Shown here: one piece after another, positions 1 through 64,000 of the stretch | Numbering within the stretch: position 1 is the first letter of the stretch | How the letters are laid out: each line of letters starts with the position of its first letter | DNA from: Halobaculum roseum | Lineage (GTDB): Archaea > Halobacteriota > Halobacteria > Halobacteriales > Haloferacaceae | Length of the DNA stretch: 64,000 nucleotides | NCBI RefSeq assembly: GCF_019880245.1 | Contig: NZ_CP082287.1 | Coordinates: 124,001-188,000, forward strand | Reading direction: 5' to 3' | Translations under genes and position numbers: made by a program | Notes under the pieces: model-generated | Database searches by the model: none | What the model saw: only the letters and a program-made list of their open reading frames with translations | What the model was told of the DNA's origin: nothing

Positions 1-2353
1 CGTCGTTGACGGCGTTCGCGATGGCTGCGGGCGCACCCTCAGTTCCCGCCTCCCCGGTTCCCTTCGATCCCATCGGTGTCTTCGGGGACGGGGTTTCGAT
101 GTGGTCAGTCGTTACGTCCGGCGCCTCCTTTGCGGTCGGGACGGCGTAATCCATGAATGTGTCCGTTTGGAGTGTCCCACTGTCGTCATATCTAAGCTCC
201 TCATAGAGACTCCCTGCTAACCCGTGGAAGATCCCTCCTTCCACTTGGCCATCTACGATCTTGGGATTAACGATCGTTCCGCAGTCGTGAACTGCGACGT
301 AATCGAGGATGTCTATTTCGCCGGTTGTCTTGTTCACCTCGACTGCAACGAGTTGCACCCCATATCCGTATGAACCTGAAGAGTTGATCCGATCATCTTC
401 GTCAATCGGCCTTGAGTCGTCCATGCTGAACGTGTGCTGGGTTCGGAGGCCGGGTTCGATATTGTCCGGGAGTTTCGATGGATTCCAGTGAGCCGTCCCC
501 GCGATCTCTCTGATAGATATCGCGCCACCGTCGGGCCCGTGTGCACGACCGTCTTCTAATGATATCATCACGGGATCGACATCCAATATTACGGCCGCGA
601 TACGTCGCATCTGTTCGGCGATTTGCTCGCTCGCGTTCTTGACAGCGCTGTGACCGACCGTGGCGAATCGTGAGGAGTAACTTCCCGATGAGACGCTCCA
701 CGCTTTCTCGCTTGTGTCCATGCCCGAAACGACGGTGATTGCTTCCGGGTCGACTCCTAGTTCATCAGCCGCGATTTGGGAGGCGGTCGTCTCGTGTCCC
801 TGTCCGCTCGGAGCGGAATCGAGTTCGACCACTATACTCGCGTCGGGTTGCACCATCATCGTGACAGCACTGACGGCACCCGACTTGGGGTGCCCCTTCT
901 CACGCTCTTCCGGCGGGAGGGCCACCGAAACGTATCCCATATTAGAGGCCGACGGGTCGATGATCGCCGCACAACCGATTCCTATGTACCGGTTGTTCGC
1001 TCGTGCCCGGTCACGCCGGCCGAGATAGTCCTCGTACTCGAAGAGTTCTTTCGCCCGTTGGAGTGCTTTGCTGTAGCGTCCGCTGTCATACTCTCCGCCT
1101 GTCGGTGTCCGATATGGGAACTCATCTTCGTCGATAAAGTTCCGTTCGCGGAACGCAGTCGGGTCCATGCCGACGACATCAGCCATGCAGTCTATGAGTC
1201 TTTCAAGACCGAAGTAGTACTGGTGACAGCCGTAACCCCGATTTAGCCCAGCTGGGCATTTGTTCGTCTGAACCGCGCGGAATTCCCCACCGAAAGCGTC
1301 GAAGTCGTACGCATTCACGTAATTCCCGAGCGGACGGAACGTGTTACCTGGCTCTGGAGCACGAACGTATGCTCCAAAGTTGTCGTAGAGGTCGACCCAG
1401 ACGCCTAGGATATCGCCCTCCTCGGATACCGCGCCACGCATACGTTGAGTCCGATCCGTGTGACACGCGCTTGCCTGAAGGTGCTCTCTTCGACTTTCGA
1501 TCCACTTGACTGGTGCACCGGCCTCGCGTGAGGCTATCACTGCTGCCGCGATGTAGGGGTAAATATGCGCCTTGACACCGAAACTTCCTCCACTGTCGGA
1601 TGGTACCTTGAACTGTAGATCCGCCTCTGACATCCCCAATGCGCCCGCAACAACAGGATGCATTGTGAATGGGCCTTGGAAGTTTGACCACACAGTCGCG
1701 CCGTCACGAGCTGTGTCGTACTCGGCAATGACTCCGTACGTCTCCATTGGCGCACTCGTATATCGGGGGAATTCGAACTCTCGTTCGACAACGTGGTCCG
1801 CACGTTCGAAGGCTTCGTCAACAGGACCGTACTCCAATTCGCGGTAGTTGGCGCAATTTCCACTGGGATGGATCTGAGGAGAATCGTCGTCCAGTGCTTC
1901 GAGTTCGTCGGTAACCGGATCCAGTCGCGTATAGTCGACGACAATATCTTCCAGCGCGTCGGTCGCACCGTACTTGGTCGTCGCTACAACCATTGCCACA
2001 GGCTCGCCGTCGTATCTGACCTTATCAACAGCTAGCGGGTAGTACTCGGGCGGATTCTGGACACCGACTGCGAAGGGATCCATCTGCTCTGCGATGTCTG
2101 CGCCCGTAAGGACACACGTCACATCTTCACGGCGTTCTGCGGCCGTGGTATCGATATCGTCGATCTCGCCGTGAGCAACCGGAGACCGGAGGAAGGCCAC
2201 GTGATGGAGATTCGAAGTCGGCTCAAAGTCGTCCATATACTTTCCTTCGCCGCGTAGGAGGCGGTCATCTTCACGACGACCCATGGGTTCTCCGACCGCG
2301 GTCGAGTCAGCATCCGCCTCCGATTCCTCTTGGCGGTCGAGGGCGTTACTCAT
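1..2353 (-). CDS. Xanthine dehydrogenase/aldehyde oxidase-type molybdenum-binding large subunit (3' end outside window)
   Basis: The reverse strand stays open from ATG at 2353 to the window edge (about 784 codons), so the C-terminus is missing. The product should bind molybdopterin cytosine dinucleotide and hydroxylate an organic substrate. The N-terminal part carries the RREDDRLLRGEGKYMDD type opening of the family. Near the visible end is KGTGEAG, whose Glu matches the catalytic Glu of this family. The loop that reads AYRCSF in true CO dehydrogenases reads LNRGYGCHQ here, so I do not call it CO dehydrogenase. The start overlaps the small-subunit stop by 8 bases, implying translational coupling. 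The substrate is unknown. Confidence 0.88.
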   Translation of the reverse strand, partial: MSNALDRQEESEADADSTAVGEPMGRREDDRLLRGEGKYMDDFEPTSNLHHVAFLRSPVAHGEIDDIDTTAAERREDVTCVLTGADIAEQMDPFAVGVQNPPEYYPLAVDKVRYDGEPVAMVVATTKYGATDALEDIVVDYTRLDPVTDELEALDDDSPQIHPSGNCANYRELEYGPVDEAFERADHVVEREFEFPRYTSAPMETYGVIAEYDTARDGATVWSNFQGPFTMHPVVAGALGMSEADLQFKVPSDSGGSFGVKAHIYPYIAAAVIASREAGAPVKWIESRREHLQASACHTDRTQRMRGAVSEEGDILGVWVDLYDNFGAYVRAPEPGNTFRPLGNYVNAYDFDAFGGEFRAVQTNKCPAGLNRGYGCHQYYFGLERLIDCMADVVGMDPTAFRERNFIDEDEFPYRTPTGGEYDSGRYSKALQRAKELFEYEDYLGRRDRARANNRYIGIGCAAIIDPSASNMGYVSVALPPEEREKGHPKSGAVSAVTMMVQPDASIVVELDSAPSGQGHETTASQIAADELGVDPEAITVVSGMDTSEKAWSVSSGSYSSRFATVGHSAVKNASEQIAEQMRRIAAVILDVDPVMISLEDGRAHGPDGGAISIREIAGTAHWNPSKLPDNIEPGLRTQHTFSMDDSRPIDEDDRINSSGSYGYGVQLVAVEVNKTTGEIDILDYVAVHDCGTIVNPKIVDGQVEGGIFHGLAGSLYEELRYDDSGTLQTDTFMDYAVPTAKEAPDVTTDHIETPSPKTPMGSKGTGEAGTEGAPAAIANAVND

Positions 2354-2963
2354 CGTTTCCCTCGACATCGTCTGCGATTTCACAGTTACACCCTTCACAG
2401 GGGGTTGAGTCGATCCCTCCGTCGGCTACCGCTGGTTCATCCTCGCGAAGTCGGGCCGCAGCCCACTCGATACTGTCGACGATCGAGGTGTAGCCCGTGC
2501 ACCGACAGATATTCCCTGAGATAGCGGACTTTATTTCCTCTCGGGTTGGATCTGGATTCTCTCGAAGCAGAGCTGTGGCTGTCATAAGGAACCCGGGTGT
2601 GCAGAATCCGCACTGGAGGCCATGGTTCTGCTTAAATCCCATTTGGAGCGGGTGGAACGTCGTTCCTTCACGGGTTTTCATGGCGACCCCGTTCATTTCT
2701 GCGCGTTTTGCAAGTCCCTCGACGGTCGTGATTTCGTCTTCATCGACCGCGGCGGCGTACAGCATACAGGACTTCTTGGGAACACCGTTATGTAAAACGG
2801 TACACGCACCGCACTTGCCGACAACGCAGCCCTGATGCGTTCCTGTCAGTCCCACCTCTTCACGTAGGAAATGAACGAGAAGTCGCCGATCTTCCGTCTC
2901 CCGGACGTACTCTTCCCCGTTGATTGTCACCGATACAGTCGTTGTTGGTGTGTCGTCGGTCAT
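2346..2963 (-). CDS. Molybdenum hydroxylase small subunit, [2Fe-2S] (CoxS/XdhC-like)
   Basis: This 205-residue protein carries both iron-sulfur motifs of the family. The plant-ferredoxin-type cluster is GCVVGKCGACTVL followed by a Cys about 10 residues on, and the second cluster is CGFCTPG with ICRCTGY. It passes electrons from the molybdenum site to FAD. It is slightly longer than the usual 150-170 residues because of an acidic tail containing CEGCNCEI, a Cys cluster of unknown role. The start overlaps the FAD-subunit stop by 4 bases (ATGA) and the stop overlaps the large-subunit start, so the three subunits form one translationally coupled unit. Confidence 0.93.
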   Translation of the reverse strand: MTDDTPTTTVSVTINGEEYVRETEDRRLLVHFLREEVGLTGTHQGCVVGKCGACTVLHNGVPKKSCMLYAAAVDEDEITTVEGLAKRAEMNGVAMKTREGTTFHPLQMGFKQNHGLQCGFCTPGFLMTATALLRENPDPTREEIKSAISGNICRCTGYTSIVDSIEWAAARLREDEPAVADGGIDSTPCEGCNCEIADDVEGNDE

Positions 2964-3844
2964 AGCTCCTCCGTTGCTCGATCGTAAGCACTGCTCAGCG
3001 CACGCTTCGCGAACTCTCCTGCCATTGCTTCCTTGTACTCCCCTTCGGAGCCCTCCTCATCCGGTTGAACTGTCTTCTCTACAGCCGTCGCTGCTGCGTT
3101 GAGCGCGTCCTCGTCAAGCGTCGTTCCTTTGACGACCGACTCTGCGTCGGTCACGCGGACAAGGGGTCCGACAGCGCCAACGCTTACCCTTGCCTCTGTC
3201 ACGAGTCCGTCTGTGTCAACTCCCACAACTATCGCGACACCCACAAGGGCGTAATCTCCCGATCGCTCGGCGTGTTTTTCGTACGCACTCCCAACAGCTA
3301 CAGCATCTGGAACGAGCGATTGGAGTTTCGGTAACCGTGCGCCGGTCAGGATCTCCTCGTCATCCATGTCGACGGTGAACATCCCGAAGTAGAATTCCTC
3401 GAAGGGGACCTCCCGGTTACCCTCCGGTCCGGTCAACTCAATCGTAGGGTTCAACACCTTCATAACTGGAAGGTAATCTCCGGAGGGATCTGCTTCGGCG
3501 AGCGTTCCGCCGAACGTGCCCTGGTTCCTAACGGGCCAGTCGGCGATCTCTCCGATACACTCGCTGAACAGCCGAACGTGGTCCTGAATCGGATTGGCTT
3601 GCTGGATATCGGTGTGTTTCGCTAGCGCACCGATTCGTACTTCGTTTTCATCCTCCTCGACATACCGAAGTTCTTCGATGTCCGTGATGTCGATGAGGTA
3701 GTCCGGCGAGGCAAACCTCGTTTTCTGGAGTGGCACGAGACTTTGCCCCCCCGCGAGCAGTTCCGCATCGTCGTACGTTTCGAGCGCGTCGAGAGCTTCT
3801 TCGACGGTCCGCACCGAAACGTGTTCGAACTTGCGTGGATACAT
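2960..3844 (-). CDS. Molybdenum hydroxylase FAD-binding medium subunit (CoxM-like)
   Basis: A 294-residue protein of the FAD-binding medium subunit family. It shows the two flavin-binding motifs, AGGQSLVP near residue 32 and a TFGGTLAEADPSGDY stretch near residue 109. Length is normal. It lacks the extra iron-sulfur loop of 4-hydroxybenzoyl-CoA reductase, which argues against that enzyme. It lies 15 bp after the acyl-CoA ligase gene and overlaps the small subunit by 4 bp, so it is the first gene of the hydroxylase trio in transcription order. Confidence 0.92.
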   Translation of the reverse strand: MYPRKFEHVSVRTVEEALDALETYDDAELLAGGQSLVPLQKTRFASPDYLIDITDIEELRYVEEDENEVRIGALAKHTDIQQANPIQDHVRLFSECIGEIADWPVRNQGTFGGTLAEADPSGDYLPVMKVLNPTIELTGPEGNREVPFEEFYFGMFTVDMDDEEILTGARLPKLQSLVPDAVAVGSAYEKHAERSGDYALVGVAIVVGVDTDGLVTEARVSVGAVGPLVRVTDAESVVKGTTLDEDALNAAATAVEKTVQPDEEGSEGEYKEAMAGEFAKRALSSAYDRATEEL

Positions 3845-3859
3845 GTGGCGTCCGTCACG

Positions 3860-5440
3860 TCAAACATCGACTACGTGATGCACGTCAACATCTAGCTCCC
3901 GTTGTTGTAACTCTTTCCGCAGTATTTTCCCGACGTTACTCTTGGTGAACGAATCGATGAAGAAGTACTTTCGCGGCCGTTTGAAGTTGGCCAGGTCGGC
4001 GCTGTTCCGACAGTGTTCGTCAAGGGCATTGACAATCTCCTCGTAATTGACCACCTCGGGATCGTTAGCGAGGGTAACAAATGCGGTGACCGCCTGGTTC
4101 CACCGTTCACTGGGTCGTCCGACGACTGCGGCCTCCGCGACAGCCTCATGTCCTTCCAAGACCGTTTCGACTTCGATTGGGTAGATGTTTTCGCCGCCGC
4201 TGATGATCATGTCGTCGACACGGCCAACGAAGAACAAGTCACCGTCTTCATCCCGGTATCCCAAATCCCCCGTGAAGAACCAGCCGTCGACGAGAACATC
4301 GTCATCTCTATTTTCTGTGAGGTATCCGTCGAACGCCTCCGGAGAGGTCGCGTCAACAATAATCTCGCCGAGCGACTCGCGGCCGACGGTCGCGGTCGGA
4401 TTCGGACCACCGTAGTCACTTGGTTCGACGACACGAACCGTAGTGTTGATCCCGGCATATCCCACGCAATTCGGCTTCTTGGACACCAAGTCACAGATAG
4501 CGTGCGTGTACACCTCCGTGCTGCCGTAGTGGTTAACAAAGGTCTCAGGATCGAACTGGGCCTGAATTTCGCGAACGGTTGCTGGACCCATGTTGGATCC
4601 AGCGTATGTCACGTGCGCGACCGAGGAAAGATCTGACTCCGACGCGATGTCCGACTGCAGGAGGTCGTGGAACACTGTTGGAACCAGATAGAGACTCGTG
4701 ATCTCTTCTGTTTCGATCAGATCGGCAGTCTCACCAGCTGAGAACCGGCATTGACAGATCCACTTACCACCGAGGAGGATCGTCGTTGCAAGGGTGTGGA
4801 TACCCATAGTGTGCGACAACGACATTAGGCCGAGCGTCGACTCACCGAGCGACCAGGAATTCTGAATCGCATGAGCTGTCGCGGCCGCATGTGTGTTCTC
4901 ATGGCTTCTTGGGACGCCTTTTGGGTCTCCAGTCGTGCCACCAGTGTGAAGAATTAGGCTCGGTTTGGTCGCGTCCACATACGTCGGTTCGAACTTAGAG
5001 TTACGGCCCGTGTCACGAAGTGACCTGTAAGTCATCGCACCGGGCACATCCGAGTCGACTGTGATGAGGTCTGCGTCAAACTCGTGAGTCATCGATTTGA
5101 CGGTCTCCGTAACCTCATCAGCGACAACAAGTACATCCGGCGCCGCGCTCTCGAGTAGGTACGATAGTTCCTCCGGCGAGACGCGGAAGTTGTACGGAAC
5201 AAACACTGCACCGATCAGTTGAGTCGCTGTGTATAACGTGGCCAGTTCGGCTCGGTTCCGCATCGCTGCGGCGACACGATCACCAGTTCCGATACTGTGT
5301 TTTTGCAGCGCTGCTGCTAGTTCGACGCTCTCGTCAAACCATTCTCGATAGGTGTATCGGACGTCCGATTCCGGATCAACAAGTCCGACTGCGTCCGGCG
5401 TTCGCTCTGCCGTCCGTTCGAAAGCCTCTCCCATGTTCAT
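3860..5440 (-). CDS. AMP-forming acyl-CoA synthetase/ligase
   Basis: About 526 residues from ATG 5440. The open frame runs further upstream, but that stretch is basic and unlike the family, while MNMGEAFERTAERTPD is a typical ANL-family start. Motifs: the Ser/Thr/Gly-rich P-loop HTGGTTGDPKGVPRSH, the adenine motif NHYGSTE, GDLGYRDEDG, the hinge GRVDDMIISGGENIYP and the C-terminal catalytic Lys in SNVGKILRKEL. It should activate a carboxylic acid with ATP and CoA. Its place between a thioesterase and a molybdenum hydroxylase suggests a CoA-dependent pathway for the acid carried by the neighbouring BenE-like protein (inference). It could also be a general fatty acid ligase. Confidence 0.88.
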   Translation of the reverse strand: MNMGEAFERTAERTPDAVGLVDPESDVRYTYREWFDESVELAAALQKHSIGTGDRVAAAMRNRAELATLYTATQLIGAVFVPYNFRVSPEELSYLLESAAPDVLVVADEVTETVKSMTHEFDADLITVDSDVPGAMTYRSLRDTGRNSKFEPTYVDATKPSLILHTGGTTGDPKGVPRSHENTHAAATAHAIQNSWSLGESTLGLMSLSHTMGIHTLATTILLGGKWICQCRFSAGETADLIETEEITSLYLVPTVFHDLLQSDIASESDLSSVAHVTYAGSNMGPATVREIQAQFDPETFVNHYGSTEVYTHAICDLVSKKPNCVGYAGINTTVRVVEPSDYGGPNPTATVGRESLGEIIVDATSPEAFDGYLTENRDDDVLVDGWFFTGDLGYRDEDGDLFFVGRVDDMIISGGENIYPIEVETVLEGHEAVAEAAVVGRPSERWNQAVTAFVTLANDPEVVNYEEIVNALDEHCRNSADLANFKRPRKYFFIDSFTKSNVGKILRKELQQRELDVDVHHVVDV

Positions 5441-5501
5441 GATTAATGAATATCTTGGCAACTTTCGGTAAAAGTGTTCTGCTGGTTGCTCAGAGTGAAC
5501 C

Positions 5502-5921
5502 CTATTCCCACTTCTGGAAGTAGGTCGCGCGACCCGACACGGCAAGTTCACCTTCATTGTGGATCTCAGCCTCACCGACTGCGATTGTCCCTCCTCGCTG
5601 GACGAGTTCCGCACGAGCGACGATCTCGCCCTCTGTTACAGGGGCGTGATAGTTGACGTCCATATTGATCGTTAGTGGCTCCATCTCGTCGAGGGTGGCT
5701 TCTGCGTCGCTATGGATCGCGCCTGCCACGGTGGCGTCGACAAGTGTAGCCATGACGCCGCCGTGAACAACAGTATGATTCGTGATCCCTTCCTCATAGG
5801 GGACTCGGAATTCGGCCACCCCATCTTTCACCGTCGCTTCTTCGATGCCAATCCGATTGAGGAACGGCATCGTCTCAAAGTACTCCTCCATCTGCTGGTC
5901 TACATTCTCCGACATACGCAT
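5502..5921 (-). CDS. PaaI-type hot-dog thioesterase
   Basis: 139 residues with the hot-dog signature VVHGGVMATLVDATVAGAI. In PaaI/YbgC relatives this surrounds the helix that binds the acyl-CoA thioester. Expected role: hydrolysis of a dead-end or overloaded acyl-CoA, freeing CoA for the ligase encoded 61 bp downstream. ATG codons at 5921 and 5915 are both possible starts; the second gives MSENVDQQ. Part of the same minus-strand cluster. Confidence 0.87.
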   Translation of the reverse strand: MRMSENVDQQMEEYFETMPFLNRIGIEEATVKDGVAEFRVPYEEGITNHTVVHGGVMATLVDATVAGAIHSDAEATLDEMEPLTINMDVNYHAPVTEGEIVARAELVQRGGTIAVGEAEIHNEGELAVSGRATYFQKWE

Positions 5922-5978
5922 AAAACCGGTTCCCGGCGTCTTACAAATGGGTGTCGGTCATGGCATAGTTCACTCTGA

Positions 5979-6857
5979 TCAGTCCAAATCGAATATTCGC
6001 CTCGGATTATCGACTATCATCGTCTCAATTGAAGCTTCAGAAACGCCGGCATCCAACATAGCTGCGACAAAGGACTTGAACTGCTCAATTGCCGGTGGAT
6101 TGGCGGTCGCCCCACCATCTGTCGCCATCACAGCGTTTTCAGGCCCAACGATGTCGACCGCGTCGACGTAGTCTTGGACTGTGGCCGCGTTCCCCATCAT
6201 TTCCGTTGTGCAGATATAATGGAACTCAAGGGTAGCCCCGAGATCTGTGATAGTCCGCATTTGATCATGGGTGTAGTTCAGGAAGTTGGCGTGTGGGTGC
6301 TGGACGAGGAACTCCTCGACACCTCGATCGACGGCCTCCTCTACGAGCTCGATCGACTCTGTGGGGCTGAGATGCGAGAGACCGATGACCATCTCATGGG
6401 CGGCGATGCGATCAAGCACTGTTAGCGTCTCGTCGGTAAGCTCGCCGCTATCATTGAGAACGGAAATGCCCCCCTTTTCCTCCTCTTCGGTCTCGAACAT
6501 CTGGACGGCAGCGTTCTCGAGATGGTTGGCCGCTGTGATCGTAGGCATCCACACGATATCAGCGTCGAAGTTCGCAGCACCGTCAACCGCGTGGTGGTTT
6601 AGCCCGCCGACCCACTCGTTGAGCGTGATCCCTCCTAACATCTCGAATCCAAGCTCTTCGCGGACTATCTGAGCACGTGAGGCAGTCTCAAAGTGATGGT
6701 TCTTGGTGACGATCGCCCGCATTCCGTGGTCCTCGGCCGATCGAGCAGCAGAAAAATCAGTATCGTGCCTGGGGAACGCGCCCGGCGCGGTGTGCATGTG
6801 GGTGTCGACTGCTCCCGAGACGAGTCGTTCGACGACCTCGGAGTCGCTCGATATCAT
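5979..6857 (-). CDS. DUF6282-like TIM-barrel metal-dependent hydrolase
   Basis: A 292-residue protein that looks like an amidohydrolase-superfamily barrel of the DUF6282 type. Candidate metal ligands appear in order: HxH in DTHMHTAPG near residue 19, TKNHH, GLSHLSP, VQHPHANF and a late ATDGG. The family has no settled substrate. In this cluster it may open a ring amide or lactone made by the hydroxylase, or process a lactone or amide precursor (inference). Length and motif order are complete. Confidence 0.78.
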   Translation of the reverse strand: MISSDSEVVERLVSGAVDTHMHTAPGAFPRHDTDFSAARSAEDHGMRAIVTKNHHFETASRAQIVREELGFEMLGGITLNEWVGGLNHHAVDGAANFDADIVWMPTITAANHLENAAVQMFETEEEEKGGISVLNDSGELTDETLTVLDRIAAHEMVIGLSHLSPTESIELVEEAVDRGVEEFLVQHPHANFLNYTHDQMRTITDLGATLEFHYICTTEMMGNAATVQDYVDAVDIVGPENAVMATDGGATANPPAIEQFKSFVAAMLDAGVSEASIETMIVDNPRRIFDLD

Positions 6858-6919
6858 ACCCCAAACTGAACGTCGACTGGGCTTATACCTACTGGTAAGG
6901 TTGCCGCAGCCGAAATCGT

Positions 6920-8206
6920 TCAGTCATCGACAGTCGGCGAGGAGTCCGGAACCGAGTCCTCACCGAAGAGTTCACGCCAATCCTCCGTTTCTAATATGAG
7001 CGACACCAGTACTCCACCAATCAGCGACCAGAAGGGGGCCCCGATGTCGAACAGCGAGAGACCGGACATTCCTATGATGAGCGCGAAGAACGTCCCGTAC
7101 TGGTACCGACTGGTGCTCACCCATGACCCCTCGAACGCGCTAATCAGCACCCCGATCATAGCTACACCCGCCAGAAGCGAGATGAGTGTACCCGGAACAG
7201 CGTTGACGATCGATGTTGCCGCTGCAGCGACGAAGCCGAACGCGCCAAACAGCACGCCAGCAATAACTGATGCGACATATCGACCCTCACGGTCTTCTCC
7301 CGCTTCTTCGCTGCTCGTAATAGCTGTCATCGGCCCGGCGATGTTCGCGTTGTGCCCACCAACAAAGCTCGCGAGCATCCCTCCGATCCCGCTAAACACA
7401 AGCATTGAGTTGATCGGTGGATCGTAATCCTCGACCTGCAGGACGCCGATAGCCTGCATGTTCTCGGCACCGATCACCATCACGGTCAACGGGATCGCGA
7501 TCGTTATGATCGACTCCAGTGAGATCACTGGAGTAACGAGTATCGGCTGAGCGATCGAGATAGAGATGCTCGTCAATGCAGTTGAACCCTGCCAGATTGC
7601 GGCTCCAGTTCCAAGACCGATTGCTCCGACGATCCCGGGTATCTTCGGAACAAATCGATGAAAGAGGAGGAAGCCGATGAGCCCCACACCGGCGATCAAT
7701 GGTGCGTTCTGTACGGCGGTAATAATCCCTATGGTGAACTCGATTAGCACGCCGGCGATCATCCCCATGATGATCGGTTGAGGGATGAATTCAACGAGAT
7801 CGCGGAACTTACCGGATATCCCTATCAAGAACACCAGAATACCGGACACGAGATACGCACCCGCTGCCTGTGCGAAATTAAAGTCAGCGAGGACGATGCC
7901 GACCATCACCGCACCAGGAATTGTCCACGCACCGACGATTGGCTGTTTGTAGTACAACGCCATCCCAAGCGTCAGCAGTCCGCCGAGGACGTAGATGCCA
8001 AACAGCCATGACACTGCCTGTGCGTTAGTCAACCCTCCCTCATTCGCGGCGTTGAGGATGATGAGTGCTGGCCCCGTACAGCCAAACACCGCCGCGGTGA
8101 GCCCCGACCCAAATTTGCTCAAATCGAGATGGGAACCGAATTCAGCGATCCCTTCCCGGAATCCTGGACCACTCTCTAAGGTACTTGCTAACGACCATTG
8201 TGACAT
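6920..8206 (-). CDS. BenE-family transporter (benzoate/H+ symporter-like)
   Basis: A 428-residue, very hydrophobic membrane protein with about 11-12 predicted spans. The N-terminal third carries the BenE pattern: GCTGPALIILNAA, then ALYYKQPIVGAWTIPGA in place of the LWYRVPVLTAWSTPGA stretch I recall from YdcO. The family imports aromatic acids such as benzoate with protons, but substrate range is poorly tested. It is encoded between the CoxG-like protein and the DUF6282-like hydrolase, so it probably imports the substrate of this catabolic cluster. Confidence 0.85.
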   Translation of the reverse strand: MSQWSLASTLESGPGFREGIAEFGSHLDLSKFGSGLTAAVFGCTGPALIILNAANEGGLTNAQAVSWLFGIYVLGGLLTLGMALYYKQPIVGAWTIPGAVMVGIVLADFNFAQAAGAYLVSGILVFLIGISGKFRDLVEFIPQPIIMGMIAGVLIEFTIGIITAVQNAPLIAGVGLIGFLLFHRFVPKIPGIVGAIGLGTGAAIWQGSTALTSISISIAQPILVTPVISLESIITIAIPLTVMVIGAENMQAIGVLQVEDYDPPINSMLVFSGIGGMLASFVGGHNANIAGPMTAITSSEEAGEDREGRYVASVIAGVLFGAFGFVAAAATSIVNAVPGTLISLLAGVAMIGVLISAFEGSWVSTSRYQYGTFFALIIGMSGLSLFDIGAPFWSLIGGVLVSLILETEDWRELFGEDSVPDSSPTVDD

Positions 8207-8301
8207 GGTGCGTCATACAGTGCCGAAGTGATTATAATAAATGTTTCTCTTAGATCGGGATTGATCAGGATGAATTTTGAGCAACAGTCAGACCTGTTGA
8301 G

Positions 8302-8760
8302 TCACACAGGTTGTTCTTCTTCGTCTACGTACTCTTCAAGATTCGAAAAGAACGTGTTTAGATCGCTGTTCACCTTCCGTTTGATGATACGAGACCCAAG
8401 CGAGGCGAGTTTGCCCGAAAACTCAAACTCCGTGTCGTAGACAATCACTGTCGTCCCATCGTCTCCCTCTTCAAACTCAACCTCTGCAGTCCCGTTGACA
8501 CGACTATTGATACGGTTATCCACCCCTTCGATATCGCACTCTAGCCACGCAGGCTGTTCCTTCTCTGTAACGTCCACATCCGCACTGAGAGTAAGTGAAA
8601 TACCAGCCAACCCCCGTTCCAGAGTGCCGTCGTAGTGGTCGCCATCGCGGCTCAATTCTTTTGCGCCGGGGATCGTCGCCTCAAGTGTCTCTGATTCAAG
8701 GATCGTATCCCATAGCTGTTCGCGTTGCTGACCGACCGTCTGTTCGCCGTTGATCTTCAT
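8302..8760 (-). CDS. CoxG-like SRPBCC-domain protein
   Basis: Start chosen at ATG 8760 (MKINGEQTVGQQREQLW), which fits the CoxG family. An upstream in-frame extension would read through a palindrome. Family features are PGAKEL near residue 35, a long beta-sheet middle part and an amphipathic C-terminal helix. CoxG proteins accompany molybdenum hydroxylases and are thought to help mature or anchor them. This is the first gene of the minus-strand cluster in transcription order. Confidence 0.87.
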   Translation of the reverse strand: MKINGEQTVGQQREQLWDTILESETLEATIPGAKELSRDGDHYDGTLERGLAGISLTLSADVDVTEKEQPAWLECDIEGVDNRINSRVNGTAEVEFEEGDDGTTVIVYDTEFEFSGKLASLGSRIIKRKVNSDLNTFFSNLEEYVDEEEQPV

Positions 8761-8761
8761 G

Positions 8762-8776
8762 GTGCTACGGTAGCAC
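8762..8776. promoter_or_regulatory. Perfect 7+7 bp palindrome in the divergent promoter region
   Basis: GTGCTAC-G-GTAGCAC is a perfect inverted repeat with one central base. It lies directly upstream of the CoxG-like start (8760) and about 75 bp before the RdfA start. A TATA-like TATTTAA follows at about 8791 for the plus strand. Position and symmetry suggest an operator for a dimeric regulator of the catabolic cluster, possibly of both directions. No regulator gene lies next to it. Confidence 0.5.
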
Positions 8777-8849
8777 ATACCTGGATTCTCTATTTAACTC
8801 TTCGGGAGTGAACAGAAAGAGTTACACAAGTACGTTTGTAACACAATGT

Positions 8850-9464
8850 ATGGAAGATTCAGCGGACGCACCCCCTTGTCGCTGCAAGGTGGGAACTGTT
8901 GCGACGGAATACGGGTTCGACGGCATCCATTCGGAACTAGTCGAACGGTGGGTTGGAGATAGAGGAGAATCTGGAACGAGCGTACGTTCCCTCGCGGACC
9001 GGTTCAATCAACGAATTCTTCGCGCAGAACTTAGGGCCGCTGACGTGGATCTTGTTGAGGGGCGAGTCGAGAATCTACACAGTCTACTCACGGACAAGAA
9101 TCGGCTGGAAGCGGTCCAGCTAGAAGCAAAGTCTTCGCTTGAGCGTGAGGGAGTGAACGTTGAAAAAGCGATGGATAAGTTCTGCTCCCATCAAACGATA
9201 TATCGGCATCTGCGAAACTGTCTCGACGCGGAAAAAGAGAAGAATGTCCTTTCAAAAGAGCATGAGCTCGACCGGGTTGGGTCGATTCAACATCGCACGG
9301 AGGCAGTGGTCGAAGATTCGATCAAAAGACTTCGTGACGGTAACAAGCTGGACATCGGCGAATTCGAGGTTCTGGTCAACGTTCGAGTTACGTGTGAATC
9401 GTGCGGCACACTACATGACTCAATCGACCTCATTGAGCGAGGTGGCTGTGACTGCCGACGCTGA
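8850..9464 (+). CDS. rdfA: RdfA-like protein (rod-determining factor A family)
   Basis: About 204 residues from ATG 8850; a GTG at 8808 would add 14 residues. The ATG is preferred because a TATA-like box near 8791 would start transcription around 8820. I recognise the haloarchaeal RdfA pattern: an N-terminal CRCKVG followed by a YGFDG helix, a helical middle, and a C-terminal zinc-ribbon-like CESCGTLHD...CDC. RdfA affects rod shape in Haloferax (known from the family). The gene is followed 52 bp later by the SMC-related partner, the usual pairing. Many haloarchaea carry several such pairs, so the cell-shape role here is not certain. Confidence 0.75.
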   Translation: MEDSADAPPCRCKVGTVATEYGFDGIHSELVERWVGDRGESGTSVRSLADRFNQRILRAELRAADVDLVEGRVENLHSLLTDKNRLEAVQLEAKSSLEREGVNVEKAMDKFCSHQTIYRHLRNCLDAEKEKNVLSKEHELDRVGSIQHRTEAVVEDSIKRLRDGNKLDIGEFEVLVNVRVTCESCGTLHDSIDLIERGGCDCRR

Positions 9465-9516
9465 CCGACGGTTCACAAAGGCTAGAGTTTTAGACGCGTC
9501 ACTGTTAACCTGTAAT

Positions 9517-11454
9517 ATGGAATCGGACGCACCGGTCGAAGTCGGCTCGACCCTCCACGTTGAGCAGATTGGCGGGATACAGGAGACTACAGTCTCCCTC
9601 GTCCCGGGTGTCAATGTTCTTGAAGGCCGGAATGCGACGAATCGAACCTCGTTCCTCCGAGCGATCATGGCTGCATTAGGAAGTACGGATGTATCGCTCA
9701 AGGGAGACGCCAAGAGGGGCATCGTCGAACTCGAGATAGGCCCTGAGACGTATACTCGAACTCTTGAACGTAAAGACGGCACCACAACTTTCGGGGGCGA
9801 CCCGTACTTGGATGATCCGACGCTTGCGGACCGCTTTGCGTTCTTGCTTGAGTCGAATGAAGCCCGGCGGAGTGTCGCGCGGGGGGATGATCTCCGGGAG
9901 GTTATCATGGACCCAGTTGATACAAAAAGTATCGAACAGGAGATCGAGAACACAGAATCCCGGCGGGCGGAGATCGACGAGCGGATCGAAGAACTCAAAG
10001 GACGCAAGTCTGAGCTCACGTCACTCCAGTCAGAGCGTCGGGAAATCCAGTCCACCTTGACGGATAAGCGGTCTGCATTGGAGGACGTCCGAGAAGAGAT
10101 TACCGAGGCTGACACTGCCGTTGACGAGATGCAAAAACGCCAGGAGGAACATCAAGAGGCTTTAACTGAGCTTGAAGAAGCACGCGAACGGTTGTCGAAT
10201 ATTTCCGACCGTATCGAGGACGAACGGGAACAGCTTGAAGCGCTAGAGAACGAACGATCCGAACTTCGAGAGGAGCGAGAGGAATTTCCAACCTCGTTCG
10301 AAGAGATCAGTGAAATCGGTCGTAAAACGGGCGAGCTGCAAGAACGTCGACGGTCACTTGGATCGCTCGTAGATCGTATTCAGAACATCGTACAGTTCAA
10401 CAATGAGCTACTCGATGACGCGGATTCGGACCTCCGGGATGCCCTCGTCGCCGAAACGGAGGATCCCACAGATCAGCTTCTTGAGGAACCAGGGTTACAG
10501 TGTTGGACCTGCGGGTCCGTTGTCGATCGCGAGGAGATCGAGGAGCGGTTGTCTGACCTGCGCGCCCTACGTCGGGAAAAGATGGAAGAGCGTCGTGAGA
10601 TTTCCGCGGAGTTAGATGAGCTACAAGACCGGAAGCGACGGATGGAAAAACATCAGCAGCGGCGTGAACAGATCGATCAGCAACTCCAGCAGATCGAGGA
10701 GCGACTCAGCCAAAACCGGACGACGATCGATGAACTCCAAGACGAGCGGGCTACCCTTCGGGATCGCGTCCAAGAGGCCGAGCGCGCCGTTGAGTCTCTG
10801 GAGCCTGATGACAATGAGAGGGTTCTCGAACTCAATAGACGCGAGACCGAGCTCGAGGTCACCATCGAACGACTCAAATCAGAGTTGTCTGAGATAGATG
10901 ACCGTATTGAGGAGGTGGAGGAGGCTGTCGCAGAGATTCCGGAACTCGAAGCTGAGCGGGAGACGGTGAACCAGCGGCTTGCAGAACTCCGCACCCGAAT
11001 CGAGGACTTAGAGCGCCAGGCTGTAACGGGCTTCAATGACCATATGGAACAGCTCATTGATCGACTCGGATACGAGAACATCGAACGCATCTGGATTGAA
11101 CGGCGCTCGCTGGGTGAAGGCGAGACCCGGCGTGGGACGTCAGAAACGCAATTTGATCTACACGTTGTCCGAACAACAGCTGAGGGAACAGCTTACGAAG
11201 ACACCGTGTCTCACCTCTCCGAGAGTGAACGAGAAGTGACCGGCCTCGTTTTTGCGCTCGCGGGTTACCTTGTTCATGATGTTCATGAACTGGTTCCGTT
11301 CATGCTCCTTGATTCGTTAGAGGCCATTGATGCCGACCGCATCGCGGCTGTCGTGGAGTACTTCAAGGAGTATACGGATTACCTCGTTGTCGCCCTATTG
11401 CCGGGGGACGCCGCTGCAGTTAACGACGGGTATAATCGAGTCACCACGATCTGA
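9517..11454 (+). CDS. Archaea-specific SMC-related (Rad50-like) protein next to RdfA
   Basis: 645 residues from ATG 9517. An N-terminal ABC half is followed by long coiled coils, a CWTC hook (Cys 329 and 332) like the Rad50 zinc hook, a second coiled coil and a C-terminal ABC half. The nucleotide site is altered: the Walker A region reads GRNATNRTS (residues 37-45), with Arg in place of the usual Lys. The signature region reads LSESE (from 567) instead of LSGGE, while the Walker B/D-loop MLLDSLEA (596 on) is kept. ATP use may therefore be weak. An in-frame upstream start at 9160 would overlap rdfA and is rejected. Confidence 0.83.
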   Translation: MESDAPVEVGSTLHVEQIGGIQETTVSLVPGVNVLEGRNATNRTSFLRAIMAALGSTDVSLKGDAKRGIVELEIGPETYTRTLERKDGTTTFGGDPYLDDPTLADRFAFLLESNEARRSVARGDDLREVIMDPVDTKSIEQEIENTESRRAEIDERIEELKGRKSELTSLQSERREIQSTLTDKRSALEDVREEITEADTAVDEMQKRQEEHQEALTELEEARERLSNISDRIEDEREQLEALENERSELREEREEFPTSFEEISEIGRKTGELQERRRSLGSLVDRIQNIVQFNNELLDDADSDLRDALVAETEDPTDQLLEEPGLQCWTCGSVVDREEIEERLSDLRALRREKMEERREISAELDELQDRKRRMEKHQQRREQIDQQLQQIEERLSQNRTTIDELQDERATLRDRVQEAERAVESLEPDDNERVLELNRRETELEVTIERLKSELSEIDDRIEEVEEAVAEIPELEAERETVNQRLAELRTRIEDLERQAVTGFNDHMEQLIDRLGYENIERIWIERRSLGEGETRRGTSETQFDLHVVRTTAEGTAYEDTVSHLSESEREVTGLVFALAGYLVHDVHELVPFMLLDSLEAIDADRIAAVVEYFKEYTDYLVVALLPGDAAAVNDGYNRVTTI

Positions 11455-11475
11455 TTGATCTCAAACTTGGACAAA

Positions 11476-12075
11476 TCATCTATTGATATCGTCCATTTCG
11501 TCAATATCGCGTATTACGCCAGGATCATCCACATCAACGATAATTGAGTGTGCGGCCTCCTCGAAGACCTGGCGGCCGCCGATATCACCCTCGACGGAAG
11601 CAAGCCTCCTGAAGTGATTCACGTCGAATAAGACGGGGTGGCCCCGTTGACCTCCGTACCCAGCCGCGACCGCTGTTACGTCTTTAGTTCGATAGAATTG
11701 AACGAGTGTATCAACAGTTTCAGTATCGATGAACGGCATGTCTGCCAGCACGAAGACAACAGCATCGATATCTTCTGGGATCGCATCAATTCCGGCGGCG
11801 ACAGATGTCGACTGCCCAGCATCGTGTTCCCGGTTGTATGCAACGCTAACGGGTAAATCACAAACTGCGGTCGTTACGCGCGCAGCGTCGTGTCCAGTAA
11901 CTACGACGATGGTATCTATGTCACTGTTAACCAGCGTCCGGGTCGCATGAGCCACTATCGGTTCTTCGTGAAGATGCCATAGTAGCTTATTTCCTTTTTC
12001 GAACCGTTGACTTGACCCAGCAGCGAGGACAACTCCCGCGATCGAGAGATCTGCCTGAAACTTCTTGCGTGTCAT
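11476..12075 (-). CDS. MocA/MobA-like molybdenum cofactor nucleotidyltransferase
   Basis: 199 residues from ATG 12075 (MTRKKF). The nucleotidyltransferase signature LAAGSSQRFEKGNKLLW lies near residues 18-34, then VVVTGHD and an LADMPFI metal-binding motif near residue 100. The family attaches cytidine to molybdopterin for enzymes of the xanthine dehydrogenase type. That matches the hydroxylase encoded at 0-3.8 kb, although the RdfA-SMC pair lies between them. It converges on the SMC gene. A longer reading from further upstream is possible but lacks family similarity. Confidence 0.82.
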   Translation of the reverse strand: MTRKKFQADLSIAGVVLAAGSSQRFEKGNKLLWHLHEEPIVAHATRTLVNSDIDTIVVVTGHDAARVTTAVCDLPVSVAYNREHDAGQSTSVAAGIDAIPEDIDAVVFVLADMPFIDTETVDTLVQFYRTKDVTAVAAGYGGQRGHPVLFDVNHFRRLASVEGDIGGRQVFEEAAHSIIVDVDDPGVIRDIDEMDDINR

Positions 12076-12458
12076 ACTGATTGTTTGTACATTGTGTAAA
12101 GAGCCCCTTTGGGCTACTGGATTGGTGTCTTCATTCTCTGGGTAGAAGAAGTTATTCAATATTGAAATGAAAATGAGATGAAGTGATCGTCTGAGTGTAA
12201 TTGCCACAAACCTTCCCCCCGATTATCGTTGCGAGTGCCTCAAAATGTAGAATCTATGGAGTCCAACCTGCTCTACAGAAGTTGAGGCTGGTCTTCTCAA
12301 TACATGCGATCCTCGAACCGCTCCATGGTCAACAGAGAATTAAACCCCAGTATTTTCGTAGCTTTCACTCCTAACATTCTTTACAGTACATACCGTATCC
12401 ACATTCAACGATATCCATCGACCGAGACACCTTCGAGAACACAAGCGAGGACGAGCTC
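12076..12458. other. Intergenic region of 383 bp with AT-rich promoter-like DNA
   Basis: No gene is supported here. The left half is AT-rich and should hold the promoter of the MocA-like gene on the minus strand. Upstream of the winged-helix gene, ATA at 12411-12413 stands where I would expect its ATG, in frame with the downstream coding sequence. A run of TTACAGTACATACC lies about 30 bp before that position and may be the promoter. Confidence 0.5.
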
Positions 12459-12782
12459 GTGGATCTTTCTGTCCCAGATCAGGTACTGGGGTTCCTCGTC
12501 GCCAACGAGGAACGTGCGTTCAAGGCCCACGAAATCGCCTCCCAGATTGGCGTCGACGAGGGCGCGGTTAGCACCGCTCTGTCGCGATTGAAGGGCCGTG
12601 ACCTCGTTGAGCACAAGGCGACGTACTGGGCGGTGACCGATGACGCCGAACGCCTCGAAGGATATAGTGGCTACGAGCGAGTGACAGCGCTGTTCAACGA
12701 ACAATTCGGCGAAGAAGACAAGGAAGCGTGGCGCGAGCACGCACCCGAGGAACCTCACCCGAGCGTCGAGGACGACCAGTGA
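12459..12782 (+). CDS. MarR-like winged-helix protein, probable antitoxin-side partner of a broken toxin gene
   Basis: 107 residues from GTG 12459. The recognition region is HEIASQIGVDEGAVSTALSRL. The open frame extends upstream without a start codon to ATA 12411, and the extra 16 codons (SIDRDTFENTSEDEL) look like the normal N-terminus, so the original ATG may have mutated to ATA. The stop overlaps the next start by 4 bases (GTGA), the arrangement of a two-gene operon. The downstream gene is cut off by an IS remnant, so this gene may be decaying with its partner. Confidence 0.65.
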   Translation: MDLSVPDQVLGFLVANEERAFKAHEIASQIGVDEGAVSTALSRLKGRDLVEHKATYWAVTDDAERLEGYSGYERVTALFNEQFGEEDKEAWREHAPEEPHPSVEDDQ

Positions 12783-12830
12783 CCGACGAAGAGACCCTGA
12801 TTTTCGAGCGTGGCGACACCCGAGCCCGCG
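12779..12830 (+). pseudogene. N-terminal stub of the downstream operon gene (possibly MazF/PemK-like toxin)
   Basis: From GTG 12779 the frame reads MTDEETLIFERGD and then runs into IS6-type sequence. The L-x-FERGD pattern resembles what I recall of haloarchaeal MazF/PemK-like proteins encoded after this type of winged-helix gene. Only about 13 codons survive, so the family is a guess. The joint with the IS remnant lies somewhere in 12805-12830. Confidence 0.4.
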
Positions 12831-13381
12831 ATGAAGCCCGGTATCCGACTCCATCTGGCTGTACTATCACTTTCGGATACAGTTTTGATTCTCGATACAT
12901 TGGGTGTCAAGCGCTGTCGATCAACTGTTCACAACTGGGTGCAGAACGCAGATCTACAGCCCCTCGACGGTGCGAACCCGGATCACGTCGCGGTTGACGA
13001 GACCGTGATCCAACTCAACGACGAACGGTTCTGGCTGTACGCAGCTGTCGATCCCGACACGAACCGCTTGCTGCACGTTAAGCTCTCTCCGACGAGAAAT
13101 CAAGCGATTATCGAGATGTTTCTCGCCGAACTTCGCGAGAAACATCTCGTCGATGATGCGCTCTTTCTCGTCGATTCTGCACCGTGGCTGCAAGCAGCTC
13201 TCCACTGTCACAGCCTCGAGTACAGATACGAGAAACACGGTACTCGGAACAGCGTCGAATGTGTCTTTCGAGAACTAAAACGTCGAACAAACCAGTTCTC
13301 AAACGTTTCAGCCATGCCGAAGCAGATACCGTCGAACATTGGCTTCAAGCGTTCGCCTTCGCATGGAACCAGCTTATCTGA
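12810..13381 (+). pseudogene. IS6-family transposase remnant, frameshifted
   Basis: DDE transposase with visible catalytic regions HVAVDETVIQL (Asp), LFLVDSAPWLQ (Asp) and NSVECVFRELKRR (Glu). The N-terminal helix-turn-helix is cut short at the left joint. Near 13305-13307 a TTT run shifts the frame: up to NQFSNV the reading is normal, then the family C-terminus SHAEADTVEHWLQAFAF continues in another frame to TGA 13379-13381. Loss of one T from a TTTT run explains it. Neither clear terminal repeats nor a target duplication was found, so this is an old remnant. Confidence 0.85.
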
Positions 13382-13480
13382 ACACTACCGAATACGCGCT
13401 CTGTATCTATCATCCGAACCTTACCACTAGTAGCCGGTTCCGGATTTTCGGGGCACGAACTCATCAGGCCGGCCGATACT

Positions 13481-13517
13481 CATAATACCCCATAATTAGA
13501 ATCGTGGGGTAATTATG
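13481..13517. promoter_or_regulatory. Nested inverted repeats overlapping a start codon
   Basis: CATAATACCCCA (13481-13492) pairs with TGGGGTAATTATG (13505-13517) with one bulged base. A shorter perfect pair CATAATTA (13491-13498) and TAATTATG (13510-13517) is nested inside. The ATG of the next gene (13515-13517) lies in the right arm. This could be an operator for self-repression or an RNA hairpin hiding the start. Confidence 0.5.
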
Positions 13518-13871
13518 CCCGGGGAGTCACCACCGGCACCGCCCGAGGATGCGCCCGCGTACGTCGTCGACCCACTCAAACGGCAGCCGGCAGACCTTCT
13601 CCGCGATATCGCGGCCTGGTCGGCCGAGCTCGCAGACCACAAAACGACCACCGGACTCGACGGTGATTACCAGGAGGAATTTCGTCGTCGCGTCGAAGCT
13701 GCGGGGTACTCAGCTGACCCCTCCGACTACGAGGGCGTTCCCGATCGTGCGTACATCTCGATCAAGGAACCACAAGATGGGTACGAGTATGCCTACTGGC
13801 AGTGGCGCTCCGAGCCCGACGTCGATGCACCCGATAGGAACCAAGCGATCGGGTCACTCGACGAGTCGTAA
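13515..13871 (+). CDS. Hypothetical acidic haloarchaeal protein
   Basis: 118 residues that I do not recognise. The N-terminus is proline-rich (PGESPPAPPEDAP). A helical middle part (ADLLRDIAAWSAELADHK) is followed by an aromatic-rich C-terminal part (GYEYAYWQWRSEPD). There is no signal peptide, no Cys and no membrane span. Acidic codon-biased composition supports a real gene. The start sits in an inverted repeat. It lies between the IS remnant and the TFB-like gene and converges on the latter. Confidence 0.6.
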   Translation: MPGESPPAPPEDAPAYVVDPLKRQPADLLRDIAAWSAELADHKTTTGLDGDYQEEFRRRVEAAGYSADPSDYEGVPDRAYISIKEPQDGYEYAYWQWRSEPDVDAPDRNQAIGSLDES

Positions 13872-13902
13872 GGGGTGCTGCACGCGCCATCTCAGGTCAA
13901 CG

Positions 13903-14535
13903 TCACTCCGCCTCGAGGACAGCTTCCAACTCGTTGCGACGTGTGTACGTTGTCATGGGCGTTGTCCCCGCCATTGCAGCGATTTCCTCCTGCGTTGGCG
14001 ATGACGCGAGATCGACGAGCCCGTACGCGTAGACGAGACACGCAGCAGCGATTCCTGCTCGCGAGCGATTGATCGTTTTGCCCGAATCCTCGAGTGCTTC
14101 AAGACAGGCGAACGCCTCCGTTGCCACTGAGTCGGGTGGATCTGCTTCGAAACAAAGCTGAATGAGGACGATCTCAACATCTGTGAGCATCAACGGTACC
14201 TCACCCGTGCCCTGCAGTTGCTTGACCGCCTCTCGAGCAGCGAGTTCGTCGACATTGAGAGTAGCTGCGATCCGACACAATGGCCGCGGGAGCCCGGCCG
14301 CGATGCTCTCGATCCGGAGCGCGGCGGCAGCGAAGGGTCGAACACCACGGCCACGGAGTAGATCGTGCTCATTCGCGACGACAAGTTGGTCACTCGCTGC
14401 TTCGCCAACTCGATCGGGGAGGCCGAGCTCTCGAACCGCGCTCGCGATCGCGGCGGCGCTCTTCCCCCGGTTCGAGGCCGCCTTCGTGTCTGCAGCGTCA
14501 AACTCTGGGATAGTTAGATCCGCATCTAACTTGCG
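13903..14535 (-). pseudogene. TFB/TFIIB-like gene lacking a start codon and the zinc ribbon
   Basis: An open minus-strand frame of 211 codons encodes two cyclin-fold repeats like those of archaeal TFB. The first repeat is around ASNRGKSAAAIASAVRELGLPD and the second around SRAGIAAACLVYAYGLV then TQEEIAAMAGTT. No ATG or GTG starts the frame: a TAG precedes it at 14536-14538, and a TTG at about 14280 would remove the first repeat. The zinc ribbon and B-finger are absent. It is either a decayed TFB or a start-less relic. TFB paralogues are common in haloarchaea. Confidence 0.6.
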
Positions 14536-14574
14536 CTAATATTACCGTTGTGGGATCGTCGTGTCCCAGCCACT

Positions 14575-14880
14575 CTAGTGGTCGTCCGTAGTGTCAGACC
14601 CAAGCCGGTTCGAAAGCTGGTCGAACCGATCTTGTGCCCCTTCGGCCCGCGATTCCGTCTCCCGCTCGTTGTACACGGCACCGACCAGTTCCTGTGACTT
14701 AACGGTCACCTCGAGGACGGCATCCTGGTGGCGGCCATCCTCGGGTAGCTCACTCTCGTCGACGACGAGTTGACGGAGCCCATCCGGTGTCGTCACCTCC
14801 AAAACGGCGAGGTCGCCCTCGAAGCGGTCAACCACTGCTGTGTGCTTTCCGTCCGGGACGTCGGCGGTATCATCAGCCAT
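14575..14880 (-). CDS. DUF3006 domain protein
   Basis: 101 residues. The body HTAVVDRFEGDLAVLEV...QLVVDESELPEDGRHQDAVLEV is a DUF3006 beta-domain, with a charged helical tail. The family is uncharacterised and is typically encoded beside ComEC-like metallo-beta-lactamase proteins, as here. Its ATG overlaps the upstream stop by one base (TGATG), so the two are coupled. Confidence 0.88.
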   Translation of the reverse strand: MADDTADVPDGKHTAVVDRFEGDLAVLEVTTPDGLRQLVVDESELPEDGRHQDAVLEVTVKSQELVGAVYNERETESRAEGAQDRFDQLSNRLGSDTTDDH

Positions 14881-16322
14881 CAGTTGTACTCCTCCTGCAG
14901 CACGATTGTCTCATCCTCTGTTCGGACAGTTACTGTATCCCCGCCATTGTTCCAGACTGGTGCAGATGCTCCCCAGTAGAGGTCTGTTGTTGTATCCGAG
15001 CCACCCCCCGTGTGTACGGTGATCTGCGCACCGGGCTCGAGCGTCGTTCCCTCAGGAACGGTGTAGATGTGGTCAGCGGCGTCCTCGACTGTCCACCCCG
15101 AGAGATCGAGCTCGGTGTCACCGGTGTTCTCGAAGACGAGGTACTCGTCGTTCAGGTTCTCGCGATCGTTCCCTTCGGCGTCCGCGTGCACCTCGACGAG
15201 CTCGAGCGCGCCGGGATCGGATCCGCCGTCGGTTATAGCCGGTGTCGACGTTGCGGTCGGCGTCACTGTCTGGACGCTGCCGCCCACAGCTGTGATCACA
15301 GCGCGCTGCTCGAGGGGTGTGCTCGTGCCCGGTTCGACCGGGTCACCATCACGAATCGCGAGCGGATCCGTCGGTGCTTGGGCTTGCGTTTTGACCGTGA
15401 CCGCTGAGCCGTTAGTCTTCATGACAACCGTGCCGTGGGTCGCCGTCCAGTAGGTCGGGATCGACCGTTCGGCGAACCGCTCCAGGACGACCTCATGTGG
15501 GTGACCGTACTGCGAGTCGTAGGCGCTGGAGATCACCGCTACTTCTGGCGAGACAAGATCAAGAAGCTCGGAGCTGGAGCTACTGTCGCTGCCGTGGTGG
15601 CCGGCCTTGAAGATGGTCGCGTTGAGTGACTCGCCGTACTCCTCAACGAGGTACTCCTCTTGACGCTCCTCGGCGTCCCCGGTGTGGAGGAAGCTTGTCT
15701 GGCCGAACGTCATGTGGAGCACGATCCCGTTCTCGTTGCGCCCGTCGACATCCAGATAGGGATCGGGAGGCCCGAGCACGCGAGTGTCGACGCCCTCGAA
15801 CGGAAGATCGTCACCCTCCCGGACCTCATACAGCGTGACATCGTACTCTTCAACGGCGTCGAGATACGCCTCGTACGTCTGCGTGCTCGCGGCGATCCCG
15901 GGGTCGTACACGGCGCCGACGCCCTCGCCTTCGGTTTCGAGGTATTCGATCACCGCGGCGTTGCCCCCGATATGGTCCGCGTCATTGTGGGTGACGACGA
16001 GGTGGTCGATCCGATCGATGTCGTGCTCCTTGAGATACGACAGGACGTGTTCCCCGTCAGTACGGAAGTCGCCCGTGTCGATGAGCATCGTCTCACCTGT
16101 GGGCCCGATGATGAGCGTGCTCGCAGACTGGCCCACGTTGATGAAGTGAATCTCCATCGTGCCCTCGGGCGCCGGCTGTTGCGTCTGCTCAGCTGTGGGT
16201 GTGTCAGATGTGGACGGTACCGGTGACCCACCGCCATCCGTGACACCCGGTGTTCCCCCAGTACAGCCCGCGAGAACGACGATGACCGCGACGACCAGGG
16301 CTGTGTGCCATCTCCGATACAT
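14880..16322 (-). CDS. Exported ComEC-type metallo-beta-lactamase lipoprotein with C-terminal lamin-tail domain
   Basis: 480 residues from ATG 16322. A signal peptide ends in the lipobox VLAGC, followed by a Ser/Thr/Pro linker. The metallo-beta-lactamase domain is like the ComEC/Rec2 C-terminal domain: FINVGQSASTLI, LIDTGD, the metal motif THNDADHIGG, LHTGDAEE and KAGHHGSD. After a Thr-rich linker, a lamin-tail-like beta domain (ELVEVHADAEGNDRENLNDE, then LDLSGWTVED) ends the protein. It probably hydrolyses an extracellular phosphodiester such as nucleic acid outside the cell; the substrate is unproven. Paired with the DUF3006 gene. Confidence 0.87.
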   Translation of the reverse strand: MYRRWHTALVVAVIVVLAGCTGGTPGVTDGGGSPVPSTSDTPTAEQTQQPAPEGTMEIHFINVGQSASTLIIGPTGETMLIDTGDFRTDGEHVLSYLKEHDIDRIDHLVVTHNDADHIGGNAAVIEYLETEGEGVGAVYDPGIAASTQTYEAYLDAVEEYDVTLYEVREGDDLPFEGVDTRVLGPPDPYLDVDGRNENGIVLHMTFGQTSFLHTGDAEERQEEYLVEEYGESLNATIFKAGHHGSDSSSSSELLDLVSPEVAVISSAYDSQYGHPHEVVLERFAERSIPTYWTATHGTVVMKTNGSAVTVKTQAQAPTDPLAIRDGDPVEPGTSTPLEQRAVITAVGGSVQTVTPTATSTPAITDGGSDPGALELVEVHADAEGNDRENLNDEYLVFENTGDTELDLSGWTVEDAADHIYTVPEGTTLEPGAQITVHTGGGSDTTTDLYWGASAPVWNNGGDTVTVRTEDETIVLQEEYN

Positions 16323-16467
16323 TCGCAATCAGTAGAGTGGGCCGGCACTAAGTGTGTCCGGTGGGGTGATGACTACCTCGAATATCCTGTCGCGTGCTCC
16401 GGGGTTTTCAGGCACCGACTCAGGGAGCTCTCATTTCGGCCATATTCGTCAGGGCAGCCGCAACTGT

Positions 16468-16698
16468 TCAAGATCTCTTTGGACCATCAAGGGACATGCC
16501 CAACATATACCCGCCTGCTAAGAAGGAAATGCTCACGAACAGAAGCGTAAAATTCTCATGAGAGATCCTGCCAGTCAACCCGGCACCTACGAGCACGAAT
16601 AGCACAACTACGGCTACGGTCCCGGTCTGTCCAGCTGATGGCACGAGCGCCGTCACATTAGTGGATAGGTCCGATGTTGTATTATTTTCACCGCTCAC
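16468..16698 (-). CDS. Small two-span membrane protein
   Basis: 76 residues with a polar N-terminus, then two hydrophobic segments (AVVVLFVLVGAGLTG and LLFVSISFLAGGYMLGMSL). The last segment resembles that of the small membrane protein at 58495-58683 (ILLAGGSFLFGIQ), so the two may be relatives. Function unknown. Its start overlaps the end of the upstream PIN-like gene by 4 bp. Confidence 0.6.
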   Translation of the reverse strand: MSGENNTTSDLSTNVTALVPSAGQTGTVAVVVLFVLVGAGLTGRISHENFTLLFVSISFLAGGYMLGMSLDGPKRS

Positions 16699-16997
16699 TC
16701 GCTATTTGCCACGTCGTTGACGGTATCGAGAGGTACCAGCTCAACGCCGACGGCGTCGTAGGCTCTATCGGTTGAGATGATCGGCTTGCTGCGAGTGTGG
16801 GCGTTTCCTGTCTGGACCGCTTCGTTCGGTGTCAGGCCGTATTCGTCGATGAATGCGGTTGCGGTGAGAAACAGAAATCCGTTGTAGGTCGTGAGTGAGG
16901 TGTGGACGTCATACTCCTCGAGGGCAGCCTCGGCATCTGCCTTGAGCCAATCTGATGGCTTCGTTAGCGCAAACAGAAAATCGCTTTCGACGTACAT
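16695..16997 (-). CDS. Shortened VapC-type PIN toxin
   Basis: 100 residues against about 130 for the family. It opens with the PIN motif MYVESDFLFAL (first Asp) and ends with IISTDRAYDAVGVELVPLD (late Asp). The central part is missing: after VHTSLTTYNGFL, where a Glu-containing helix is expected, the text jumps to TATAFIDEYGLTPNEAVQ. Loss of the middle acidic residue suggests an inactive toxin. It follows the AbrB-type antitoxin gene by 6 bp. Confidence 0.65.
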   Translation of the reverse strand: MYVESDFLFALTKPSDWLKADAEAALEEYDVHTSLTTYNGFLFLTATAFIDEYGLTPNEAVQTGNAHTRSKPIISTDRAYDAVGVELVPLDTVNDVANSE

Positions 16998-17003
16998 TGG
17001 GAC

Positions 17004-17273
17004 CTACTCCTCGTCGCCGCGTCCGTCGTGCTCCTCGCGCTCGGCGTCGATCTCCTCGCGCGCCTTTCGACGAGCTTCCGCTTTCAGTTCGTCAGAGGGC
17101 GTCCCCGAAAGCGAGTCGCCAACTGCGTCTTCGACCGCTGAAAGCGGATTATCTGCCACGGGGAGCAACGCAACATGAGAGGGCAACTCTACGATGCGAT
17201 ATCGCTCGCCGAAAGGCTCGCGAATGTCCTTCGGCAAGTAGATTCGCCCACGATCGTCGGTTTTCGGGCCCAT
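17004..17273 (-). CDS. AbrB/MazE-type antitoxin (VapB-like)
   Basis: 89 residues from ATG 17273 (MGPKTDDRGRIYLPKDIREPFGERY is the typical swapped-hairpin AbrB start; a longer reading adds only MHPTPPIAG). The acidic helical tail probably wraps the toxin. It is followed after 6 bp by the shortened PIN gene. AbrB-type antitoxins usually repress their own promoter. Confidence 0.8.
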   Translation of the reverse strand: MGPKTDDRGRIYLPKDIREPFGERYRIVELPSHVALLPVADNPLSAVEDAVGDSLSGTPSDELKAEARRKAREEIDAEREEHDGRGDEE

Positions 17274-17486
17274 ACCTGCTATTGGGGGCGTGGGGTGCAA
17301 CTATTTCCCGTATTTTCGGCTGTTTTTCACGTACGTCTGCTTCAGTACGTGAAGACGGACCTCAACTACTATTCCAAGACCATCTGGTTCAGAATCGTTG
17401 AGAATCCAGCGTAACAGGGGGAAGTCTTCGGTGAGAACCGCGGGGGCAGCCCTCAGCCTACCGATCTTGGTCATCAGAAGCGGACT

Positions 17487-17741
17487 TCATGAGTTCCGGT
17501 CGATCCACTCACAAAACTCGGTGAAATCCCGCGCGCCGGCCTGCTCAGCGATCGCACGGAGTGTCCCCGTGTCGAGTTCATCGTGTAGTGGGACGGGGAC
17601 AGTCCGAGCGTCGGCATCGTGGTCAGCTGGCGGCTCCCAGCGGAGTATCGCGTGGTCACCGTTCGTTCGAACCCACTCGTAGATGCCGCTGTTGACCATC
17701 ACCTTCACGACCTCACGTCCGGAGAACGTTCGGCGTGTCAC
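17487..17741 (-). CDS. hicA: HicA-type toxin
   Basis: 84 residues. It begins with the HicA pattern FSGREVVKVMVNSGIYEWVRTNGDHAIL. The His in NGDH occupies the place of the catalytic His of the HicA double-stranded-RNA-binding-like fold, which cleaves mRNA. It ends with a helix (TLRAIAEQAGARDFTEFCEWI). Its start overlaps the stop of the HicB gene by 4 bp (ATGA), the usual HicBA order for haloarchaea. Confidence 0.87.
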   Translation of the reverse strand: MTRRTFSGREVVKVMVNSGIYEWVRTNGDHAILRWEPPADHDADARTVPVPLHDELDTGTLRAIAEQAGARDFTEFCEWIDRNS

Positions 17742-18016
17742 TCGAACAGGTCCGAGTCACTGAGCGAGCCGCTCGAATTCGCGTCGGGGTCGATGCCAAG
17801 TTCAGCGAGATCCTCCGGCGTTGGCTCAGTCCCCCCACCGTAGTACCCAGCGACTGCCTCATCGAGGTTCTCAAGCGCTACCGCACGGGTCGGCCCTTGC
17901 GACGCTATACCCGTGTCTTCGTCGCGAGCGACCCATCCGTCACCATCTTCGGCCGGCGTGAGCGAAATTCGCTCCGGCAACGGCGGCTCGCCATTTCCGA
18001 CGGTGTCAGTGCTCAT
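17738..18016 (-). CDS. hicB: HicB-like antitoxin
   Basis: 92 residues from ATG 18016 (MSTDTVGNGEP). The partial RNase-H-like fold reads ISLTPAEDGDGWVARDEDTGIASQGPTRAVALENLDEAVAGY, the HicB pattern, with an acidic Ser-rich tail. It should neutralise the HicA toxin encoded directly after it. A longer start at 18043 is possible but lies in likely promoter sequence. Confidence 0.85.
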   Translation of the reverse strand: MSTDTVGNGEPPLPERISLTPAEDGDGWVARDEDTGIASQGPTRAVALENLDEAVAGYYGGGTEPTPEDLAELGIDPDANSSGSLSDSDLFE

Positions 18017-18075
18017 ATGTAGAGTTCTCTCCCACAACCGCAAAAGCGTTCGGCTGGCTATGTTTCACGGCGAGA

Positions 18076-18231
18076 GCCTTACAGACCGCAATCTCTTGTC
18101 TCAGCGGCAAAGACGTATTCAAACTGTGTGTCGGGGACTACCGAGTGATCGCCGACTGGGACTGCGAGGGGAATACCGTCTACATGTTGACGGTCGGCCA
18201 CCACCGCAGCGTGTACGATAGGGAGTTCTGA
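18076..18231 (+). pseudogene. C-terminal fragment of a RelE/ParE-type toxin
   Basis: In one frame up to TGA 18229-18231 the sequence reads LSGKDVFKLCVGDYRVIADW then a VYMLTVGHHRSVYDREF ending. This is the RelE C-terminal half with the conserved VGDYR and TVGHHR motifs. The N-terminal half is missing and no start codon is present. It adds a third toxin family to the 16.7-18.2 kb cluster. Confidence 0.75.
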
Positions 18232-18255
18232 TACTGATCGTTGCAACCGTTTTCA

Positions 18256-18297
18256 ACTACCCAACAGACGCGAGCGAATTTCGAAATGTTGGGTAGT
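18256..18297. repeat. Perfect 11 bp inverted repeat after the RelE fragment
   Basis: ACTACCCAACA (18256-18266) and TGTTGGGTAGT (18287-18297) are perfect complements around a 20 bp spacer. It may be a transcription terminator, an operator, or the end of a small mobile element. No T-run follows, so a terminator is less likely. Confidence 0.5.
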
Positions 18298-18770
18298 GAT
18301 TCAGCCAAGAGACGTTGCCGATTGCGGCGTCTGAGAAGTTACTCCACCTTCAGGAGACCAAGCACCGAGTGAGTCGATCCCGTTCCATAGGCTGGGTTAG
18401 ACGCCTGTACCGTCCACAGACAGTTTTCAGGGAGATTCGAACCGCCCACTTGGCGATCTGCTCGTAGCTGAGGCAACGTCCTAATGATGCGCCCGAGGTC
18501 GCGGTGGACCTCGCCTATCTGCGGGCGCAGAAATACTCGCTTGACCGGATGGACACCGACTCACCGATTGCAGGGTGGATGGATCTGCGACAAGCCAGCC
18601 GGCGTCTGAGTCTGGGCCTATACTCCGTAATCCGTATTGGGGGGTTATTCAATACGGAGTTTATATGCTCGTGTGGAATTCTGTACGGGATTCCACCCTG
18701 TCCACCTGGTGGAATCAGGTGTGGAAATTGGACGCGAACACCTATGTAATCAGTATGGAACCTCCGAGAT
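18298..18770. promoter_or_regulatory. 473 bp gene-free region with operator-like palindromes before a winged-helix gene
   Basis: Two groups of symmetric sequence stand out. First, ACTCCGTA (18622-18629) and TCCGTATTG (18631-18639) are both complementary to CAATACGGAGT (18650-18660). Second, GATTCCACC (18689-18697) pairs with GGTGGAATC (18708-18716), and TCCACC-T-GGTGGA (18701-18713) overlaps the right arm. They lie 55-150 bp before the start at 18771, suitable for self-regulation. The part from 18298 to 18600 may hold a worn coding remnant, but I could not identify it. Confidence 0.5.
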
Positions 18771-19316
18771 ATGCTCTCCGTTGAGTCCTACCCTGACGGC
18801 ACGGATAAGATCCTCGTGGGACTGTACAAACTCGACCCGAGCTTCGGTGGCACCTACGACAACAAAGACGAGATCGAAACAAACGACGACGTGTTAGTCA
18901 ACTTCCCGACCCGCGCGGAGATAGCCGACTGGACAGGTCTCTCGAAACAGGACGTCCGTTATCGACTAGACAAGCTCGTTGACAACGGCGTGGTTATCGC
19001 GCACCGCGTCGACGACGGACACGGAACCCCGTCTTATCACTACCATATCGCGATGTCCGGTGTGGAGTTCGTGCGCTCAACGACTGCCATGCGCCGCGTA
19101 CTCGGCGAGGTCCCAGGCAACGTGCGCGTTGAGCACCTCCGTGAGCTCGCAGCCGAGGTCGAACAGTTACGTGAGGAGCTCGACGCGGTTGGCGGCCTAG
19201 ATGAGCGCGTGGAAAAACTTAGCGACCGACTGGACGAGCTGCAGGATGATGACGCAGACATGGAATCTGTTGACGGCGAAGACGACGATGACGGGAACCC
19301 GTTCCCGCCACATTAA
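18771..19316 (+). CDS. Winged-helix regulator with C-terminal coiled coil
   Basis: 181 residues. The order is: short N-terminus with SYPDGTDKILVGLY, winged helix (FPTRAEIADWTGLSKQDVRYRLDKLVDNGVV), a wing with a YHYHI strand, then LGEVPGNVRVEHLRELAAE leading into a coiled coil and an acidic tail. The same order recurs at 21942-22433 and 21433-21951, so the three are paralogues. Likely a DNA-binding repressor of a virus- or plasmid-type regulon (inference). Palindromes lie upstream. Confidence 0.75.
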   Translation: MLSVESYPDGTDKILVGLYKLDPSFGGTYDNKDEIETNDDVLVNFPTRAEIADWTGLSKQDVRYRLDKLVDNGVVIAHRVDDGHGTPSYHYHIAMSGVEFVRSTTAMRRVLGEVPGNVRVEHLRELAAEVEQLREELDAVGGLDERVEKLSDRLDELQDDDADMESVDGEDDDDGNPFPPH

Positions 19317-19339
19317 CTGCGATACTCGCTTCGACTACC

Positions 19340-19489
19340 CTACAACCACTGTTGATGGGTAAACCAGACCCACCCCTGATCGCGAATGATACCGACGAAA
19401 CCGAAGAGAGAAGCGAAGCTTCCGACAGTCTGTGATCCCCAAGCAGCCGCGAGGACTGCACCGGCGGAGTGGGCACAGCTGGCGCACGG
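19340..19489 (-). pseudogene. Possible fragment of a small membrane protein gene
   Basis: A 49-codon minus-strand frame without start codon reads AHSAGAVLAAAWGSQTVGSF then FGFVGIIRDQGWVWFTH before its stop. The hydrophobic pattern looks like the end of a membrane protein. It is preceded by an in-frame TGA. The rest of 19317-19670 shows no other supported feature. Confidence 0.25.
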
Positions 19490-19670
19490 TCAGGGGCCCA
19501 CTGTGTGATAGCACTTCTCTGGTTGCGAACAAAGGGGTGTCACCGAGACCACCCATTTCGGACGCGACCTAATCGCTATTGGTCATTGACTTCCTCGCGT
19601 AGCTCCTCAATTTCCGCCCGCAGCCGCTGCACATCCCACAAAATTTCACGTTCACTTCAGGCTGGACTCC

Positions 19671-19826
19671 TCACTGCCTCGTACTTCGGGCTTCTCTGAC
19701 ACCATTGCCGTCTCGAACAAGATCTTCGCAATTTGGACAGACACGAACCGATTCTGCACCACTAGGCGCAAAGACATCGACGTACCGCTGCGTGACAAAA
19801 CTCTCGCAGTTTCCACAGGTCGGCAT
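19671..19826 (-). CDS. Small DUF7563-type zinc finger protein
   Basis: 51 residues from ATG 19826. The core is MPTCGNCESFVTQRYVDVF followed by VRVCPNCEDLV, two CxxC pairs around a short beta hairpin. It is similar to the protein at 50819-51064 (CLHCGGHVSERFARVFGDD, then CQACD). Such proteins occur singly on haloarchaeal mobile DNA and may bind nucleic acid (inference). An upstream in-frame extension enters the TnpB element hairpin and is rejected. Confidence 0.72.
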   Translation of the reverse strand: MPTCGNCESFVTQRYVDVFAPSGAESVRVCPNCEDLVRDGNGVREARSTRQ

Positions 19827-19864
19827 AACTTTCAGACATGGTGGTTGTGTTATAGAAGTTTCGA

Positions 19865-21330
19865 GGCTAAAACCCCGCCCTTCAGGGCGGGGATACAGCC
19901 GACAATTCCTACACAACCCACCGTCGATGGCAAGGCCGGATATCCACGCCAATCGGCATCATTAATAAAACGCTGTTCATAACCAGTTATGAAGCTAGAA
20001 ATGAGTCGGATCGTCCGAACCTTCGAGGCTACCATCACGAACCAGCGACAGGTTCGTGGCGACCTCGACCAGCTCGGGTGGGCCGCCTCAAAACTCTGGA
20101 ACGTCGGTCGCTACTACGCACAACAACGGTGGGATGAAACGGGCGAGATCCCCGATGACGGGGAACTCAAAGCCGAACTCAAGGGCCACGAACGCTACAC
20201 GGACTTGCATTCGCAATCCAGTCAGCGCGTTCTCGAAGAACTCGCTGAAGCGTTCACCGGCTGGTTCGGCAAGCGTCGGAACGGCGACGACCGTGCCCGT
20301 CCGCCCGGCTACCGGAAACATGGAGATTCCCATCCACGTTCAACCGTGTCGTTCAAAACGGCTGGCTTCAAGCACGATGCACAGTTCACCCGCGTTCGCC
20401 TTTCGAAAGGCCGTAACCTCAAAGAACACCGTTCGGACTTCATCCTGTGCGAGTACCAGACGCGCCCGGATGTTGACTTGACCGAGTGGGACATTCAACA
20501 GGTTCGCGCCGTCTACAAACGCGACGAGTGGCGGTTGCAATTCGTCTGTCGCGCCGTCATTGACCCGGAACCGCCGGGTGACGGCGTGGCTGGTGTTGAC
20601 CTCGGGATCTGCAACGTCGCCGCTGTTTCGTTCGGCGGTGAATCGGTGTTGTATCCGGGTGGCGCACTCAAAGAGGACGAATACTACTTCACGAAGAAGA
20701 AAGCCATGTGCGACGATTCTTCCTCCCGTGAAGCCACTCGTCTTGACCGGAAACGAACGGGTCGCCGGACGCACTTCTTGCACGCCCTCTCGAAAGCGAT
20801 CGTGGAGGAGTGTGTCGAACGAGGTGTTGGTACGCTTGTCGTTGGCGACCTCGGGGGCATCCGAGAAGACGACGAGAACGGCGAACCGCGGAATTGGGGC
20901 GACCACGGCAATCTGGACTTGCACAGGTGGGCGTTCGACCGCTTCACGACGCTGCTCGACTACAAGGCGGAAGCCGAGGGCATCGACGTGGAGTTGGTGG
21001 CGGAGCGTGACACCTCGACGTCGTGTTCGGCGTGCGGTCATACGGACGACAATCAGCGCGTTGAACGTGGACTGTACGTGTGTGAGAAATGCGAGACGGT
21101 TGCGAACGCTGACGTGAACGGCGCGGAGAATATTCGACAAAAGGTACTCCCGAGTCTCGCCACGGACGGCGGTGATAGGGATAACGGCTGGTTGGCACAG
21201 CCAGCGGTTCACCTGTTCGACTGTAGTGAGGGCCGTTTCGCCCCACGAGAACAGGTCGGGAACCGCGAACCGTAATATCCCATCGCGGTCGGGAATCCTC
21301 GCCCTTCATGGCGGGGAGGATGTCAAAGCT
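19865..21330 (+). mobile_element. IS200/IS605-type element carrying only tnpB
   Basis: The left part holds a perfect hairpin CCCCGCCC-TTCA-GGGCGGGG (19873-19892). The right end holds a related imperfect hairpin with the same CGCCCTTCA core followed by a GGCGGGGAGGATGTCAAA ending (about 21295-21330). These hairpins are typical IS200/IS605-type ends recognised by TnpA. No tnpA is present, so movement would need a transposase acting in trans. The right end would also encode the guide (omega) RNA expected for TnpB. The exact ends are estimates. Confidence 0.75.
19989..21275 (+). CDS. tnpB: TnpB-family RNA-guided nuclease
   Basis: 428 residues. N-terminal helix-turn-helix and beta-barrel part, RuvC-I motif GVDLGICN (Asp 204), a long helix, RuvC-II region TLVVGDLGGIRED, a zinc finger with CSACGHT and CEKCETV, and RuvC-III motif NADVNGAENI (Asp 375). 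In most TnpB proteins the RuvC-II motif is IVVEDL. Here the Glu position is Gly 286, followed by Asp 287, and Glu 293 is the nearest Glu. It may use a shifted acidic residue or be catalytically weak. ATG 20001 is an alternative start. Confidence 0.9.
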   Translation: MKLEMSRIVRTFEATITNQRQVRGDLDQLGWAASKLWNVGRYYAQQRWDETGEIPDDGELKAELKGHERYTDLHSQSSQRVLEELAEAFTGWFGKRRNGDDRARPPGYRKHGDSHPRSTVSFKTAGFKHDAQFTRVRLSKGRNLKEHRSDFILCEYQTRPDVDLTEWDIQQVRAVYKRDEWRLQFVCRAVIDPEPPGDGVAGVDLGICNVAAVSFGGESVLYPGGALKEDEYYFTKKKAMCDDSSSREATRLDRKRTGRRTHFLHALSKAIVEECVERGVGTLVVGDLGGIREDDENGEPRNWGDHGNLDLHRWAFDRFTTLLDYKAEAEGIDVELVAERDTSTSCSACGHTDDNQRVERGLYVCEKCETVANADVNGAENIRQKVLPSLATDGGDRDNGWLAQPAVHLFDCSEGRFAPREQVGNREP

Positions 21331-21432
21331 TTTCTGTCTTCTGAGAACCAATACCAACGGTTCGTCCGGGATTAGGTAGCCTTGCGATTCATTTCTGTGA
21401 CTACAGCGGAGTTTCAGCACCTGGGTAACAAT

Positions 21433-21951
21433 CTACCATGGGCGTCGCCGCTTCTGTTCACGCACGTGTTCTTCACGTGAGTACCGGTCTGGATTCTCCT
21501 CAGTTGTCGCTTTCTCGTGGGGAGAGAGGCCTGCACGGAGGCGAAACTCCTCGATTTCTTCTCGTATAATTACGATTTCGCTTACGAGTTCGTGCAGTTC
21601 GTGCGGCCGGACATTCGACACCTCGTGTGCTGTCTGTAATTCCGTGTCTTGGAGATGCGACTGAAGTTTATGCGTCATTATATAGATCTTCTCTGGCGAC
21701 CCTTGCTCACCGGGTCTTTTCCATTGTTTCACATACCCTTCTCGCTGAAGTACCTGAAGCCGATAGCGTACCTGCTCGAAGGAGAGACTGGTTTCATTGG
21801 CCAGATCCCTCCGTGTGAATTCTTCTTGAGTTACTCGGTAGTCGGTGTCGCCCCGTTTCAGATCTCCATACTTTTGCGCCTTCCACTCCGCGATTGCAGC
21901 GACCAATTCCTTCGTGCCAGGAGGGAACTGGTCGAACTCGATTACTCCCAT
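21433..21951 (-). CDS. Winged-helix regulator (paralogue of the 21942 gene)
   Basis: 172 residues. FDQFPPGTKELVAAIAEW matches the N-terminus of its paralogues. The winged helix is around TRRDLANETSLSFEQVRYRLQVLQREGYV, then NVRPHELHELVSEIVIIREEI, and a basic tail. It starts inside the last codons of the upstream paralogue (10 bp overlap), so the two are translated from one message. Confidence 0.72.
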   Translation of the reverse strand: MGVIEFDQFPPGTKELVAAIAEWKAQKYGDLKRGDTDYRVTQEEFTRRDLANETSLSFEQVRYRLQVLQREGYVKQWKRPGEQGSPEKIYIMTHKLQSHLQDTELQTAHEVSNVRPHELHELVSEIVIIREEIEEFRLRAGLSPHEKATTEENPDRYSREEHVREQKRRRPW

Positions 21952-22433
21952 CGGAGCTCCACCTCATCACGATCCTCATCGGTAAACCCGTGTCCCGTAC
22001 TTTCGGGTGGGAAACCTGCTTTAATCGTTAGCGTTCGGACATCTCGTCGGAGCCGTCCAAGTTCGGTTGTCACTGTTTCGAGGTGGTGAGTCCGGACTTC
22101 AGTTGGGATTTCTCCGAAGAGGTCCTTCATCAGCGTCTGCGTTTTGACGTACACCCTAAGCGGTTCTTTGGGGTAGTAGTGAATCCGCGGTGAACCGCGG
22201 CCAATCTCTTCGTAATGGACTCCGAATATCCCGTCAGAAGCAAGTTCGCCCATCCGGTAACTAACCTGCTCGTAGTCAAGTTCGGTTGCGAGCTCAAGGT
22301 TCAACTTGCTGGGGCAGGCTGATCGGTAGTCTTCAGCCGTCTCGAATTCCTCCCCCGTAAGACTCGGAACCTTATCGAGATACGCCTCAAGAAGCTGTTC
22401 AGTGCCCTCTGGATAGTCGTCAAGCTCGAGCAT
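21942..22433 (-). CDS. Winged-helix regulator, first of a paralogous pair
   Basis: 163 residues. DYPEGTEQLLEAYLDKVPSL opens the protein, followed by a winged helix (KLNLELATELDYEQVSYRMGELASDGIFG) and a wing with a PRIHYYP strand. Then comes LFGEIPTEVRTHHLETVTTE and a short coiled coil. Same architecture as 18771-19316. Upstream, GATTCCACC occurs again near 22491, as in the palindrome before the 18771 gene, suggesting a shared operator. Confidence 0.75.
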   Translation of the reverse strand: MLELDDYPEGTEQLLEAYLDKVPSLTGEEFETAEDYRSACPSKLNLELATELDYEQVSYRMGELASDGIFGVHYEEIGRGSPRIHYYPKEPLRVYVKTQTLMKDLFGEIPTEVRTHHLETVTTELGRLRRDVRTLTIKAGFPPESTGHGFTDEDRDEVELRWE

Positions 22434-23013
22434 GATCCGAAGAGCTCAGCATCGGTATATGAACCTCCGCACCCAATTTCCAACTATGATTCCACCCCCG
22501 TGTCAGGAGGGTGTGTAAGGGTGATTCCAACATGCGGTTATCCAGGAGGGTGGGTGAAAACAAAGTTGGAAGAACTACGTTTCTTTATAAGGCCGTATTG
22601 ATTAGTCTCTGAGGATCGCTACGGAGCGCTGTTTTTGACTCAAGCGCCGTCCGGCTTCTGGGTGATTCTCTCCACCCGGGTGATTTGGGTCCATAGTCTG
22701 AATTCTGTCCACCCCCCTCTGTAGCGTGATCCAGTACACAGGCGTAGGCAAAGATCCGCCGCTACTCGAACAACAGCTGAGGTGACTGCTGCGACCACCA
22801 CCGGTCACCAACACTAACAGACCTCGGAGATCCCAACTCAGGCGCCGTGGGTAGCTTCAACAACCCCCGACAACGATCTCAGACAAGAGACGAGCGAACA
22901 TCCGGACATCTCCTCCAGTTCATTTCGAATTTCTGGACGAACAATCTTACTGACACAGGCAAAGGGCTCTGTTCTCTGTCACCGTCAGCGACCGAGAATG
23001 CCTCTCAAAACAC
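22434..23013. promoter_or_regulatory. 580 bp gene-free region with repeated GATTCCACC/GGAGGGTG-type words
   Basis: No gene is supported. Near 22488-22560 GATTCCACCCCCGTGTCAGG, CAGGAGGGTGTG, GTGATTCC and CAGGAGGGTGGG follow each other. Near 22670-22725 TCTCCACCCGGGTG and TCTGTCCACCCCCCTC occur. The words resemble the palindromic operator before the 18771 gene and may be binding sites for the paralogous winged-helix proteins. The right end holds the target site of the transposon-like unit that begins at 23022. Confidence 0.4.
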
Positions 23014-23021
23014 GGACTTGC
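23014..23021. repeat. Target-site duplication, left copy
   Basis: GGACTTGC directly precedes the left terminal repeat. The identical octamer follows the right terminal repeat at 25179-25186. An 8 bp duplication is the length I recall for the ISH1-type subgroup of IS5 elements. Confidence 0.75.
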
Positions 23022-23217
23022 GGCTCTGTTGAAACCCTCGTAAACTGGCAGGAGCTGCGTGCTGAATAGATAGATATACTCAGAAGCACACTGCCTTTCG
23101 TTTCGTCAGTGAGCGGGTGGATTGGCCGATAGGAAGACGCTGCAAATCCATCGATCTATTAATTAGGAAATATTATATTTCCAAACAGATATACAACCCG
23201 GCACGTTTCACGTCTTC

Positions 23218-24780
23218 ATGGCATTTGAACAGACTGAACGACGGACATTTCTCGGAGTAGTGACCGCCATGGTTAGCAGTCTTGCCGGTTGTGGAGAGTC
23301 GGACACCCCGAAAGAAACATCCAATAGACAGCAAGGCACCCGGTCTTCGACGAAGTCATCTACCAATGCGCAATCTACAATACCGTCGCATACTCATTCC
23401 GGTCCAAATTCAGGTGGCGCGGATCTTGAACCCCACACCCTTTCGGTCAAATCCCATCGGCTCGCGTCTTCTTACATAATCTACAAACGTGACGGTGAGG
23501 TGAGGGCTCTCGAAGGTGCGACCGAATCAGAAAAGTACAGTGGAACAGACGCAACTCGCGTAATTCAGAATGCAGTCGATGATCTCAGAACTGGTACGAT
23601 CTATGTGAAACAAGGAACCTATGAAATCGGGCCATCAGAAGACGGTTGGCTAGGCGGAATACGGCTCCATTCAAATATTCGATTTGTCGGTGAAGGTCCT
23701 GGAGCGACTATTCTCAAGTTACGAGACAGCGTCAACGGAGAGCGGGGACAAATACGTGTTAGCCCTCTCGTCGTCGGCGAGGAAACAAGCAACGTCACAA
23801 TAGAGAATCTTGAGATCGATGGCAACGAATCGGGCAACCGTGACGTGCCGCCGTATCCGTATTCACCACATCACCACGGCATAGTAATTCACGGTGATGG
23901 ATCTAAAGTCCCGGAAGACCGCAAGCCGTCTAACATCCTCGTCAGAAATGTCAATGTACATGATACAGTTCGCTCAAACATCGTCCTGGCCGGCCGGAAT
24001 TGCGAACTGGAAAATCTTTGGCTGTCGAACTCCGCAACCGATCACTGGCTGTATATGGCTGGCGCCACCAACTGCAACCTCCGAGGAATTCACGCGAGTG
24101 GGTTTGCGAGAAATGAGGGGATTGTGTTAGGGGTTGGGAAGCGGCGATGTAGTGGCAACACAATATCCGGGTTGACAATATCTCATATTGCACAGACCCC
24201 GTACCAAAATGATGAGCCAGAAGGTCTTGAGGGTCGCTATCCGTCAAAAGCAGTTCATTTCAGGCGATCAAGTGGCAATGCCTTTGGCAACACGATAAAA
24301 GACGTGGAAATCAGTCTTCCCGAAGCTGAATTTGGACAGTCTATTCAAACCTTTCAGCCGGACACCTGCATCCAGAACCTGAATTACAGGGGGCCAATGG
24401 GGTATGGTGGGATTCTCGATGTCGCTCCGGAGGCGGCTAACGTCAAACTTGAATCAGCTTCTATCCATATCTCACCGACTTCGAATAGACGGCCAGTAAC
24501 CGTGGTACAGTCTCAGGGGTCTGCGTTTTTATTAAAGGATGTTTCAATTGATGACGTTGGACAGGGAGATGAACCTGCTATTCGGCTTGTGGCAGACGAG
24601 ACTTCAATCGATCAAACCACAATTCGCGATGTGAGCGCGGCTGCCAATGGTCCTTGCTTGAGGGCTCATGGAGGGAACGCGGGCATAAACAAATTGTTCG
24701 TTGAGAATCTCCAGGATCTGAGTGACACAGGAGCTCGGATCACAGGTAATGTCAATTTTATTAAAAAAGGGATTTACTAA
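23218..24780 (+). CDS. Exported lipoprotein with right-handed parallel beta-helix (pectate-lyase-3-like)
   Basis: 520 residues. The N-terminus has a twin-arginine motif ERRTFLG and the lipobox SLAGC, then a Ser/Thr/Pro-rich linker, so it should be exported by Tat and lipid-anchored outside. The body starts with a pectate-lyase-3-type segment (NAVDDLRTGTIYVKQGTYEI, FVGEGPGATILKL), then repeated beta-helix rungs such as NVTIENLEIDGNES and NILVRNVNVHD, and NTISGLTISH later on. It probably binds or cleaves a polysaccharide. An AT-rich promoter lies just upstream. It is the main cargo of the unit at 23022-25178. Confidence 0.85.
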   Translation: MAFEQTERRTFLGVVTAMVSSLAGCGESDTPKETSNRQQGTRSSTKSSTNAQSTIPSHTHSGPNSGGADLEPHTLSVKSHRLASSYIIYKRDGEVRALEGATESEKYSGTDATRVIQNAVDDLRTGTIYVKQGTYEIGPSEDGWLGGIRLHSNIRFVGEGPGATILKLRDSVNGERGQIRVSPLVVGEETSNVTIENLEIDGNESGNRDVPPYPYSPHHHGIVIHGDGSKVPEDRKPSNILVRNVNVHDTVRSNIVLAGRNCELENLWLSNSATDHWLYMAGATNCNLRGIHASGFARNEGIVLGVGKRRCSGNTISGLTISHIAQTPYQNDEPEGLEGRYPSKAVHFRRSSGNAFGNTIKDVEISLPEAEFGQSIQTFQPDTCIQNLNYRGPMGYGGILDVAPEAANVKLESASIHISPTSNRRPVTVVQSQGSAFLLKDVSIDDVGQGDEPAIRLVADETSIDQTTIRDVSAAANGPCLRAHGGNAGINKLFVENLQDLSDTGARITGNVNFIKKGIY

Positions 24781-24879
24781 TGATTTCGTCTTGATTTTCA
24801 CACAGTCTGTATCTATCGCTGACTGCTGTTCTTTCCAGAACGGTCCCAAGTAAAACGACTGGTAGATCGGGACTGCGTA

Positions 24880-25077
24880 TTACTCGGTGGGGTCGGACTC
24901 GGGACTCTGACTGACGGAACTCAATGCCGACAGGAAACTTCCAATAAGTCCGATTCCCCCGATTACGAGTGAAGTAAGGACAATCGTATTTGAGCTACCG
25001 TATCCACTGGCTTCGATTTGAACTGCCCATAGCATCACCACGATACTGAATAGGAGGGTATCTCTTGGCAGGGACAT
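24880..25077 (-). CDS. Small two-span membrane protein (transposon cargo)
   Basis: 65 residues with two hydrophobic segments (LLFSIVVMLWAVQIEA and VLTSLVIGGIGLIGSFLSAL) and an acidic C-terminus. No homology recognised. It faces the beta-helix gene and lies inside the same terminal repeats. Confidence 0.5.
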   Translation of the reverse strand: MSLPRDTLLFSIVVMLWAVQIEASGYGSSNTIVLTSLVIGGIGLIGSFLSALSSVSQSPESDPTE

Positions 25078-25178
25078 AGGTCAATCCGATAACGGCGGGC
25101 TGGTTTAGTGTTTCATATGTCCCCCGTATTCAGCAGGCCCGCTGAGACCGATCACTGGTTGAGGATTTCAACAGAGCC

Positions 25179-25186
25179 GGACTTGC
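25179..25186. repeat. Target-site duplication, right copy
   Basis: GGACTTGC, identical to 23014-23021. Joining the flanks at one copy restores a continuous plus-strand frame across the site (VSDRECLSKHGLAAVHVALD, then stop), so the unit may have landed in the end of a now-lost gene. Confidence 0.72.
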
Positions 25187-25503
25187 AGCAGTCCACGTAG
25201 CCCTCGATGAGAACCCCATCGACCCGGACAACTGACAGTCTGTGGGACAGCACCGACGACGATCACGTCACCGAATGTGAACTGGTTCTGTGACGGCGGG
25301 ACCGATAGGATTGCACCCAAGACGCGGTTCACTTCCGGTGGCCCGATTGGTCTATTTGGATAAACGCCCTAACAGGAGCAACCGGAGTAGCTGGCCGTGA
25401 GAGGGCTTTCAGGCCAAGTTACCGGCCTGTGGATTTGTTCACTTTCACTTCCACTCTCCATGCATGGCTGAGCCCCTTATGCACGCACACCGTGCCTTCT
25501 GGT
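25187..25503. other. 317 bp without a supported gene
   Basis: The first 45 bp may be the tail of the gene hit by the transposon-like unit. I see nothing recognisable in the rest. The stretch just before 25504 should hold the promoter for the RecA-like/PolB operon. Confidence 0.4.
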
Positions 25504-26256
25504 ATGCATCGCGACCAGCCGCACGATGGTGTCGAACTGCCCACGCTCGAGGCGGGCGTGACGCTCCTGGAGATCGACGCCGAGCTCGGCGCCGAGCCGT
25601 TGTGCGCGCTCGTCCTCGACCAGCTCCTCTCTTCGGGTGATCACGCCTTCTGGGTCGACGCCGGCGGGCACGTCCAGACATCGACGCTCGCGACGCTTGC
25701 CCCGCACCCCCAGTACTTGGAGCGAATCACCACCGCTCGCGGTTTTACGGCCTACCAACACGCCTCGCTGCTCGACCGCCTCCCACGGATCGTATCCAAC
25801 GCCGTACTCGAGCGCACCGATCCGGCGCTCGTGGTCGTTCCCGCGATGGATCTGTTGTATCGCGAGGACGACATCCCACGGGAGCAGGCACAGGAGTTGC
25901 TCGTCCAGCGCTTGGCGACGCTCGCCGGGATTACTCGCGAGCGAGACCTCCCAGTCGTCGTCACTCGCGCTCGCGACGACGAGCTGTCGGCGCCGATCGA
26001 GGCCGCCGCCGCGGAGACGCTCACCTGCCAGGCGACACCCTTTGGGCCACGGTTCACCAGCGATGACGCCGAATCTGACGCAGAGACACTCGTCTACCAC
26101 ACCGGCGACGGGTGGCTCCAGACGACGCTCGCGTTCTGGCGGGAGATCCTCCAGCACCGCGCTCGCGCCGTCGACGCCCCGGTCGACACCGCTGGTGAGT
26201 CGCCGAGCGCCTCGTCAACGTCGACGACATCCCCAGTCACTCCCGAGGGGTGGTGA
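25504..26256 (+). CDS. RecA/RadA-like protein without clear nucleotide-binding motifs, in the PolB operon
   Basis: 250 residues from ATG 25504 (MHRDQPHDGVELPTLEAG). It has the alternating strand/helix layout of the RecA core: GVTLLEIDAELGAEPLCALV, SGDHAFWVDAGG, DPALVVVPAMDLLY and RERDLPVVVTRARDD. A Walker A GxxxxGK[ST] is not present, so it is probably an inactivated paralogue. It heads a three-gene operon with a small helical protein and a degenerate PolB. A similar archaeal operon has been compared with bacterial ImuA-ImuB-DnaE2 mutagenesis cassettes (from memory). Confidence 0.65.
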   Translation: MHRDQPHDGVELPTLEAGVTLLEIDAELGAEPLCALVLDQLLSSGDHAFWVDAGGHVQTSTLATLAPHPQYLERITTARGFTAYQHASLLDRLPRIVSNAVLERTDPALVVVPAMDLLYREDDIPREQAQELLVQRLATLAGITRERDLPVVVTRARDDELSAPIEAAAAETLTCQATPFGPRFTSDDAESDAETLVYHTGDGWLQTTLAFWREILQHRARAVDAPVDTAGESPSASSTSTTSPVTPEGW

Positions 26257-26564
26257 GCGTGGGGCGCACGAACCCGACGTTCCGCGATGTACTCGGGCGG
26301 ATGGAAGACGAGTGGGGCGACTTCCGGCGAGCGCTGCGCCGGCGCCACCAGCCGCTGCTCGACCGGCTGTTCACCTACGCTCGCGAGCACGCCGACGCTG
26401 CAAGCCACCTGAACCACCCCGACCAGCTCGCGCCCGTCCTGGTGAGTATTGACCTCGAACAGGAAGATCGTCTCGACGAACTCGAGGAGCGCGTTGAGGA
26501 GTTGGAGGCGCGCCTCGAGGACGGCCCCGAGGCCGCCGAGACGCCAGTCGAGCGTGAGCGATAG
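26253..26564 (+). CDS. Small helical protein of the PolB operon
   Basis: 103 residues from GTG 26253, which overlaps the upstream stop by 4 bases (GTGA). It is all-helical: FRDVLGRMEDEWGDFRRALRR, LLDRLFTYAREHADAASH, and a C-terminal coiled coil (RLDELEERVEELEARLED). No enzyme motif. It sits between the RecA-like and PolB genes (2 bp gap to the latter) and probably bridges the two proteins (inference). Confidence 0.65.
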   Translation: MSVGRTNPTFRDVLGRMEDEWGDFRRALRRRHQPLLDRLFTYAREHADAASHLNHPDQLAPVLVSIDLEQEDRLDELEERVEELEARLEDGPEAAETPVERER

Positions 26565-26566
26565 CG

Positions 26567-28774
26567 ATGGTGCTCGCGATCGACTACGACGGTACCACGG
26601 TCGTCGAGTGGCGCCTCACGGCCGACGGTGTCGAACCAACGCGCGTCGACGACTACCGACCGACAATGTACGTCGGTGCGCCGGTTTCGGAGTTGTACGG
26701 TGAGCACGGGGGCCAGACGCCGCGAGTGCAGCTGCCGGCGCGTGGGGCGCTCACTGAGGCCCTCAAGGACCTCCGGACGTTCCTTGCGGGGCAGGCGGCC
26801 GTCGAGTCGCTCTCGGTGGACGTGTGGCGCCAGACGTTCCGCGCTGATGCCCGGCCGGTCCTCAAGATCGAGTGTCGCGAGATCGGGGATGTGCGTTCGG
26901 TCGCGCGGCGAGTCCAGCAGTTCGGTGCCGCGGACGCCTACACCTGCTACAACGTCGATGTGACGCGGCAGTTTCGGTATACGCTCGAAGCCGGGACGGA
27001 GCCAGCGCCCGATACCGATCTTCGCGAGCTTCGGACCCTTGAACTGGGGTTTCCGGCCCACGAGTCCGGGGTAGAAGCGCTGCCCAACCTCACCGTCGAC
27101 GGTGAGTCAGTGGGATCGACGCCGCGGGAGGTGGTCGAGGCGGTTGGCGAGCGCGTCGCGAGCGTCGACCCGGACGTGCTGATCGTCGATACCGCCGAGG
27201 TCGTCCCGCTGCTATTCGAGGCGGCGGCGGAGTACGGGCTCCGGCCGTTCGAGCTTGGGCGAGAGCCAGGGTATACACAGCTGGCGTCGGCCTCGACGTA
27301 CACGAGCTACGGGAACGTCGGCCACTCGCCGGCGCGGTATTCGGTGCCGGGGAGAGTGCTGCTCGACCGCTCGAACTCGTTTTTCTTGCACGAGGCAGGC
27401 CTCGAGGGCTGTCTCGATCTCGTTGAGCGGGCTGGACTGCCGCTCCAGGAGCTCGGCTGGGCGTCGATCGGGCGGGTGCTGACGGCGATGCAGATCCGGG
27501 AGGCGCGTTCGCGGGGCGTATTGGTCCCGTGGCAAGCGTGGCGCCCGGAATTCTTCCGCTCAGCGGCGACGCTCGATACTGCCGATCGGGGCGGGACGAC
27601 GCTCGCGCCCGAGGTTGGCGTGCACGAGGACGTCCACGAGCTCGATTTTTCGTCGTTGTATCCGAACATCATTCGCGAGTACAACATCTCACCCGAGACG
27701 GTGCGGTGTGGCTGCTGTGACAACGACTCGGTTCCAAACCTGGGGTATTCGATTTGCGAGCGAGATGGGTACCTCCCCGCTGTGTTAGGACCGCTTATTG
27801 ATGGGCGGGACGCGATCAAGCAGCAGATTCGGGAGTCGGACGATCCAGAGGAGATCGCGGCGTTGGAGTCACGCTCGGCGGCGATCAAGTGGATCCTCGT
27901 CAGCTGCTTTGGCTATCAGGGCTTCTCGAACGCGAAGTACGGCCGGATCGAGTGCCACGAGGCAATCAACGCGTTTGCTCGGGAGATCCTGTTAGATGCG
28001 AAAGCTGCACTGGAAGCGGGCGGGTGGCGCGTGCTGCACGGGATCGTCGATTCGATCTGGGTAACGTCCTCACCTGATGTTGGTGAAACCGATAGACGGC
28101 CGCTTGATACGATTGCCCAGGAGGTGAGTGCGGAGGTGGGTATCGAGTTGGAGTATGAGGGTGCTTTCGAGTGGGTCGCCTTCTGTCCCCGCCGCGGTGG
28201 TGATGGTGGGGCGCTGACGCGCTACTTCGGGCGGCGTCGTGGCGAGTCGTACCCGGAGGAGGGTGTAGGTGAGGCGGTGAAGACGCGGGGGATCGAATGC
28301 CGGCAGGATGATACGCCGGCGTGGGTCGTGCGGTTGCAGGTGGCGTTGATCCGAACGTTGGACCGGACGCATGATGTGGAGGCCGTTGTGGGGGAGCTGC
28401 GGCGGTGGCTCAGGCGGCTAGAGGATGGGGACGTTGACCCAGTGGAGTTGTTGGTGACGCAGCGGGTGTCCAAGCGCGCCGAGCAGTATCGCTACGAGAC
28501 AGTGACCGTGGCGGCGTTGAAGCGCGCGAAGTGGAAGGACTGTGCGCTCGAGCCCGGGCAGCGCGTCGAGTATCTGGTGGTAGATGATGATGCGACGGGG
28601 TTGGGTCGGGTGCGATTGGGCCATGAGTCGTTGGGGCGGTATGATGTTGAGTGGTATCGCCGCGAAGCGATCCGGGCTGCCGAGAGTGTTGTCTCGCCGC
28701 TTGGGTGGGATCGCGAGGGGATTCAGCGGGCGGTCTCAGGGGTTGTGGAGCCGTCACTGGGGGAGTTTGGGTGA
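26567..28774 (+). CDS. Family B DNA polymerase, degenerate PolB2-like
   Basis: 735 residues. Motif A DFSSLYPNII (Asp 360) is intact and motif B is recognisable as KWILVSCFGYQGF (Lys 441). Motif C reads HGIVDSIWV: the first Asp of the usual DTD is replaced (Gly-Ile-Val-Asp 492-495). The exonuclease region lacks the DIE motif (LELGFPAHES instead), so proofreading is probably lost. This matches the disabled PolB2 group. It may act in translesion synthesis or as a structural partner rather than as a replicase. Confidence 0.82.
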   Translation: MVLAIDYDGTTVVEWRLTADGVEPTRVDDYRPTMYVGAPVSELYGEHGGQTPRVQLPARGALTEALKDLRTFLAGQAAVESLSVDVWRQTFRADARPVLKIECREIGDVRSVARRVQQFGAADAYTCYNVDVTRQFRYTLEAGTEPAPDTDLRELRTLELGFPAHESGVEALPNLTVDGESVGSTPREVVEAVGERVASVDPDVLIVDTAEVVPLLFEAAAEYGLRPFELGREPGYTQLASASTYTSYGNVGHSPARYSVPGRVLLDRSNSFFLHEAGLEGCLDLVERAGLPLQELGWASIGRVLTAMQIREARSRGVLVPWQAWRPEFFRSAATLDTADRGGTTLAPEVGVHEDVHELDFSSLYPNIIREYNISPETVRCGCCDNDSVPNLGYSICERDGYLPAVLGPLIDGRDAIKQQIRESDDPEEIAALESRSAAIKWILVSCFGYQGFSNAKYGRIECHEAINAFAREILLDAKAALEAGGWRVLHGIVDSIWVTSSPDVGETDRRPLDTIAQEVSAEVGIELEYEGAFEWVAFCPRRGGDGGALTRYFGRRRGESYPEEGVGEAVKTRGIECRQDDTPAWVVRLQVALIRTLDRTHDVEAVVGELRRWLRRLEDGDVDPVELLVTQRVSKRAEQYRYETVTVAALKRAKWKDCALEPGQRVEYLVVDDDATGLGRVRLGHESLGRYDVEWYRREAIRAAESVVSPLGWDREGIQRAVSGVVEPSLGEFG

Positions 28775-28795
28775 ACCGCCTGCTGGCCACATCAC

Positions 28796-29299
28796 TCACT
28801 CAAGTAGCGACCGCGCCCGCTGGACGTAGCTATTCTCGTCCCAGCTACGAGTTGTACTGATTGCTGCCAGCGCCGACTGCGCCTCCCCAGTGGACAGCCA
28901 TCCATTACGCACACAGACTGCCAGAAGTGTTGGGGTCGTCACGAGGCGGGTGTCAACGAGCGAGGCGTGAACTAATCCGAGACGATTGAACTCATCGCAC
29001 AACAGTAGGTCGGCGTCAACCTTATTCGCGAGTGATACCGCTGCATTCTCGCCGTCGTCCAGTGGGAATTCAGCATCCAATTCGATCGATCGCGTCGAGA
29101 ACGATTCTATTCTGTCAAGCACTCGCCCCGCAGCCCGACCATGCGCATCGTCGTAGGAGGCAACCTCGTTGAGTTCATCGACGACAACTTCCGGGACGAG
29201 GACTGTGTATTCGTCGAGTACCACTGACAGCGGGGCTGGGGCATCGTCAACGATGCCGAGACTCACGAACGCAGACGTATCCGCAACCACCGACGCCAT
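28796..29299 (-). CDS. PIN-domain toxin (VapC-like)
   Basis: 167 residues. Acidic residues sit in order: VVADTSAFVSL (Asp), PEVVVDELNEV (Glu), DDGENAAVSLA (Glu) and LLLCDEFNRLG (Asp), the PIN nuclease set. The C-terminal helix ends in WDENSYVQRARSLLE. It follows the antitoxin gene directly. Converges with the PolB gene. Confidence 0.85.
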   Translation of the reverse strand: MASVVADTSAFVSLGIVDDAPAPLSVVLDEYTVLVPEVVVDELNEVASYDDAHGRAAGRVLDRIESFSTRSIELDAEFPLDDGENAAVSLANKVDADLLLCDEFNRLGLVHASLVDTRLVTTPTLLAVCVRNGWLSTGEAQSALAAISTTRSWDENSYVQRARSLLE

Positions 29300-29602
29300 C
29301 TATGCGTCAGCGACCTCGTCGATGAAGTCGTCGCTGAGCTGCTGTTTCAACACACGGAGGTTCGCTGCCTCTTCAGCACCGACGAGGGATTTGAGCTGCT
29401 CGAAGGAGATCGCATCATCATAGTACGCCTCGGCGATCTCTTGGAGGAGTGCATCATCGTGTGTGGCATCCTGGAGATATTCTCGGAGTGCGGTCACCAA
29501 GATATCCGTCCGGTCTTCGCCAAGCACCGTTGCCAGCGCGTCAGTCCGATCGATGAGTCGGTCTGGAGCGCGAAATTGGACCCGCTTCTTGTCCGTGCTC
29601 AT
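29300..29602 (-). CDS. Ribbon-helix-helix antitoxin partner of the PIN protein
   Basis: 100 residues from ATG 29602 (MSTDKKRVQFRAPDRLIDR). The N-terminal strand and helices (RTDALATVLGEDRTDILVTALREYL) form a ribbon-helix-helix, followed by a helix that should bind the toxin (AYYDDAISFEQLKSLVGAEE). The stop codon directly abuts the toxin start. Confidence 0.8.
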   Translation of the reverse strand: MSTDKKRVQFRAPDRLIDRTDALATVLGEDRTDILVTALREYLQDATHDDALLQEIAEAYYDDAISFEQLKSLVGAEEAANLRVLKQQLSDDFIDEVADA

Positions 29603-29867
29603 GATGTGTACGTTGTGAGCCACCTCACTTAGCAGTTGTCGTGTGTACAGTGTGAGCTAGCAGTACATCCAGTTGCTCGCCTGACTCGGACTGGGCTGTC
29701 GTGTTCCAGCGGGAGGCGATTCGAGTGGCCGAGTGTATGGTATATTGGCGCTGCAGGCTTCTGTTCGAGTGGCGAACGATTCCCCTTGGAGGTTGTGAGG
29801 CGGCCAAAATCAGCGGATCTAATATACACCGGAAAGAACAGTAATCTGTGTATTCATAGATTCCTGT

Positions 29868-30098
29868 ATGCCCACGATCACCGTGAACGTAGATGACACC
29901 CTCAAAGAGCGAATGGAGAACCACCCCGAGATCAACTGGAGCGAAGTCACGCGCCAAGCCATTCAAGAGAAGGTCGAGACACTGGAAGTGATGGACGAAC
30001 TCACCAGCCGGAGTGACCTCACCGAGGGCGACGTCCACGAAATCGCCCAGAAGATCAACGAAAGCGGACGGAAGCGCGTCGACGAGGAATCGGCGTAG
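29868..30098 (+). CDS. VapB-type ribbon-helix-helix antitoxin
   Basis: 76 residues. The opening ITVNVDDTLKERMENHPEIN is a beta strand plus helix typical of CopG/Arc-like VapB, followed by WSEVTRQAIQEKVETLEVMD. The tail is acidic and then basic. It precedes the truncated PIN gene by 9 bp. The upstream region is AT-rich (AATATACACC), a likely promoter. Confidence 0.78.
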   Translation: MPTITVNVDDTLKERMENHPEINWSEVTRQAIQEKVETLEVMDELTSRSDLTEGDVHEIAQKINESGRKRVDEESA

Positions 30099-30107
30099 AG
30101 ACGCCGA

Positions 30108-30392
30108 ATGAAGTTGGTCGTCGACCCCAACGTCGCCATCTCTGCACTCATCGCCGATTCGAAAACGCGGGAACTCATCGTCACGCTCGAGCCTGACCTG
30201 CAGACACCTGCCATCGTTCACAACGAAATCGGGACCTACCAAGATCTGAACGTGAAGAAGTCCGGGATGGAACCGGACCGAGTAGCACAGTTCATCGATC
30301 TTCTGTTCCAGTACATCGGAATCGTTCCAGCCGAGGACTTCGACCCCGCTATCGACAGAGCAGCTGAAGCACCCACAGATCAGATCTGCTGA
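30108..30392 (+). CDS. C-terminally truncated PIN-domain toxin
   Basis: 94 residues against about 140 in the family. The first Asp (LVVDPNVAISALI) and the middle Glu (VHNEIGTY) are present. The frame stops at AIDRAAEAPTDQIC, before the region that normally carries the last acidic residues (DPDD-like). The toxin is probably inactive. Confidence 0.7.
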   Translation: MKLVVDPNVAISALIADSKTRELIVTLEPDLQTPAIVHNEIGTYQDLNVKKSGMEPDRVAQFIDLLFQYIGIVPAEDFDPAIDRAAEAPTDQIC

Positions 30393-30449
30393 GCGCGGTG
30401 TCGGAGCCGGTCGGATCTGTATCTGACTTGGGTCGGATCGGTGAGGTTC

Positions 30450-33344
30450 TTACGCGTGGCGCGATCTCGACAGCCGGTCGAGCGCGTCGATCGAAACCGG
30501 GTCGATAGTGACCGGAGTAGCGGTCTGTGTGTAGAAGACAGTCGCCTGAATCGGTCGGTCGGGGTACACACTCGCAAGCACGTGGTAGTACACACTCAGC
30601 TGCGTTCGGTACTCATCGTGGGCCAGCCGGTCGGGGTCGGTCTTGTAATCGATGATCTCGACGCTGTCGTCCGTTACGTGGACGAGGTCAATGATCCCCG
30701 CGAGCGTCACCTGTGGTTCTCCGGGCAGCGGGAGCAACGCCGGCTCTTCCGGGATGAGTTTCCCATCAAGGTCATCGATGAGCGTCGCCACCGCGCGCTC
30801 GTCGTCGTTACTCGGTTCGACTGGCTCGTCGAGTGCGTACGCCTCGGCGAAGTCGTGCAGTTCGGTTCCGAAGTCGGTCCCACGACCACCATTGCGCTCG
30901 TCATAGACGCTGTCGTCCATGATATCGTGGACGCTGAGCCGGCGGGGAACTGTGCTACTGTCTGGGATCGTTGTCTCGAACGGAGCAGTAGACTCGCGGG
31001 CAACCGTGACGGGCTCGGGTGTCGGTTCGAGTTCAATCGCGTCGATCGAGAGGCCGTCCATGAAGCGACTTGGGTCGTCCCCAGAGGTGAACAGGAGATG
31101 CCGTTTTGCACGAGTCATCGCGACGTACAGCAAGCGCCGCTCTTCATCGTACGTTGACGGTTGAATCGACTGCAACAGCTTCGTCGGCCAATGCTGGTAG
31201 ACGTGCGGATAGTCGCCCGCCTCGCTGTATGCCCGGGTTTGGCGAAGCCCCAACTCGTCGTCGTAGATGATCGGACAGGCTGGCGGCTGGCCGTAATGCG
31301 GGAACGCGCGGTCGTTGAGATTCGCGAGGATGACGATCGGGTACTCGAGTCCCTTTGCACCGTGGATTGTTTGGAGGGTCACCGCGTCCTCACCCGGGCT
31401 GGTTTCAATATCGACGGTGGTTCCTGCATCGAGGTTGGCCTCGATGTACTGGATCGCCTCTCCCCGCGTGAGCGTGCTATTCTCGTAGAGACTCGTGAGG
31501 TGATCGACGAGCGCATCAGCGTATGCGCTCGTACGGCCGTAGCGGTCGAAGACGCGTCGAAGGAAGCCCCCAAGTGTGTCGATCGCAGCGAGTTCCTCGC
31601 GGAACTGCACCATTGCATCGGGATACGCTTCGGTGTCCAGAATCGTCTCCGTGTCATCGAACGAGTAGCCAGCGCGCTCGAGGACGACGGCCCAACCACG
31701 ACGGGCGTTCGATTCGGCGATGCGTAGCCACGCGAGTGCGAGTTTGGCTTCTGGCGTGTCGAACAGCTCAACTCCGCCGTCGTAGGCGACCGGGACACCG
31801 TACTCGTCGGCGACGGTAAGGAACTCCCGAGCGAACGCACGTGTTCGGGTGAACACAGCGATGTCTCCGTACGAAGGCGCACCCAATCGCTCGCGCTCGG
31901 CAGCTTCCTGCTGTGCAGTGGTGGCGCCAGGGTCTGGTTGTGGTTCATCGGTGACCTCGACTGCGTAGTCGTCGTTATCGACGACCATCTGGATCCGATC
32001 GAGGAGGAGTTCGTGCTCGTTCGGCGCCTGATACGCGTCGATCTGTGCGTTGTCGACGTGGTTCGTCGCCGCGAGCGAGCGCTCGCCTGCGAGTGGATCG
32101 TCGATGTCCTCGCTGTACGTCGCCGGAATCGAGAGACTCTGCTCCGCGAATGCAAGGATCGAGGACGAGGAGCGGTAGTTCTCGTACAGCGGGATTGTAG
32201 TAACCGACTCGACGGGGTAGTCGATACGGGTTCGGTCGGCATTCAACTCGCGGGTGAACCGCTCGAGTCGGTCGTCGAAGGCGGTAATGTTCTCGACACT
32301 GGTGTGCTGGAAGCCGTAGATCGACTGCTTCCAGTCGCCGACGACACAGAGATTGTTCGTGTCCGCAAGCAGCAACGCGATTTTGAACTGGAGTTCGTTC
32401 GTGTCCTGGAACTCATCGACCATCACGTACTCGTGGGCGACCTGTTCGCGAACCTCCGGCCGGTCAGACAGCATGACGAACGCCAGCGCCAGCATCAGCC
32501 CCTGTGTGAGGTAGTTGTTCCGGAGCGCGTAGGCGAGATACTCGTAGTAGACATCGTGGACGAACGCCAGCAGCGCCGTCCGATCCTCGTCGTAGGCGCG
32601 TTCGATGACGCCACGATCGACCTGGGGGTCGTCGTGGATCTCGGCTTTAGAGGGAGCATCCGGTGCGTACTCACTCGCGTCCCAACCACTGACGGATCCT
32701 CTCGCGTCGCTGTTGGTCTGGCCAGAGGCACCCTCACCGGGAGTGTTCACCTCGGCAACCGTCTCGAAGAACGCCTTGCGGTCGCCTTCGAGTGGAGCGT
32801 CACTCGATCGGAACCATCCGTCGCGAGTGGGGATGGCGCCTTTCGCAGCGAGTTCACCGATGAGCGTGTGGAGCGTAGCGGTGTCCCGGAAGATACGGAG
32901 CATGGCCGCGTGTTCGGGATGCTCGTCAGCGAAGGTCGACATGAACCGCTGGAACAACTGCTTCTCGCGGACCGACTCTTCGATGAGGTCGATCGAGTCG
33001 GGGATCTGGTCGTCGATGTCCAGCGTTTCCGGGACGGTGTGACCGTAGCGGCGTAACAGTCGGAAACAGTAGGCGTGGAAGGTGCTGATGGGCGCACCTT
33101 GGAGTTCTCGCAGGTCGTAGTCGGTTTGCTGGACGATACGCTCGCGCATCTCGCGAGCGGCGTTGCGAGTGAACGTGACCAACAGGATATCTTCCGGTGT
33201 CGCGTCAGTCGACTCCAAGATGTGAGCGTATCGCCGGGTGATCGCGAACGTCTTGCCCGTCCCGGCGCCGGCATCGACGCGGTAGATCCCGTCGGTGGAC
33301 TCGATGAGCCGTTGTTGGTTCTCATTCGGTGTCGGCTCAGACAT
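30450..33344 (-). CDS. AddA/UvrD-like superfamily I helicase with C-terminal nuclease domain
   Basis: 964 residues. Walker A DAGAGTGKT (residues 24-32), helicase motif II VDEFQDTNE, motif IV/V region ENYRSSSSILAF and TLQTIHGAKGLEYPIV, motif VI YVAMTRAKRHL. The C-terminus has a RecB-type nuclease: GIIDLVHVTDD, then IIDYKTD and QLSVYYHVL. Together with the AddB-like gene whose 3' end overlaps this start by 8 bp, it should process double-strand DNA ends for recombination. It may also degrade incoming DNA, since a restriction system lies nearby. Confidence 0.87.
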   Translation of the reverse strand: MSEPTPNENQQRLIESTDGIYRVDAGAGTGKTFAITRRYAHILESTDATPEDILLVTFTRNAAREMRERIVQQTDYDLRELQGAPISTFHAYCFRLLRRYGHTVPETLDIDDQIPDSIDLIEESVREKQLFQRFMSTFADEHPEHAAMLRIFRDTATLHTLIGELAAKGAIPTRDGWFRSSDAPLEGDRKAFFETVAEVNTPGEGASGQTNSDARGSVSGWDASEYAPDAPSKAEIHDDPQVDRGVIERAYDEDRTALLAFVHDVYYEYLAYALRNNYLTQGLMLALAFVMLSDRPEVREQVAHEYVMVDEFQDTNELQFKIALLLADTNNLCVVGDWKQSIYGFQHTSVENITAFDDRLERFTRELNADRTRIDYPVESVTTIPLYENYRSSSSILAFAEQSLSIPATYSEDIDDPLAGERSLAATNHVDNAQIDAYQAPNEHELLLDRIQMVVDNDDYAVEVTDEPQPDPGATTAQQEAAERERLGAPSYGDIAVFTRTRAFAREFLTVADEYGVPVAYDGGVELFDTPEAKLALAWLRIAESNARRGWAVVLERAGYSFDDTETILDTEAYPDAMVQFREELAAIDTLGGFLRRVFDRYGRTSAYADALVDHLTSLYENSTLTRGEAIQYIEANLDAGTTVDIETSPGEDAVTLQTIHGAKGLEYPIVILANLNDRAFPHYGQPPACPIIYDDELGLRQTRAYSEAGDYPHVYQHWPTKLLQSIQPSTYDEERRLLYVAMTRAKRHLLFTSGDDPSRFMDGLSIDAIELEPTPEPVTVARESTAPFETTIPDSSTVPRRLSVHDIMDDSVYDERNGGRGTDFGTELHDFAEAYALDEPVEPSNDDERAVATLIDDLDGKLIPEEPALLPLPGEPQVTLAGIIDLVHVTDDSVEIIDYKTDPDRLAHDEYRTQLSVYYHVLASVYPDRPIQATVFYTQTATPVTIDPVSIDALDRLSRSRHA

Positions 33345-35916
33345 CGTCGATCACCACGTCCTGTGCGTCGACCCGATCCCAATTGGGGCCGTCTTCGCGA
33401 GTCCGGACGGGGAATCCCTCCTCACGGTAAGCGGCAAGGCGCTCACGTTGGGTGGCGACGAACGCTTCGAAGGCGTCCAAATCCTCCGTGAGATAGCGTT
33501 CACCCACGAGGCCATCGATGTCCTCGACCGCGGAGCGGCAACCGCGTTCGACGTATTTCGTGTCCTTGACGCGGTTTTTGGTATACTCGATGAACGACTG
33601 GATGATCGCCTCCCGCCGCTCAGTGTTTATTCCCTTACGTGGGAGGTCGTGTGACTCGAAGAACTCGCGGTATGCTTCGTAACCAAGCGAGTCGAGCGCT
33701 TTCACCCGATCGTTGGAGTCGGCGTAGTCGGTGACGGCGTCAAACGTTTCGCGGCGTGCGGCGAACTCACCGAAGGTGCAGGGGAGATACTCGACTGTGG
33801 TGACAAGCTCCTCAAGCGGGACGGTGTCGCCACGGGCGAGTTGAGTGTCATGTTCGAGGAGATGAACGAACCGGATCTCCAATGGCTGATTCGGGTTTTC
33901 ACGGCGATGTTGGGCGAGATACGCCGCCGCTTGGAAATTCGGCTCGTCGTGAAGTGGGTCAAGGGACGCCTGCTGGCGAAGCTTTCCAGCGGTCGATTGA
34001 GAGCCGGTCTTGTAGTCGACGAGTGCCGTCTCCGTGTGAAGCAAATCGACGAACCCGTGCAGTCCGATGTCGGGGGCTTGGAACCACCGCTCGGTGAGTG
34101 TGGAGTCGACAGTGAGTCCGAGGCGCTCGGCGAGGTTATTGGATTGCGAGCGGTCGGTGTACGTTTCATACGGTGTGTCGGTCGGCGGGTGCGCGTCGAG
34201 ATACTGCTGGATCGTCTCAAGTGCAAGTACACATTTTGTTCGTTCGACCCGTTCACGGGGCGTCGTTGCGTACGCACGGATCTGGTCGACCATCGCGTCG
34301 ACGACATCCTCCTGTCGCTCTCGAACCGTCTCTGGATGTGTGGCACATACCTCCGCAGCCTCATGGATCACGGTGCCGCGGGCCATCGGAATCGTCGTTG
34401 GTGACTCGACGAGTCGGTGGAAGAACTCCTCACGGGGGCAGTTGGCGAGGCGTTGTAATGTGGACTGACTGATTGTCTCCGGTGGCTCTTGTTCGCCGTC
34501 CGGGGTCTCGGGAGCGACGAAGGGCGTCCCGACGCTGTCACGAGTCGCGTCGCCGCCGTGTGTCGTGTGCGGGAGATCGCTGAACGACTCGACGGGTTGG
34601 TCAACAATGTCTTGGAAATATACACACGGGGAACTGTCTGCATCAGCCTGGGAAGCTTGGACAAGGAAATGCCGTTCCTGGCCATTCTGCAGGAGGACCT
34701 CAAACCGGTTGAGGTCCTGTTGGACGTGTTCAACCGGGTCAACCCAGGGGCGGTCGGGAGGTTGCTGGGCCCAGCCGTCTCCCAACCCAAGATAGAACAC
34801 GACCGGGCGATCGATGTAGCTGGTCGCCGCGCCGTCCGTGAGCAATATGCCCTCGTTCGGCTGGTCGACCGGGATATCGAACGACTCGATATAGTACTGG
34901 AGTTGGGTGAGTCGCTGCGGAGTGAACGCTGTTGAGAGGAGACCGAGCTTGTCGCTCTCCTCGCGAAGTTGAGAGAGTGAGCTCTCGGCGGCGCGTTCGT
35001 ACGCCGAGATCGCATCGTCGACGGTGCCTGTGTGGAGCGCGTCGGCGAACTGCTCGTAGGCAGGGCCGACATCGACACTGTCGACACGCCGGTGATCCGC
35101 GGTCCTGTCAAGGTCGATGCCGAGTCGTTCGACGAGCGGGCGAAGGTCGGCGACACGCAGATCACTGCCGGTGAAGACCGCCTCAGCAAGCCGAAGGAAG
35201 GTCCGAACGTCGGGGTCGTCGATGAATCCTGGCCCACCTTGATACGGAATGCAGGCAGTCTCGAGTGCGGACTCGACGAGTGGACTGAGGAGACTCGACT
35301 CGTCGAGGACGATGCCGACGGCCTCGGCGGTGTGCGTATCGAGTTGTGTGATGAGCGCGTCGACAATCGCGGTGGTAGAGGGGAAGACGTGAAACTGTGG
35401 GAGGGAGGTCGTGTCGCCTGTGAAGGGGTCGACCTGCTGGTAAGAATCGGGGAGGAGCGTTCGATCGAGTGGACTCAGTCCTGGCTCATTGATTACCGCC
35501 ACATCGGTGCTGTCGGAGAGTGTCGTGTCTTCGAGGTCGTGGTAACTCGAGTCGGTCTCGTGGAGGATGTCGCGGGTGGAATGGAACTGTGGCGTATCGA
35601 ACTCTGGATAGTCGGTGATCGTGTCGAGTGCGCCGGTCTTGTCCCAACACTGGAGGCAGCGATCGAGTGCTCGGTGGGCCTGCTTCCACGTGAGGTCCGT
35701 CTGGGTGATGAGCTCGGTGAACAGGCGGCGCCGGTCGCTTGGGACGAACTCGTTTGCGGCGTAACTTCGCGGCGTTGCGCTGGCGCGACCAAGGCGTGGA
35801 GTACTGGTGTGTCGGTCTAGCGCGAGCGTGAGTGGTGGGTCCGCAGAGAGTGTGAGATCGGCCTCACGCGTTTCGGCGGCGAGGGTGTCGATGGATTTTG
35901 CCTCCCGAAGTGGCAC
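33337..35916 (-). CDS. AddB-like PD-(D/E)XK nuclease subunit
   Basis: 859 residues. There is no Walker A; the middle part resembles an inactive helicase domain (LTQLQYYIESFDIPVD, VVFYLGLGDGWAQQ). The C-terminal nuclease shows ANCPREEFFHRLV, RGTVIHEAAEVCA, HGFVDLLHTETALVDYKTG and NFQAAAYLAQH, the RecB-family active-site order. The four Cys of the bacterial AddB iron-sulfur cluster are not evident. It is co-transcribed with the helicase gene. Confidence 0.8.
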   Translation of the reverse strand: MPLREAKSIDTLAAETREADLTLSADPPLTLALDRHTSTPRLGRASATPRSYAANEFVPSDRRRLFTELITQTDLTWKQAHRALDRCLQCWDKTGALDTITDYPEFDTPQFHSTRDILHETDSSYHDLEDTTLSDSTDVAVINEPGLSPLDRTLLPDSYQQVDPFTGDTTSLPQFHVFPSTTAIVDALITQLDTHTAEAVGIVLDESSLLSPLVESALETACIPYQGGPGFIDDPDVRTFLRLAEAVFTGSDLRVADLRPLVERLGIDLDRTADHRRVDSVDVGPAYEQFADALHTGTVDDAISAYERAAESSLSQLREESDKLGLLSTAFTPQRLTQLQYYIESFDIPVDQPNEGILLTDGAATSYIDRPVVFYLGLGDGWAQQPPDRPWVDPVEHVQQDLNRFEVLLQNGQERHFLVQASQADADSSPCVYFQDIVDQPVESFSDLPHTTHGGDATRDSVGTPFVAPETPDGEQEPPETISQSTLQRLANCPREEFFHRLVESPTTIPMARGTVIHEAAEVCATHPETVRERQEDVVDAMVDQIRAYATTPRERVERTKCVLALETIQQYLDAHPPTDTPYETYTDRSQSNNLAERLGLTVDSTLTERWFQAPDIGLHGFVDLLHTETALVDYKTGSQSTAGKLRQQASLDPLHDEPNFQAAAYLAQHRRENPNQPLEIRFVHLLEHDTQLARGDTVPLEELVTTVEYLPCTFGEFAARRETFDAVTDYADSNDRVKALDSLGYEAYREFFESHDLPRKGINTERREAIIQSFIEYTKNRVKDTKYVERGCRSAVEDIDGLVGERYLTEDLDAFEAFVATQRERLAAYREEGFPVRTREDGPNWDRVDAQDVVIDDV

Positions 35917-36051
35917 GCGTTGGTGTCACGGAGGCGCTGTTTCAATGTGTCGTCGTGGTGAACACGTCAGGTCCACACAAGCTGCCTGTGTCTGTGCGGC
36001 GTTGCGTTGGCTTCAGAACGAGTTCTCCGTCGGCTTGAAGACGCAGTCAGG

Positions 36052-36528
36052 TTACTCGGTACTGGTCGTCTCGATGAACTGGACGGGCTGGTCGAACTCC
36101 TTCTCGATCTTATCGGTGACGCCATTTTCGTAGGGGACATCGACAGTAATGGTGTACCGTGTCGACGATTGGAAGTCCACTTGTTTGCTCCCGATGTTGA
36201 AGCCGAGACTGAATTCTGTGGTCGTATTCCCGTCCATGGAGATCGTCCGGAACGTTTCGGCGAGCAATGTGTCGCCCTCGTACACATGACACTCCATATC
36301 TGCGAGCTCAAACCCGGCGTCGCGAGTATTCTGGAGCGTCGCGAAAAGCTCCGGACCAGCATCGGGATACTCAAAGTGGTGACGAACGAGCGAGACTCCG
36401 CCACCGCTGGGTCCTACCTCGATGGGGGTAGGTGTCTCCTCGTCGCCACCGTCCAAACCGGAGCCGACACATCCGGCGAGGCCGGCGAGCAGGATAGATC
36501 CGATGGTCTCTCGACGTGTCAGCGACAT
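36052..36528 (-). CDS. Exported lipoprotein, FxLYD-like domain
   Basis: 158 residues from ATG 36528 (MSLTRRETIGSILLAGLAGC), which gives a twin-arginine motif and a lipobox Cys. The mature part is a single beta-sandwich-like domain (LFATLQNTRDAGFELADMEC, then TTEFSLGFNIG) similar to domains that modulate protein contacts. Function unknown. It lies between AddB-like and restriction genes without obvious linkage. Confidence 0.65.
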   Translation of the reverse strand: MSLTRRETIGSILLAGLAGCVGSGLDGGDEETPTPIEVGPSGGGVSLVRHHFEYPDAGPELFATLQNTRDAGFELADMECHVYEGDTLLAETFRTISMDGNTTTEFSLGFNIGSKQVDFQSSTRYTITVDVPYENGVTDKIEKEFDQPVQFIETTSTE

Positions 36529-36757
36529 TGTCGCCACCATGTTCTTTAACAGACAAGAAACTGCTGGTAGCGGGTGGTGAAGCAGTCAGTCTGGATCTGT
36601 TGAACTGTTACCGCTGATTCTCCCTGACGTGTCAGAGGAACCCAACTAAGCAAGTGAGGTTGTAACTTGTCAATCTGAAATTATCTGCCACCACGGATAG
36701 TCCAAGCCCCGGACCCACTGCCTTCTTGCCGGTTCAGTTACGGCTAGCGAGTAACAA

Positions 36758-39700
36758 ATGAGCCAGGCCACGCTCGGGGCAACGCCCTACCACAATTCGG
36801 ACCTCTTCTCGGGGTACTATCTCGACGAGCGCGTCGACGATCTCGACGCCTGGGACTGCGACGAGGAAGCGCAAGCCGCCTTCGAGGAACTTCACCACCT
36901 GTGGGAACTGGAAGGCGAGCTCGTCGCCTCCTACAAAGAGGACGAGCTGCTCGACTCGTGGATCGACGAAGTGCTGGACGTCCTCGGCTTCGGCACCCTC
37001 TCGGAGACCACCCTCCCGGACAGCGAGGGGTACAACGACCGCCTCCTGTTCGAATCCGACGAGAAACGCCGAGACGCCAGCATCCGTAAGCGCGACGGTG
37101 ATCGCGATGCGATGTATTCGCTCGCCTCGGCAGTCCTCGAGGCCAAGCAGTGGGACGCCGACTTCACCAAACGCTTCGCCGAAACGCGCTCGTATCGCGA
37201 CGCCTCCCACCAGATCAAGTACTACCTCGAACACACGCCCGAGCGCCTGGAGTGGGGTATCCTCACCGACGGCAAGACCTGGCGCCTCTACGGGACGAAG
37301 GACTACGCGACCGAGACCTACTACGAGGTCAACCTGCCCGAACTCCTCGAATCTGGCGACCTTGAGCAGTTCAAGTACTTCTACGCGTTCTTCCGGCCGG
37401 CTGCGTTCCGCGAGACAGCTGGCACGACGTTCCTCGAGACAGTCTGGAACGAATCGGAGACGGCCGCCCAGGAGCTCGGCGAAGATCTCCAGGACAACGT
37501 CTTCACCGCGCTGCGCATCCTCGGCGAGGGCTTCGTCGAGACGAATGATCTCGATATCGACCCCGACGACGAGGACGCTCGCGAGGAGCTGAAAGAGCAG
37601 TCGCTCGTCCTCCTGTATCGGTTGATGTTCGTGCTGTATGCCGAATCGCGGCACCTCATCAGCCCGGACGAGCCCGCTCGCGAAGCCGAGTTCAACGAGA
37701 ACTTCAGCCTCGACGAGCTGCGCCAGGAGATTCACGAGGACATCGACGCGGGCGAGTCCTTCGACGAGTACAGCGAGTACTCCACGTCAATGTGGGGCCG
37801 CCTCCAGGATTTGTTCGGACTCATCGACTCCGGCGAGGAGTCACTGGGGATCCCGCCGTACAACGGCGGCCTCTTCGACGAGGAGGAGCACGCGTTTCTC
37901 GCCGAGAATGAGGTGGCCGATCGGTACATCGCCGAGGTTGTCTATCGGCTTGGGACGACGACGGCCGACGACGGCGACGGCTACGTGCTCGCCGACTACG
38001 CCGACCTCGATACCCGGCACTTGGGGACGATTTACGAGGGCCTGCTCGAACACGAGTTCCGTATCGCCCCCGAGCAGTACGCCGCCGTGTCGGAGGACGG
38101 CGGGCAAGTGTGGAAGCCTGCGACGGAGGTGAGCGTCGCTGACGCCGTCGAGACGGTCGAGGAAGGTGAGTTGTATGTCGTGAACGACGACGGTGAGCGC
38201 AAGGCCACTGGGGCCTACTACACGCCAGACTATGTCGTCGCGTACATCGTCGAGGAGACGATCGACCCGCTCGTCGAGGAGATCAAAGCGGACATTCGCG
38301 AGGAAGAGGGGTTAGAGCCCGGCGACAAGGGATACATCGCGCCGTTCTTAGAGCAGATTCGCGAGCTGACCGTGCTCGACCCGGCGATGGGCTCGGGGCA
38401 CTTCCTCACGAAAGCGACCGGGTATCTGACTGAGCAGGTGATGGAAGTCATCCGCCAGCAGGAGATCCAGAGTTACGACGAGCAGGACATCCGGCGGATC
38501 ATCGCCCGCGAGTGCATCTATGGCGTGGACATCAACGGAATGGCCGTCGAGCTCGCGAAGCTGTCGATGTGGTTGGAGACGCTCGCGACCGATCAGCCGC
38601 TCGCGTTCCTCGACCACCACCTGAAGGATGGGAACTCGTTGGTGGGATCGGACATCACCGAGGTGCTGTCTGATGATAGCGCCCAGGAAGGCGGACAGTT
38701 GACGCTCACGCAGGTGTTCGCAAAGGCTCGCCGGGACACGCTCGAGCACGTGATGGAGCTTATGTCGGAGTTGCTGGCCATCGACAACGAGACGCTCGCG
38801 GACATCAAGTCGATGGAGGAGACCTACGACGAGATTCGCTCGGACCCACTGTACGGGCGCCTATTCGAGTTGGCGAACGTCCACACCGCCGAGCAGTTCG
38901 GGTTGGATGTGCCTGAGGGCGTGTACGAGCAAATGGCAGGTGCGATTGAGAGCGAGGATGAGTGGGCTGAGGTGCGAGAGGAGGATTGGTTCCGGAGTGC
39001 GCAGGCGATGGCTAAGGAGGAGGACTTCTTCCACTGGGAACTGGAGTACCCCGAGGTCTTCTTCGGGACTGATGGGGAGAAGCGCGACGATGGGGGGTTC
39101 GATGCGGTTGTTGGGAATCCGCCGTATATCAGTGTGACAAACATCCCGGGGCCCATGCGAGATTATTTGGGGAACTCTCAGGACTATCAAACTACTGTCG
39201 GCCGATACGACGCGTACATTGTATTCCTAGAACGGTCGATCGGGCTCATACGTGCTTATGGGTACATGAGCATGATTGTCCCAATCAAGTGGGCAATATA
39301 CGGCAATGGTAGCGCATTACGGGATTTGTTCTTAGATCAGATCCGTCTCGAGCAATTTGTGAATATGTCCCAATCAGATGTATTCAAAGGAATAAGCACG
39401 TATCCTTGCATCCCAACGATCCAAAATCTACCTCCCCAACCGGATCAAGACGTGAGCGTCGTAAATATCCCCGAAGATAACCCAGAATCGCTTGTCTCTG
39501 GGGATCTAAGTGAGTTTACTCACCAAACACCAGTTCGGAGATTCGCTGAACTACCACGCAATGTTTTCTGTCCGTTCATGACGAATTCAAACTGGTCTAT
39601 ACATCAGAAGCTAACATCGGACTCGTTCGAATTGGGAACTAAATTTGAACTAGAGCAAGCAATTCGGATGGGTGGTAAATCGGCACGAGAGACTCTACTC

Positions 39701-40918
39701 ACAGACAGTCCTCCGACTGAGGAGGACTCTGACTATCATCCAGTTGTTGATGGTCAACACATCCACAGGCACCACATCCAGTGGGATGGAAGATATCTCC
39801 ACTACCTTCCGGAAGAACTGTACAACGCGAAGACCCGTGAACTCCTCCACCAGCCGAAGATATTGATGAAGCGGATTGCTGATAGACTCACAGCAGCTTA
39901 TGACGGGGGTGTTGGCGATGACGACTTCTACTACCCGCTCAACACAGTCTACACAATCACCGGTGCTGAGAGTCGACTCACCAATATGGAAATTGCACCT
40001 CAATACTACACTGGCTTGTTGAATTCCACTCTCTTAGATTGGGAATACAAGCTCCTATTTGCTGCAATTGGAATCAGGGGAGGGTACATTGAGTTCAGGG
40101 AGTATCTGGAACATCTCCCACTGAAAAACATCCAATTCGAACTGTCAGCAGAAGAACGGGAACAAACGGCGACTGAAGTGCTGAAATCGTTACGAGAGTA
40201 CATCCGCGGAGGAGATCGTGTAGACAGCGTTATCGAAGCGTTAGCTGAAGAAGTCTATCACGACGTGATGGCAGAGCTGGTCTCCGACATAGCCCAACAA
40301 AAAAGCCAGATCGCCAGTCTAAATCTGGATTTGAAAAATTATCTCGGAAATTACGCAACTGGTCAGGCTATCTCAGAAGCTGGCTTCACGCAACCCCCTG
40401 AAGATGCTGCAGACTCCATCCTCCAAGAAACAACCGAACAGAAGCCGAACCTCCGCGTCGGCCACGCAGAGGTCATCCGTGAGGCCGACACGACGGTTGA
40501 GATTTGCCTCACCGCTCGCTACAAGCCCGACGACGAGGACGCACACGAAACGGACCAGTGGGGGTACACAGAGACTGACCCACTCCCGGCGCTGCGAATC
40601 ACGGACCTCACTGAAACGGAGGCGGATCTCATCGAGGCGTTCGTCCCGGTCGCCGTCGACGAGGCAGGCGGGTTCGCCGGCTTCCGCGAGACCGCGACGA
40701 AGACGAACTCGCTGGTGGACCGACTCCGTGGGTTGACCCTGCCTGCCGTCGACGATGTTCGTGATGGGCTGGAGAGCTATCTAGAGACGAAGGCTCGCGC
40801 TGAAGAGTTGGAAGAGCAAATAGAGCGGACTGATGAGTTGATCGACGAAATCGTCTACGAGCTGTATGGGCTATCCGACGAGGAAATCGAGATCGTGGAG
40901 GAGGCTGTCGAGGAGTAG
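36758..40918 (+). CDS. Eco57I-class restriction-modification protein (N6-adenine methylase with N-terminal nuclease-like region)
   Basis: 1386 residues. The N-terminal region has a nuclease-like pattern, an Asp-rich turn followed by ASAVLEAKQW (E-x-K, residues about 125-134). The methylase core has motif I TVLDPAMGSGHFL and motif IV VVGNPPYISV, typical of gamma-class N6-adenine methylases of type IIG and related systems. A target recognition region follows, then a coiled-coil tail. Nucleotide composition changes: about 39.1-40.4 kb is visibly AT-richer than both flanks, so the recognition region was probably exchanged. The adjacent gene at 41011 may be a nuclease partner. Confidence 0.85.
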   Translation: MSQATLGATPYHNSDLFSGYYLDERVDDLDAWDCDEEAQAAFEELHHLWELEGELVASYKEDELLDSWIDEVLDVLGFGTLSETTLPDSEGYNDRLLFESDEKRRDASIRKRDGDRDAMYSLASAVLEAKQWDADFTKRFAETRSYRDASHQIKYYLEHTPERLEWGILTDGKTWRLYGTKDYATETYYEVNLPELLESGDLEQFKYFYAFFRPAAFRETAGTTFLETVWNESETAAQELGEDLQDNVFTALRILGEGFVETNDLDIDPDDEDAREELKEQSLVLLYRLMFVLYAESRHLISPDEPAREAEFNENFSLDELRQEIHEDIDAGESFDEYSEYSTSMWGRLQDLFGLIDSGEESLGIPPYNGGLFDEEEHAFLAENEVADRYIAEVVYRLGTTTADDGDGYVLADYADLDTRHLGTIYEGLLEHEFRIAPEQYAAVSEDGGQVWKPATEVSVADAVETVEEGELYVVNDDGERKATGAYYTPDYVVAYIVEETIDPLVEEIKADIREEEGLEPGDKGYIAPFLEQIRELTVLDPAMGSGHFLTKATGYLTEQVMEVIRQQEIQSYDEQDIRRIIARECIYGVDINGMAVELAKLSMWLETLATDQPLAFLDHHLKDGNSLVGSDITEVLSDDSAQEGGQLTLTQVFAKARRDTLEHVMELMSELLAIDNETLADIKSMEETYDEIRSDPLYGRLFELANVHTAEQFGLDVPEGVYEQMAGAIESEDEWAEVREEDWFRSAQAMAKEEDFFHWELEYPEVFFGTDGEKRDDGGFDAVVGNPPYISVTNIPGPMRDYLGNSQDYQTTVGRYDAYIVFLERSIGLIRAYGYMSMIVPIKWAIYGNGSALRDLFLDQIRLEQFVNMSQSDVFKGISTYPCIPTIQNLPPQPDQDVSVVNIPEDNPESLVSGDLSEFTHQTPVRRFAELPRNVFCPFMTNSNWSIHQKLTSDSFELGTKFELEQAIRMGGKSARETLLTDSPPTEEDSDYHPVVDGQHIHRHHIQWDGRYLHYLPEELYNAKTRELLHQPKILMKRIADRLTAAYDGGVGDDDFYYPLNTVYTITGAESRLTNMEIAPQYYTGLLNSTLLDWEYKLLFAAIGIRGGYIEFREYLEHLPLKNIQFELSAEEREQTATEVLKSLREYIRGGDRVDSVIEALAEEVYHDVMAELVSDIAQQKSQIASLNLDLKNYLGNYATGQAISEAGFTQPPEDAADSILQETTEQKPNLRVGHAEVIREADTTVEICLTARYKPDDEDAHETDQWGYTETDPLPALRITDLTETEADLIEAFVPVAVDEAGGFAGFRETATKTNSLVDRLRGLTLPAVDDVRDGLESYLETKARAEELEEQIERTDELIDEIVYELYGLSDEEIEIVEEAVEE

Positions 40919-41010
40919 CTTCGCCGGAATTACAGCTACGTCCTATATGGGGAGCTGTGGTACCGTTGTGATCCGGTTTTATACGGGTTTCATTATTAAG
41001 TCACGTTCAA

Positions 41011-42102
41011 ATGATTGATTCAGATGCCCTTTCTGCCTATTCGGCTCGGTCGGCGTCACTGATTGAGGAGACGCCACAGATGGATGAACAGAACACGAAA
41101 CGAAAGATCATCGAGCCGCTATTGGAACTGCTGGGTTGGGATATCCTCTCATCAGACATCGAACTTGAGTACTCAGTGCGAATGGGTACCGGGACGAAGA
41201 AAGTCGATTACGCACTGAAGCTTAGCGATACGCCGGTTGTCTTCGTTGAGGCAAAAGGGTGTGACACCACGCTCAACGGAGATCACGAAGAACAGCTGAG
41301 CAGTTACATGCGTCAGGTCGGTGTTGACTGGGGGTTGTTAACCAATGGTAGCAAGTTTGAGCTCTACCGGCGCGACCGCGACAGCGATCGCCCTAACGAG
41401 ATCTCGCTTGCGCAGTTCTCTATCGAGACGATCGACGACCACCAGCACGCGCTACGTGCCATCGCGAAAGAGTCGATCGCAACCGGCGAGTCACAACACA
41501 TAGCTGAAACAATGCAGGCCGTCCAACACGCCATTCGGCAGTTGCGAACCGGGAAGGAAACCGTCGCAGAGGAGGTTACCGCCGTCGTGACCACAACCGC
41601 TGGCGAGGCAGTCTCCCAACACGTCGAGGACGAGGCGAAAGCGTTCGTCGACGCTCTGATCGACAGACTGGAGTCACAGGCCAGTACGACCGATAGAGGA
41701 GCGGGCTCATCGCGTACGGAGCCGAGCTCGTCTGAGTCGAAGGCAGCGGGGGCATCCCATGGCGCGTACGTGATTGAGGTGACAGACGATAGTCAGTGCA
41801 TTGAGGTCGTGAGTGGAGACACTCAAGCCGAGGCGATCGCCGCACTGGTCGAATATCTCATTGACGCACATGACCTGTTGGATGCTATCGAGCTGCCGTA
41901 CGTGCCCGGTACCGGACGCGGTTCGCGAGCACTGCTGAATGACGAGCCGGTCCATATCGATGAGGCGGAGATGTTACAGTATCAGGCGCTGGACGGTGGA
42001 GTCTATCTGTTCACATCACTGAGCGCCGCGGACAAGCAGCGGTACGTATCGGAGTTACCGCAAATAGTTGGGCTGGACTGTACGTTTACCAAGGGTTGGT
42101 AG
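41011..42102 (+). CDS. Type I restriction enzyme R N-terminal-like nuclease protein
   Basis: 363 residues. An HsdR-N-like domain: NTKRKIIEPLLELLGWDI, YSVRMGTGTKKVDYALKL (Asp) and VVFVEAKGCDTTL (E-x-K), a PD-(D/E)XK fold. The stretch LLTNGSKFELYRRD is typical too. There is no helicase part. The C-terminal 150 residues (AYVIEVTDDSQCIEVVSGD onward) form a separate domain I do not recognise. It follows the methylase by 92 bp and probably acts with it or independently in DNA cleavage. Confidence 0.78.
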   Translation: MIDSDALSAYSARSASLIEETPQMDEQNTKRKIIEPLLELLGWDILSSDIELEYSVRMGTGTKKVDYALKLSDTPVVFVEAKGCDTTLNGDHEEQLSSYMRQVGVDWGLLTNGSKFELYRRDRDSDRPNEISLAQFSIETIDDHQHALRAIAKESIATGESQHIAETMQAVQHAIRQLRTGKETVAEEVTAVVTTTAGEAVSQHVEDEAKAFVDALIDRLESQASTTDRGAGSSRTEPSSSESKAAGASHGAYVIEVTDDSQCIEVVSGDTQAEAIAALVEYLIDAHDLLDAIELPYVPGTGRGSRALLNDEPVHIDEAEMLQYQALDGGVYLFTSLSAADKQRYVSELPQIVGLDCTFTKGW

Positions 42103-42283
42103 ATTATCTAACAATTTGTCATATTTCTGGTGGAATAAGTTCTAGACTCCGCTTTCGATGAATCGTGTCTCTAGTTAACAACTTGCGTAGCATGGGGGTC
42201 AAAATCGACGTTCGATCTAACGTGGCCTCGATGGCTGAATCGTCGCGAAAGTTTCGCCGAATCAATTGAGAGGTACTCGGTAG

Positions 42284-42670
42284 TTATTGCTTCAGACGAG
42301 TTCGAATCTCCTTTAGATCCTCTCGGAATTGAGCTGTTTGTTCCTCATCACCACCCTCGTAGACCGCGTGTACGCAAGGGCCCCTGATCCCCGTCTCTGT
42401 GATCCCATTCGCGGCTGCGACACAGGTAAACGCCCTCACGAGAGCGCTTTTGTCAGGGTCCTCGAGAGGGTTTTCGTTTTGTTTCTGCGAGTTTTCGGAG
42501 AGTTCGATGAACTCCCGTGCTACGGCTACCCGGTACTCGGGCGCTTGTTCGCCTTGGTTGAACTGCGGAATGATATCTGCCGCAGCATCGACGAGCTCGG
42601 AATCGAACTGCTCGGTGAGTCGGCTGCGAAGACTGTGCTGGACCTCAATGTCTGGAACATCGTCTGTCAT
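42284..42670 (-). CDS. Hypothetical helical protein inside the restriction locus
   Basis: 128 residues, acidic, largely helical (LTEQFDSELVDAAADIIPQF, TAQFREDLKEIRTRLKQ), with CVAAANGI and GPCVHAVYEG Cys positions. I do not recognise it. It is the only minus-strand gene between restriction genes and the methylase fragment, so it may be an unrelated insertion. Confidence 0.5.
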   Translation of the reverse strand: MTDDVPDIEVQHSLRSRLTEQFDSELVDAAADIIPQFNQGEQAPEYRVAVAREFIELSENSQKQNENPLEDPDKSALVRAFTCVAAANGITETGIRGPCVHAVYEGGDEEQTAQFREDLKEIRTRLKQ

Positions 42671-42813
42671 GATGACTCCACCTCAACAATGCAAGGGGAG
42701 GGTATTGGCGACTTTGGCGAGTTAGAGGCTCTTCAAGAATTTCCAGTCATTGTGTTTCCTCTCGAGCACAGCCTGTCATTGAGTAGTTGTTGTATATGAG
42801 GTAGACGGATCTA

Positions 42814-43044
42814 CCGACTTCCCCGAGACTGCGACGGAGACGGAACTCGCTGGTGGACCGGCTTCGTGGGTTGACCCTTCCTGCCGTCGACGACGTTCGT
42901 AACGGGCTGGAGAGCTATCTGGAGACAACAGCCCGCGCTGCGGAGTTGGAAAATCAAATCGAGTGGACCGACGAGATCGTCGACGAACTGTACGAGCTGA
43001 CCGACGAGGAACTTGAAATTGTGGAGGGAGCTGTCGAGGAGTAG
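42814..43044 (+). pseudogene. C-terminal fragment of a second Eco57I-class methylase gene
   Basis: The sequence repeats the end of the 36758-40918 gene (compare 40677-40918). VDRLRGLTLPAVDDVR is identical, followed by a similar coiled coil ending in EGAVEE rather than EEAVEE. One extra G near 42832 shifts the frame at the left end. Differences are spread out, so it is an old divergent copy: the locus once held another methylase gene or the present one was rebuilt by recombination at this end. Confidence 0.75.
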
Positions 43045-43424
43045 CGGCCTCAAATCGATTAGTCAAACAGTCGCAGTCAACAATTGGTAGAGACGCATCT
43101 CACTGTGTACCGGGCAAAGGTGAGGGGAAGTACGTTCTTTGGGAGGACCCAATGTACGCGATGAGCGCTAGGATGACCGGAAGCGCTACGCCGGCGTTTT
43201 CGAAGACGACTCCTGATAGTCCAGTTGATATTATTCCTAACATGGTCTGGTGAACTAGGTTTCGAGCGCTACTCTTTAGCCCGGCTAGACCACTTCCCCC
43301 CGAGGATTCGAACCCCGAAAGTACCGATATTCGCGCCTGCTTGCTAGCTCACCGAGTCGTCTGCGGTCTACCGATATATGCGGATCCTAATATTTGAAAG
43401 TTATCACACTCGGAGAAATCAGGT
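43045..43424. other. 380 bp without a supported gene
   Basis: The minus strand contains a tRNA T-arm-like sequence (GGGGTTCGAATCCTC near 43301-43316). I could not fold a whole tRNA around it. It may be a tRNA-derived integration scar or chance. Nothing else is recognisable. Confidence 0.35.
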
Positions 43425-43730
43425 CTACTCGCTGTCCACCTCGATTGATTCCACAGCGATCGCGTCCATCATCGGATTCCCATCTACAGCCGCGAACACG
43501 ACTTCCTCAACGGTATGACCAGCTCCCCATGAGAGTCGCATCTCCCCATCGTCGCCGGCGAGATCGAGGACGCGAATCTCCTCGCCCGGGCCGGGATGCT
43601 CGGTTTCGACGCTCGTGACCTCGTAGGGCTCCCCGTTGATCTCCAGCGTCAACCCGGGCTCGATATCGTCGAACGCGGGTAGGCGATCACGGAGGTCAGC
43701 GACGGTGACGGACATGGATTGGTGTGACAT
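43425..43730 (-). CDS. Hypothetical small beta-rich protein
   Basis: 101 residues, or 96 from ATG 43715 (MSVTVADLRDRLPAFDDIEPG). Strongly acidic, with GLTLEINGEPYEVTSVETEH and VLDLAGDDGEMRLSWGAG, suggesting a small beta barrel. No family recognised. Haloarchaeal codon bias supports a real gene. Confidence 0.6.
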   Translation of the reverse strand: MSHQSMSVTVADLRDRLPAFDDIEPGLTLEINGEPYEVTSVETEHPGPGEEIRVLDLAGDDGEMRLSWGAGHTVEEVVFAAVDGNPMMDAIAVESIEVDSE

Positions 43731-43761
43731 TGGTGGTGACTTGAATCGGGCGTTTGGCTAG

Positions 43762-43947
43762 CTATTCGACCTGCGTGGTGACGACCAACTTCGGGGGCTC
43801 TCCTCGTGGCGTTGCGTCGACGATCGACCCACAGTAGCGCTCCAGTGTCCGGAACACGGCGGGCGATGCGCGCGCTCCCCGCAGCGTCGCCTCGAGCGTC
43901 CACCCTGTACGCGTCCAGATATCGGCTGGAGATGTCGACGCCGAGCA
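43762..43947 (-). pseudogene. Fragment related to the 49230-49484 gene
   Basis: A 61-codon minus-strand frame without start ends in GWTLEATLRGARASPAVFRT, then IVDATPRGEPPKLVVTTQVE. The gene at 49230-49484 ends in GWVVETTLDRASIPTEVLQT, then VVDASPQGPANMIVTATI. The alignment of GW-ET/ATL, VF/VL-T-L and VDA-P-GP shows a shared family. The N-terminal half is missing here. The two copies flank the 44-49 kb gene run, one on each side. Confidence 0.6.
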
Positions 43948-44030
43948 TCAGCATCCAATCGCCAGCAGTAATTGGGCTTCTGCTAATCCGCTAGCACGAA
44001 GTATTTATACTTGCTATTTAGAAAACATGT

Positions 44031-44597
44031 ATGGGACTATTTGAGACCTTGTTTAATTCGTCCACCAGCGATCACGTCCCCCAGTCAGAGCAGCCGGATC
44101 AACACGAGAGATTACCCGACGAGAAGTACAACGTCGCTTACCCCGTAGCCGCTCGCCGTGAAGAACTCACAGCGTTGGAACAGCTTCTTGAATCCGAACA
44201 AGACTCACCAACAGCCTTCGAGGCTGATCCGTTTCTCGGAGATATTATCGAGGACATGGAGCAGGAGGAAGGATACCCACTTCGCCTTCGTACATCCAGT
44301 GAAAGGCTCGTTGACGATGTCCGGGAGTACCTAGAATATTGGAATGAACAGGTTGATGGTCAGATCGGTACGATCTGGTGGCCCATTGGGGCGGATACGA
44401 CGTTCCGCTTGTATCTCCATTACTTAGAGGTCCGAGCCGATGCAGAGGACGATCAGTTTTCGTTCCCGGAGTCCGCTGGACAGGTTCACACCCTCGTCCA
44501 ACGCGGTCTCACCACGATGGAGGATGACGACAATTCGAAGCTTGCTCTAGTACACAAGCGAGATATTCCACTAGAAGAGTTCACAGAAGATCAGTGA
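44031..44597 (+). CDS. Hypothetical protein, first gene of the Shedu-containing run
   Basis: 188 residues, acidic, soluble. It opens with MGLFETLFNSS and has a helical N-terminal part (ARREELTALEQLLESEQD) and a mixed C-terminal part (TIWWPIGADTTFRLYLHYLE). No motif recognised. An AT-rich promoter-like stretch (TATTTATACTTGC, about 44002-44014) lies about 17-29 bp before the ATG. The next gene starts 118 bp downstream. Confidence 0.6.
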   Translation: MGLFETLFNSSTSDHVPQSEQPDQHERLPDEKYNVAYPVAARREELTALEQLLESEQDSPTAFEADPFLGDIIEDMEQEEGYPLRLRTSSERLVDDVREYLEYWNEQVDGQIGTIWWPIGADTTFRLYLHYLEVRADAEDDQFSFPESAGQVHTLVQRGLTTMEDDDNSKLALVHKRDIPLEEFTEDQ

Positions 44598-44715
44598 CGC
44601 ATACCATGATGAAGGAGAGGATCGAGCGGACAGGTTGCGTTATTGATGTGAGTGTTTGCGAATTCTCTGAGGTTACCCACAAGGAAAGCAGGATGCTACC
44701 AGGGCCAGTCGAGAA

Positions 44716-45468
44716 ATGAGCGAAGATGCATCTCTTCCGCCGGCACTTCAACCGGACTTCCACATCGCGGAACGCGTCCGAAACCGGATGGAGACCTTCC
44801 CTCGAAAGTTCCGCGAGTTGGGTGAAGGAAACCGTCTGGCGAATCTCCTCCGCAAGACGCAGACACTCGAAGGCGCACCGCTGGAGCAGGCTCCGGAAGT
44901 ATTCACCAAGCAGTATCTCATCGAGCCGGTACTGGATGGATTAGGATACCTGAATCCCGTCTCTGAAGCGTACGCAGGCGATGGGCCTCACTTTATCAGA
45001 GAACCGAGCACCTATGATGGAGTGGAACCGAGGCGGCCAGACTACCTATTGAAGAATATTGACTCCTCGGCTACTTGTATTGTGGAAGCAAAGGCGGCCA
45101 ACAGAGAGCGGATGGATGGCGCGAAGCGGTGGGCCACCAAAGGTATCGACAAGTACCTCAAGGAAGATACATTCTGTAAATACCTGCGAACAGTCGACCT
45201 ACAGTACTTGATCGGCATCGGAACTGATGGGCTCCGCTGGACTCTGTGGGTGAAGGATCTCGAAACAGACCAGACAGTCGAAGCCTGCCCGAAGGTGGAT
45301 ATCTCACCGGCGATAGATCGAATTGCCCGCCGTTTGGATGTTACCGATGGCGATCTGCCCGACAATGGAGGCACGGAGGTTGAACGTGAGTTGCTATACG
45401 ACGAGTTTGTACCAGCGTTCGCAGCTGCGAACCTGCTTGATCACTCGAAATCCGTTCTTGATACATGA
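44716..45468 (+). CDS. PD-(D/E)XK-type nuclease-like protein (type I R N-terminal-like)
   Basis: 250 residues. The active-site pattern is RRPDYLLKN (Asp) followed by ATCIVEAKAAN (E-x-K) 13-15 residues on, with a preceding TKQYLIEPVLDGLGYLNP helix like that of HsdR-N domains. LIGIGTDGLRWTLWV continues the fold. It lacks helicase motifs, so it may cleave or only bind DNA. It is the second gene of a six-gene same-strand run ending in a Shedu nuclease. Confidence 0.72.
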   Translation: MSEDASLPPALQPDFHIAERVRNRMETFPRKFRELGEGNRLANLLRKTQTLEGAPLEQAPEVFTKQYLIEPVLDGLGYLNPVSEAYAGDGPHFIREPSTYDGVEPRRPDYLLKNIDSSATCIVEAKAANRERMDGAKRWATKGIDKYLKEDTFCKYLRTVDLQYLIGIGTDGLRWTLWVKDLETDQTVEACPKVDISPAIDRIARRLDVTDGDLPDNGGTEVERELLYDEFVPAFAAANLLDHSKSVLDT

Positions 45469-45561
45469 GTGAGCACAGGGGATATATCCGTACTGCGGTG
45501 GATAATCTGAGAGAGAACTGGGTAGCAAAGTATATCCAATAGTTCTCTCAATGGCCTGTCA

Positions 45562-46590
45562 ATGGGTATTGAGGATGAAGACGAGTTCTCATACGATGGC
45601 CAGCTCGTTTTCAATGGGCTTCACACCACCACCGTTCTTGATGCAGATTTCGATTTCGAGGAAGTCGTTGATACTGAGTTGATTAATTTCAGCCCGGGAA
45701 CGATGAGCCAGCCTGGGCGGGGCTACACCACCATTCCGTTTCTCGAACTGCTGGAAGAAGAACCGCGTGTGAGCGACAGTCTTCAAGCATCTCTTGGAGA
45801 GATCAAAACACTCCGGTATATCGAAGAGCAGTGGGAAGAGCTTGAGGTTGAGATCGATGGAGTAGTCGAGGAGAAACCGACAAAGGCTGGACAATCCACA
45901 TTTGACGCGTATTGGGCACGGCCGGACTTCCTCTTCGTTCGTGGAGACAAGACCAACGCACGGCTCGCAAAGCAGCTACTTGAATCGACGCTCAACGATT
46001 ACATCGAACTCGATCCAGTCACGTTTTCTCCGGATTTCCTACTGTGGCTGTTTTCCCAGGAGAAGAACCAGCAGTCCCTCCCGGGACAACTCTCGGTCAA
46101 CATGCTCACTGATGCGAAGTTCGAAGGCGACGAGCCAGATTTATTCGGGAAGCAGGGACGAGTTTCTGATTCCACAGACGTCACTAAATCTATCCCTGTC
46201 CTCATGGGCGTTCTGCGGCAGATGGGAATCGTCGAACTTGAGGGCGTATTCAACTTAGCAGGGATGTTCGTCCGTGCCCGGATTTCCTCTGAGGGCCGGG
46301 TACACATCCTCGCCGATCACGCAATCGAAGGCTCTCCCGACATCGAACGAATGGCGATATCGATCGCGTTCTTGCAACAGTTCACAGAGCTCTACGGAGA
46401 ATGGAAACAGATGGACGGTGAACAGCGCTATCCGCCTGAGCAATTCTTTATCGATATCTACGAAGAGTGCGACCGCCAAGGTGTTGACATCCAGTTCTCG
46501 ATCGACCAAGTGATAGAAGAGTACCGCCAGAAGGGAGGCCCCGAAGAATACCAGCAGTACCAAGCGGGACTTACGGAATACACTGATTGA
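45562..46590 (+). CDS. Hypothetical 342-residue protein of the Shedu-containing run
   Basis: No family recognised. The N-terminal half is beta-rich (DGQLVFNGLHTTTVLDADF). The middle has STFDAYWARPDFLFVRGDKT and FSPDFLLWLFSQEKNQQSL. The C-terminal half is mixed (GVFNLAGMFVRARISSEGRV, a VHILADHAI strand, helices). The ARPDFLFVRGD element could be a sensor or binding domain. It starts 93 bp after the nuclease-like gene and ends 53 bp before the next gene. Confidence 0.6.
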   Translation: MGIEDEDEFSYDGQLVFNGLHTTTVLDADFDFEEVVDTELINFSPGTMSQPGRGYTTIPFLELLEEEPRVSDSLQASLGEIKTLRYIEEQWEELEVEIDGVVEEKPTKAGQSTFDAYWARPDFLFVRGDKTNARLAKQLLESTLNDYIELDPVTFSPDFLLWLFSQEKNQQSLPGQLSVNMLTDAKFEGDEPDLFGKQGRVSDSTDVTKSIPVLMGVLRQMGIVELEGVFNLAGMFVRARISSEGRVHILADHAIEGSPDIERMAISIAFLQQFTELYGEWKQMDGEQRYPPEQFFIDIYEECDRQGVDIQFSIDQVIEEYRQKGGPEEYQQYQAGLTEYTD

Positions 46591-46643
46591 GAGATGCTGG
46601 AACCATGGGGTCTATCTAGTGTCGGACACAATATTAGGCTACT

Positions 46644-47282
46644 ATGAGTGTAACCAACCTCCGCCGTGCTGGGGAAATTGACCCCCAAGTAATCGGCTCG
46701 CTCGGTGGAGTTGGTCACACGAACCTCACGATTGAGTCCGTCCAGCAGATCGACTGGGAACCTCTTGTTGAGAATCATCCCTATCCCGAGCAAGTGGTCT
46801 TCACCGGTGAGGCAACATACGACGAGCCCTCGAACTATACCAACGGCCGTGAGATCCACTTAGACTTTGAGTTGCGTACTGGTTCCCGTCTATTCCTGCT
46901 AGAATTTCAGACAGACATTGATTCCGTCGAGTCTGTTACGACGCTCTTCTCACAAGCGGCCGACGAGAGCGTCACCATCTATCGGAATCTCCACGCACCA
47001 GAGGATGCTCTCTGGAGTTTCCTTGAACAGGCCGATCGAGTAATCAACATCACAGTTCTTGACGAGGGAGAAGAGGTGTCGTACCGAGAAGTCGAGGATG
47101 TAGCCGCTGCAGATGTGATAGGCTCGTATGCGATCGAGTCCGCAGAGGTCGGGTTCAATTACAATGACGCCTCTGTATACGTGAGATACCGAGACGGCAG
47201 TCTTCAGGTCGAATCTGACGCTGATGACGGAGAAGAATACGTAATCCAACTCTTCGAGCGTGAAGTTCTGGGGCCTGCGTAG
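46644..47282 (+). CDS. Hypothetical 212-residue protein of the Shedu-containing run
   Basis: No family recognised. It appears beta-rich throughout: EIHLDFELRTGSRLFLLEFQ, RVINITVLDEGEEVSYREVE, SVYVRYRDGSLQVESD. Acidic and soluble, with no signal peptide or membrane span. Only 6 bp separate it from the following membrane protein gene, so the two are probably translated together. Confidence 0.6.
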   Translation: MSVTNLRRAGEIDPQVIGSLGGVGHTNLTIESVQQIDWEPLVENHPYPEQVVFTGEATYDEPSNYTNGREIHLDFELRTGSRLFLLEFQTDIDSVESVTTLFSQAADESVTIYRNLHAPEDALWSFLEQADRVINITVLDEGEEVSYREVEDVAAADVIGSYAIESAEVGFNYNDASVYVRYRDGSLQVESDADDGEEYVIQLFEREVLGPA

Positions 47283-47288
47283 TAATTC

Positions 47289-47921
47289 ATGGCCAGCGGC
47301 GATCTCACGTATGGCCAATCAGTCTTTCTCGTCCTCCGCGAGCTCTTTTCGGAGTATAATCAAACAGACCTCGGTCCGGGAGTCATTACCCTCTCAACAA
47401 TCATCTACTGGGGGTCCTCTACGTTGAGTGCAGGTTTGCTCAAGACAAGTGTTCGTCTCGCGATCGTCGGTCTTGCGCTTGGCTCATTCGGATACGTCTA
47501 TGTTTCAGAACGGCCATTCGGAGTGGACATCTCTTGGACTCCGACGCACATCGTCGACGGAACACGGTCTCCTGACAAAATGTCCGAGACGCGCGGAAAC
47601 GCCTTGATTCAACAGAGTTCTACGCTCATCCACGGTGAAATTCAGTTTTCGAAGTTCACCAATGGGTTCGATTTTCAAGTTGAGACATCGTCTGAGTTGT
47701 CAGCAGAATTCGAGTCAATCCCGCGCCGTGAACACGATTACGATCCGGAGTCAAATCGGCTCAAGTGTCAAAATATGTCTGAGCGTTCGTTCCCAATCAA
47801 ATTAGAAGTCTATCCGCGTTCGACCGCTCGTGAAGTTGGACGCTACCACTCGCTCCAGTTGGTCGACGTTGAAACGGAATCTGTGCTAATGGATGTCGAC
47901 GTTATCGACGTACGTGGGTGA
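47289..47921 (+). CDS. Membrane-anchored hypothetical protein of the Shedu-containing run
   Basis: 210 residues. The N-terminus holds hydrophobic stretches (LGPGVITLSTIIYWGSSTLS and VRLAIVGLALGSFGYVYV), then a soluble beta-rich domain (STLIHGEIQFSKFTNGFDF, then SFPIKLEVYPR). A membrane component in a nuclease operon suggests an effector or sensor at the envelope (inference). The stop overlaps the Shedu start by 4 bp. Confidence 0.62.
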   Translation: MASGDLTYGQSVFLVLRELFSEYNQTDLGPGVITLSTIIYWGSSTLSAGLLKTSVRLAIVGLALGSFGYVYVSERPFGVDISWTPTHIVDGTRSPDKMSETRGNALIQQSSTLIHGEIQFSKFTNGFDFQVETSSELSAEFESIPRREHDYDPESNRLKCQNMSERSFPIKLEVYPRSTAREVGRYHSLQLVDVETESVLMDVDVIDVRG

Positions 47922-49033
47922 CATTGAACATTGAATCGTGTATCTTGGGCAAGGTTTATTTAGTATTAATCATACGCCAATTTGTGAATTTAGATTACAC
48001 ATTCGAAGGAGAATCATACGAATTAGAGATTCCACTTGAAGATAAAAGTCGCTTGACCCACATCGCACAGTTCCCACTTAAGAACGGGCCAGAGACTTTC
48101 AAATTTGTCCACATATTTGGGATCAAAGCCTCAAGTACCGGTAAGAAGATCGTTGTCTTCTGGAAAGCTGAGAAGAGTGGTTACCGGTTAGAGGCCGTTG
48201 AGGAAACACAATTTGAATGCCAACCGGATGAGGTCGAAAAACTGATCTCTCTTCTTGATGAGATTGAGGAACTAACCGATCTTGACCGCGGGACCCACGT
48301 TATTCTCAAAAAGGATTCCCCATCAACGGAGGCCATCATCGGTGCGATAGAGAGCATTACCACCGCAGATTCAGAAGTCGGTAGAGAGTTTGTTATTGAA
48401 CTTATCCGGAGTGTGAGTGAGATCAGCGCTGAATTTGATGATGTCTGGGAGTTCGACGACGAGATCCCCGATGAGGTGGTTGACCTAGAATATCTTATCA
48501 CCCGTGTTCGTGCCCAAAGGGCGTTAGAGGAGTTCCGAGGTTTGATACAGAGAAATGAAGAAGAGAAAGAATACCAAGATTTCCTTGAGAATAATCCATG
48601 GATATTCGGTGGAAGGTACGTAGATAATCGTGAAGAGAGACACCTCACTAGAGATGAGGAGGTTGACTTTTGTTTAGAAACAGTAGACGGGTACTTTGAT
48701 ATCTTTGAAATAAAACGGCCTGGACATACTGTGATGATAGAGGATAGGTCTCATGACAATTTCGCCCCCAGCTCCAAAGTTTCAAAAGCAGTTACCCAGG
48801 TGCAGTCTTATATCGCAGAAATTGAGGCAAGCCGAGATGAAATACTCCGTAGGGATAAAATGGATATTCTCAAGCCCCGTGGGACAGTTGTAATCGGGAG
48901 TGATATATCAGAAGATGAGCGAGAGGGTTTGCGCCTCTATAATAGCTTCCTAAATCAGGTTGATGTGGTGACATATAGTGAAGTTGCCCGAAAGGGTGAG
49001 AGACTAATTGAGCATTACGAAGTTACAACATAA
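47918..49033 (+). CDS. Shedu (SduA/DUF4263) anti-phage nuclease
   Basis: 371 residues from GTG 47918, which overlaps the upstream stop (GTGA). The C-terminal Shedu domain reads EYQDFLENNPWIFGGRYVDN, EVDFCLETVDGYFDIFEIKR (the Asp and E-x-K of a PD-(D/E)XK nuclease) and VTQVQSYIAEIE, ending in the VVTYSEV region. The N-terminal 200 residues form a separate beta-rich and helical sensor part. The gene is much AT-richer than its neighbours (48541-48600 is about one third G+C by hand count), a sign of recent transfer. Confidence 0.87.
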   Translation: MTLNIESCILGKVYLVLIIRQFVNLDYTFEGESYELEIPLEDKSRLTHIAQFPLKNGPETFKFVHIFGIKASSTGKKIVVFWKAEKSGYRLEAVEETQFECQPDEVEKLISLLDEIEELTDLDRGTHVILKKDSPSTEAIIGAIESITTADSEVGREFVIELIRSVSEISAEFDDVWEFDDEIPDEVVDLEYLITRVRAQRALEEFRGLIQRNEEEKEYQDFLENNPWIFGGRYVDNREERHLTRDEEVDFCLETVDGYFDIFEIKRPGHTVMIEDRSHDNFAPSSKVSKAVTQVQSYIAEIEASRDEILRRDKMDILKPRGTVVIGSDISEDEREGLRLYNSFLNQVDVVTYSEVARKGERLIEHYEVTT

Positions 49034-49229
49034 GTCAAATTTTGGACGTGAAGTAAACCAAAACCACAGTTCCAGCTCTCTCCAAACTCTCGCGGTAGCA
49101 CGCAAACAAGCGACTACCACCGTCCGGAACCCTTCGGAACCCTCCACGCCGGATACATCCTGACCACACTCCCACCATCAGGTGTGCCATCGCCCCAACT
49201 CCCACTCAAAAACTACGACTGCGACCGAC

Positions 49230-49484
49230 TCAGATCGTCGCGGTCACGATCATATTCGCCGGCCCCTGCGGACTCGCATCGACGACGATCGCGCCGCCAG
49301 CTGCCAGCGTCTGCAACACCTCAGTCGGAATCGACGCACGATCCAACGTCGTCTCGACGACCCAGCCATCGTGAGCGCCGACACCAGGAGCGAACACGTC
49401 GACGGCGACGACTGACTGGTTCAACGCGAGGGTGTCAACGAGCCGGTCAGCTTGGCGGCGCTGCTCGACGCGGCAGTTGCTCAT
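49230..49484 (-). CDS. Hypothetical haloarchaeal protein, coupled to a zinc ribbon gene
   Basis: 84 residues from ATG 49484 (MSNCRVEQRRQADRLVDTLA). The second half (GWVVETTLDRASIPTEVLQT, then IVVDASPQGPANMIVTATI) is a small alpha/beta domain also found in the fragment at 43762-43947. Function unknown. The start overlaps the upstream zinc-ribbon stop by 4 bp (ATGA). Confidence 0.7.
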   Translation of the reverse strand: MSNCRVEQRRQADRLVDTLALNQSVVAVDVFAPGVGAHDGWVVETTLDRASIPTEVLQTLAAGGAIVVDASPQGPANMIVTATI

Positions 49485-49603
49485 CGGTCTGCAGGAACTG
49501 CGTGCTCGGTCTCGCACCGCGAGCAGATGCGAGCGTCGCCCTCACCGCGAAGCATCGAGGAGCCGCAGCCCGCGCAGGTGACGCCGTAGACGCGGGCGCT
49601 CAC
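49481..49603 (-). CDS. Very small zinc ribbon protein
   Basis: 40 residues from GTG 49603. MSARVYGVTCAGCGSSMLRG is followed by ARICSRCETEH, giving two CxxC pairs 16 residues apart in a rubredoxin-like layout. It is directly coupled to the 49230-49484 gene by a 4 bp overlap. Haloarchaea are rich in zinc-finger microproteins with regulatory roles, which is the likely class. Confidence 0.65.
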   Translation of the reverse strand: MSARVYGVTCAGCGSSMLRGEGDARICSRCETEHAVPADR

Positions 49604-49850
49604 GCCGACCACCTCGGTGGCCTTGGAATGTGGTTGTCGTCGGTATCCTTATTCGTCGAGTCGCCGTTTGCAGGCGACGGGCTTGCTTGGTTCATAGCAG
49701 ACGCAGGCACAGCCCGGCTCCGGTGTTCCAACCACCGGGGCGATTCTGAGACAGATTCACCCGAAGAGGCCCGTCTGTGCCTGCCAGATCAATGTACTAC
49801 TAGTCACATAATATTTTTGCCTATGGGCAACTGTTTGGAGATACAGGTAG
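49604..49850. promoter_or_regulatory. 247 bp spacer with two hairpins
   Basis: GTCGCC-GTTTGCA-GGCGAC (49670-49688) and CCGGTG-TTCCAAC-CACCGG (49720-49738) are perfect short stem-loops. The second begins with CCGGTGTTC, a word repeated at 50439 and 53237. An AT-rich box (CACATAATATTTTTGCC, near 49804-49820) precedes the winged-helix gene at 49851. Confidence 0.5.
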
Positions 49851-50078
49851 ATGCCCGCTGGGAAAATGAAGATCACCGATTCAGAGATTCTCGAGTATTT
49901 TCAGAGTTCACAAGATCCCTGTTTCAGTGCGGGAGAGTGCTCGGAAGACTGGGGGATGTCCTCCGAAGGAGCTCGGAAACGGTTGAACGAACTAGTAGAT
50001 CGTGGGGAGTTGGAATCGAAGAAACCTGGCCACAGAACCCGAATTTACTGGTTGTCCGAGGCCGACGTGGAGGCATAG
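49851..50078 (+). CDS. Short winged-helix regulator, convergent with a paralogue
   Basis: 75 residues. ITDSEILEYFQSSQDPCFSA, then CSEDWGMSSEGARKRLNELV and the wing GELESKKPGHRTRIYWLSE. It is a single winged helix without an extra domain. The opposing gene at 50045-50305 has the same order of elements and the two 3' ends overlap by 34 bp, so they are inverted paralogues. Confidence 0.68.
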   Translation: MPAGKMKITDSEILEYFQSSQDPCFSAGECSEDWGMSSEGARKRLNELVDRGELESKKPGHRTRIYWLSEADVEA

Positions 50079-50305
50079 TATTCTCTCCCCTCACGCGTTA
50101 TCCAGTATACACGCGTCCGCCTACCGGGCTTTTTGCTGTCAAGATAGCCGTCTTCAACAAGTTCGTTCATCCTGCCACGAGCCCATTCATCACTCTTGTC
50201 GAAGTATTCGGATACCTCAGAGACGAACAGGACCGGGTCAGGCGTCTCTATGAACTGCCTGAGAATATCGACTTTTGTGTGAGATGGATCCGGCCCTCTG
50301 GTCAC
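50045..50305 (-). CDS. Short winged-helix regulator, convergent with a paralogue
   Basis: 86 residues. VDILRQFIETPDPVLFVSEV, YFDKSDEWARGRMNELVEDG and the wing YLDSKKPGRRTRVYWITREG. About half of the positions match the 49851-50078 protein. Overlapping transcripts from the two genes would be complementary at their ends, which may matter for control. Confidence 0.7.
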   Translation of the reverse strand: MTRGPDPSHTKVDILRQFIETPDPVLFVSEVSEYFDKSDEWARGRMNELVEDGYLDSKKPGRRTRVYWITREGREYYASTSASDNQ

Positions 50306-50421
50306 AGAATACGATTATTTGTTCGGGATATGAATCTGATTACCGAAATCTGTTGGCTATGGGCAATAGTTAAGTGCAGTACAGCATATGAGCAGACAAG
50401 CGACGCTACGCGGCGAACCCG

Positions 50422-50469
50422 CCCACGCATAACGGCGGCCGGTGTTCCAGCACCGAACCGCCGCGTGGG
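50422..50469 (+). promoter_or_regulatory. Three-tier hairpin in the leader of the zinc-finger/PadR operon
   Basis: Outer stem CCCACGC (50422-50428) with GCGTGGG (50463-50469), middle stem GGCGG (50434-50438) with CCGCC (50458-50462), inner stem CGGTG (50440-50444) with CACCG (50451-50455) and loop TTCCAG. All pairings are perfect. It ends 44 bp before ATG 50514, so it is probably part of the mRNA leader or an operator region. The inner part contains the recurrent CCGGTGTTC word. Confidence 0.6.
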
Positions 50470-50513
50470 GTCGCAAGCAGCACGGAGCGGTCAATTCCGC
50501 TCCAGCAAGCGAC

Positions 50514-50822
50514 ATGAGCACAACACGCCCCACCCGGCTTCAACGTGCCGGACACGACGACGAACAACCCGCAAACTACCTCGTCGGCGCGCGCCGCAAC
50601 TCCCGAGCTCACCACCCGGATCCCGACGACCCGGACACCCCACACTGCCGCGCCGGGCTCCAGCACACCGACACCGACTGGACGCGCGCTGACCCAGACG
50701 ACTACGACGGCCCCATCTGTCAGTGGTGCGCGCCCGACCCCGACCCCCACGCGTACGACAGCCGCTACGCACACCTTCGCCACGCCAGCCCTGACGCACT
50801 GAACACGGAGGCAACCCGATGA
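50514..50822 (+). CDS. Hypothetical His/Asp/Cys-rich protein, first gene of an overlapping operon
   Basis: 102 residues from ATG 50514. It is rich in Asp, Pro and His (AHHPDPDDPDTPHCRAGLQH, then GPICQWCAPDPDPH), with HC and CQWC metal-ligand candidates, probably a small zinc protein. The stop overlaps the next start by 4 bp. It heads a run of overlapping genes 50514-52660. Confidence 0.6.
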   Translation: MSTTRPTRLQRAGHDDEQPANYLVGARRNSRAHHPDPDDPDTPHCRAGLQHTDTDWTRADPDDYDGPICQWCAPDPDPHAYDSRYAHLRHASPDALNTEATR

Positions 50823-51064
50823 ACCGCCTCACCACCCACTGCCCCGAGTGCCTCCACTGCGGCGGGCACGTCTCCGAGCGGTTCGCGCGTGTCTTCGGCG
50901 ACGACGCCGATCGCGTCCACCGCTGTCAGGCCTGTGACTCGATGCCCCGCCTCTCGCGAGGCAACGCCGCCGGCAAGCCCGTCCCCAACCGCATCGACCC
51001 CGAAGACGACCAAGACCGTCAACACGGTACTCGTACTCGCGCCACTGGAGGTGTCGCCCAGTGA
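50819..51064 (+). CDS. DUF7563-type zinc finger protein
   Basis: 81 residues. The core CLHCGGHVSERFARVFGDDA, then RCQACDSMPRL, has two CxxC pairs and is similar to the protein at 19671-19826. The tail is polar. Starts and stops overlap both neighbours by 4 bp, so translation of the operon is coupled. Confidence 0.75.
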   Translation: MNRLTTHCPECLHCGGHVSERFARVFGDDADRVHRCQACDSMPRLSRGNAAGKPVPNRIDPEDDQDRQHGTRTRATGGVAQ

Positions 51065-51414
51065 GCGTCCACGCTACCCCACCGATCACAGACGGTGGCA
51101 CCATCACCCACCCCACGTGGACGGAACTCACCGCCTTCGAAGGCAACGTCCTCTACGCAATCGCTCGACTCGAACGCGACGATCCACTCACGTACGGCTT
51201 GGCTATACGCGATGTCCTCGAGGAGTACTACACCAAGCCGATCAACCACGGTCGACTCTACCCGACGCTCGACGATCTCGCTGATCAGGGCCTCATCACG
51301 AAGACGAGCGTCGACGATCGTACGAACAAGTACAAACTGACCGACGCAGGCTACGAGCTTCTCAGCCGTCGCCGCGACGAACTCACAGCCGTGCTCACGG
51401 AGGAGGACCAATGA
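51061..51414 (+). CDS. PadR-family transcriptional regulator
   Basis: 117 residues from GTG 51061. LTAFEGNVLYAIARLERDDP, VLEEYYTKPINHGRLYPTLD and LADQGLITKTSVDDRTNKYK are the helix, recognition helix and wing of PadR proteins. KLTDAGYELLSRRRDEL forms the dimer helix. It overlaps both neighbours by 4 bp. Likely controls its own operon. Confidence 0.85.
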   Translation: MSVHATPPITDGGTITHPTWTELTAFEGNVLYAIARLERDDPLTYGLAIRDVLEEYYTKPINHGRLYPTLDDLADQGLITKTSVDDRTNKYKLTDAGYELLSRRRDELTAVLTEEDQ

Positions 51415-51977
51415 ACAACCCTCACGACGACGACACCGAGGACATCGCCTGGACAGACCTTCCTGCGATCGAGCGAACGACATTGTATCTCATCGCACGG
51501 CTCGAACGCGACCGGCGCGAGATAACCGAGGAATCGTTCACGCGGGGGATCAGACACGTCATCCCCGAGGAGGACCCTGACCTCGATCCCTACAATGAGG
51601 CTCTCAAGGACCTCACTGAGAAGGGACTGCTCGCCAACTTCGATGGGAAGTACGTCGTCAGCGATGCTGGCCAACACCTTCTCCAAATCGAGTACGCTCG
51701 CATCGGGAGTGTCCTCGATCCAGCGATCCACGACGTCGGTGAGTCGTTCCCGAGTTGCCCCAACTGCGGTGATCCAGTCACGTCGCTGTCGGTCGCCGGC
51801 CCGGGCACCGTTCGGGCAGGCCCGTGTGGCTGTCAACTCCCTGGGCCACTCGATGCGGATCCACTGACGGATCGCCTCGGGAAGGCGCTCCAACTGACCG
51901 AAGACGACGACGCACGGTATCACATCCGCCAAGCGATGCAACTCGCGTTCGCGCGTAGCCACGGCTACACCGAATGA
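51411..51977 (+). CDS. Winged-helix protein with zinc-binding C-terminal part
   Basis: 188 residues. The N-terminal half resembles the PadR neighbour (LPAIERTTLYLIARLERDRR, then LKDLTEKGLLANFDGKYVVS). The C-terminal half holds SFPSCPNCGDPVTS and GPCGCQLPG, a likely zinc site, then a helical end. Probably arose from the adjacent PadR type by duplication and addition of a zinc domain (inference). Confidence 0.68.
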   Translation: MNNPHDDDTEDIAWTDLPAIERTTLYLIARLERDRREITEESFTRGIRHVIPEEDPDLDPYNEALKDLTEKGLLANFDGKYVVSDAGQHLLQIEYARIGSVLDPAIHDVGESFPSCPNCGDPVTSLSVAGPGTVRAGPCGCQLPGPLDADPLTDRLGKALQLTEDDDARYHIRQAMQLAFARSHGYTE

Positions 51978-52660
51978 CCACGCCCACTGCACCCTATGCG
52001 ATCGTTCCACTCACCGTCGAGGATCTGTGTGAGGGGTACATCCTCACGTGGGACGGCCGTGACGATCCAGTCACCGTCGTCGAATGCCATGAGAGTATGG
52101 CGATCGTCGAGACGCCAACCTGCGACCGCATCCAACTCACCAACAGCCCTGATGGCCTCCTGCTCCCCGACGAGGACACCCCACTCGAATCAATGACGAT
52201 CATCGGAACCCGCCGCTGGCAAGAGGCAGATGAGCTCTGGGAGTATCTCACAGATACCTATGAGTTCCCAACTGAATTCTCGGCGGTCACCTGTGCGGCC
52301 GACCTCGATATGACCGTCGAGGAGGTGAACCACCGTCTCAGCGATCTGCTCGCTGAGCCTCGGTCGTCGCTGCTGTTGGTCCGCGAAAGCTATGATCGCT
52401 GGCGCGCCTATCAGGTTGGCTTTGGAATAAGCTCTCCCCAAGAGCTCGTGAAAGTCCTGGAATCCCAGACACCGGTCGACAATGCAGACGCCGAGAACGG
52501 CACGATTGTCTGTACGCTGCCTGCAGAGACAACAGCGGTTCCGAAGGCCCTCGTCGACATTGCGTATGAATCTCACTGGACGATCGCACGCTTCGACCCC
52601 GAAGACAGTGAGGACCCTGCGGAGTGCACACTGACGCCACAGCGGGGTGACGAAAGGTAG
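51974..52660 (+). CDS. Hypothetical protein of the PadR/zinc-finger operon
   Basis: 228 residues, no family recognised. The first part (YAIVPLTVEDLCEGYILTWD, TVVECHESMAIVETPTCDRI) looks like a small beta barrel. The middle (FSAVTCAADLDMTVEEVNHR) looks like a helix-turn-helix. The end is mixed. Start overlaps the upstream stop by 4 bp. Last of the tightly coupled genes. Confidence 0.6.
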   Translation: MTTPTAPYAIVPLTVEDLCEGYILTWDGRDDPVTVVECHESMAIVETPTCDRIQLTNSPDGLLLPDEDTPLESMTIIGTRRWQEADELWEYLTDTYEFPTEFSAVTCAADLDMTVEEVNHRLSDLLAEPRSSLLLVRESYDRWRAYQVGFGISSPQELVKVLESQTPVDNADAENGTIVCTLPAETTAVPKALVDIAYESHWTIARFDPEDSEDPAECTLTPQRGDER

Positions 52661-52719
52661 GCGCGCCACACCACCGCGTCCGCCGTTCGACCGCCAACTA
52701 CCCACGGTACACCGACACC

Positions 52720-52920
52720 ATGAGTGACGACACTGACACGCTCGACGCCGACGCACAGCCCACGACTGACGACCTCGCAACGCTCGTCCGCGAGCAACGA
52801 AAGCCAACCGAGGAACATCAACTACTACTCACAGAGCTCGAAGAGCGGCTCAGTGAAGCCGGAAAATTCCGTGCGCGCTTCGATCATCTCACTTCGTCGG
52901 CAACCGGGGGCGGTAGATGA
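52720..52920 (+). CDS. Small acidic hypothetical protein
   Basis: 66 residues, Asp-rich N-terminus then a long helix (TDDLATLVREQRKPTEEHQL, LLTELEERLSEAGKFRARF). Unknown. A further possible frame begins with ATG 52917 overlapping its stop (ATGA; 60 codons, basic), but its last third runs over a TATA-like CTATAAAAAAATT, so I do not list it as a gene. Confidence 0.5.
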   Translation: MSDDTDTLDADAQPTTDDLATLVREQRKPTEEHQLLLTELEERLSEAGKFRARFDHLTSSATGGGR

Positions 52921-53236
52921 CCGCCCGCGCCAGTAAGCGCGGCGTGGATTCCGAGGTGTCACCAGCCGTCCGTCGTGCTCGTCGACATCACCGGATCCCC
53001 ATTCAGCAGAACACACTGGGTCGAATCCAACCTAGTTCACTGGTACCCTATAAAAAAATTTCCCGGATCCCAGTTGTCGCCCATGGTGACTCACCCTGAG
53101 CGTCCTGAGCGACGGCCAACCGCGCTCGTCACCAAATCGTCAGACGGCGCGATGGCTGAGATCCAAAACAGCCCAAGAATTAATATAGGTGGTTGGGTCC
53201 GACTTAATCGGAAACGAAGGACAACACCACGGCTCA
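52921..53236. promoter_or_regulatory. Gene-free stretch with two TATA-like boxes before a hairpin-rich tract
   Basis: CTATAAAAAAATTTCCC near 53048 and TTAATATAGG near 53179 look like archaeal core promoters on the plus strand. The second would start a transcript near 53205, just before the strong hairpins at 53237-53307. No convincing protein starts in the right place, so they may drive a noncoding RNA or the leader of the 53963 gene. Confidence 0.4.
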
Positions 53237-53343
53237 CCGGTGTTCTACAGAACAGCGGAGGAAGGGTTCGCCCTTCCTCACAACGGCTGGACACCCTGTT
53301 CTGTAGAGCCCGGGATAATAGAGTTTGCCCCCGGTCGAGGAGT
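53237..53343 (+). ncRNA. Candidate structured RNA, module 1
   Basis: Outer stem TCTACAGAACAG (53244-53255) pairs perfectly with CTGTTCTGTAGA (53296-53307). Inside is GAGGAAGGG-TTCG-CCCTTCCTC (53258-53279), a perfect 9 bp stem with a TTCG tetraloop. AGTTTGCCCCCG follows at 53332-53343. Perfect nested stems with a stable tetraloop suggest an RNA. A DNA-level role such as a replication origin hairpin is the alternative. Confidence 0.45.
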
Positions 53344-53375
53344 GGAATCGCTACCACTCACGCTCGACAGCATTC

Positions 53376-53412
53376 CCCGAGCAGCTGCAGCGCTGTCCAG
53401 CAGCTGCTCGGG
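53376..53412. repeat. Perfect 13 bp inverted repeat
   Basis: CCCGAGCAGCTGC (53376-53388) and GCAGCTGCTCGGG (53400-53412) are exact complements around an 11-base spacer. Each arm contains GCAGCTGC, itself a palindrome, so the site can bind dimers in several registers. It lies between the two hairpin modules. Confidence 0.65.
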
Positions 53413-53962
53413 CACCGAAACCGCACCATGCACGACACACCACACATCGCGCCGTCCGCCCCACGGCGACTGGCTAGTGTCCCGGTGCCACCCCGATCTC
53501 ATCGGCACCCCAGTAGTGGCGCGTTCGTCATGCGTGCGTCAGACAAATCGGCCGATGACTCGGACCCCACCGGCGCGATCGGCGGTAGTGATATTACTGG
53601 TGAACGGAACCGGTTCGAACAGACACCAAGACAGGCGCTACCTGAATGCAGTTCGACCAGGGAGAAAGGGAGGTCGGGTCCTCCCTACCCTAGGCCAACG
53701 ACCTCCTCCTTGATCGGACCACATGAAATAGTTTGCCCCCGACCAGCGACGGTGCTGTGCAGCGCGGTTGCGTGCCCAGTCACGCGTAATCGTCGGTCTC
53801 GGTGCCCAATCCGCCTAGTCACGAGTATCGCTGTCTCTCCGTCGCGCTCTACATAGCTCGCTCGATGCTCTGCACGCCTCACCCCACGGTGTTCGCCCAC
53901 TTGTTACCAGATGGACTCCCCCTTGCGACCACTCGTTGGCAGTCACTCAGGGGTGTGGGGCA
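53413..53962. repeat. Second hairpin module and leader of the 53963 gene
   Basis: AGGGAGG-TCGGGT-CCTCCCT (about 53668-53687) is a stem-loop similar in position to the GAGGAAGGG hairpin of module 1, and is again followed by AGTTTGCCCCCG (53730-53741; first copy 53332-53343, about 398 bp earlier). GAACCGGTTC (about 53608) is a perfect palindrome. No protein gene is supported. The repeat of hairpin plus AGTTTGCCCCCG suggests tandem functional modules. Confidence 0.45.
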
Positions 53963-56900
53963 GTGACGGCGTACGCGCTCATCGAGTGTCCGCAGTGTCA
54001 CGAGTTGTTCATCGTCGAGGACTCGGACAAAGTTACGATCACATGCCGCCAGTGCCAGCACACTCGCCTCCACCGGAACATCCGGTACACCAAGACAGGA
54101 TCAGTGGCCGAACTCCGCGAGATTCGCTCTCGACTCAACGCGGATCGAGCTGGGGAGGCGCACCCCGACCAGACTGTCGCCGAGCAGGGTAACCAGATCT
54201 ACTGGGCGCCGTCGATCAGCGACGGCTGGTCACCCGAGTACGAGGACGCCTTCCAAACGCAGGCAGAGCAGTTGGCGGAGCGCCAGCGGACGACACAGCG
54301 TGAGGCGTTCGCTGACCAGGTTGAATTCGGCGTCGACGCACCCGCGCCGATCCGCCCGGATGAAGACCTTCCAGCCCGCTCGCCCGTCAACGAGGCGAAC
54401 GCGATCGAGGTCGAGGACGTCTCCGACTTGCCGGCAGTCACCGACGAAACTGTCCTCGAATTCGAGACTACAGGCCAGACATTCGTCGACGGCGGCCAAC
54501 AGCCGCTTGTAGCAGAGGTCACGGGGCTCGAACCCACGGTGACTGAGGCCGACCGACTGCTCGTAGCGTTGCTGCCGGCGACGATCCGCGGCATCGCCTA
54601 TTTCGCTCACCGTCGCAAGTTCACCGCACGCACAGCTCACCAGCTGGCACACGTCCTCATTCACGAACGCGGGATCGTGGCTGGCAACGGCGCGTGGGCG
54701 CACGCTGCCGCGAAATACGCGTTGATCTACCAGGATGGCCCTGCAGTCGAGGGTGTTGGCGAAACGTGGTCGGACCGTATTGACGCGGTCCGCCGACGCG
54801 CTGGACTCTCCTTGACTGCAGACGGCTCCATCTCGAAAGCCGATGCCGAACGGCAGGTAACACGGGCTATGCTGCTTCGAACGCTCACCGCATTCGCGAG
54901 CGGACAAGATGCTGCCCGAGAGGGCTTTGGTCGCGAGGATCTCATCAGGTCCGTCGTGCCGGCGCTTGCGCTTCGCAAGCGGCCGGCCCGCCTCAGGGTG
55001 ACGTTGGACCGCCGCGAGTGGCTGGATGCGCTCTCCGGCGACGACACGCGCCGTATCGAGCGTCTCCTCGGCGTGCTCGAGGTGCTCTCGATCGTCGTCG
55101 ACGTCTGCATCAGTGTCCCTGGTGGGCTTGATGGGAAGCTGTTCGGCGAACTTGAGGAGGCGCTCCCTGTGTGGACCGACGAACGTCTTACTGAAACCCG
55201 CGACCGGTTCCACTCCCGCAGCGTGGACGGCCACGATCGACTGGCTCCCCTCGAAGCGTATCGAGCGGCTCGCAAGTACGCCGGCCGTGGGTCCACGAAG
55301 AAGTACAGTGTCCTTGCAGCACTCTCTCAGGACGATCTCCAGCGTGCGAGTGCTGTCGTCGACACTGGTGTGTGTCTCGCTGCAGTCGGCTCTGTGTACG
55401 GCTTCCTGGCCGAGCTCGCTGACGCTGGATTGGCTGAACAGGTCGGACAAAAGTGGCGCTTGACGCCACTGGGCGCTGCTGCAGCGGAGTTGCTGAACGA
55501 CGCCCTCGTGTTGGTCCATCCTGAGCAGCAGGCAAACTGGACCGGTCTTGCTACCCCCTGCAATAGCACCAACAAGTGTAGTGCTCAGCGCCAGCCGTCC
55601 CACGGGGAGGGGGAGACCGCCGGGGAGACCGACACCGCCGACCGCAACGACCGCCTGCCGCCGACCGCCCGGTCGCTCGACCGCGACATCGCCCGCGTCA
55701 AGCCGCCACAAGGCGCAACGCACCTGCAGTACTTCGGCGAGTACGATACCGACCACCGCCGCTACAGCTCGGAGTTCCAGCACCGGGTCCTCCGCTCGTT
55801 GGCCCAAGACGCTGTTGTGACCTGTGTCGATACTCCTACCGAGGAGCTGTATCCTGCTCCCGAATCCGTCGACGGTGACCTCGAGGACGGTGACGATCTC
55901 GGCGCGGGGAAGGTGACACAGGCGAACTTCGACGCAAAGACGGCGACACTCGTTGCACCGCTGCAGTGGGGCGGCTCTGACTCCATGCTCACGCGGCTGG
56001 GCCGGATGCTGTTCGACCCGCATCTCTGGGAACAGATGTCGATGGACGAGCGGATCGGCGACGACCTGGGGAAGATCCCGCTTGATGGGCTCGACGTCGA
56101 CGACGATGTCGAGGGCTACCTATACGGCCACCAGTTCGGCTGGCTCGCGACCGACGACGATCACCCGGCTGTCGACCCGGATAAAACGGTGCGTTCGAAC
56201 TGGGTTGACCGAGTTCGCGGCCGGTGCGCACACCTGCTCAAGCTGCTGGCCGACGACGAGACGTACCAGAACGCCGAGCAGGGGAAGGAGCTGAAAGAAC
56301 TCGGCCAGGGCATCCTCACGATGGGCACGAAGCTGCTGCACGCAGTCGGGATCGAGGTGGTGTTCCCGATACGCGTCCCGAACGTCGGCAACCTGCTCCG
56401 GAATCCGAGCGCGCTGGCGGACTTCAGCGACTTCTTCCGCTACACCGTACCCAAGCATTTTGCCTTCGGGCACCACGCGGCCCACCGACACACAGTCGAG
56501 ACGGACGGCGAGCGGCTGAAACACCGCCTGTCGCTGGAGATGGATGAGACTGACCGCCACGCTGAGCCGACAGCGCGGTGGGTCATCCAGGGCGGCTCTG
56601 CGGACCCAACCGCGGCCAGCGCCGACGACCTCCGGCCGTTCGTCGAGGACGCACTCGGCGCGGTCAAGCCCCGCGAGGCGGTCGCAGAGGGCGCTGAGGA
56701 CGCCCCAGTCATCGACATCAGTGTCACCTCAGCGTCGACGTACCGCTGGACGCGAGACTACCTCGAGCGCGAGCTCGCTGAGAAGGGCTGGGAAGACCTA
56801 CGCGGCGATCGCTCTCAGTGGGTGAACCCCGACTCAGACGATATCGAGCGCCTTGCGAGAGTGCTGGTCGCGATGACTGCCCGAGGGGAGGCCTGGCGGA

Positions 56901-57604
56901 CATCGGGCCTCGCGATCGCCGAAGCGGTCCACTCACTGCCCGCTCGCGAAGGGACCGAACAGCTGACCACTCGCGATATCGAATTCGCGCTCTCGCAGAT
57001 CTCTCCCGAGCACGTCCTCCCGACGCTTCCACCGTCGGCGGGCAAGTGTCTTCAGAAGCTGCTCGCTGCGGACGAGCCACTGCGAGCACGCGAACTGTAC
57101 GAGGAGCGTGTGGGCATCTCTGAATCGATGTGGCGAACCATTCGCGAGGACCTCGAAGGTCTGCAGTTCGTGACTCGCGAAGATGACGGGCTCTTGGTCG
57201 CGACCGTGTCTCCCTGGTGGAGTAGCCGTGATGGCGGCGTTCGAACGCTCGACGCAGAAGAAGAGCTGTGGATGGCGGCGATGCACGAGGATGGACACGT
57301 CAACTGGGGTGCGATGGTGCTCCTCGACGACGCCGATCTACTCCACGATCCCGACGGGGTGTGCGGTGCCGACGACTGGCAGCGCCCACCGAAAGACATC
57401 GACATCGACGATCTCCGATCGCTCGACCGCCGCCTGGGAGCATGGGCGCCGGTCATCGCGACGCTCGTCGACGAGGCTCCCGACCAGGAGACCACGACGG
57501 TCGCGAGAGTCGGACGGCTACCCGCTGGACTCGAAAACCGCCAGACTGCATTCGTTAGAGGGTCGAGTAACATCGCTTCAGATGGCAGTTGGGGGGTTGA
57601 GTAA
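53963..57604 (+). CDS. Large DUF5817-type zinc ribbon protein, possible replicon protein
   Basis: 1213 residues from GTG 53963 (MTAYALIECPQC; a start 9 codons earlier is less typical). The N-terminal zinc ribbon has Cys 9, 12, 28 and 31, as in DUF5817. A long middle section includes TIRGIAYFAHRRKFTARTAH, winged-helix-like segments (SVYGFLAELADAGLAEQVGQ) and a conserved-looking block around HQFGWLATDDDHPAVDPDKT. The C-terminus has another winged helix (LRARELYEERVGISESMWRT). No ATPase or nuclease motif is visible. Hairpin modules precede it and short direct repeats follow it, a layout expected for a replication initiator (inference). Confidence 0.7.
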   Translation: MTAYALIECPQCHELFIVEDSDKVTITCRQCQHTRLHRNIRYTKTGSVAELREIRSRLNADRAGEAHPDQTVAEQGNQIYWAPSISDGWSPEYEDAFQTQAEQLAERQRTTQREAFADQVEFGVDAPAPIRPDEDLPARSPVNEANAIEVEDVSDLPAVTDETVLEFETTGQTFVDGGQQPLVAEVTGLEPTVTEADRLLVALLPATIRGIAYFAHRRKFTARTAHQLAHVLIHERGIVAGNGAWAHAAAKYALIYQDGPAVEGVGETWSDRIDAVRRRAGLSLTADGSISKADAERQVTRAMLLRTLTAFASGQDAAREGFGREDLIRSVVPALALRKRPARLRVTLDRREWLDALSGDDTRRIERLLGVLEVLSIVVDVCISVPGGLDGKLFGELEEALPVWTDERLTETRDRFHSRSVDGHDRLAPLEAYRAARKYAGRGSTKKYSVLAALSQDDLQRASAVVDTGVCLAAVGSVYGFLAELADAGLAEQVGQKWRLTPLGAAAAELLNDALVLVHPEQQANWTGLATPCNSTNKCSAQRQPSHGEGETAGETDTADRNDRLPPTARSLDRDIARVKPPQGATHLQYFGEYDTDHRRYSSEFQHRVLRSLAQDAVVTCVDTPTEELYPAPESVDGDLEDGDDLGAGKVTQANFDAKTATLVAPLQWGGSDSMLTRLGRMLFDPHLWEQMSMDERIGDDLGKIPLDGLDVDDDVEGYLYGHQFGWLATDDDHPAVDPDKTVRSNWVDRVRGRCAHLLKLLADDETYQNAEQGKELKELGQGILTMGTKLLHAVGIEVVFPIRVPNVGNLLRNPSALADFSDFFRYTVPKHFAFGHHAAHRHTVETDGERLKHRLSLEMDETDRHAEPTARWVIQGGSADPTAASADDLRPFVEDALGAVKPREAVAEGAEDAPVIDISVTSASTYRWTRDYLERELAEKGWEDLRGDRSQWVNPDSDDIERLARVLVAMTARGEAWRTSGLAIAEAVHSLPAREGTEQLTTRDIEFALSQISPEHVLPTLPPSAGKCLQKLLAADEPLRARELYEERVGISESMWRTIREDLEGLQFVTREDDGLLVATVSPWWSSRDGGVRTLDAEEELWMAAMHEDGHVNWGAMVLLDDADLLHDPDGVCGADDWQRPPKDIDIDDLRSLDRRLGAWAPVIATLVDEAPDQETTTVARVGRLPAGLENRQTAFVRGSSNIASDGSWGVE

Positions 57605-57902
57605 CACTCGATTGCTGTTCTTCTGTGAACGTCTCACCATTAGTGAGATGATCTGACATCTATTTCCACTCTGATGGGGGGTGGGTCACTCTCCCCACTT
57701 GATCCACTCTGCCGGGGGGTTGTTGATATTGCCAGAGTTGGTTCTCTTTCGACATCCTCGAACGGCAGCGGCTTGAGATCGTGGCCATCGACCGAACCAG
57801 TCCTCTGAACTTGTCCGAAGGCCCCCCCTGTGGGTCACTTGTCCGAACTCTCCGAACAGGGGGTAGTTCGGTGACAGACGTGGCTGCTTGTCTGATCCCA
57901 AT
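57605..57902. other. 298 bp AT/GC-patchy spacer
   Basis: No gene. GGGGGGTGGGTCACTCTCCCC near 57676 and the facing CCCCCTGTGGG and ACAGGGGGTAG words (57826-57865) suggest further G-rich symmetric sites leading into the repeat cluster. Confidence 0.4.
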
Positions 57903-58020
57903 GTGGGAGTGAAAGTGGAAGTGGCTACGCACCCCCCGTGGGAGTGACAGGAGTGACACCCCCCTCGTGGGAGTGAAAGTCGAACCCCCGTGCAGAGTGA
58001 AGGGGGGAGATCAGAGTGAA
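57903..58020. repeat. Iteron-like cluster of GTGGGAGTGA repeats
   Basis: Three exact copies of GTGGGAGTGA at 57903-57912, 57938-57947 and 57967-57976 (spacing 35 and 29 bp). The latter two are preceded by C-runs (ACCCCCC and CCCCCCTC). Shorter relatives GGAGTGA (57950) and CAGAGTGA (two copies, near 57993 and 58012) extend the cluster. Such same-strand iterons next to a large replicon-type protein suggest an origin of replication or a partition site. Confidence 0.55.
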
Positions 58021-58243
58021 AATCCGTAACCCACACACCGCTACCGAAATGTTCTGAAGAGCAGCCCCACTCAACATTCTGAGCGTCCCAGACAGAAGAC
58101 ACACACCGCCTTCCCGAATGTAATCTGGAGCTTCAGAGCTTGAAACTGTCAAATAATGAGTTCACGATTGTGTAAGCGCCACCTCGGAACCGATTAGAGG
58201 CATCTTCTTGAGAAGCAGTCTGGAGGTCCTCGACGGCCACAGG
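58021..58243. other. 223 bp without a supported gene
   Basis: The sequence after the repeat cluster is unremarkable. Small frames on both strands are short and lack haloarchaeal protein composition. Confidence 0.4.
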
Positions 58244-58456
58244 TCAGACATGCTGGAACACGACGCGGAGAGCCAGCTGAACAATCTCTGAGCGATCGTA
58301 CTCCTCGTCGACGTCGCGAGTATCCCGCGAGCGAATTTTTCGCGATTCTGGAGAAACCTCCGGAAACAGTCTGATCGCCGCAGCCAACCGATACGAGGCC
58401 TGCCGATGCAACGGCCGCTCACAGTTAGTAGAGGACTGCAGCGGGATGGCCCACTG
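58244..58456 (-). pseudogene. Unidentified C-terminal gene fragment
   Basis: A 70-codon minus-strand frame without start reads RPLHRQASYRLAAAIRLFPE, then DTRDVDEEYDRSEIVQLALR before its stop. The acidic helix RSEIVQLALRVVF looks like real coding sequence, but I cannot name the family. Confidence 0.35.
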
Positions 58457-58494
58457 TCAGAACCTCCGAACCAGCCAACAGTAATGGGAGTATC

Positions 58495-58683
58495 TCAGTT
58501 GCGATCGCCTCGGCCGACCTGAATTCCAAAGAGAAACGACCCGCCTGCTAGCAAAATCGCAATTGACACGGGAGCTAAACGGTCTGCGGAAGAGACCCCT
58601 ACAATGACGAGAAGGAGAAGAGCGGCCTGAGAAAGAAAGATCCCCACCTGAGCTGTGGTGCTCGCAGCAGTGGCATTCAGCAT
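58495..58683 (-). CDS. Small two-span membrane protein
   Basis: 62 residues from ATG 58683 (MLNATAASTTAQVG). Two hydrophobic segments (IFLSQAALLLLVIVGVS and VSIAILLAGGSFLFGIQVG) and a polar end. The second segment resembles that of the protein at 16468-16698. Function unknown. Confidence 0.55.
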   Translation of the reverse strand: MLNATAASTTAQVGIFLSQAALLLLVIVGVSSADRLAPVSIAILLAGGSFLFGIQVGRGDRN

Positions 58684-58826
58684 ATGTTCGCTATCACACG
58701 TATTAAAAAAAAATAGTTGCCGGTAGGGTCGGATTCGACAAGTTCGATAACTTCGTCTGCGACAGTTATGGACTCGTCGTCGCCGCGCTCGCTGCACTCA
58801 CTGGGTTTCGCGTGGAAGTGCGCCAT
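58677..58826 (-). CDS. Possible 49-residue protein upstream of the membrane protein
   Basis: From ATG 58826 the frame reads MAHFHAKPSECSERGDDESI, then VADEVIELVESDPTGNYFFL, and ends 7 bp inside the next gene. The first two thirds have haloarchaeal acidic character. The end crosses a T9 run (on this strand) that could be a terminator or a frameshift site, so the true end is uncertain. Confidence 0.3.
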   Translation of the reverse strand: MAHFHAKPSECSERGDDESITVADEVIELVESDPTGNYFFLIRVIANIC

Positions 58827-59077
58827 CTCGAAGGCCCATCACAGGTCCGTTCGCGGTGTAGTCCTAGTGGGGCGAGAATGCACTTGATCTGTGACTTCAA
58901 CGCGTACAATGTCTCCGGCTGACGCGCCGAGCGGTCGTGAACACGAGTGGAACGGTTCCACGGCGTAGATCAGCAGTTGCTCGTAGGTGCCCCATCCCGC
59001 GTTCTCAGTAATGCTGTATTGTGTGGCTCTCCTGTCGCTCCGCTATCTTCAACAGACGACCGCTCCTCAGGTTGACT
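58827..59077. other. 251 bp without a supported gene
   Basis: No open frame with protein-like composition. It should contain divergent promoters for the minus-strand small genes and the plus-strand zinc-ribbon gene. Confidence 0.4.
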
Positions 59078-59431
59078 ATGGACTGTCCCGCGTGCGGCTG
59101 CCCTGTCACCCTCGAGGTCGGACCGGAACGGCCGCTTTCGATGTCACTTTCCGACGCAGTCCTTGCAGCGGAGGAGGACGAGCGCATCGAGGTTACCCGA
59201 GATTGTTGGGGCTGTGGGTGGCACGAGACGCGACAGATCCTCGTTGAATCCATCGACACAATCGCGGGCGACGAGGCAACCGTTGAGCGAGCCGCACTCA
59301 TCGACGAGATCACCGATGAACTCGCGGGGATCGATCAGGTAGCGACACTCGAGGAACTCCTCGTAGAGACCCGGCGGCAACGGCGAACTGAGGCAACAAC
59401 GGCTGATACGGATGGCGACAGTACAGAGTAA
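59078..59431 (+). CDS. Small zinc ribbon protein with helical tail
   Basis: 117 residues from ATG 59078 (MDCPACGCPVTLEVG). A CPAC pair and a later CWGCGWHET pair make a zinc ribbon. The rest is acidic helix (AALIDEITDELAGIDQVATL, then EELLVETRRQRR). A longer upstream reading is hydrophobic and unlike the family. The next gene begins 6 bp later. Confidence 0.65.
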   Translation: MDCPACGCPVTLEVGPERPLSMSLSDAVLAAEEDERIEVTRDCWGCGWHETRQILVESIDTIAGDEATVERAALIDEITDELAGIDQVATLEELLVETRRQRRTEATTADTDGDSTE

Positions 59432-59437
59432 CTCGCT

Positions 59438-59787
59438 ATGCCGGATGCTGAGCCCCTCTATGACGTTCGTGAGGAAACCGGGAATCCCGAGCACGCATCG
59501 GTCGACGATGTGGTCGAACGGGCGCAAAACCCGCGAGCCGATCACGAAGACGCACAGTCCGATACGGCGATGGCTGCTATCATCGATACTTACGAAATTG
59601 AGTCGGTCCGTACAGTCGTCCAGCGCATCCTCATCGACGACGAACCGTTCCGGACCGCCACAAATGGCCTTGAGATGCGTAACGTCGACGCTGTTCGGAT
59701 CGTGACGGCCGCCATTGGTTCATCAATGAGGTAGACATCGACGGCGACGCGATGACGGTCGACACCACTGACGGAGATACCCGATGA
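59438..59787 (+). pseudogene. Probable antitoxin-side partner of Doc, frameshifted near its end
   Basis: The frame from ATG 59438 runs to a stop at 59734, reading LEMRNVDAVRIVTAAIGSSM. In another frame GRHWFINEVDIDGDAMTVDT continues to TGA 59785-59787. Restoring four bases at ATCGTGACGG (a lost TCGT of a tandem TCGT pair) would join DAVRIV to RDGRHWFINEVDID. The protein is acidic with no recognised family. Its place 84 bp before the Doc gene suggests an antitoxin. Confidence 0.5.
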
Positions 59788-59871
59788 CTGGGGCACTCCA
59801 CGCTATCGATATCGTGGTCTGATCCCGACGGTAGAGAAACGATTAACGGGTGACGTGTGAACGTCGGAAAC

Positions 59872-60270
59872 GTGACCGACGATCTCGCGTATCCTTCTGC
59901 CGAACTCATTCTAAATCTCCACGAACAAATCGTGGCAGAAGGCGACACTACTGAGCCAGGCGTTCGGTCAGAAGACGCGATTGCATCCGCGCTGCAGTAC
60001 ATCTCGGAGGGGTACTTCGGCGAAGTACCCGAGACAATTCACCACAAAGGAGTCCATCTGATGCGGCTTCTCGTGGCGGAGCATCCATTCGTCGACGGGA
60101 ACAAGCGAACAGCGCTCCGAACAGTCGTCGTCTTCTATATGATGAACGGGTACACATTTGACTACGGTGATGAAATTCGTGCGCTCTTGCACCGGTTTGC
60201 GACCGACGAAGCTGCGGTCGACACGGACACTGCGGTCATTTACTTCCGCGCATGCGCTCGTCGCAACTGA
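59872..60270 (+). CDS. doc: Doc/Fic-family toxin (death on curing)
   Basis: 132 residues from GTG 59872 (MTDDLAYPSAELILNLHEQI); GTG 59857 would add 5 residues. The Fic motif HPFVDGNKRTAL is complete. Doc proteins of this type phosphorylate elongation factor Tu/EF1A (known for the bacterial family). The remainder (FYMMNGYTFDYGDEIRALLH) fits the family. The partner gene upstream is frameshifted, so the pair may be toxin without working antitoxin. Confidence 0.88.
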   Translation: MTDDLAYPSAELILNLHEQIVAEGDTTEPGVRSEDAIASALQYISEGYFGEVPETIHHKGVHLMRLLVAEHPFVDGNKRTALRTVVVFYMMNGYTFDYGDEIRALLHRFATDEAAVDTDTAVIYFRACARRN

Positions 60271-60303
60271 TAAAGGGTCACACTGAGTATCTTCAACAGA
60301 GCA

Positions 60304-60474
60304 ATGGCGTCCAGCACCGATTCCTCGGCGGCGGTCGACGACGAGGTCCGCCAGCTGTACGAGCGGTATCAGGCGGCCGAGAGCGACGCCGAACGTCACG
60401 CGATCGCTCTCGAGATGGGGAAGCTCGATGGACGCCGTCACGCGGAGATCTACGCAGCACTCGAAGACGAGTAA
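60304..60474 (+). CDS. Small acidic helical protein
   Basis: 56 residues from ATG 60304: MASSTDSSAAVDDEVRQLYE, then RYQAAESDAERHAIALEMGK and a short end with HAEIYAALEDE. It is fully helical, acidic and Ala-rich, as expected for a haloarchaeal small protein. Function unknown. It follows the Doc gene by 33 bp and could belong to the same transcript. Confidence 0.55.
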   Translation: MASSTDSSAAVDDEVRQLYERYQAAESDAERHAIALEMGKLDGRRHAEIYAALEDE

Positions 60475-60603
60475 CTATCTTTCCGTCCTCTCATATGCGG
60501 CATCCTCGGTGACTGGCGATCAGTGATCGGCAACTAACTCATTCGTCATGCAGGCGCGCTCTTGCTCGCGCCCAGTAGTACGCTCGCGAAGCCGCGAGCG
60601 AGA

Positions 60604-60930
60604 GCGAGTCGCAAGGTCGTTACGGTCGATGAACAGGCATTCGAGAAAGCTGGCGAGCAGACGGTCGATACAGACGGCTTCCCGTTCGTCGATGAGACGC
60701 CGGAGTTCGATGCCGCAGTCGAGCAGGAGACGCAGACGAAAGTGGATGCGAACCACCCGGACGGGATCGCGGACACGAGCAAGGATCGGATTCACGGCGT
60801 CACCCTCGAACAGGAAGAGCGCATTCGGGCGCGGGAAGCCGAACTGGAGCGCATCGGTGCCCAGGCTGAGCTAGGGACCCAGGAAGGTCGTGAGCAGCGC
60901 ACGCGAAAGGTCGTCAGCGAGCAGTGTGTT
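60604..60930 (+). pseudogene. Internal fragment of a haloarchaeal hypothetical protein
   Basis: The frame reads RKVVTVDEQAFEKAGEQTVD, then FPFVDETPEFDAAVEQETQT, KVDANHPDGIADTSKDRIHG and VTLEQEERIRAREAELERIG. This is coherent acidic protein with a helical end, but it has no convincing start. The 3' side runs into antisense of the next gene. Both ends of the original gene appear lost. Confidence 0.5.
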
Positions 60931-61291
60931 CGTCACTTTCGAGGTCGCCGTCGGCGAGCGACTGTTCGAGCTCTTCCCACGTCTCGACGTCGTAGGTCGC
61001 CTGCCACTCCTCGATCTCCTCGGTGATCGCGGCCAGTTCGTTCCGTAGCTCCTCGCGCGTGTTCTTCTCGATGAGCGTCCGGATTTTCTCGAAGAGCAGA
61101 CGGGTGTGGTCCGGCTGGTAGCGCGTGGTCTCGCCGGCCTCGACGCGGCGCAGCTGGCCCTGGTCGACGAGATCCTGGAGTTCCCCGTTGGTCGTACTCC
61201 AAGCCCCATCAGCTTGCTCGCTGATCCAGTTGACTGACCGTGGTTCGCGAAGTGACTCGGCGACCGCCCGAATGCGGTCGCGGGCGCTCAT
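60914..61291 (-). CDS. DUF7342-like winged-helix protein
   Basis: 125 residues. RIRAVAESLREPRSVNWISE, QADGAWSTTNGELQDLVDQG and RRVEAGETTRYQPDHTRLLF form a winged helix. The C-terminal half is a long helix (TREELRNELAAITEEIEEWQ). In haloarchaea such genes often lie beside PIN-type toxin genes, as here (55 bp after the PIN gene). Confidence 0.72.
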   Translation of the reverse strand: MSARDRIRAVAESLREPRSVNWISEQADGAWSTTNGELQDLVDQGQLRRVEAGETTRYQPDHTRLLFEKIRTLIEKNTREELRNELAAITEEIEEWQATYDVETWEELEQSLADGDLESDEHTAR

Positions 61292-61346
61292 CGACTCAGT
61301 CCACGACTGAACGCCGTCCTGCGGGGTTCGGACATACTTGGCACCT

Positions 61347-61844
61347 CTAGCTCTGATTGCGATACGGAAGCGTTGTCACGTCGAACGCATCGTAGTGCCG
61401 GTCGTACGTAAGGATGTGATCGACCCCTAAGGCGTCCATATGGGCTGCAACAGTGAAATCGGTGAGTGACGCATCCAGATCCGTCCACTCGACGAACGTT
61501 GCTTTGGCGTCATCGAAAACGTCCTCGGAGACGGATTCGAACTGATAGAGCGTGCTCTCGTCGAGCGTCGTCAGGAACGAGGCTGCGTTCCGCATCGACG
61601 CTTGCTTTTTCAGCCGTGTCGCAGCCTCGTCGACGATGTGATCGTTGACGATGAGGCGACGATAGGGGAGGTCACCGTCGCGGACAAAGGTCATGAACGC
61701 CCGCGAGACTGCGTGCATCTGATCTTGTGGGTTGAATAATGCGTACAGGAACTTCGGCCCGACGACGACCTGATGGCGGACGTGCCCCGGGCGAAAATGC
61801 TCGGGCGTGATCGTCCCAATCGGGGTTTCGACTGGTTCAGCCAT
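61347..61844 (-). CDS. PIN-domain protein (VapC-like)
   Basis: 165 residues. PKFLYALFNPQDQMHAV, LIVNDHIVDEAATRLKKQ, then ASLTDFTVAAHMDALGVDHI and LTYDRHYDAFDV give the PIN order with acidic residues in the second half. The first motif has Lys-Phe where most PIN proteins have Asp (PKFLYALFN), so catalysis may differ. It follows the 61851-62162 gene by 6 bp. Confidence 0.72.
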   Translation of the reverse strand: MAEPVETPIGTITPEHFRPGHVRHQVVVGPKFLYALFNPQDQMHAVSRAFMTFVRDGDLPYRRLIVNDHIVDEAATRLKKQASMRNAASFLTTLDESTLYQFESVSEDVFDDAKATFVEWTDLDASLTDFTVAAHMDALGVDHILTYDRHYDAFDVTTLPYRNQS

Positions 61845-61850
61845 CCAAAT

Positions 61851-62162
61851 TCAGGATTGCGCAGACGGGTCATCGGCGAGCGTGAACGATTCGTCGCTGC
61901 CGTCCCACTCCTCGACGAGATCGTCTTCCTCGCGGGCATCCGTCGCCGCCGACGCTGGGAGCGATTCGTCCTCGAGGTCGTCGAGGACTGTGAACGCCGG
62001 GTCGTTCGGGTCGGCCTGCTGCTGGCGTTCGATCCACTCGATAAGCGCCTCGTGGCCGGCTTCCTTGAGCGAGAGCCCGTGCTCTCGAGCGAACTCCCGG
62101 AAGCGTTCGTATTCGTCCTCGTTCAGTTCAGTTTGCACGTGCTTGGTGTCGTTGCTGCTCAT
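61851..62162 (-). CDS. Antitoxin-like protein partner of the PIN gene
   Basis: 103 residues from ATG 62162 (MSSNDTKHVQTELNEDEYER). The N-terminal strand-helix-helix (FREFAREHGLSLKEAGHEAL) is ribbon-helix-helix-like, followed by an acidic tail typical for toxin neutralisation. A longer start adds only MGVATGVP. Stop lies 6 bp before the PIN start. Confidence 0.75.
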   Translation of the reverse strand: MSSNDTKHVQTELNEDEYERFREFAREHGLSLKEAGHEALIEWIERQQQADPNDPAFTVLDDLEDESLPASAATDAREEDDLVEEWDGSDESFTLADDPSAQS

Positions 62163-62310
62163 AGGGACCCCAGTTGCTACTCCCATCTACTTGCTCATAA
62201 AGTATAACATGTTCGCATGGGATAGTTCATGGCCCATGCTTAAACGGGAGACAGGGCGGACTACTGGTCCTGACTCTGAAATACGAATCCGGGACAAACC
62301 ACACCAACCG

Positions 62311-62697
62311 ATGCGTGATCGCTATCTGGATTTCGAGGAACTGCGGCCGACCGGCGAGGCGTCCCACATTCCGGACACGAGACTGGACGGCGGGTGTGAT
62401 GGTAACCCCCGACGGCAACGCGTCGCGACGAACACTGGTGGCTACCCTGATGTGCCGACGGCCGCCGACGGCGAGTGCCAGTCCTGTGGGGCGTCAGTAC
62501 CAGAGGGCCAGACGAAATGCCGGTTCAGTCTCACCAATCATCTCGGGAATGACGCCACTAGCACGAACGAGACAGCGTCGACGACGTTCCTCGGCATTGT
62601 CCACCTGGTCATCAAGTCGACCACGTTCTACGGCGCCGTCGCGAAGGGCGGCGCCGCGGCGAACCTCCTCTCTGCCAACGAGGCGGAGCCGGCCGTC
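62311..62697 (+). pseudogene. N-terminal part of a zinc-binding haloarchaeal protein fused to another remnant
   Basis: From ATG 62311 the frame reads MRDRYLDFEELRPTGEASHI, then GECQSCGASVPEGQTKCRFS and TFLGIVHLVIKSTTFYGAVA. The CxxC plus later C pattern is a zinc ribbon in which the expected fourth Cys has become Ser (CRFS instead of CRFC). The frame continues without break into the ArdC/IrrE-like remnant at about 62690-62710 (EPAVDDAQASEEF), so two different genes have been joined. Confidence 0.5.
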
Positions 62698-63537
62698 GAC
62701 GACGCGCAGGCCAGCGAAGAGTTCTAGGAGTGGCTCGACGTCCAGAGTCGCTTCCACGACTACTCCTACCGGAACACGCTCCTCATCAAGCGGCAGTGTC
62801 CCGAGGCGACCCGGGTTGCGGGCTACCGTACGTGGCAGGAGGAGTTCGACCGCCACGTCAAGGAGGGTGAGTCGGCCATCTGAATCTGGGCGCCGATCAT
62901 CACCAAGCAGTGTCCGGAGTGCGAAAACTCGCCGAGCTACCACGAGAACAGTGACTGTGAGTACGACGAGACGCCGTCCGAGGAGTGGTCCGAGGGCCTG
63001 GTCGGGTTCAAGCCCGCGCCGGTGTTCGATGTCTCCCAGACCGAGGGCGAGCCGCTTCCCGACCTGGATACGGAAGCGACCGGGGACGCCGGCGACCTCG
63101 TCGAACAGTTGACTGCCGCCGCTGACAAACTTGGCGTGACGGTGCGAATCGTTCCCGACGAAGACTGGACCCACGGCGAGGCGAAGGGCATCTGCGAGCA
63201 GCTGAGCCTCGTCGACGTCCAACCGCTCGTCGAGGTGCGTGATCGGGCGAACGAGGCCGACCTCGCGCGGACCCTGATTCACGAGTACGCGCACGCCCTG
63301 CTCCACTTCGACATCGACGACGACACCGAGCAGGCGAAACGCGAAGTCGAGGCCGAAGACGTCGCGTACGTCGTCGGGCGCTACTGCGGGCTCGACACGA
63401 GCGGATCGGCGTTCTACCTCGCTGCGTGGGAGTCGGACGATCCCGAGGTCGTTCGCGGGCGCCTTGGCCGGATTAGTCGAACGGCAGAAGAACTCATCGA
63501 CGTTCTCGAGAGCGAATCCTCGTCCCAACCCAGTTAA
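62690..63537 (+). pseudogene. ArdC/IrrE-like antirestriction-type protein with two nonsense codons
   Basis: One frame reads through two stops. TAG 62725-62727 stands where the flanking text EEF-EWLDVQSRFHDYSYRN suggests Gln, and TGA 62881-62883 stands in ESAI-IWAPIITKQ where Trp is expected. The N-terminal part resembles the single-strand-binding ArdC domain (YRTWQEEFDRHVKEGESA). The C-terminal part holds the metallopeptidase motif LIHEYAHALLHFD (HExxH). ArdC-like proteins protect incoming plasmids from restriction. The gene is dead unless the stops are suppressed. Confidence 0.75.
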
Positions 63538-63575
63538 CCAACAGAGTAATGGGTTCCTTCCGCTCTGTTGGTTAA
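63534..63575. terminator. Perfect 13 bp inverted repeat followed by T-run
   Basis: TTAACCAACAGAG (63534-63546) and CTCTGTTGGTTAA (63563-63575) are exact complements with a 16-base loop, followed by GTTTT. The left arm contains the stop codon TAA (63535-63537) of the preceding remnant. A terminator for the plus strand is likely, or an operator for the gene at 63624. Confidence 0.5.
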
Positions 63576-63623
63576 GTTTTCTGCGCCCGCCGAGGGGCGG
63601 AGGCGCGTTCTAACCTCCGTCGA

Positions 63624-64000
63624 ATGATGACTGAACCCTATCTCACGACAGTCCTCGAGGAAACCGAGCACGTTGCCGAGCAGCACGACCAGGTCGCTCG
63701 AACGACAGACAACCAAGCCCACGAGTACCTCCGATACGCTGTCCTCCGGGTGCTCGAAGGCGAGTCGGACCACCTCCCAGCAGACTGGACGCCGATCGAT
63801 GGCGTGACTGTCGGCTACGGGAGCGCCGAGGCGATGTACGACAGCTGGGGCTCCAGCGAAGACTGGTGGGAGACCGTCCCGCCGCAGGAGGCGTGTACCC
63901 GCTTTCGGGTGTTCTTCCCGGCCGACCACCAGACGGTTCCCCGCGACATCGTCGACGTGATGGCCGCGCTCGGGGCCTGGCGCGTCTGGACTGGGAGCGC
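63624..64000 (+). CDS. Hypothetical protein, cut by the window end
   Basis: Open from ATG 63624 (or 63627) to the edge, at least 125 residues: MTEPYLTTVLEETEHVAEQH, then HEYLRYAVLRVLEGESDHLP, SAEAMYDSWGSSEDWWETVP and FRVFFPADHQTVPRDIVDVM. It is acidic and aromatic-rich, and I do not recognise it. The inverted repeat at 63534-63575 lies upstream. Confidence 0.6.
   Translation, partial: MMTEPYLTTVLEETEHVAEQHDQVARTTDNQAHEYLRYAVLRVLEGESDHLPADWTPIDGVTVGYGSAEAMYDSWGSSEDWWETVPPQEACTRFRVFFPADHQTVPRDIVDVMAALGAWRVWTGS

Follow-up and report, generated by a model that had tools for sequence, protein, structure and literature searches.

A counter-transcript RNA may control the replication initiator gene of a 240 kb Halobaculum replicon. 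In the window examined here (a 64,000-nucleotide part of that replicon), a strongly folded nested hairpin precedes the gene for a RepH-type initiator, and a haloarchaeal promoter motif on the opposite strand lies directly 3ʹ of this hairpin. Transcription from this minus-strand promoter probably yields a small antisense RNA, which would restrain repH. We assign a probability of about 0.62 to the reading that this counter-transcript limits RepH synthesis and sets plasmid copy number. The motifs, their recurrence and their spacing come from sequence, from which we infer both transcripts, their pairing, the resulting inhibition and the copy-number effect.

The odds lean only slightly towards a broader claim, namely that the RepH replicons of haloarchaeal plasmids are widely run by counter-transcript RNAs of one shared layout (operator dyad, sense TATA box, long hairpin, opposing promoter and a recognition segment at fixed spacing). 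Such RNAs would represent an archaeal control class that arose independently of the bacterial ones. If a recurring RNA switch does precede RepH genes, it would explain incompatibility among RepH plasmids, offer vector design a means to adjust copy number, and establish antisense control of replication in Archaea. The open-access literature yielded no report that RepH, including that of pNRC100, is under antisense control, and no description of how RepH-type haloarchaeal plasmids set their copy number and exclude relatives (the 1993 papers on pNRC100 and pHH1 lay outside this search). The main text of a paper on antisense RNAs in H. salinarum does not mention repH.

A nested hairpin upstream of a RepH gene

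A reading of the sequence alone (hereafter the sequence-only reading) had placed a replicon-type protein gene after the hairpin, and tblastn comparisons identify this gene as RepH-type (Table 1). Several of the matching plasmids carry RepH annotations, E values against annotated RepH initiators reach 5e-32, and an alignment of 13 sequences contains approximately 90 invariant columns. Peptide scans for RepH that used the window protein as a single query gave no matches. The start codon is probably a GTG near position 53964. The nearest relative of the upstream tract resides on a 93.7-kb H. rubrum plasmid (79% identity across 900 bp), whose RepH protein is 91% identical to that of the window. 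On both plasmids, a PadR-family gene and a winged helix-turn-helix (wHTH) gene lie upstream of the hairpin tract.

The tract between 52920 and 53936 was described earlier as gene-free, and it contains no gene that stands up to comparison. An open reading frame at 52975-53856 was rejected because the homologous H. rubrum sequence is not open, with 5-7 stop codons in each frame. The nested perfect stems and the TTCG loop are likewise present as described. The outer stem comprises 12 perfect base pairs (53244-53255 with 53296-53307) and is extended by a U.G pair, a G-C pair, a bulged base and four more pairs to positions 53237 and 53313. The inner stem has 9 base pairs (53258-53266 with 53271-53279). 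The RNA fold of 53237-53314 has a predicted energy of -45.1 kcal/mol, far below the mean of -25.0 kcal/mol for shuffled sequences (z -6.3), and none of 200 shuffles folded as stably; the longer stretch 53180-53420 gave a z of -6.0. The originally proposed interval of 53237-53343 needs correction, as it runs roughly 30 nucleotides past the end of the hairpin at 53313.

Table 1. Positions of the RepH gene and of the upstream elements in the window
Feature	Position	Strand	Details
CGTCAGACG dyad, putative operator upstream of the sense promoter	53138..53146		CGTC[AT]GACG enrichment
Probable sense (repH leader) TATA box TTAATATA	53180..53187	+	spacing as in other lineages; sense RNA start predicted near 53208
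Predicted counter-transcript RNA, ~85 nt	53208..53292	-	inferred from promoter
Nested hairpin of sense leader	53237..53313	+	outer arms 53237-53255 / 53296-53313; inner stem-loop 53258-53279 (TTCG); fold z -6.3
CTGGACACC segment (YUNR-like), complement of predicted antisense 5ʹ end	53287..53295	+	YTGGNNACY at fixed promoter spacing
Predicted antisense promoter	53314..53332	-	motif GGGGCAAACTCTATTAT at 53331-53315; BRE CAAAC 53327-53323 and TATA TATTAT 53320-53315; start predicted near 53292
Downstream leader hairpin (GTCGAG-GAGTGG / CCACTC-ACG-CTCGAC)	53334..53368	+	z -3.4; stems conserved in H. rubrum
13-bp perfect hairpin	53376..53412	+	z -4.2; pairing lost in H. rubrum
Second copy of the layout	53537..53745		CGTCAGACA 53537-53545; TATA-like ATATTA near 53590; hairpin ~53650-53717; minus-strand promoter GGGGCAAACTATTTCAT 53740-53724
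RepH-type plasmid replication initiator	53936..57604	+	tblastn, 26 haloarchaeal plasmids

A homologue of the hairpin at the DNA level was recovered only from the H. rubrum plasmid; the searches comprised blastn against plasmids, a DNA comparison with 391 genomes of the class, in which two other hits were weak, and a pattern scan of viral contigs. By manual count, 15 of the 18 outer pairs are unchanged there, two have become G.U pairs and one is lost, and the inner stem is re-registered around a bulged A. RNAalifold places 33 pairs in both sequences, comprising 29 invariant pairs, three with one-sided changes and one compensatory pair. Reliance on one direct homologue, in which one pair is lost and one is compensatory, weighs against the antisense reading. 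Identity to H. rubrum falls to 55% in 53278-53297, which surrounds the CTGGACACC segment and is the least conserved part of the hairpin, versus 90 and 100% in the flanking arms. Rfam covariance models revealed nothing relevant to the hairpin in the whole window, and a search of the tract and 17 related loci with a lax threshold gave no match at the gathering score (the best chance hit in the tract had an E value of 0.24). Of the two hairpins further downstream, the 13-bp example is probably not essential because H. rubrum has lost its pairing, and it serves as a caution that not all perfect inverted repeats in this region are functional.

Two sequences cannot prove an RNA structure, and therefore other RepH loci were examined. 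Compensatory base-pair changes were found in seven of the eight lineages that have multiple members (A, B, C, E, F, G and H), and lineage D is almost invariant. The covariation analysis of related plasmids that had been proposed thus yields compensatory changes in other RepH lineages, but only a single such pair in the lineage of the window.

Promoter motifs and candidate recognition segments at RepH loci

The minus-strand motif beyond the hairpin matches the haloarchaeal promoter consensus, which consists of a CGAAA BRE and a TTWT TATA element (PMC4983044). With a matrix trained on other lineages, it has the top score among approximately 2800 positions on both strands. Scores of 9.5 bits or more occur at only 13 positions on the two strands of the 64-kb window, and a promoter of that strength stands next to a hairpin of z -4 or lower in just two cases: at the hairpin locus and at position 49806. 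At this other place, a second strong hairpin and a minus-strand promoter-like site, ACATAATATTTTTGCC (13.6 bits), occupy 49690-49822. The element is 96% identical in the H. rubrum plasmid, and its promoter-like site may also be the plus-strand promoter of a small wHTH gene at 49851.

RepH upstream regions were gathered from the family and the class, from plasmid records and from genome contigs, and form approximately 12 lineages with little mutual similarity. A sense TATA box, a strong hairpin, an opposing promoter and then repH occur in this order in approximately 12 such unrelated lineages, including that of pNRC100. Most lineages have a long stem that encloses one or two hairpins and, shortly after it, an A/T-rich stretch and GTTTGCC, GTTACCCC, CTTTCGCCC or CTTTCCCCC; when read on the minus strand, these sequences resemble a haloarchaeal promoter. 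For ten lineages, promoters were scored over approximately 2800 positions on both strands using a matrix from whose training the tested lineage had been left out. The opposing promoter ranked first in all members of seven of the ten (A, B, F, G, H, I and J); in C, D and E it took first or second place for almost every member. At two loci that were not used for training, from Halosimplex (L138) and Saliphagus (L142), it was the top match and had a hairpin adjacent to it. The published consensus CGAAA/TTWT alone gives a combined p of approximately 1e-10 across 12 lineages, although visual inspection had picked out the sites beforehand, which makes the p-values optimistic. No such layout was seen at RepH loci of the Halorubrum clade or at some Halococcus loci.

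Transcription from the opposing promoter is predicted to begin inside the hairpin, at approximately 53292. The resulting RNA is predicted to fold into the inner stem-loop and weaker hairpins, and this fold is only modestly stable on its own (z -1.6 to -1.8). Since the start site was predicted from the TATA element, the CTGGACACC segment is the complement of the predicted antisense 5ʹ end. In six lineages (A, C, D, F, H and J), among them that of the window, the consensus YTGGNNACY sits 29-30 nucleotides away from the opposing promoter, whereas 0.18 lineages would be expected; it is absent from the remaining lineages and from H. rubrum. In bacterial plasmid antisense RNAs, recognition relies on YUNR loops and on single-stranded 5ʹ tails (PMC4485353).

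The TATA-like sequence that had been noted before the hairpin, TTAATATA, is a plausible convergent sense promoter. In other lineages, sense TATA boxes (TTTAAGT, TTTAATA) lie approximately 95-165 nucleotides upstream of the opposing promoter, and TTAATATA fits this spacing, but its H. rubrum counterpart (TTATTAC) preserves it only loosely. The sequence TATAAAAA at 53048 is better conserved in H. rubrum than the box at 53180, and is a possible sense promoter; it was not retained as the first choice because the 53180 box better fits the spacing in other lineages. A plus-strand AGCTAAGGA-like box, which recurs in several lineages at the presumed sense 5ʹ end, has no counterpart in the window. Upstream of the sense promoter, the dyad CGTC[AT]GACG may be an operator: 12 copies occur in 41 RepH upstream regions versus 0.4 expected, and the window as a whole has a single copy (2.4 expected by chance). 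The same dyad, as CGTCTGACG, directly precedes the TATA box of the constitutive transcript T7 of phage phiH (L146, 2154 and upstream).

A proposed antisense circuit and its alternatives

In the circuit that we favour, the sense promoter would produce a repH leader that folds into the nested hairpin, and the convergent promoter would produce a short counter-transcript complementary to the leader back towards the leader 5ʹ end. The antisense 5ʹ end would pair first with the exposed CTGGACACC segment and then form a duplex, and this duplex would cause leader cleavage or an early stop to transcription, such that less RepH is made. A negative feedback loop would be closed if the amount of antisense RNA tracks plasmid copy number, and divergence of the recognition segment would decide plasmid compatibility. 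At approximately 650 nucleotides, the hairpin is further from repH than usual, and a weaker second module resides nearer the gene. For these reasons, the hairpin copy at 53237-53313 may not be the main control module. The promoter of the second module is identical to its H. rubrum counterpart at 22 of 23 positions. The fold of this module is weak in the window (z -1.8), and in H. rubrum it forms a long stem around CCGACCAAGAAG/CTTCTTGGTCGG that encloses a hairpin.

The main rival explanation, which the sequence-only reading had also raised in the form of a DNA hairpin used in replication and which we regard as rather unlikely, is that the inverted repeat acts in DNA as an origin, where it is extruded or read as a single strand and serves as an assembly site for RepH or host factors, as proposed for pRN1. 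The pRN plasmids need a 100-bp stem-loop whose structure is conserved and whose sequence is not (PMC4234260), RepH loci likewise keep pairing while sequence changes, and pNRC100 requires the region 5ʹ of repH. A DNA origin would nevertheless leave unexplained both the promoter on one strand just past the hairpin and the fixed 29-30 nucleotide spacing of YTGGNNACY. Furthermore, several changes create G.U pairs, which are good in RNA and mismatches in DNA, and the stem-loop of pRN1 is found 3ʹ of the replication gene, whereas the hairpin described here lies 5ʹ of repH.

The recurrent opposing promoter would also be left unexplained if no antisense RNA existed and the hairpin acted only within a structured sense leader that sets the translation or stability of repH mRNA, or within a stable plus-strand small RNA. 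The very stable fold and a sense TATA box at a plausible distance speak for this explanation, but H. rubrum keeps the sense TATA less well than the minus-strand TATA, and we consider it decidedly improbable. The sequence-only reading had proposed a stable small RNA, but a leftward-reading antisense RNA is the likelier regulator because the minus-strand promoter lies directly 3ʹ of the hairpin. Its further suggestion of a copy-number control RNA is favoured by the comparative evidence, although through the antisense strand, whose promoter it had missed. It is very improbable that the repeats are instead dyads to which proteins bind, such as the PadR or winged-helix products of the genes immediately upstream, with the hairpin as a by-product. 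TTCTACAGAA is a near palindrome, genes for such proteins accompany the tract in both plasmids, and CGTCWGACG is operator-like. However, arm sequences differ entirely among lineages while pairing persists, which indicates a structure rather than a binding site.

Comparable systems and neighbouring elements

The closest functional parallels are the bacterial counter-transcript systems pMV158 RNAII, pIP501 RNAIII and R1 CopA, in which, as found here in the form of a sequence motif, an antisense promoter resides within the rep leader and faces away from the gene. Hairpins, and a fast-diverging specificity segment that is putative at the RepH locus, are further common features, and the YUNR-type loop or 5ʹ-tail recognition of the bacterial systems (PMC4485353) may have a counterpart at the RepH locus. 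In contrast, the RepH locus has archaeal BRE/TATA promoters, a different initiator family, an antisense RNA that is predicted, and a sense structure with one long stem that encloses one or two hairpins.

Within haloarchaea, the T(ant) RNA of the Halobacterium phage phiH was the first antisense RNA described (PMC6210493). In the phage genome (MK002701), the start annotated for the minus-strand T(ant) lies 150 bp downstream of where the convergent T1 begins, and the leader between the two folds strongly. Convergent antisense transcription has a haloarchaeal precedent in phiH T(ant), and at both loci haloarchaeal promoters or promoter motifs converge approximately 150 bp apart around a folded leader. 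This likeness is one of layout; the phage element sits after repH and before an early lytic operon, and not in front of repH.

For its replication, pNRC100 depends on repH and on the region 5ʹ of that gene (PMC1906834, citing the minimal origin of Ng and DasSarma, 1993). The hairpin and opposing promoter of pNRC100 lie approximately 140 nucleotides before its RepH gene, which we assume to be the gene mapped in 1993. The two plasmids share the gene type and the upstream layout, but their hairpin sequences differ. The pRN1 stem-loop resembles the present hairpin in its conserved structure, unconserved sequence and link to a plasmid Rep gene, but it belongs to a Sulfolobus plasmid with another Rep family and acts in DNA.

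A RepH-proximal hairpin (AACGACAATCCGGG..CCCGGATGTCGTT; L097/L125 and L040) is common to lineages that have different antisense modules, which suggests that the control region has been exchanged as a module between RepH lineages. In the Halorubrum clade (L042-L060), a conserved array of three hairpins with covarying stems (CCGGCCGcGGTG..CACCcGGCCGG, GGTTCTGTG..CACAGAACC and TGCGGGGCTTAAGCCCTGCG) lies approximately 700-1490 nucleotides upstream of repH, ahead of a CxxC-encoding stretch and RepH, and has no Rfam match. This array was rejected as a representative of the same element, given that it is far upstream, in another context and without an opposing promoter. Elsewhere in the window, 47918-49033 encodes a protein with an SduA C-terminal domain (Shedu defence; Pfam PF14082, E 5e-21), and the sense overlapping transcript RNA sot0042 (RF02656) is found at 21142-21317 (E 5.5e-36).
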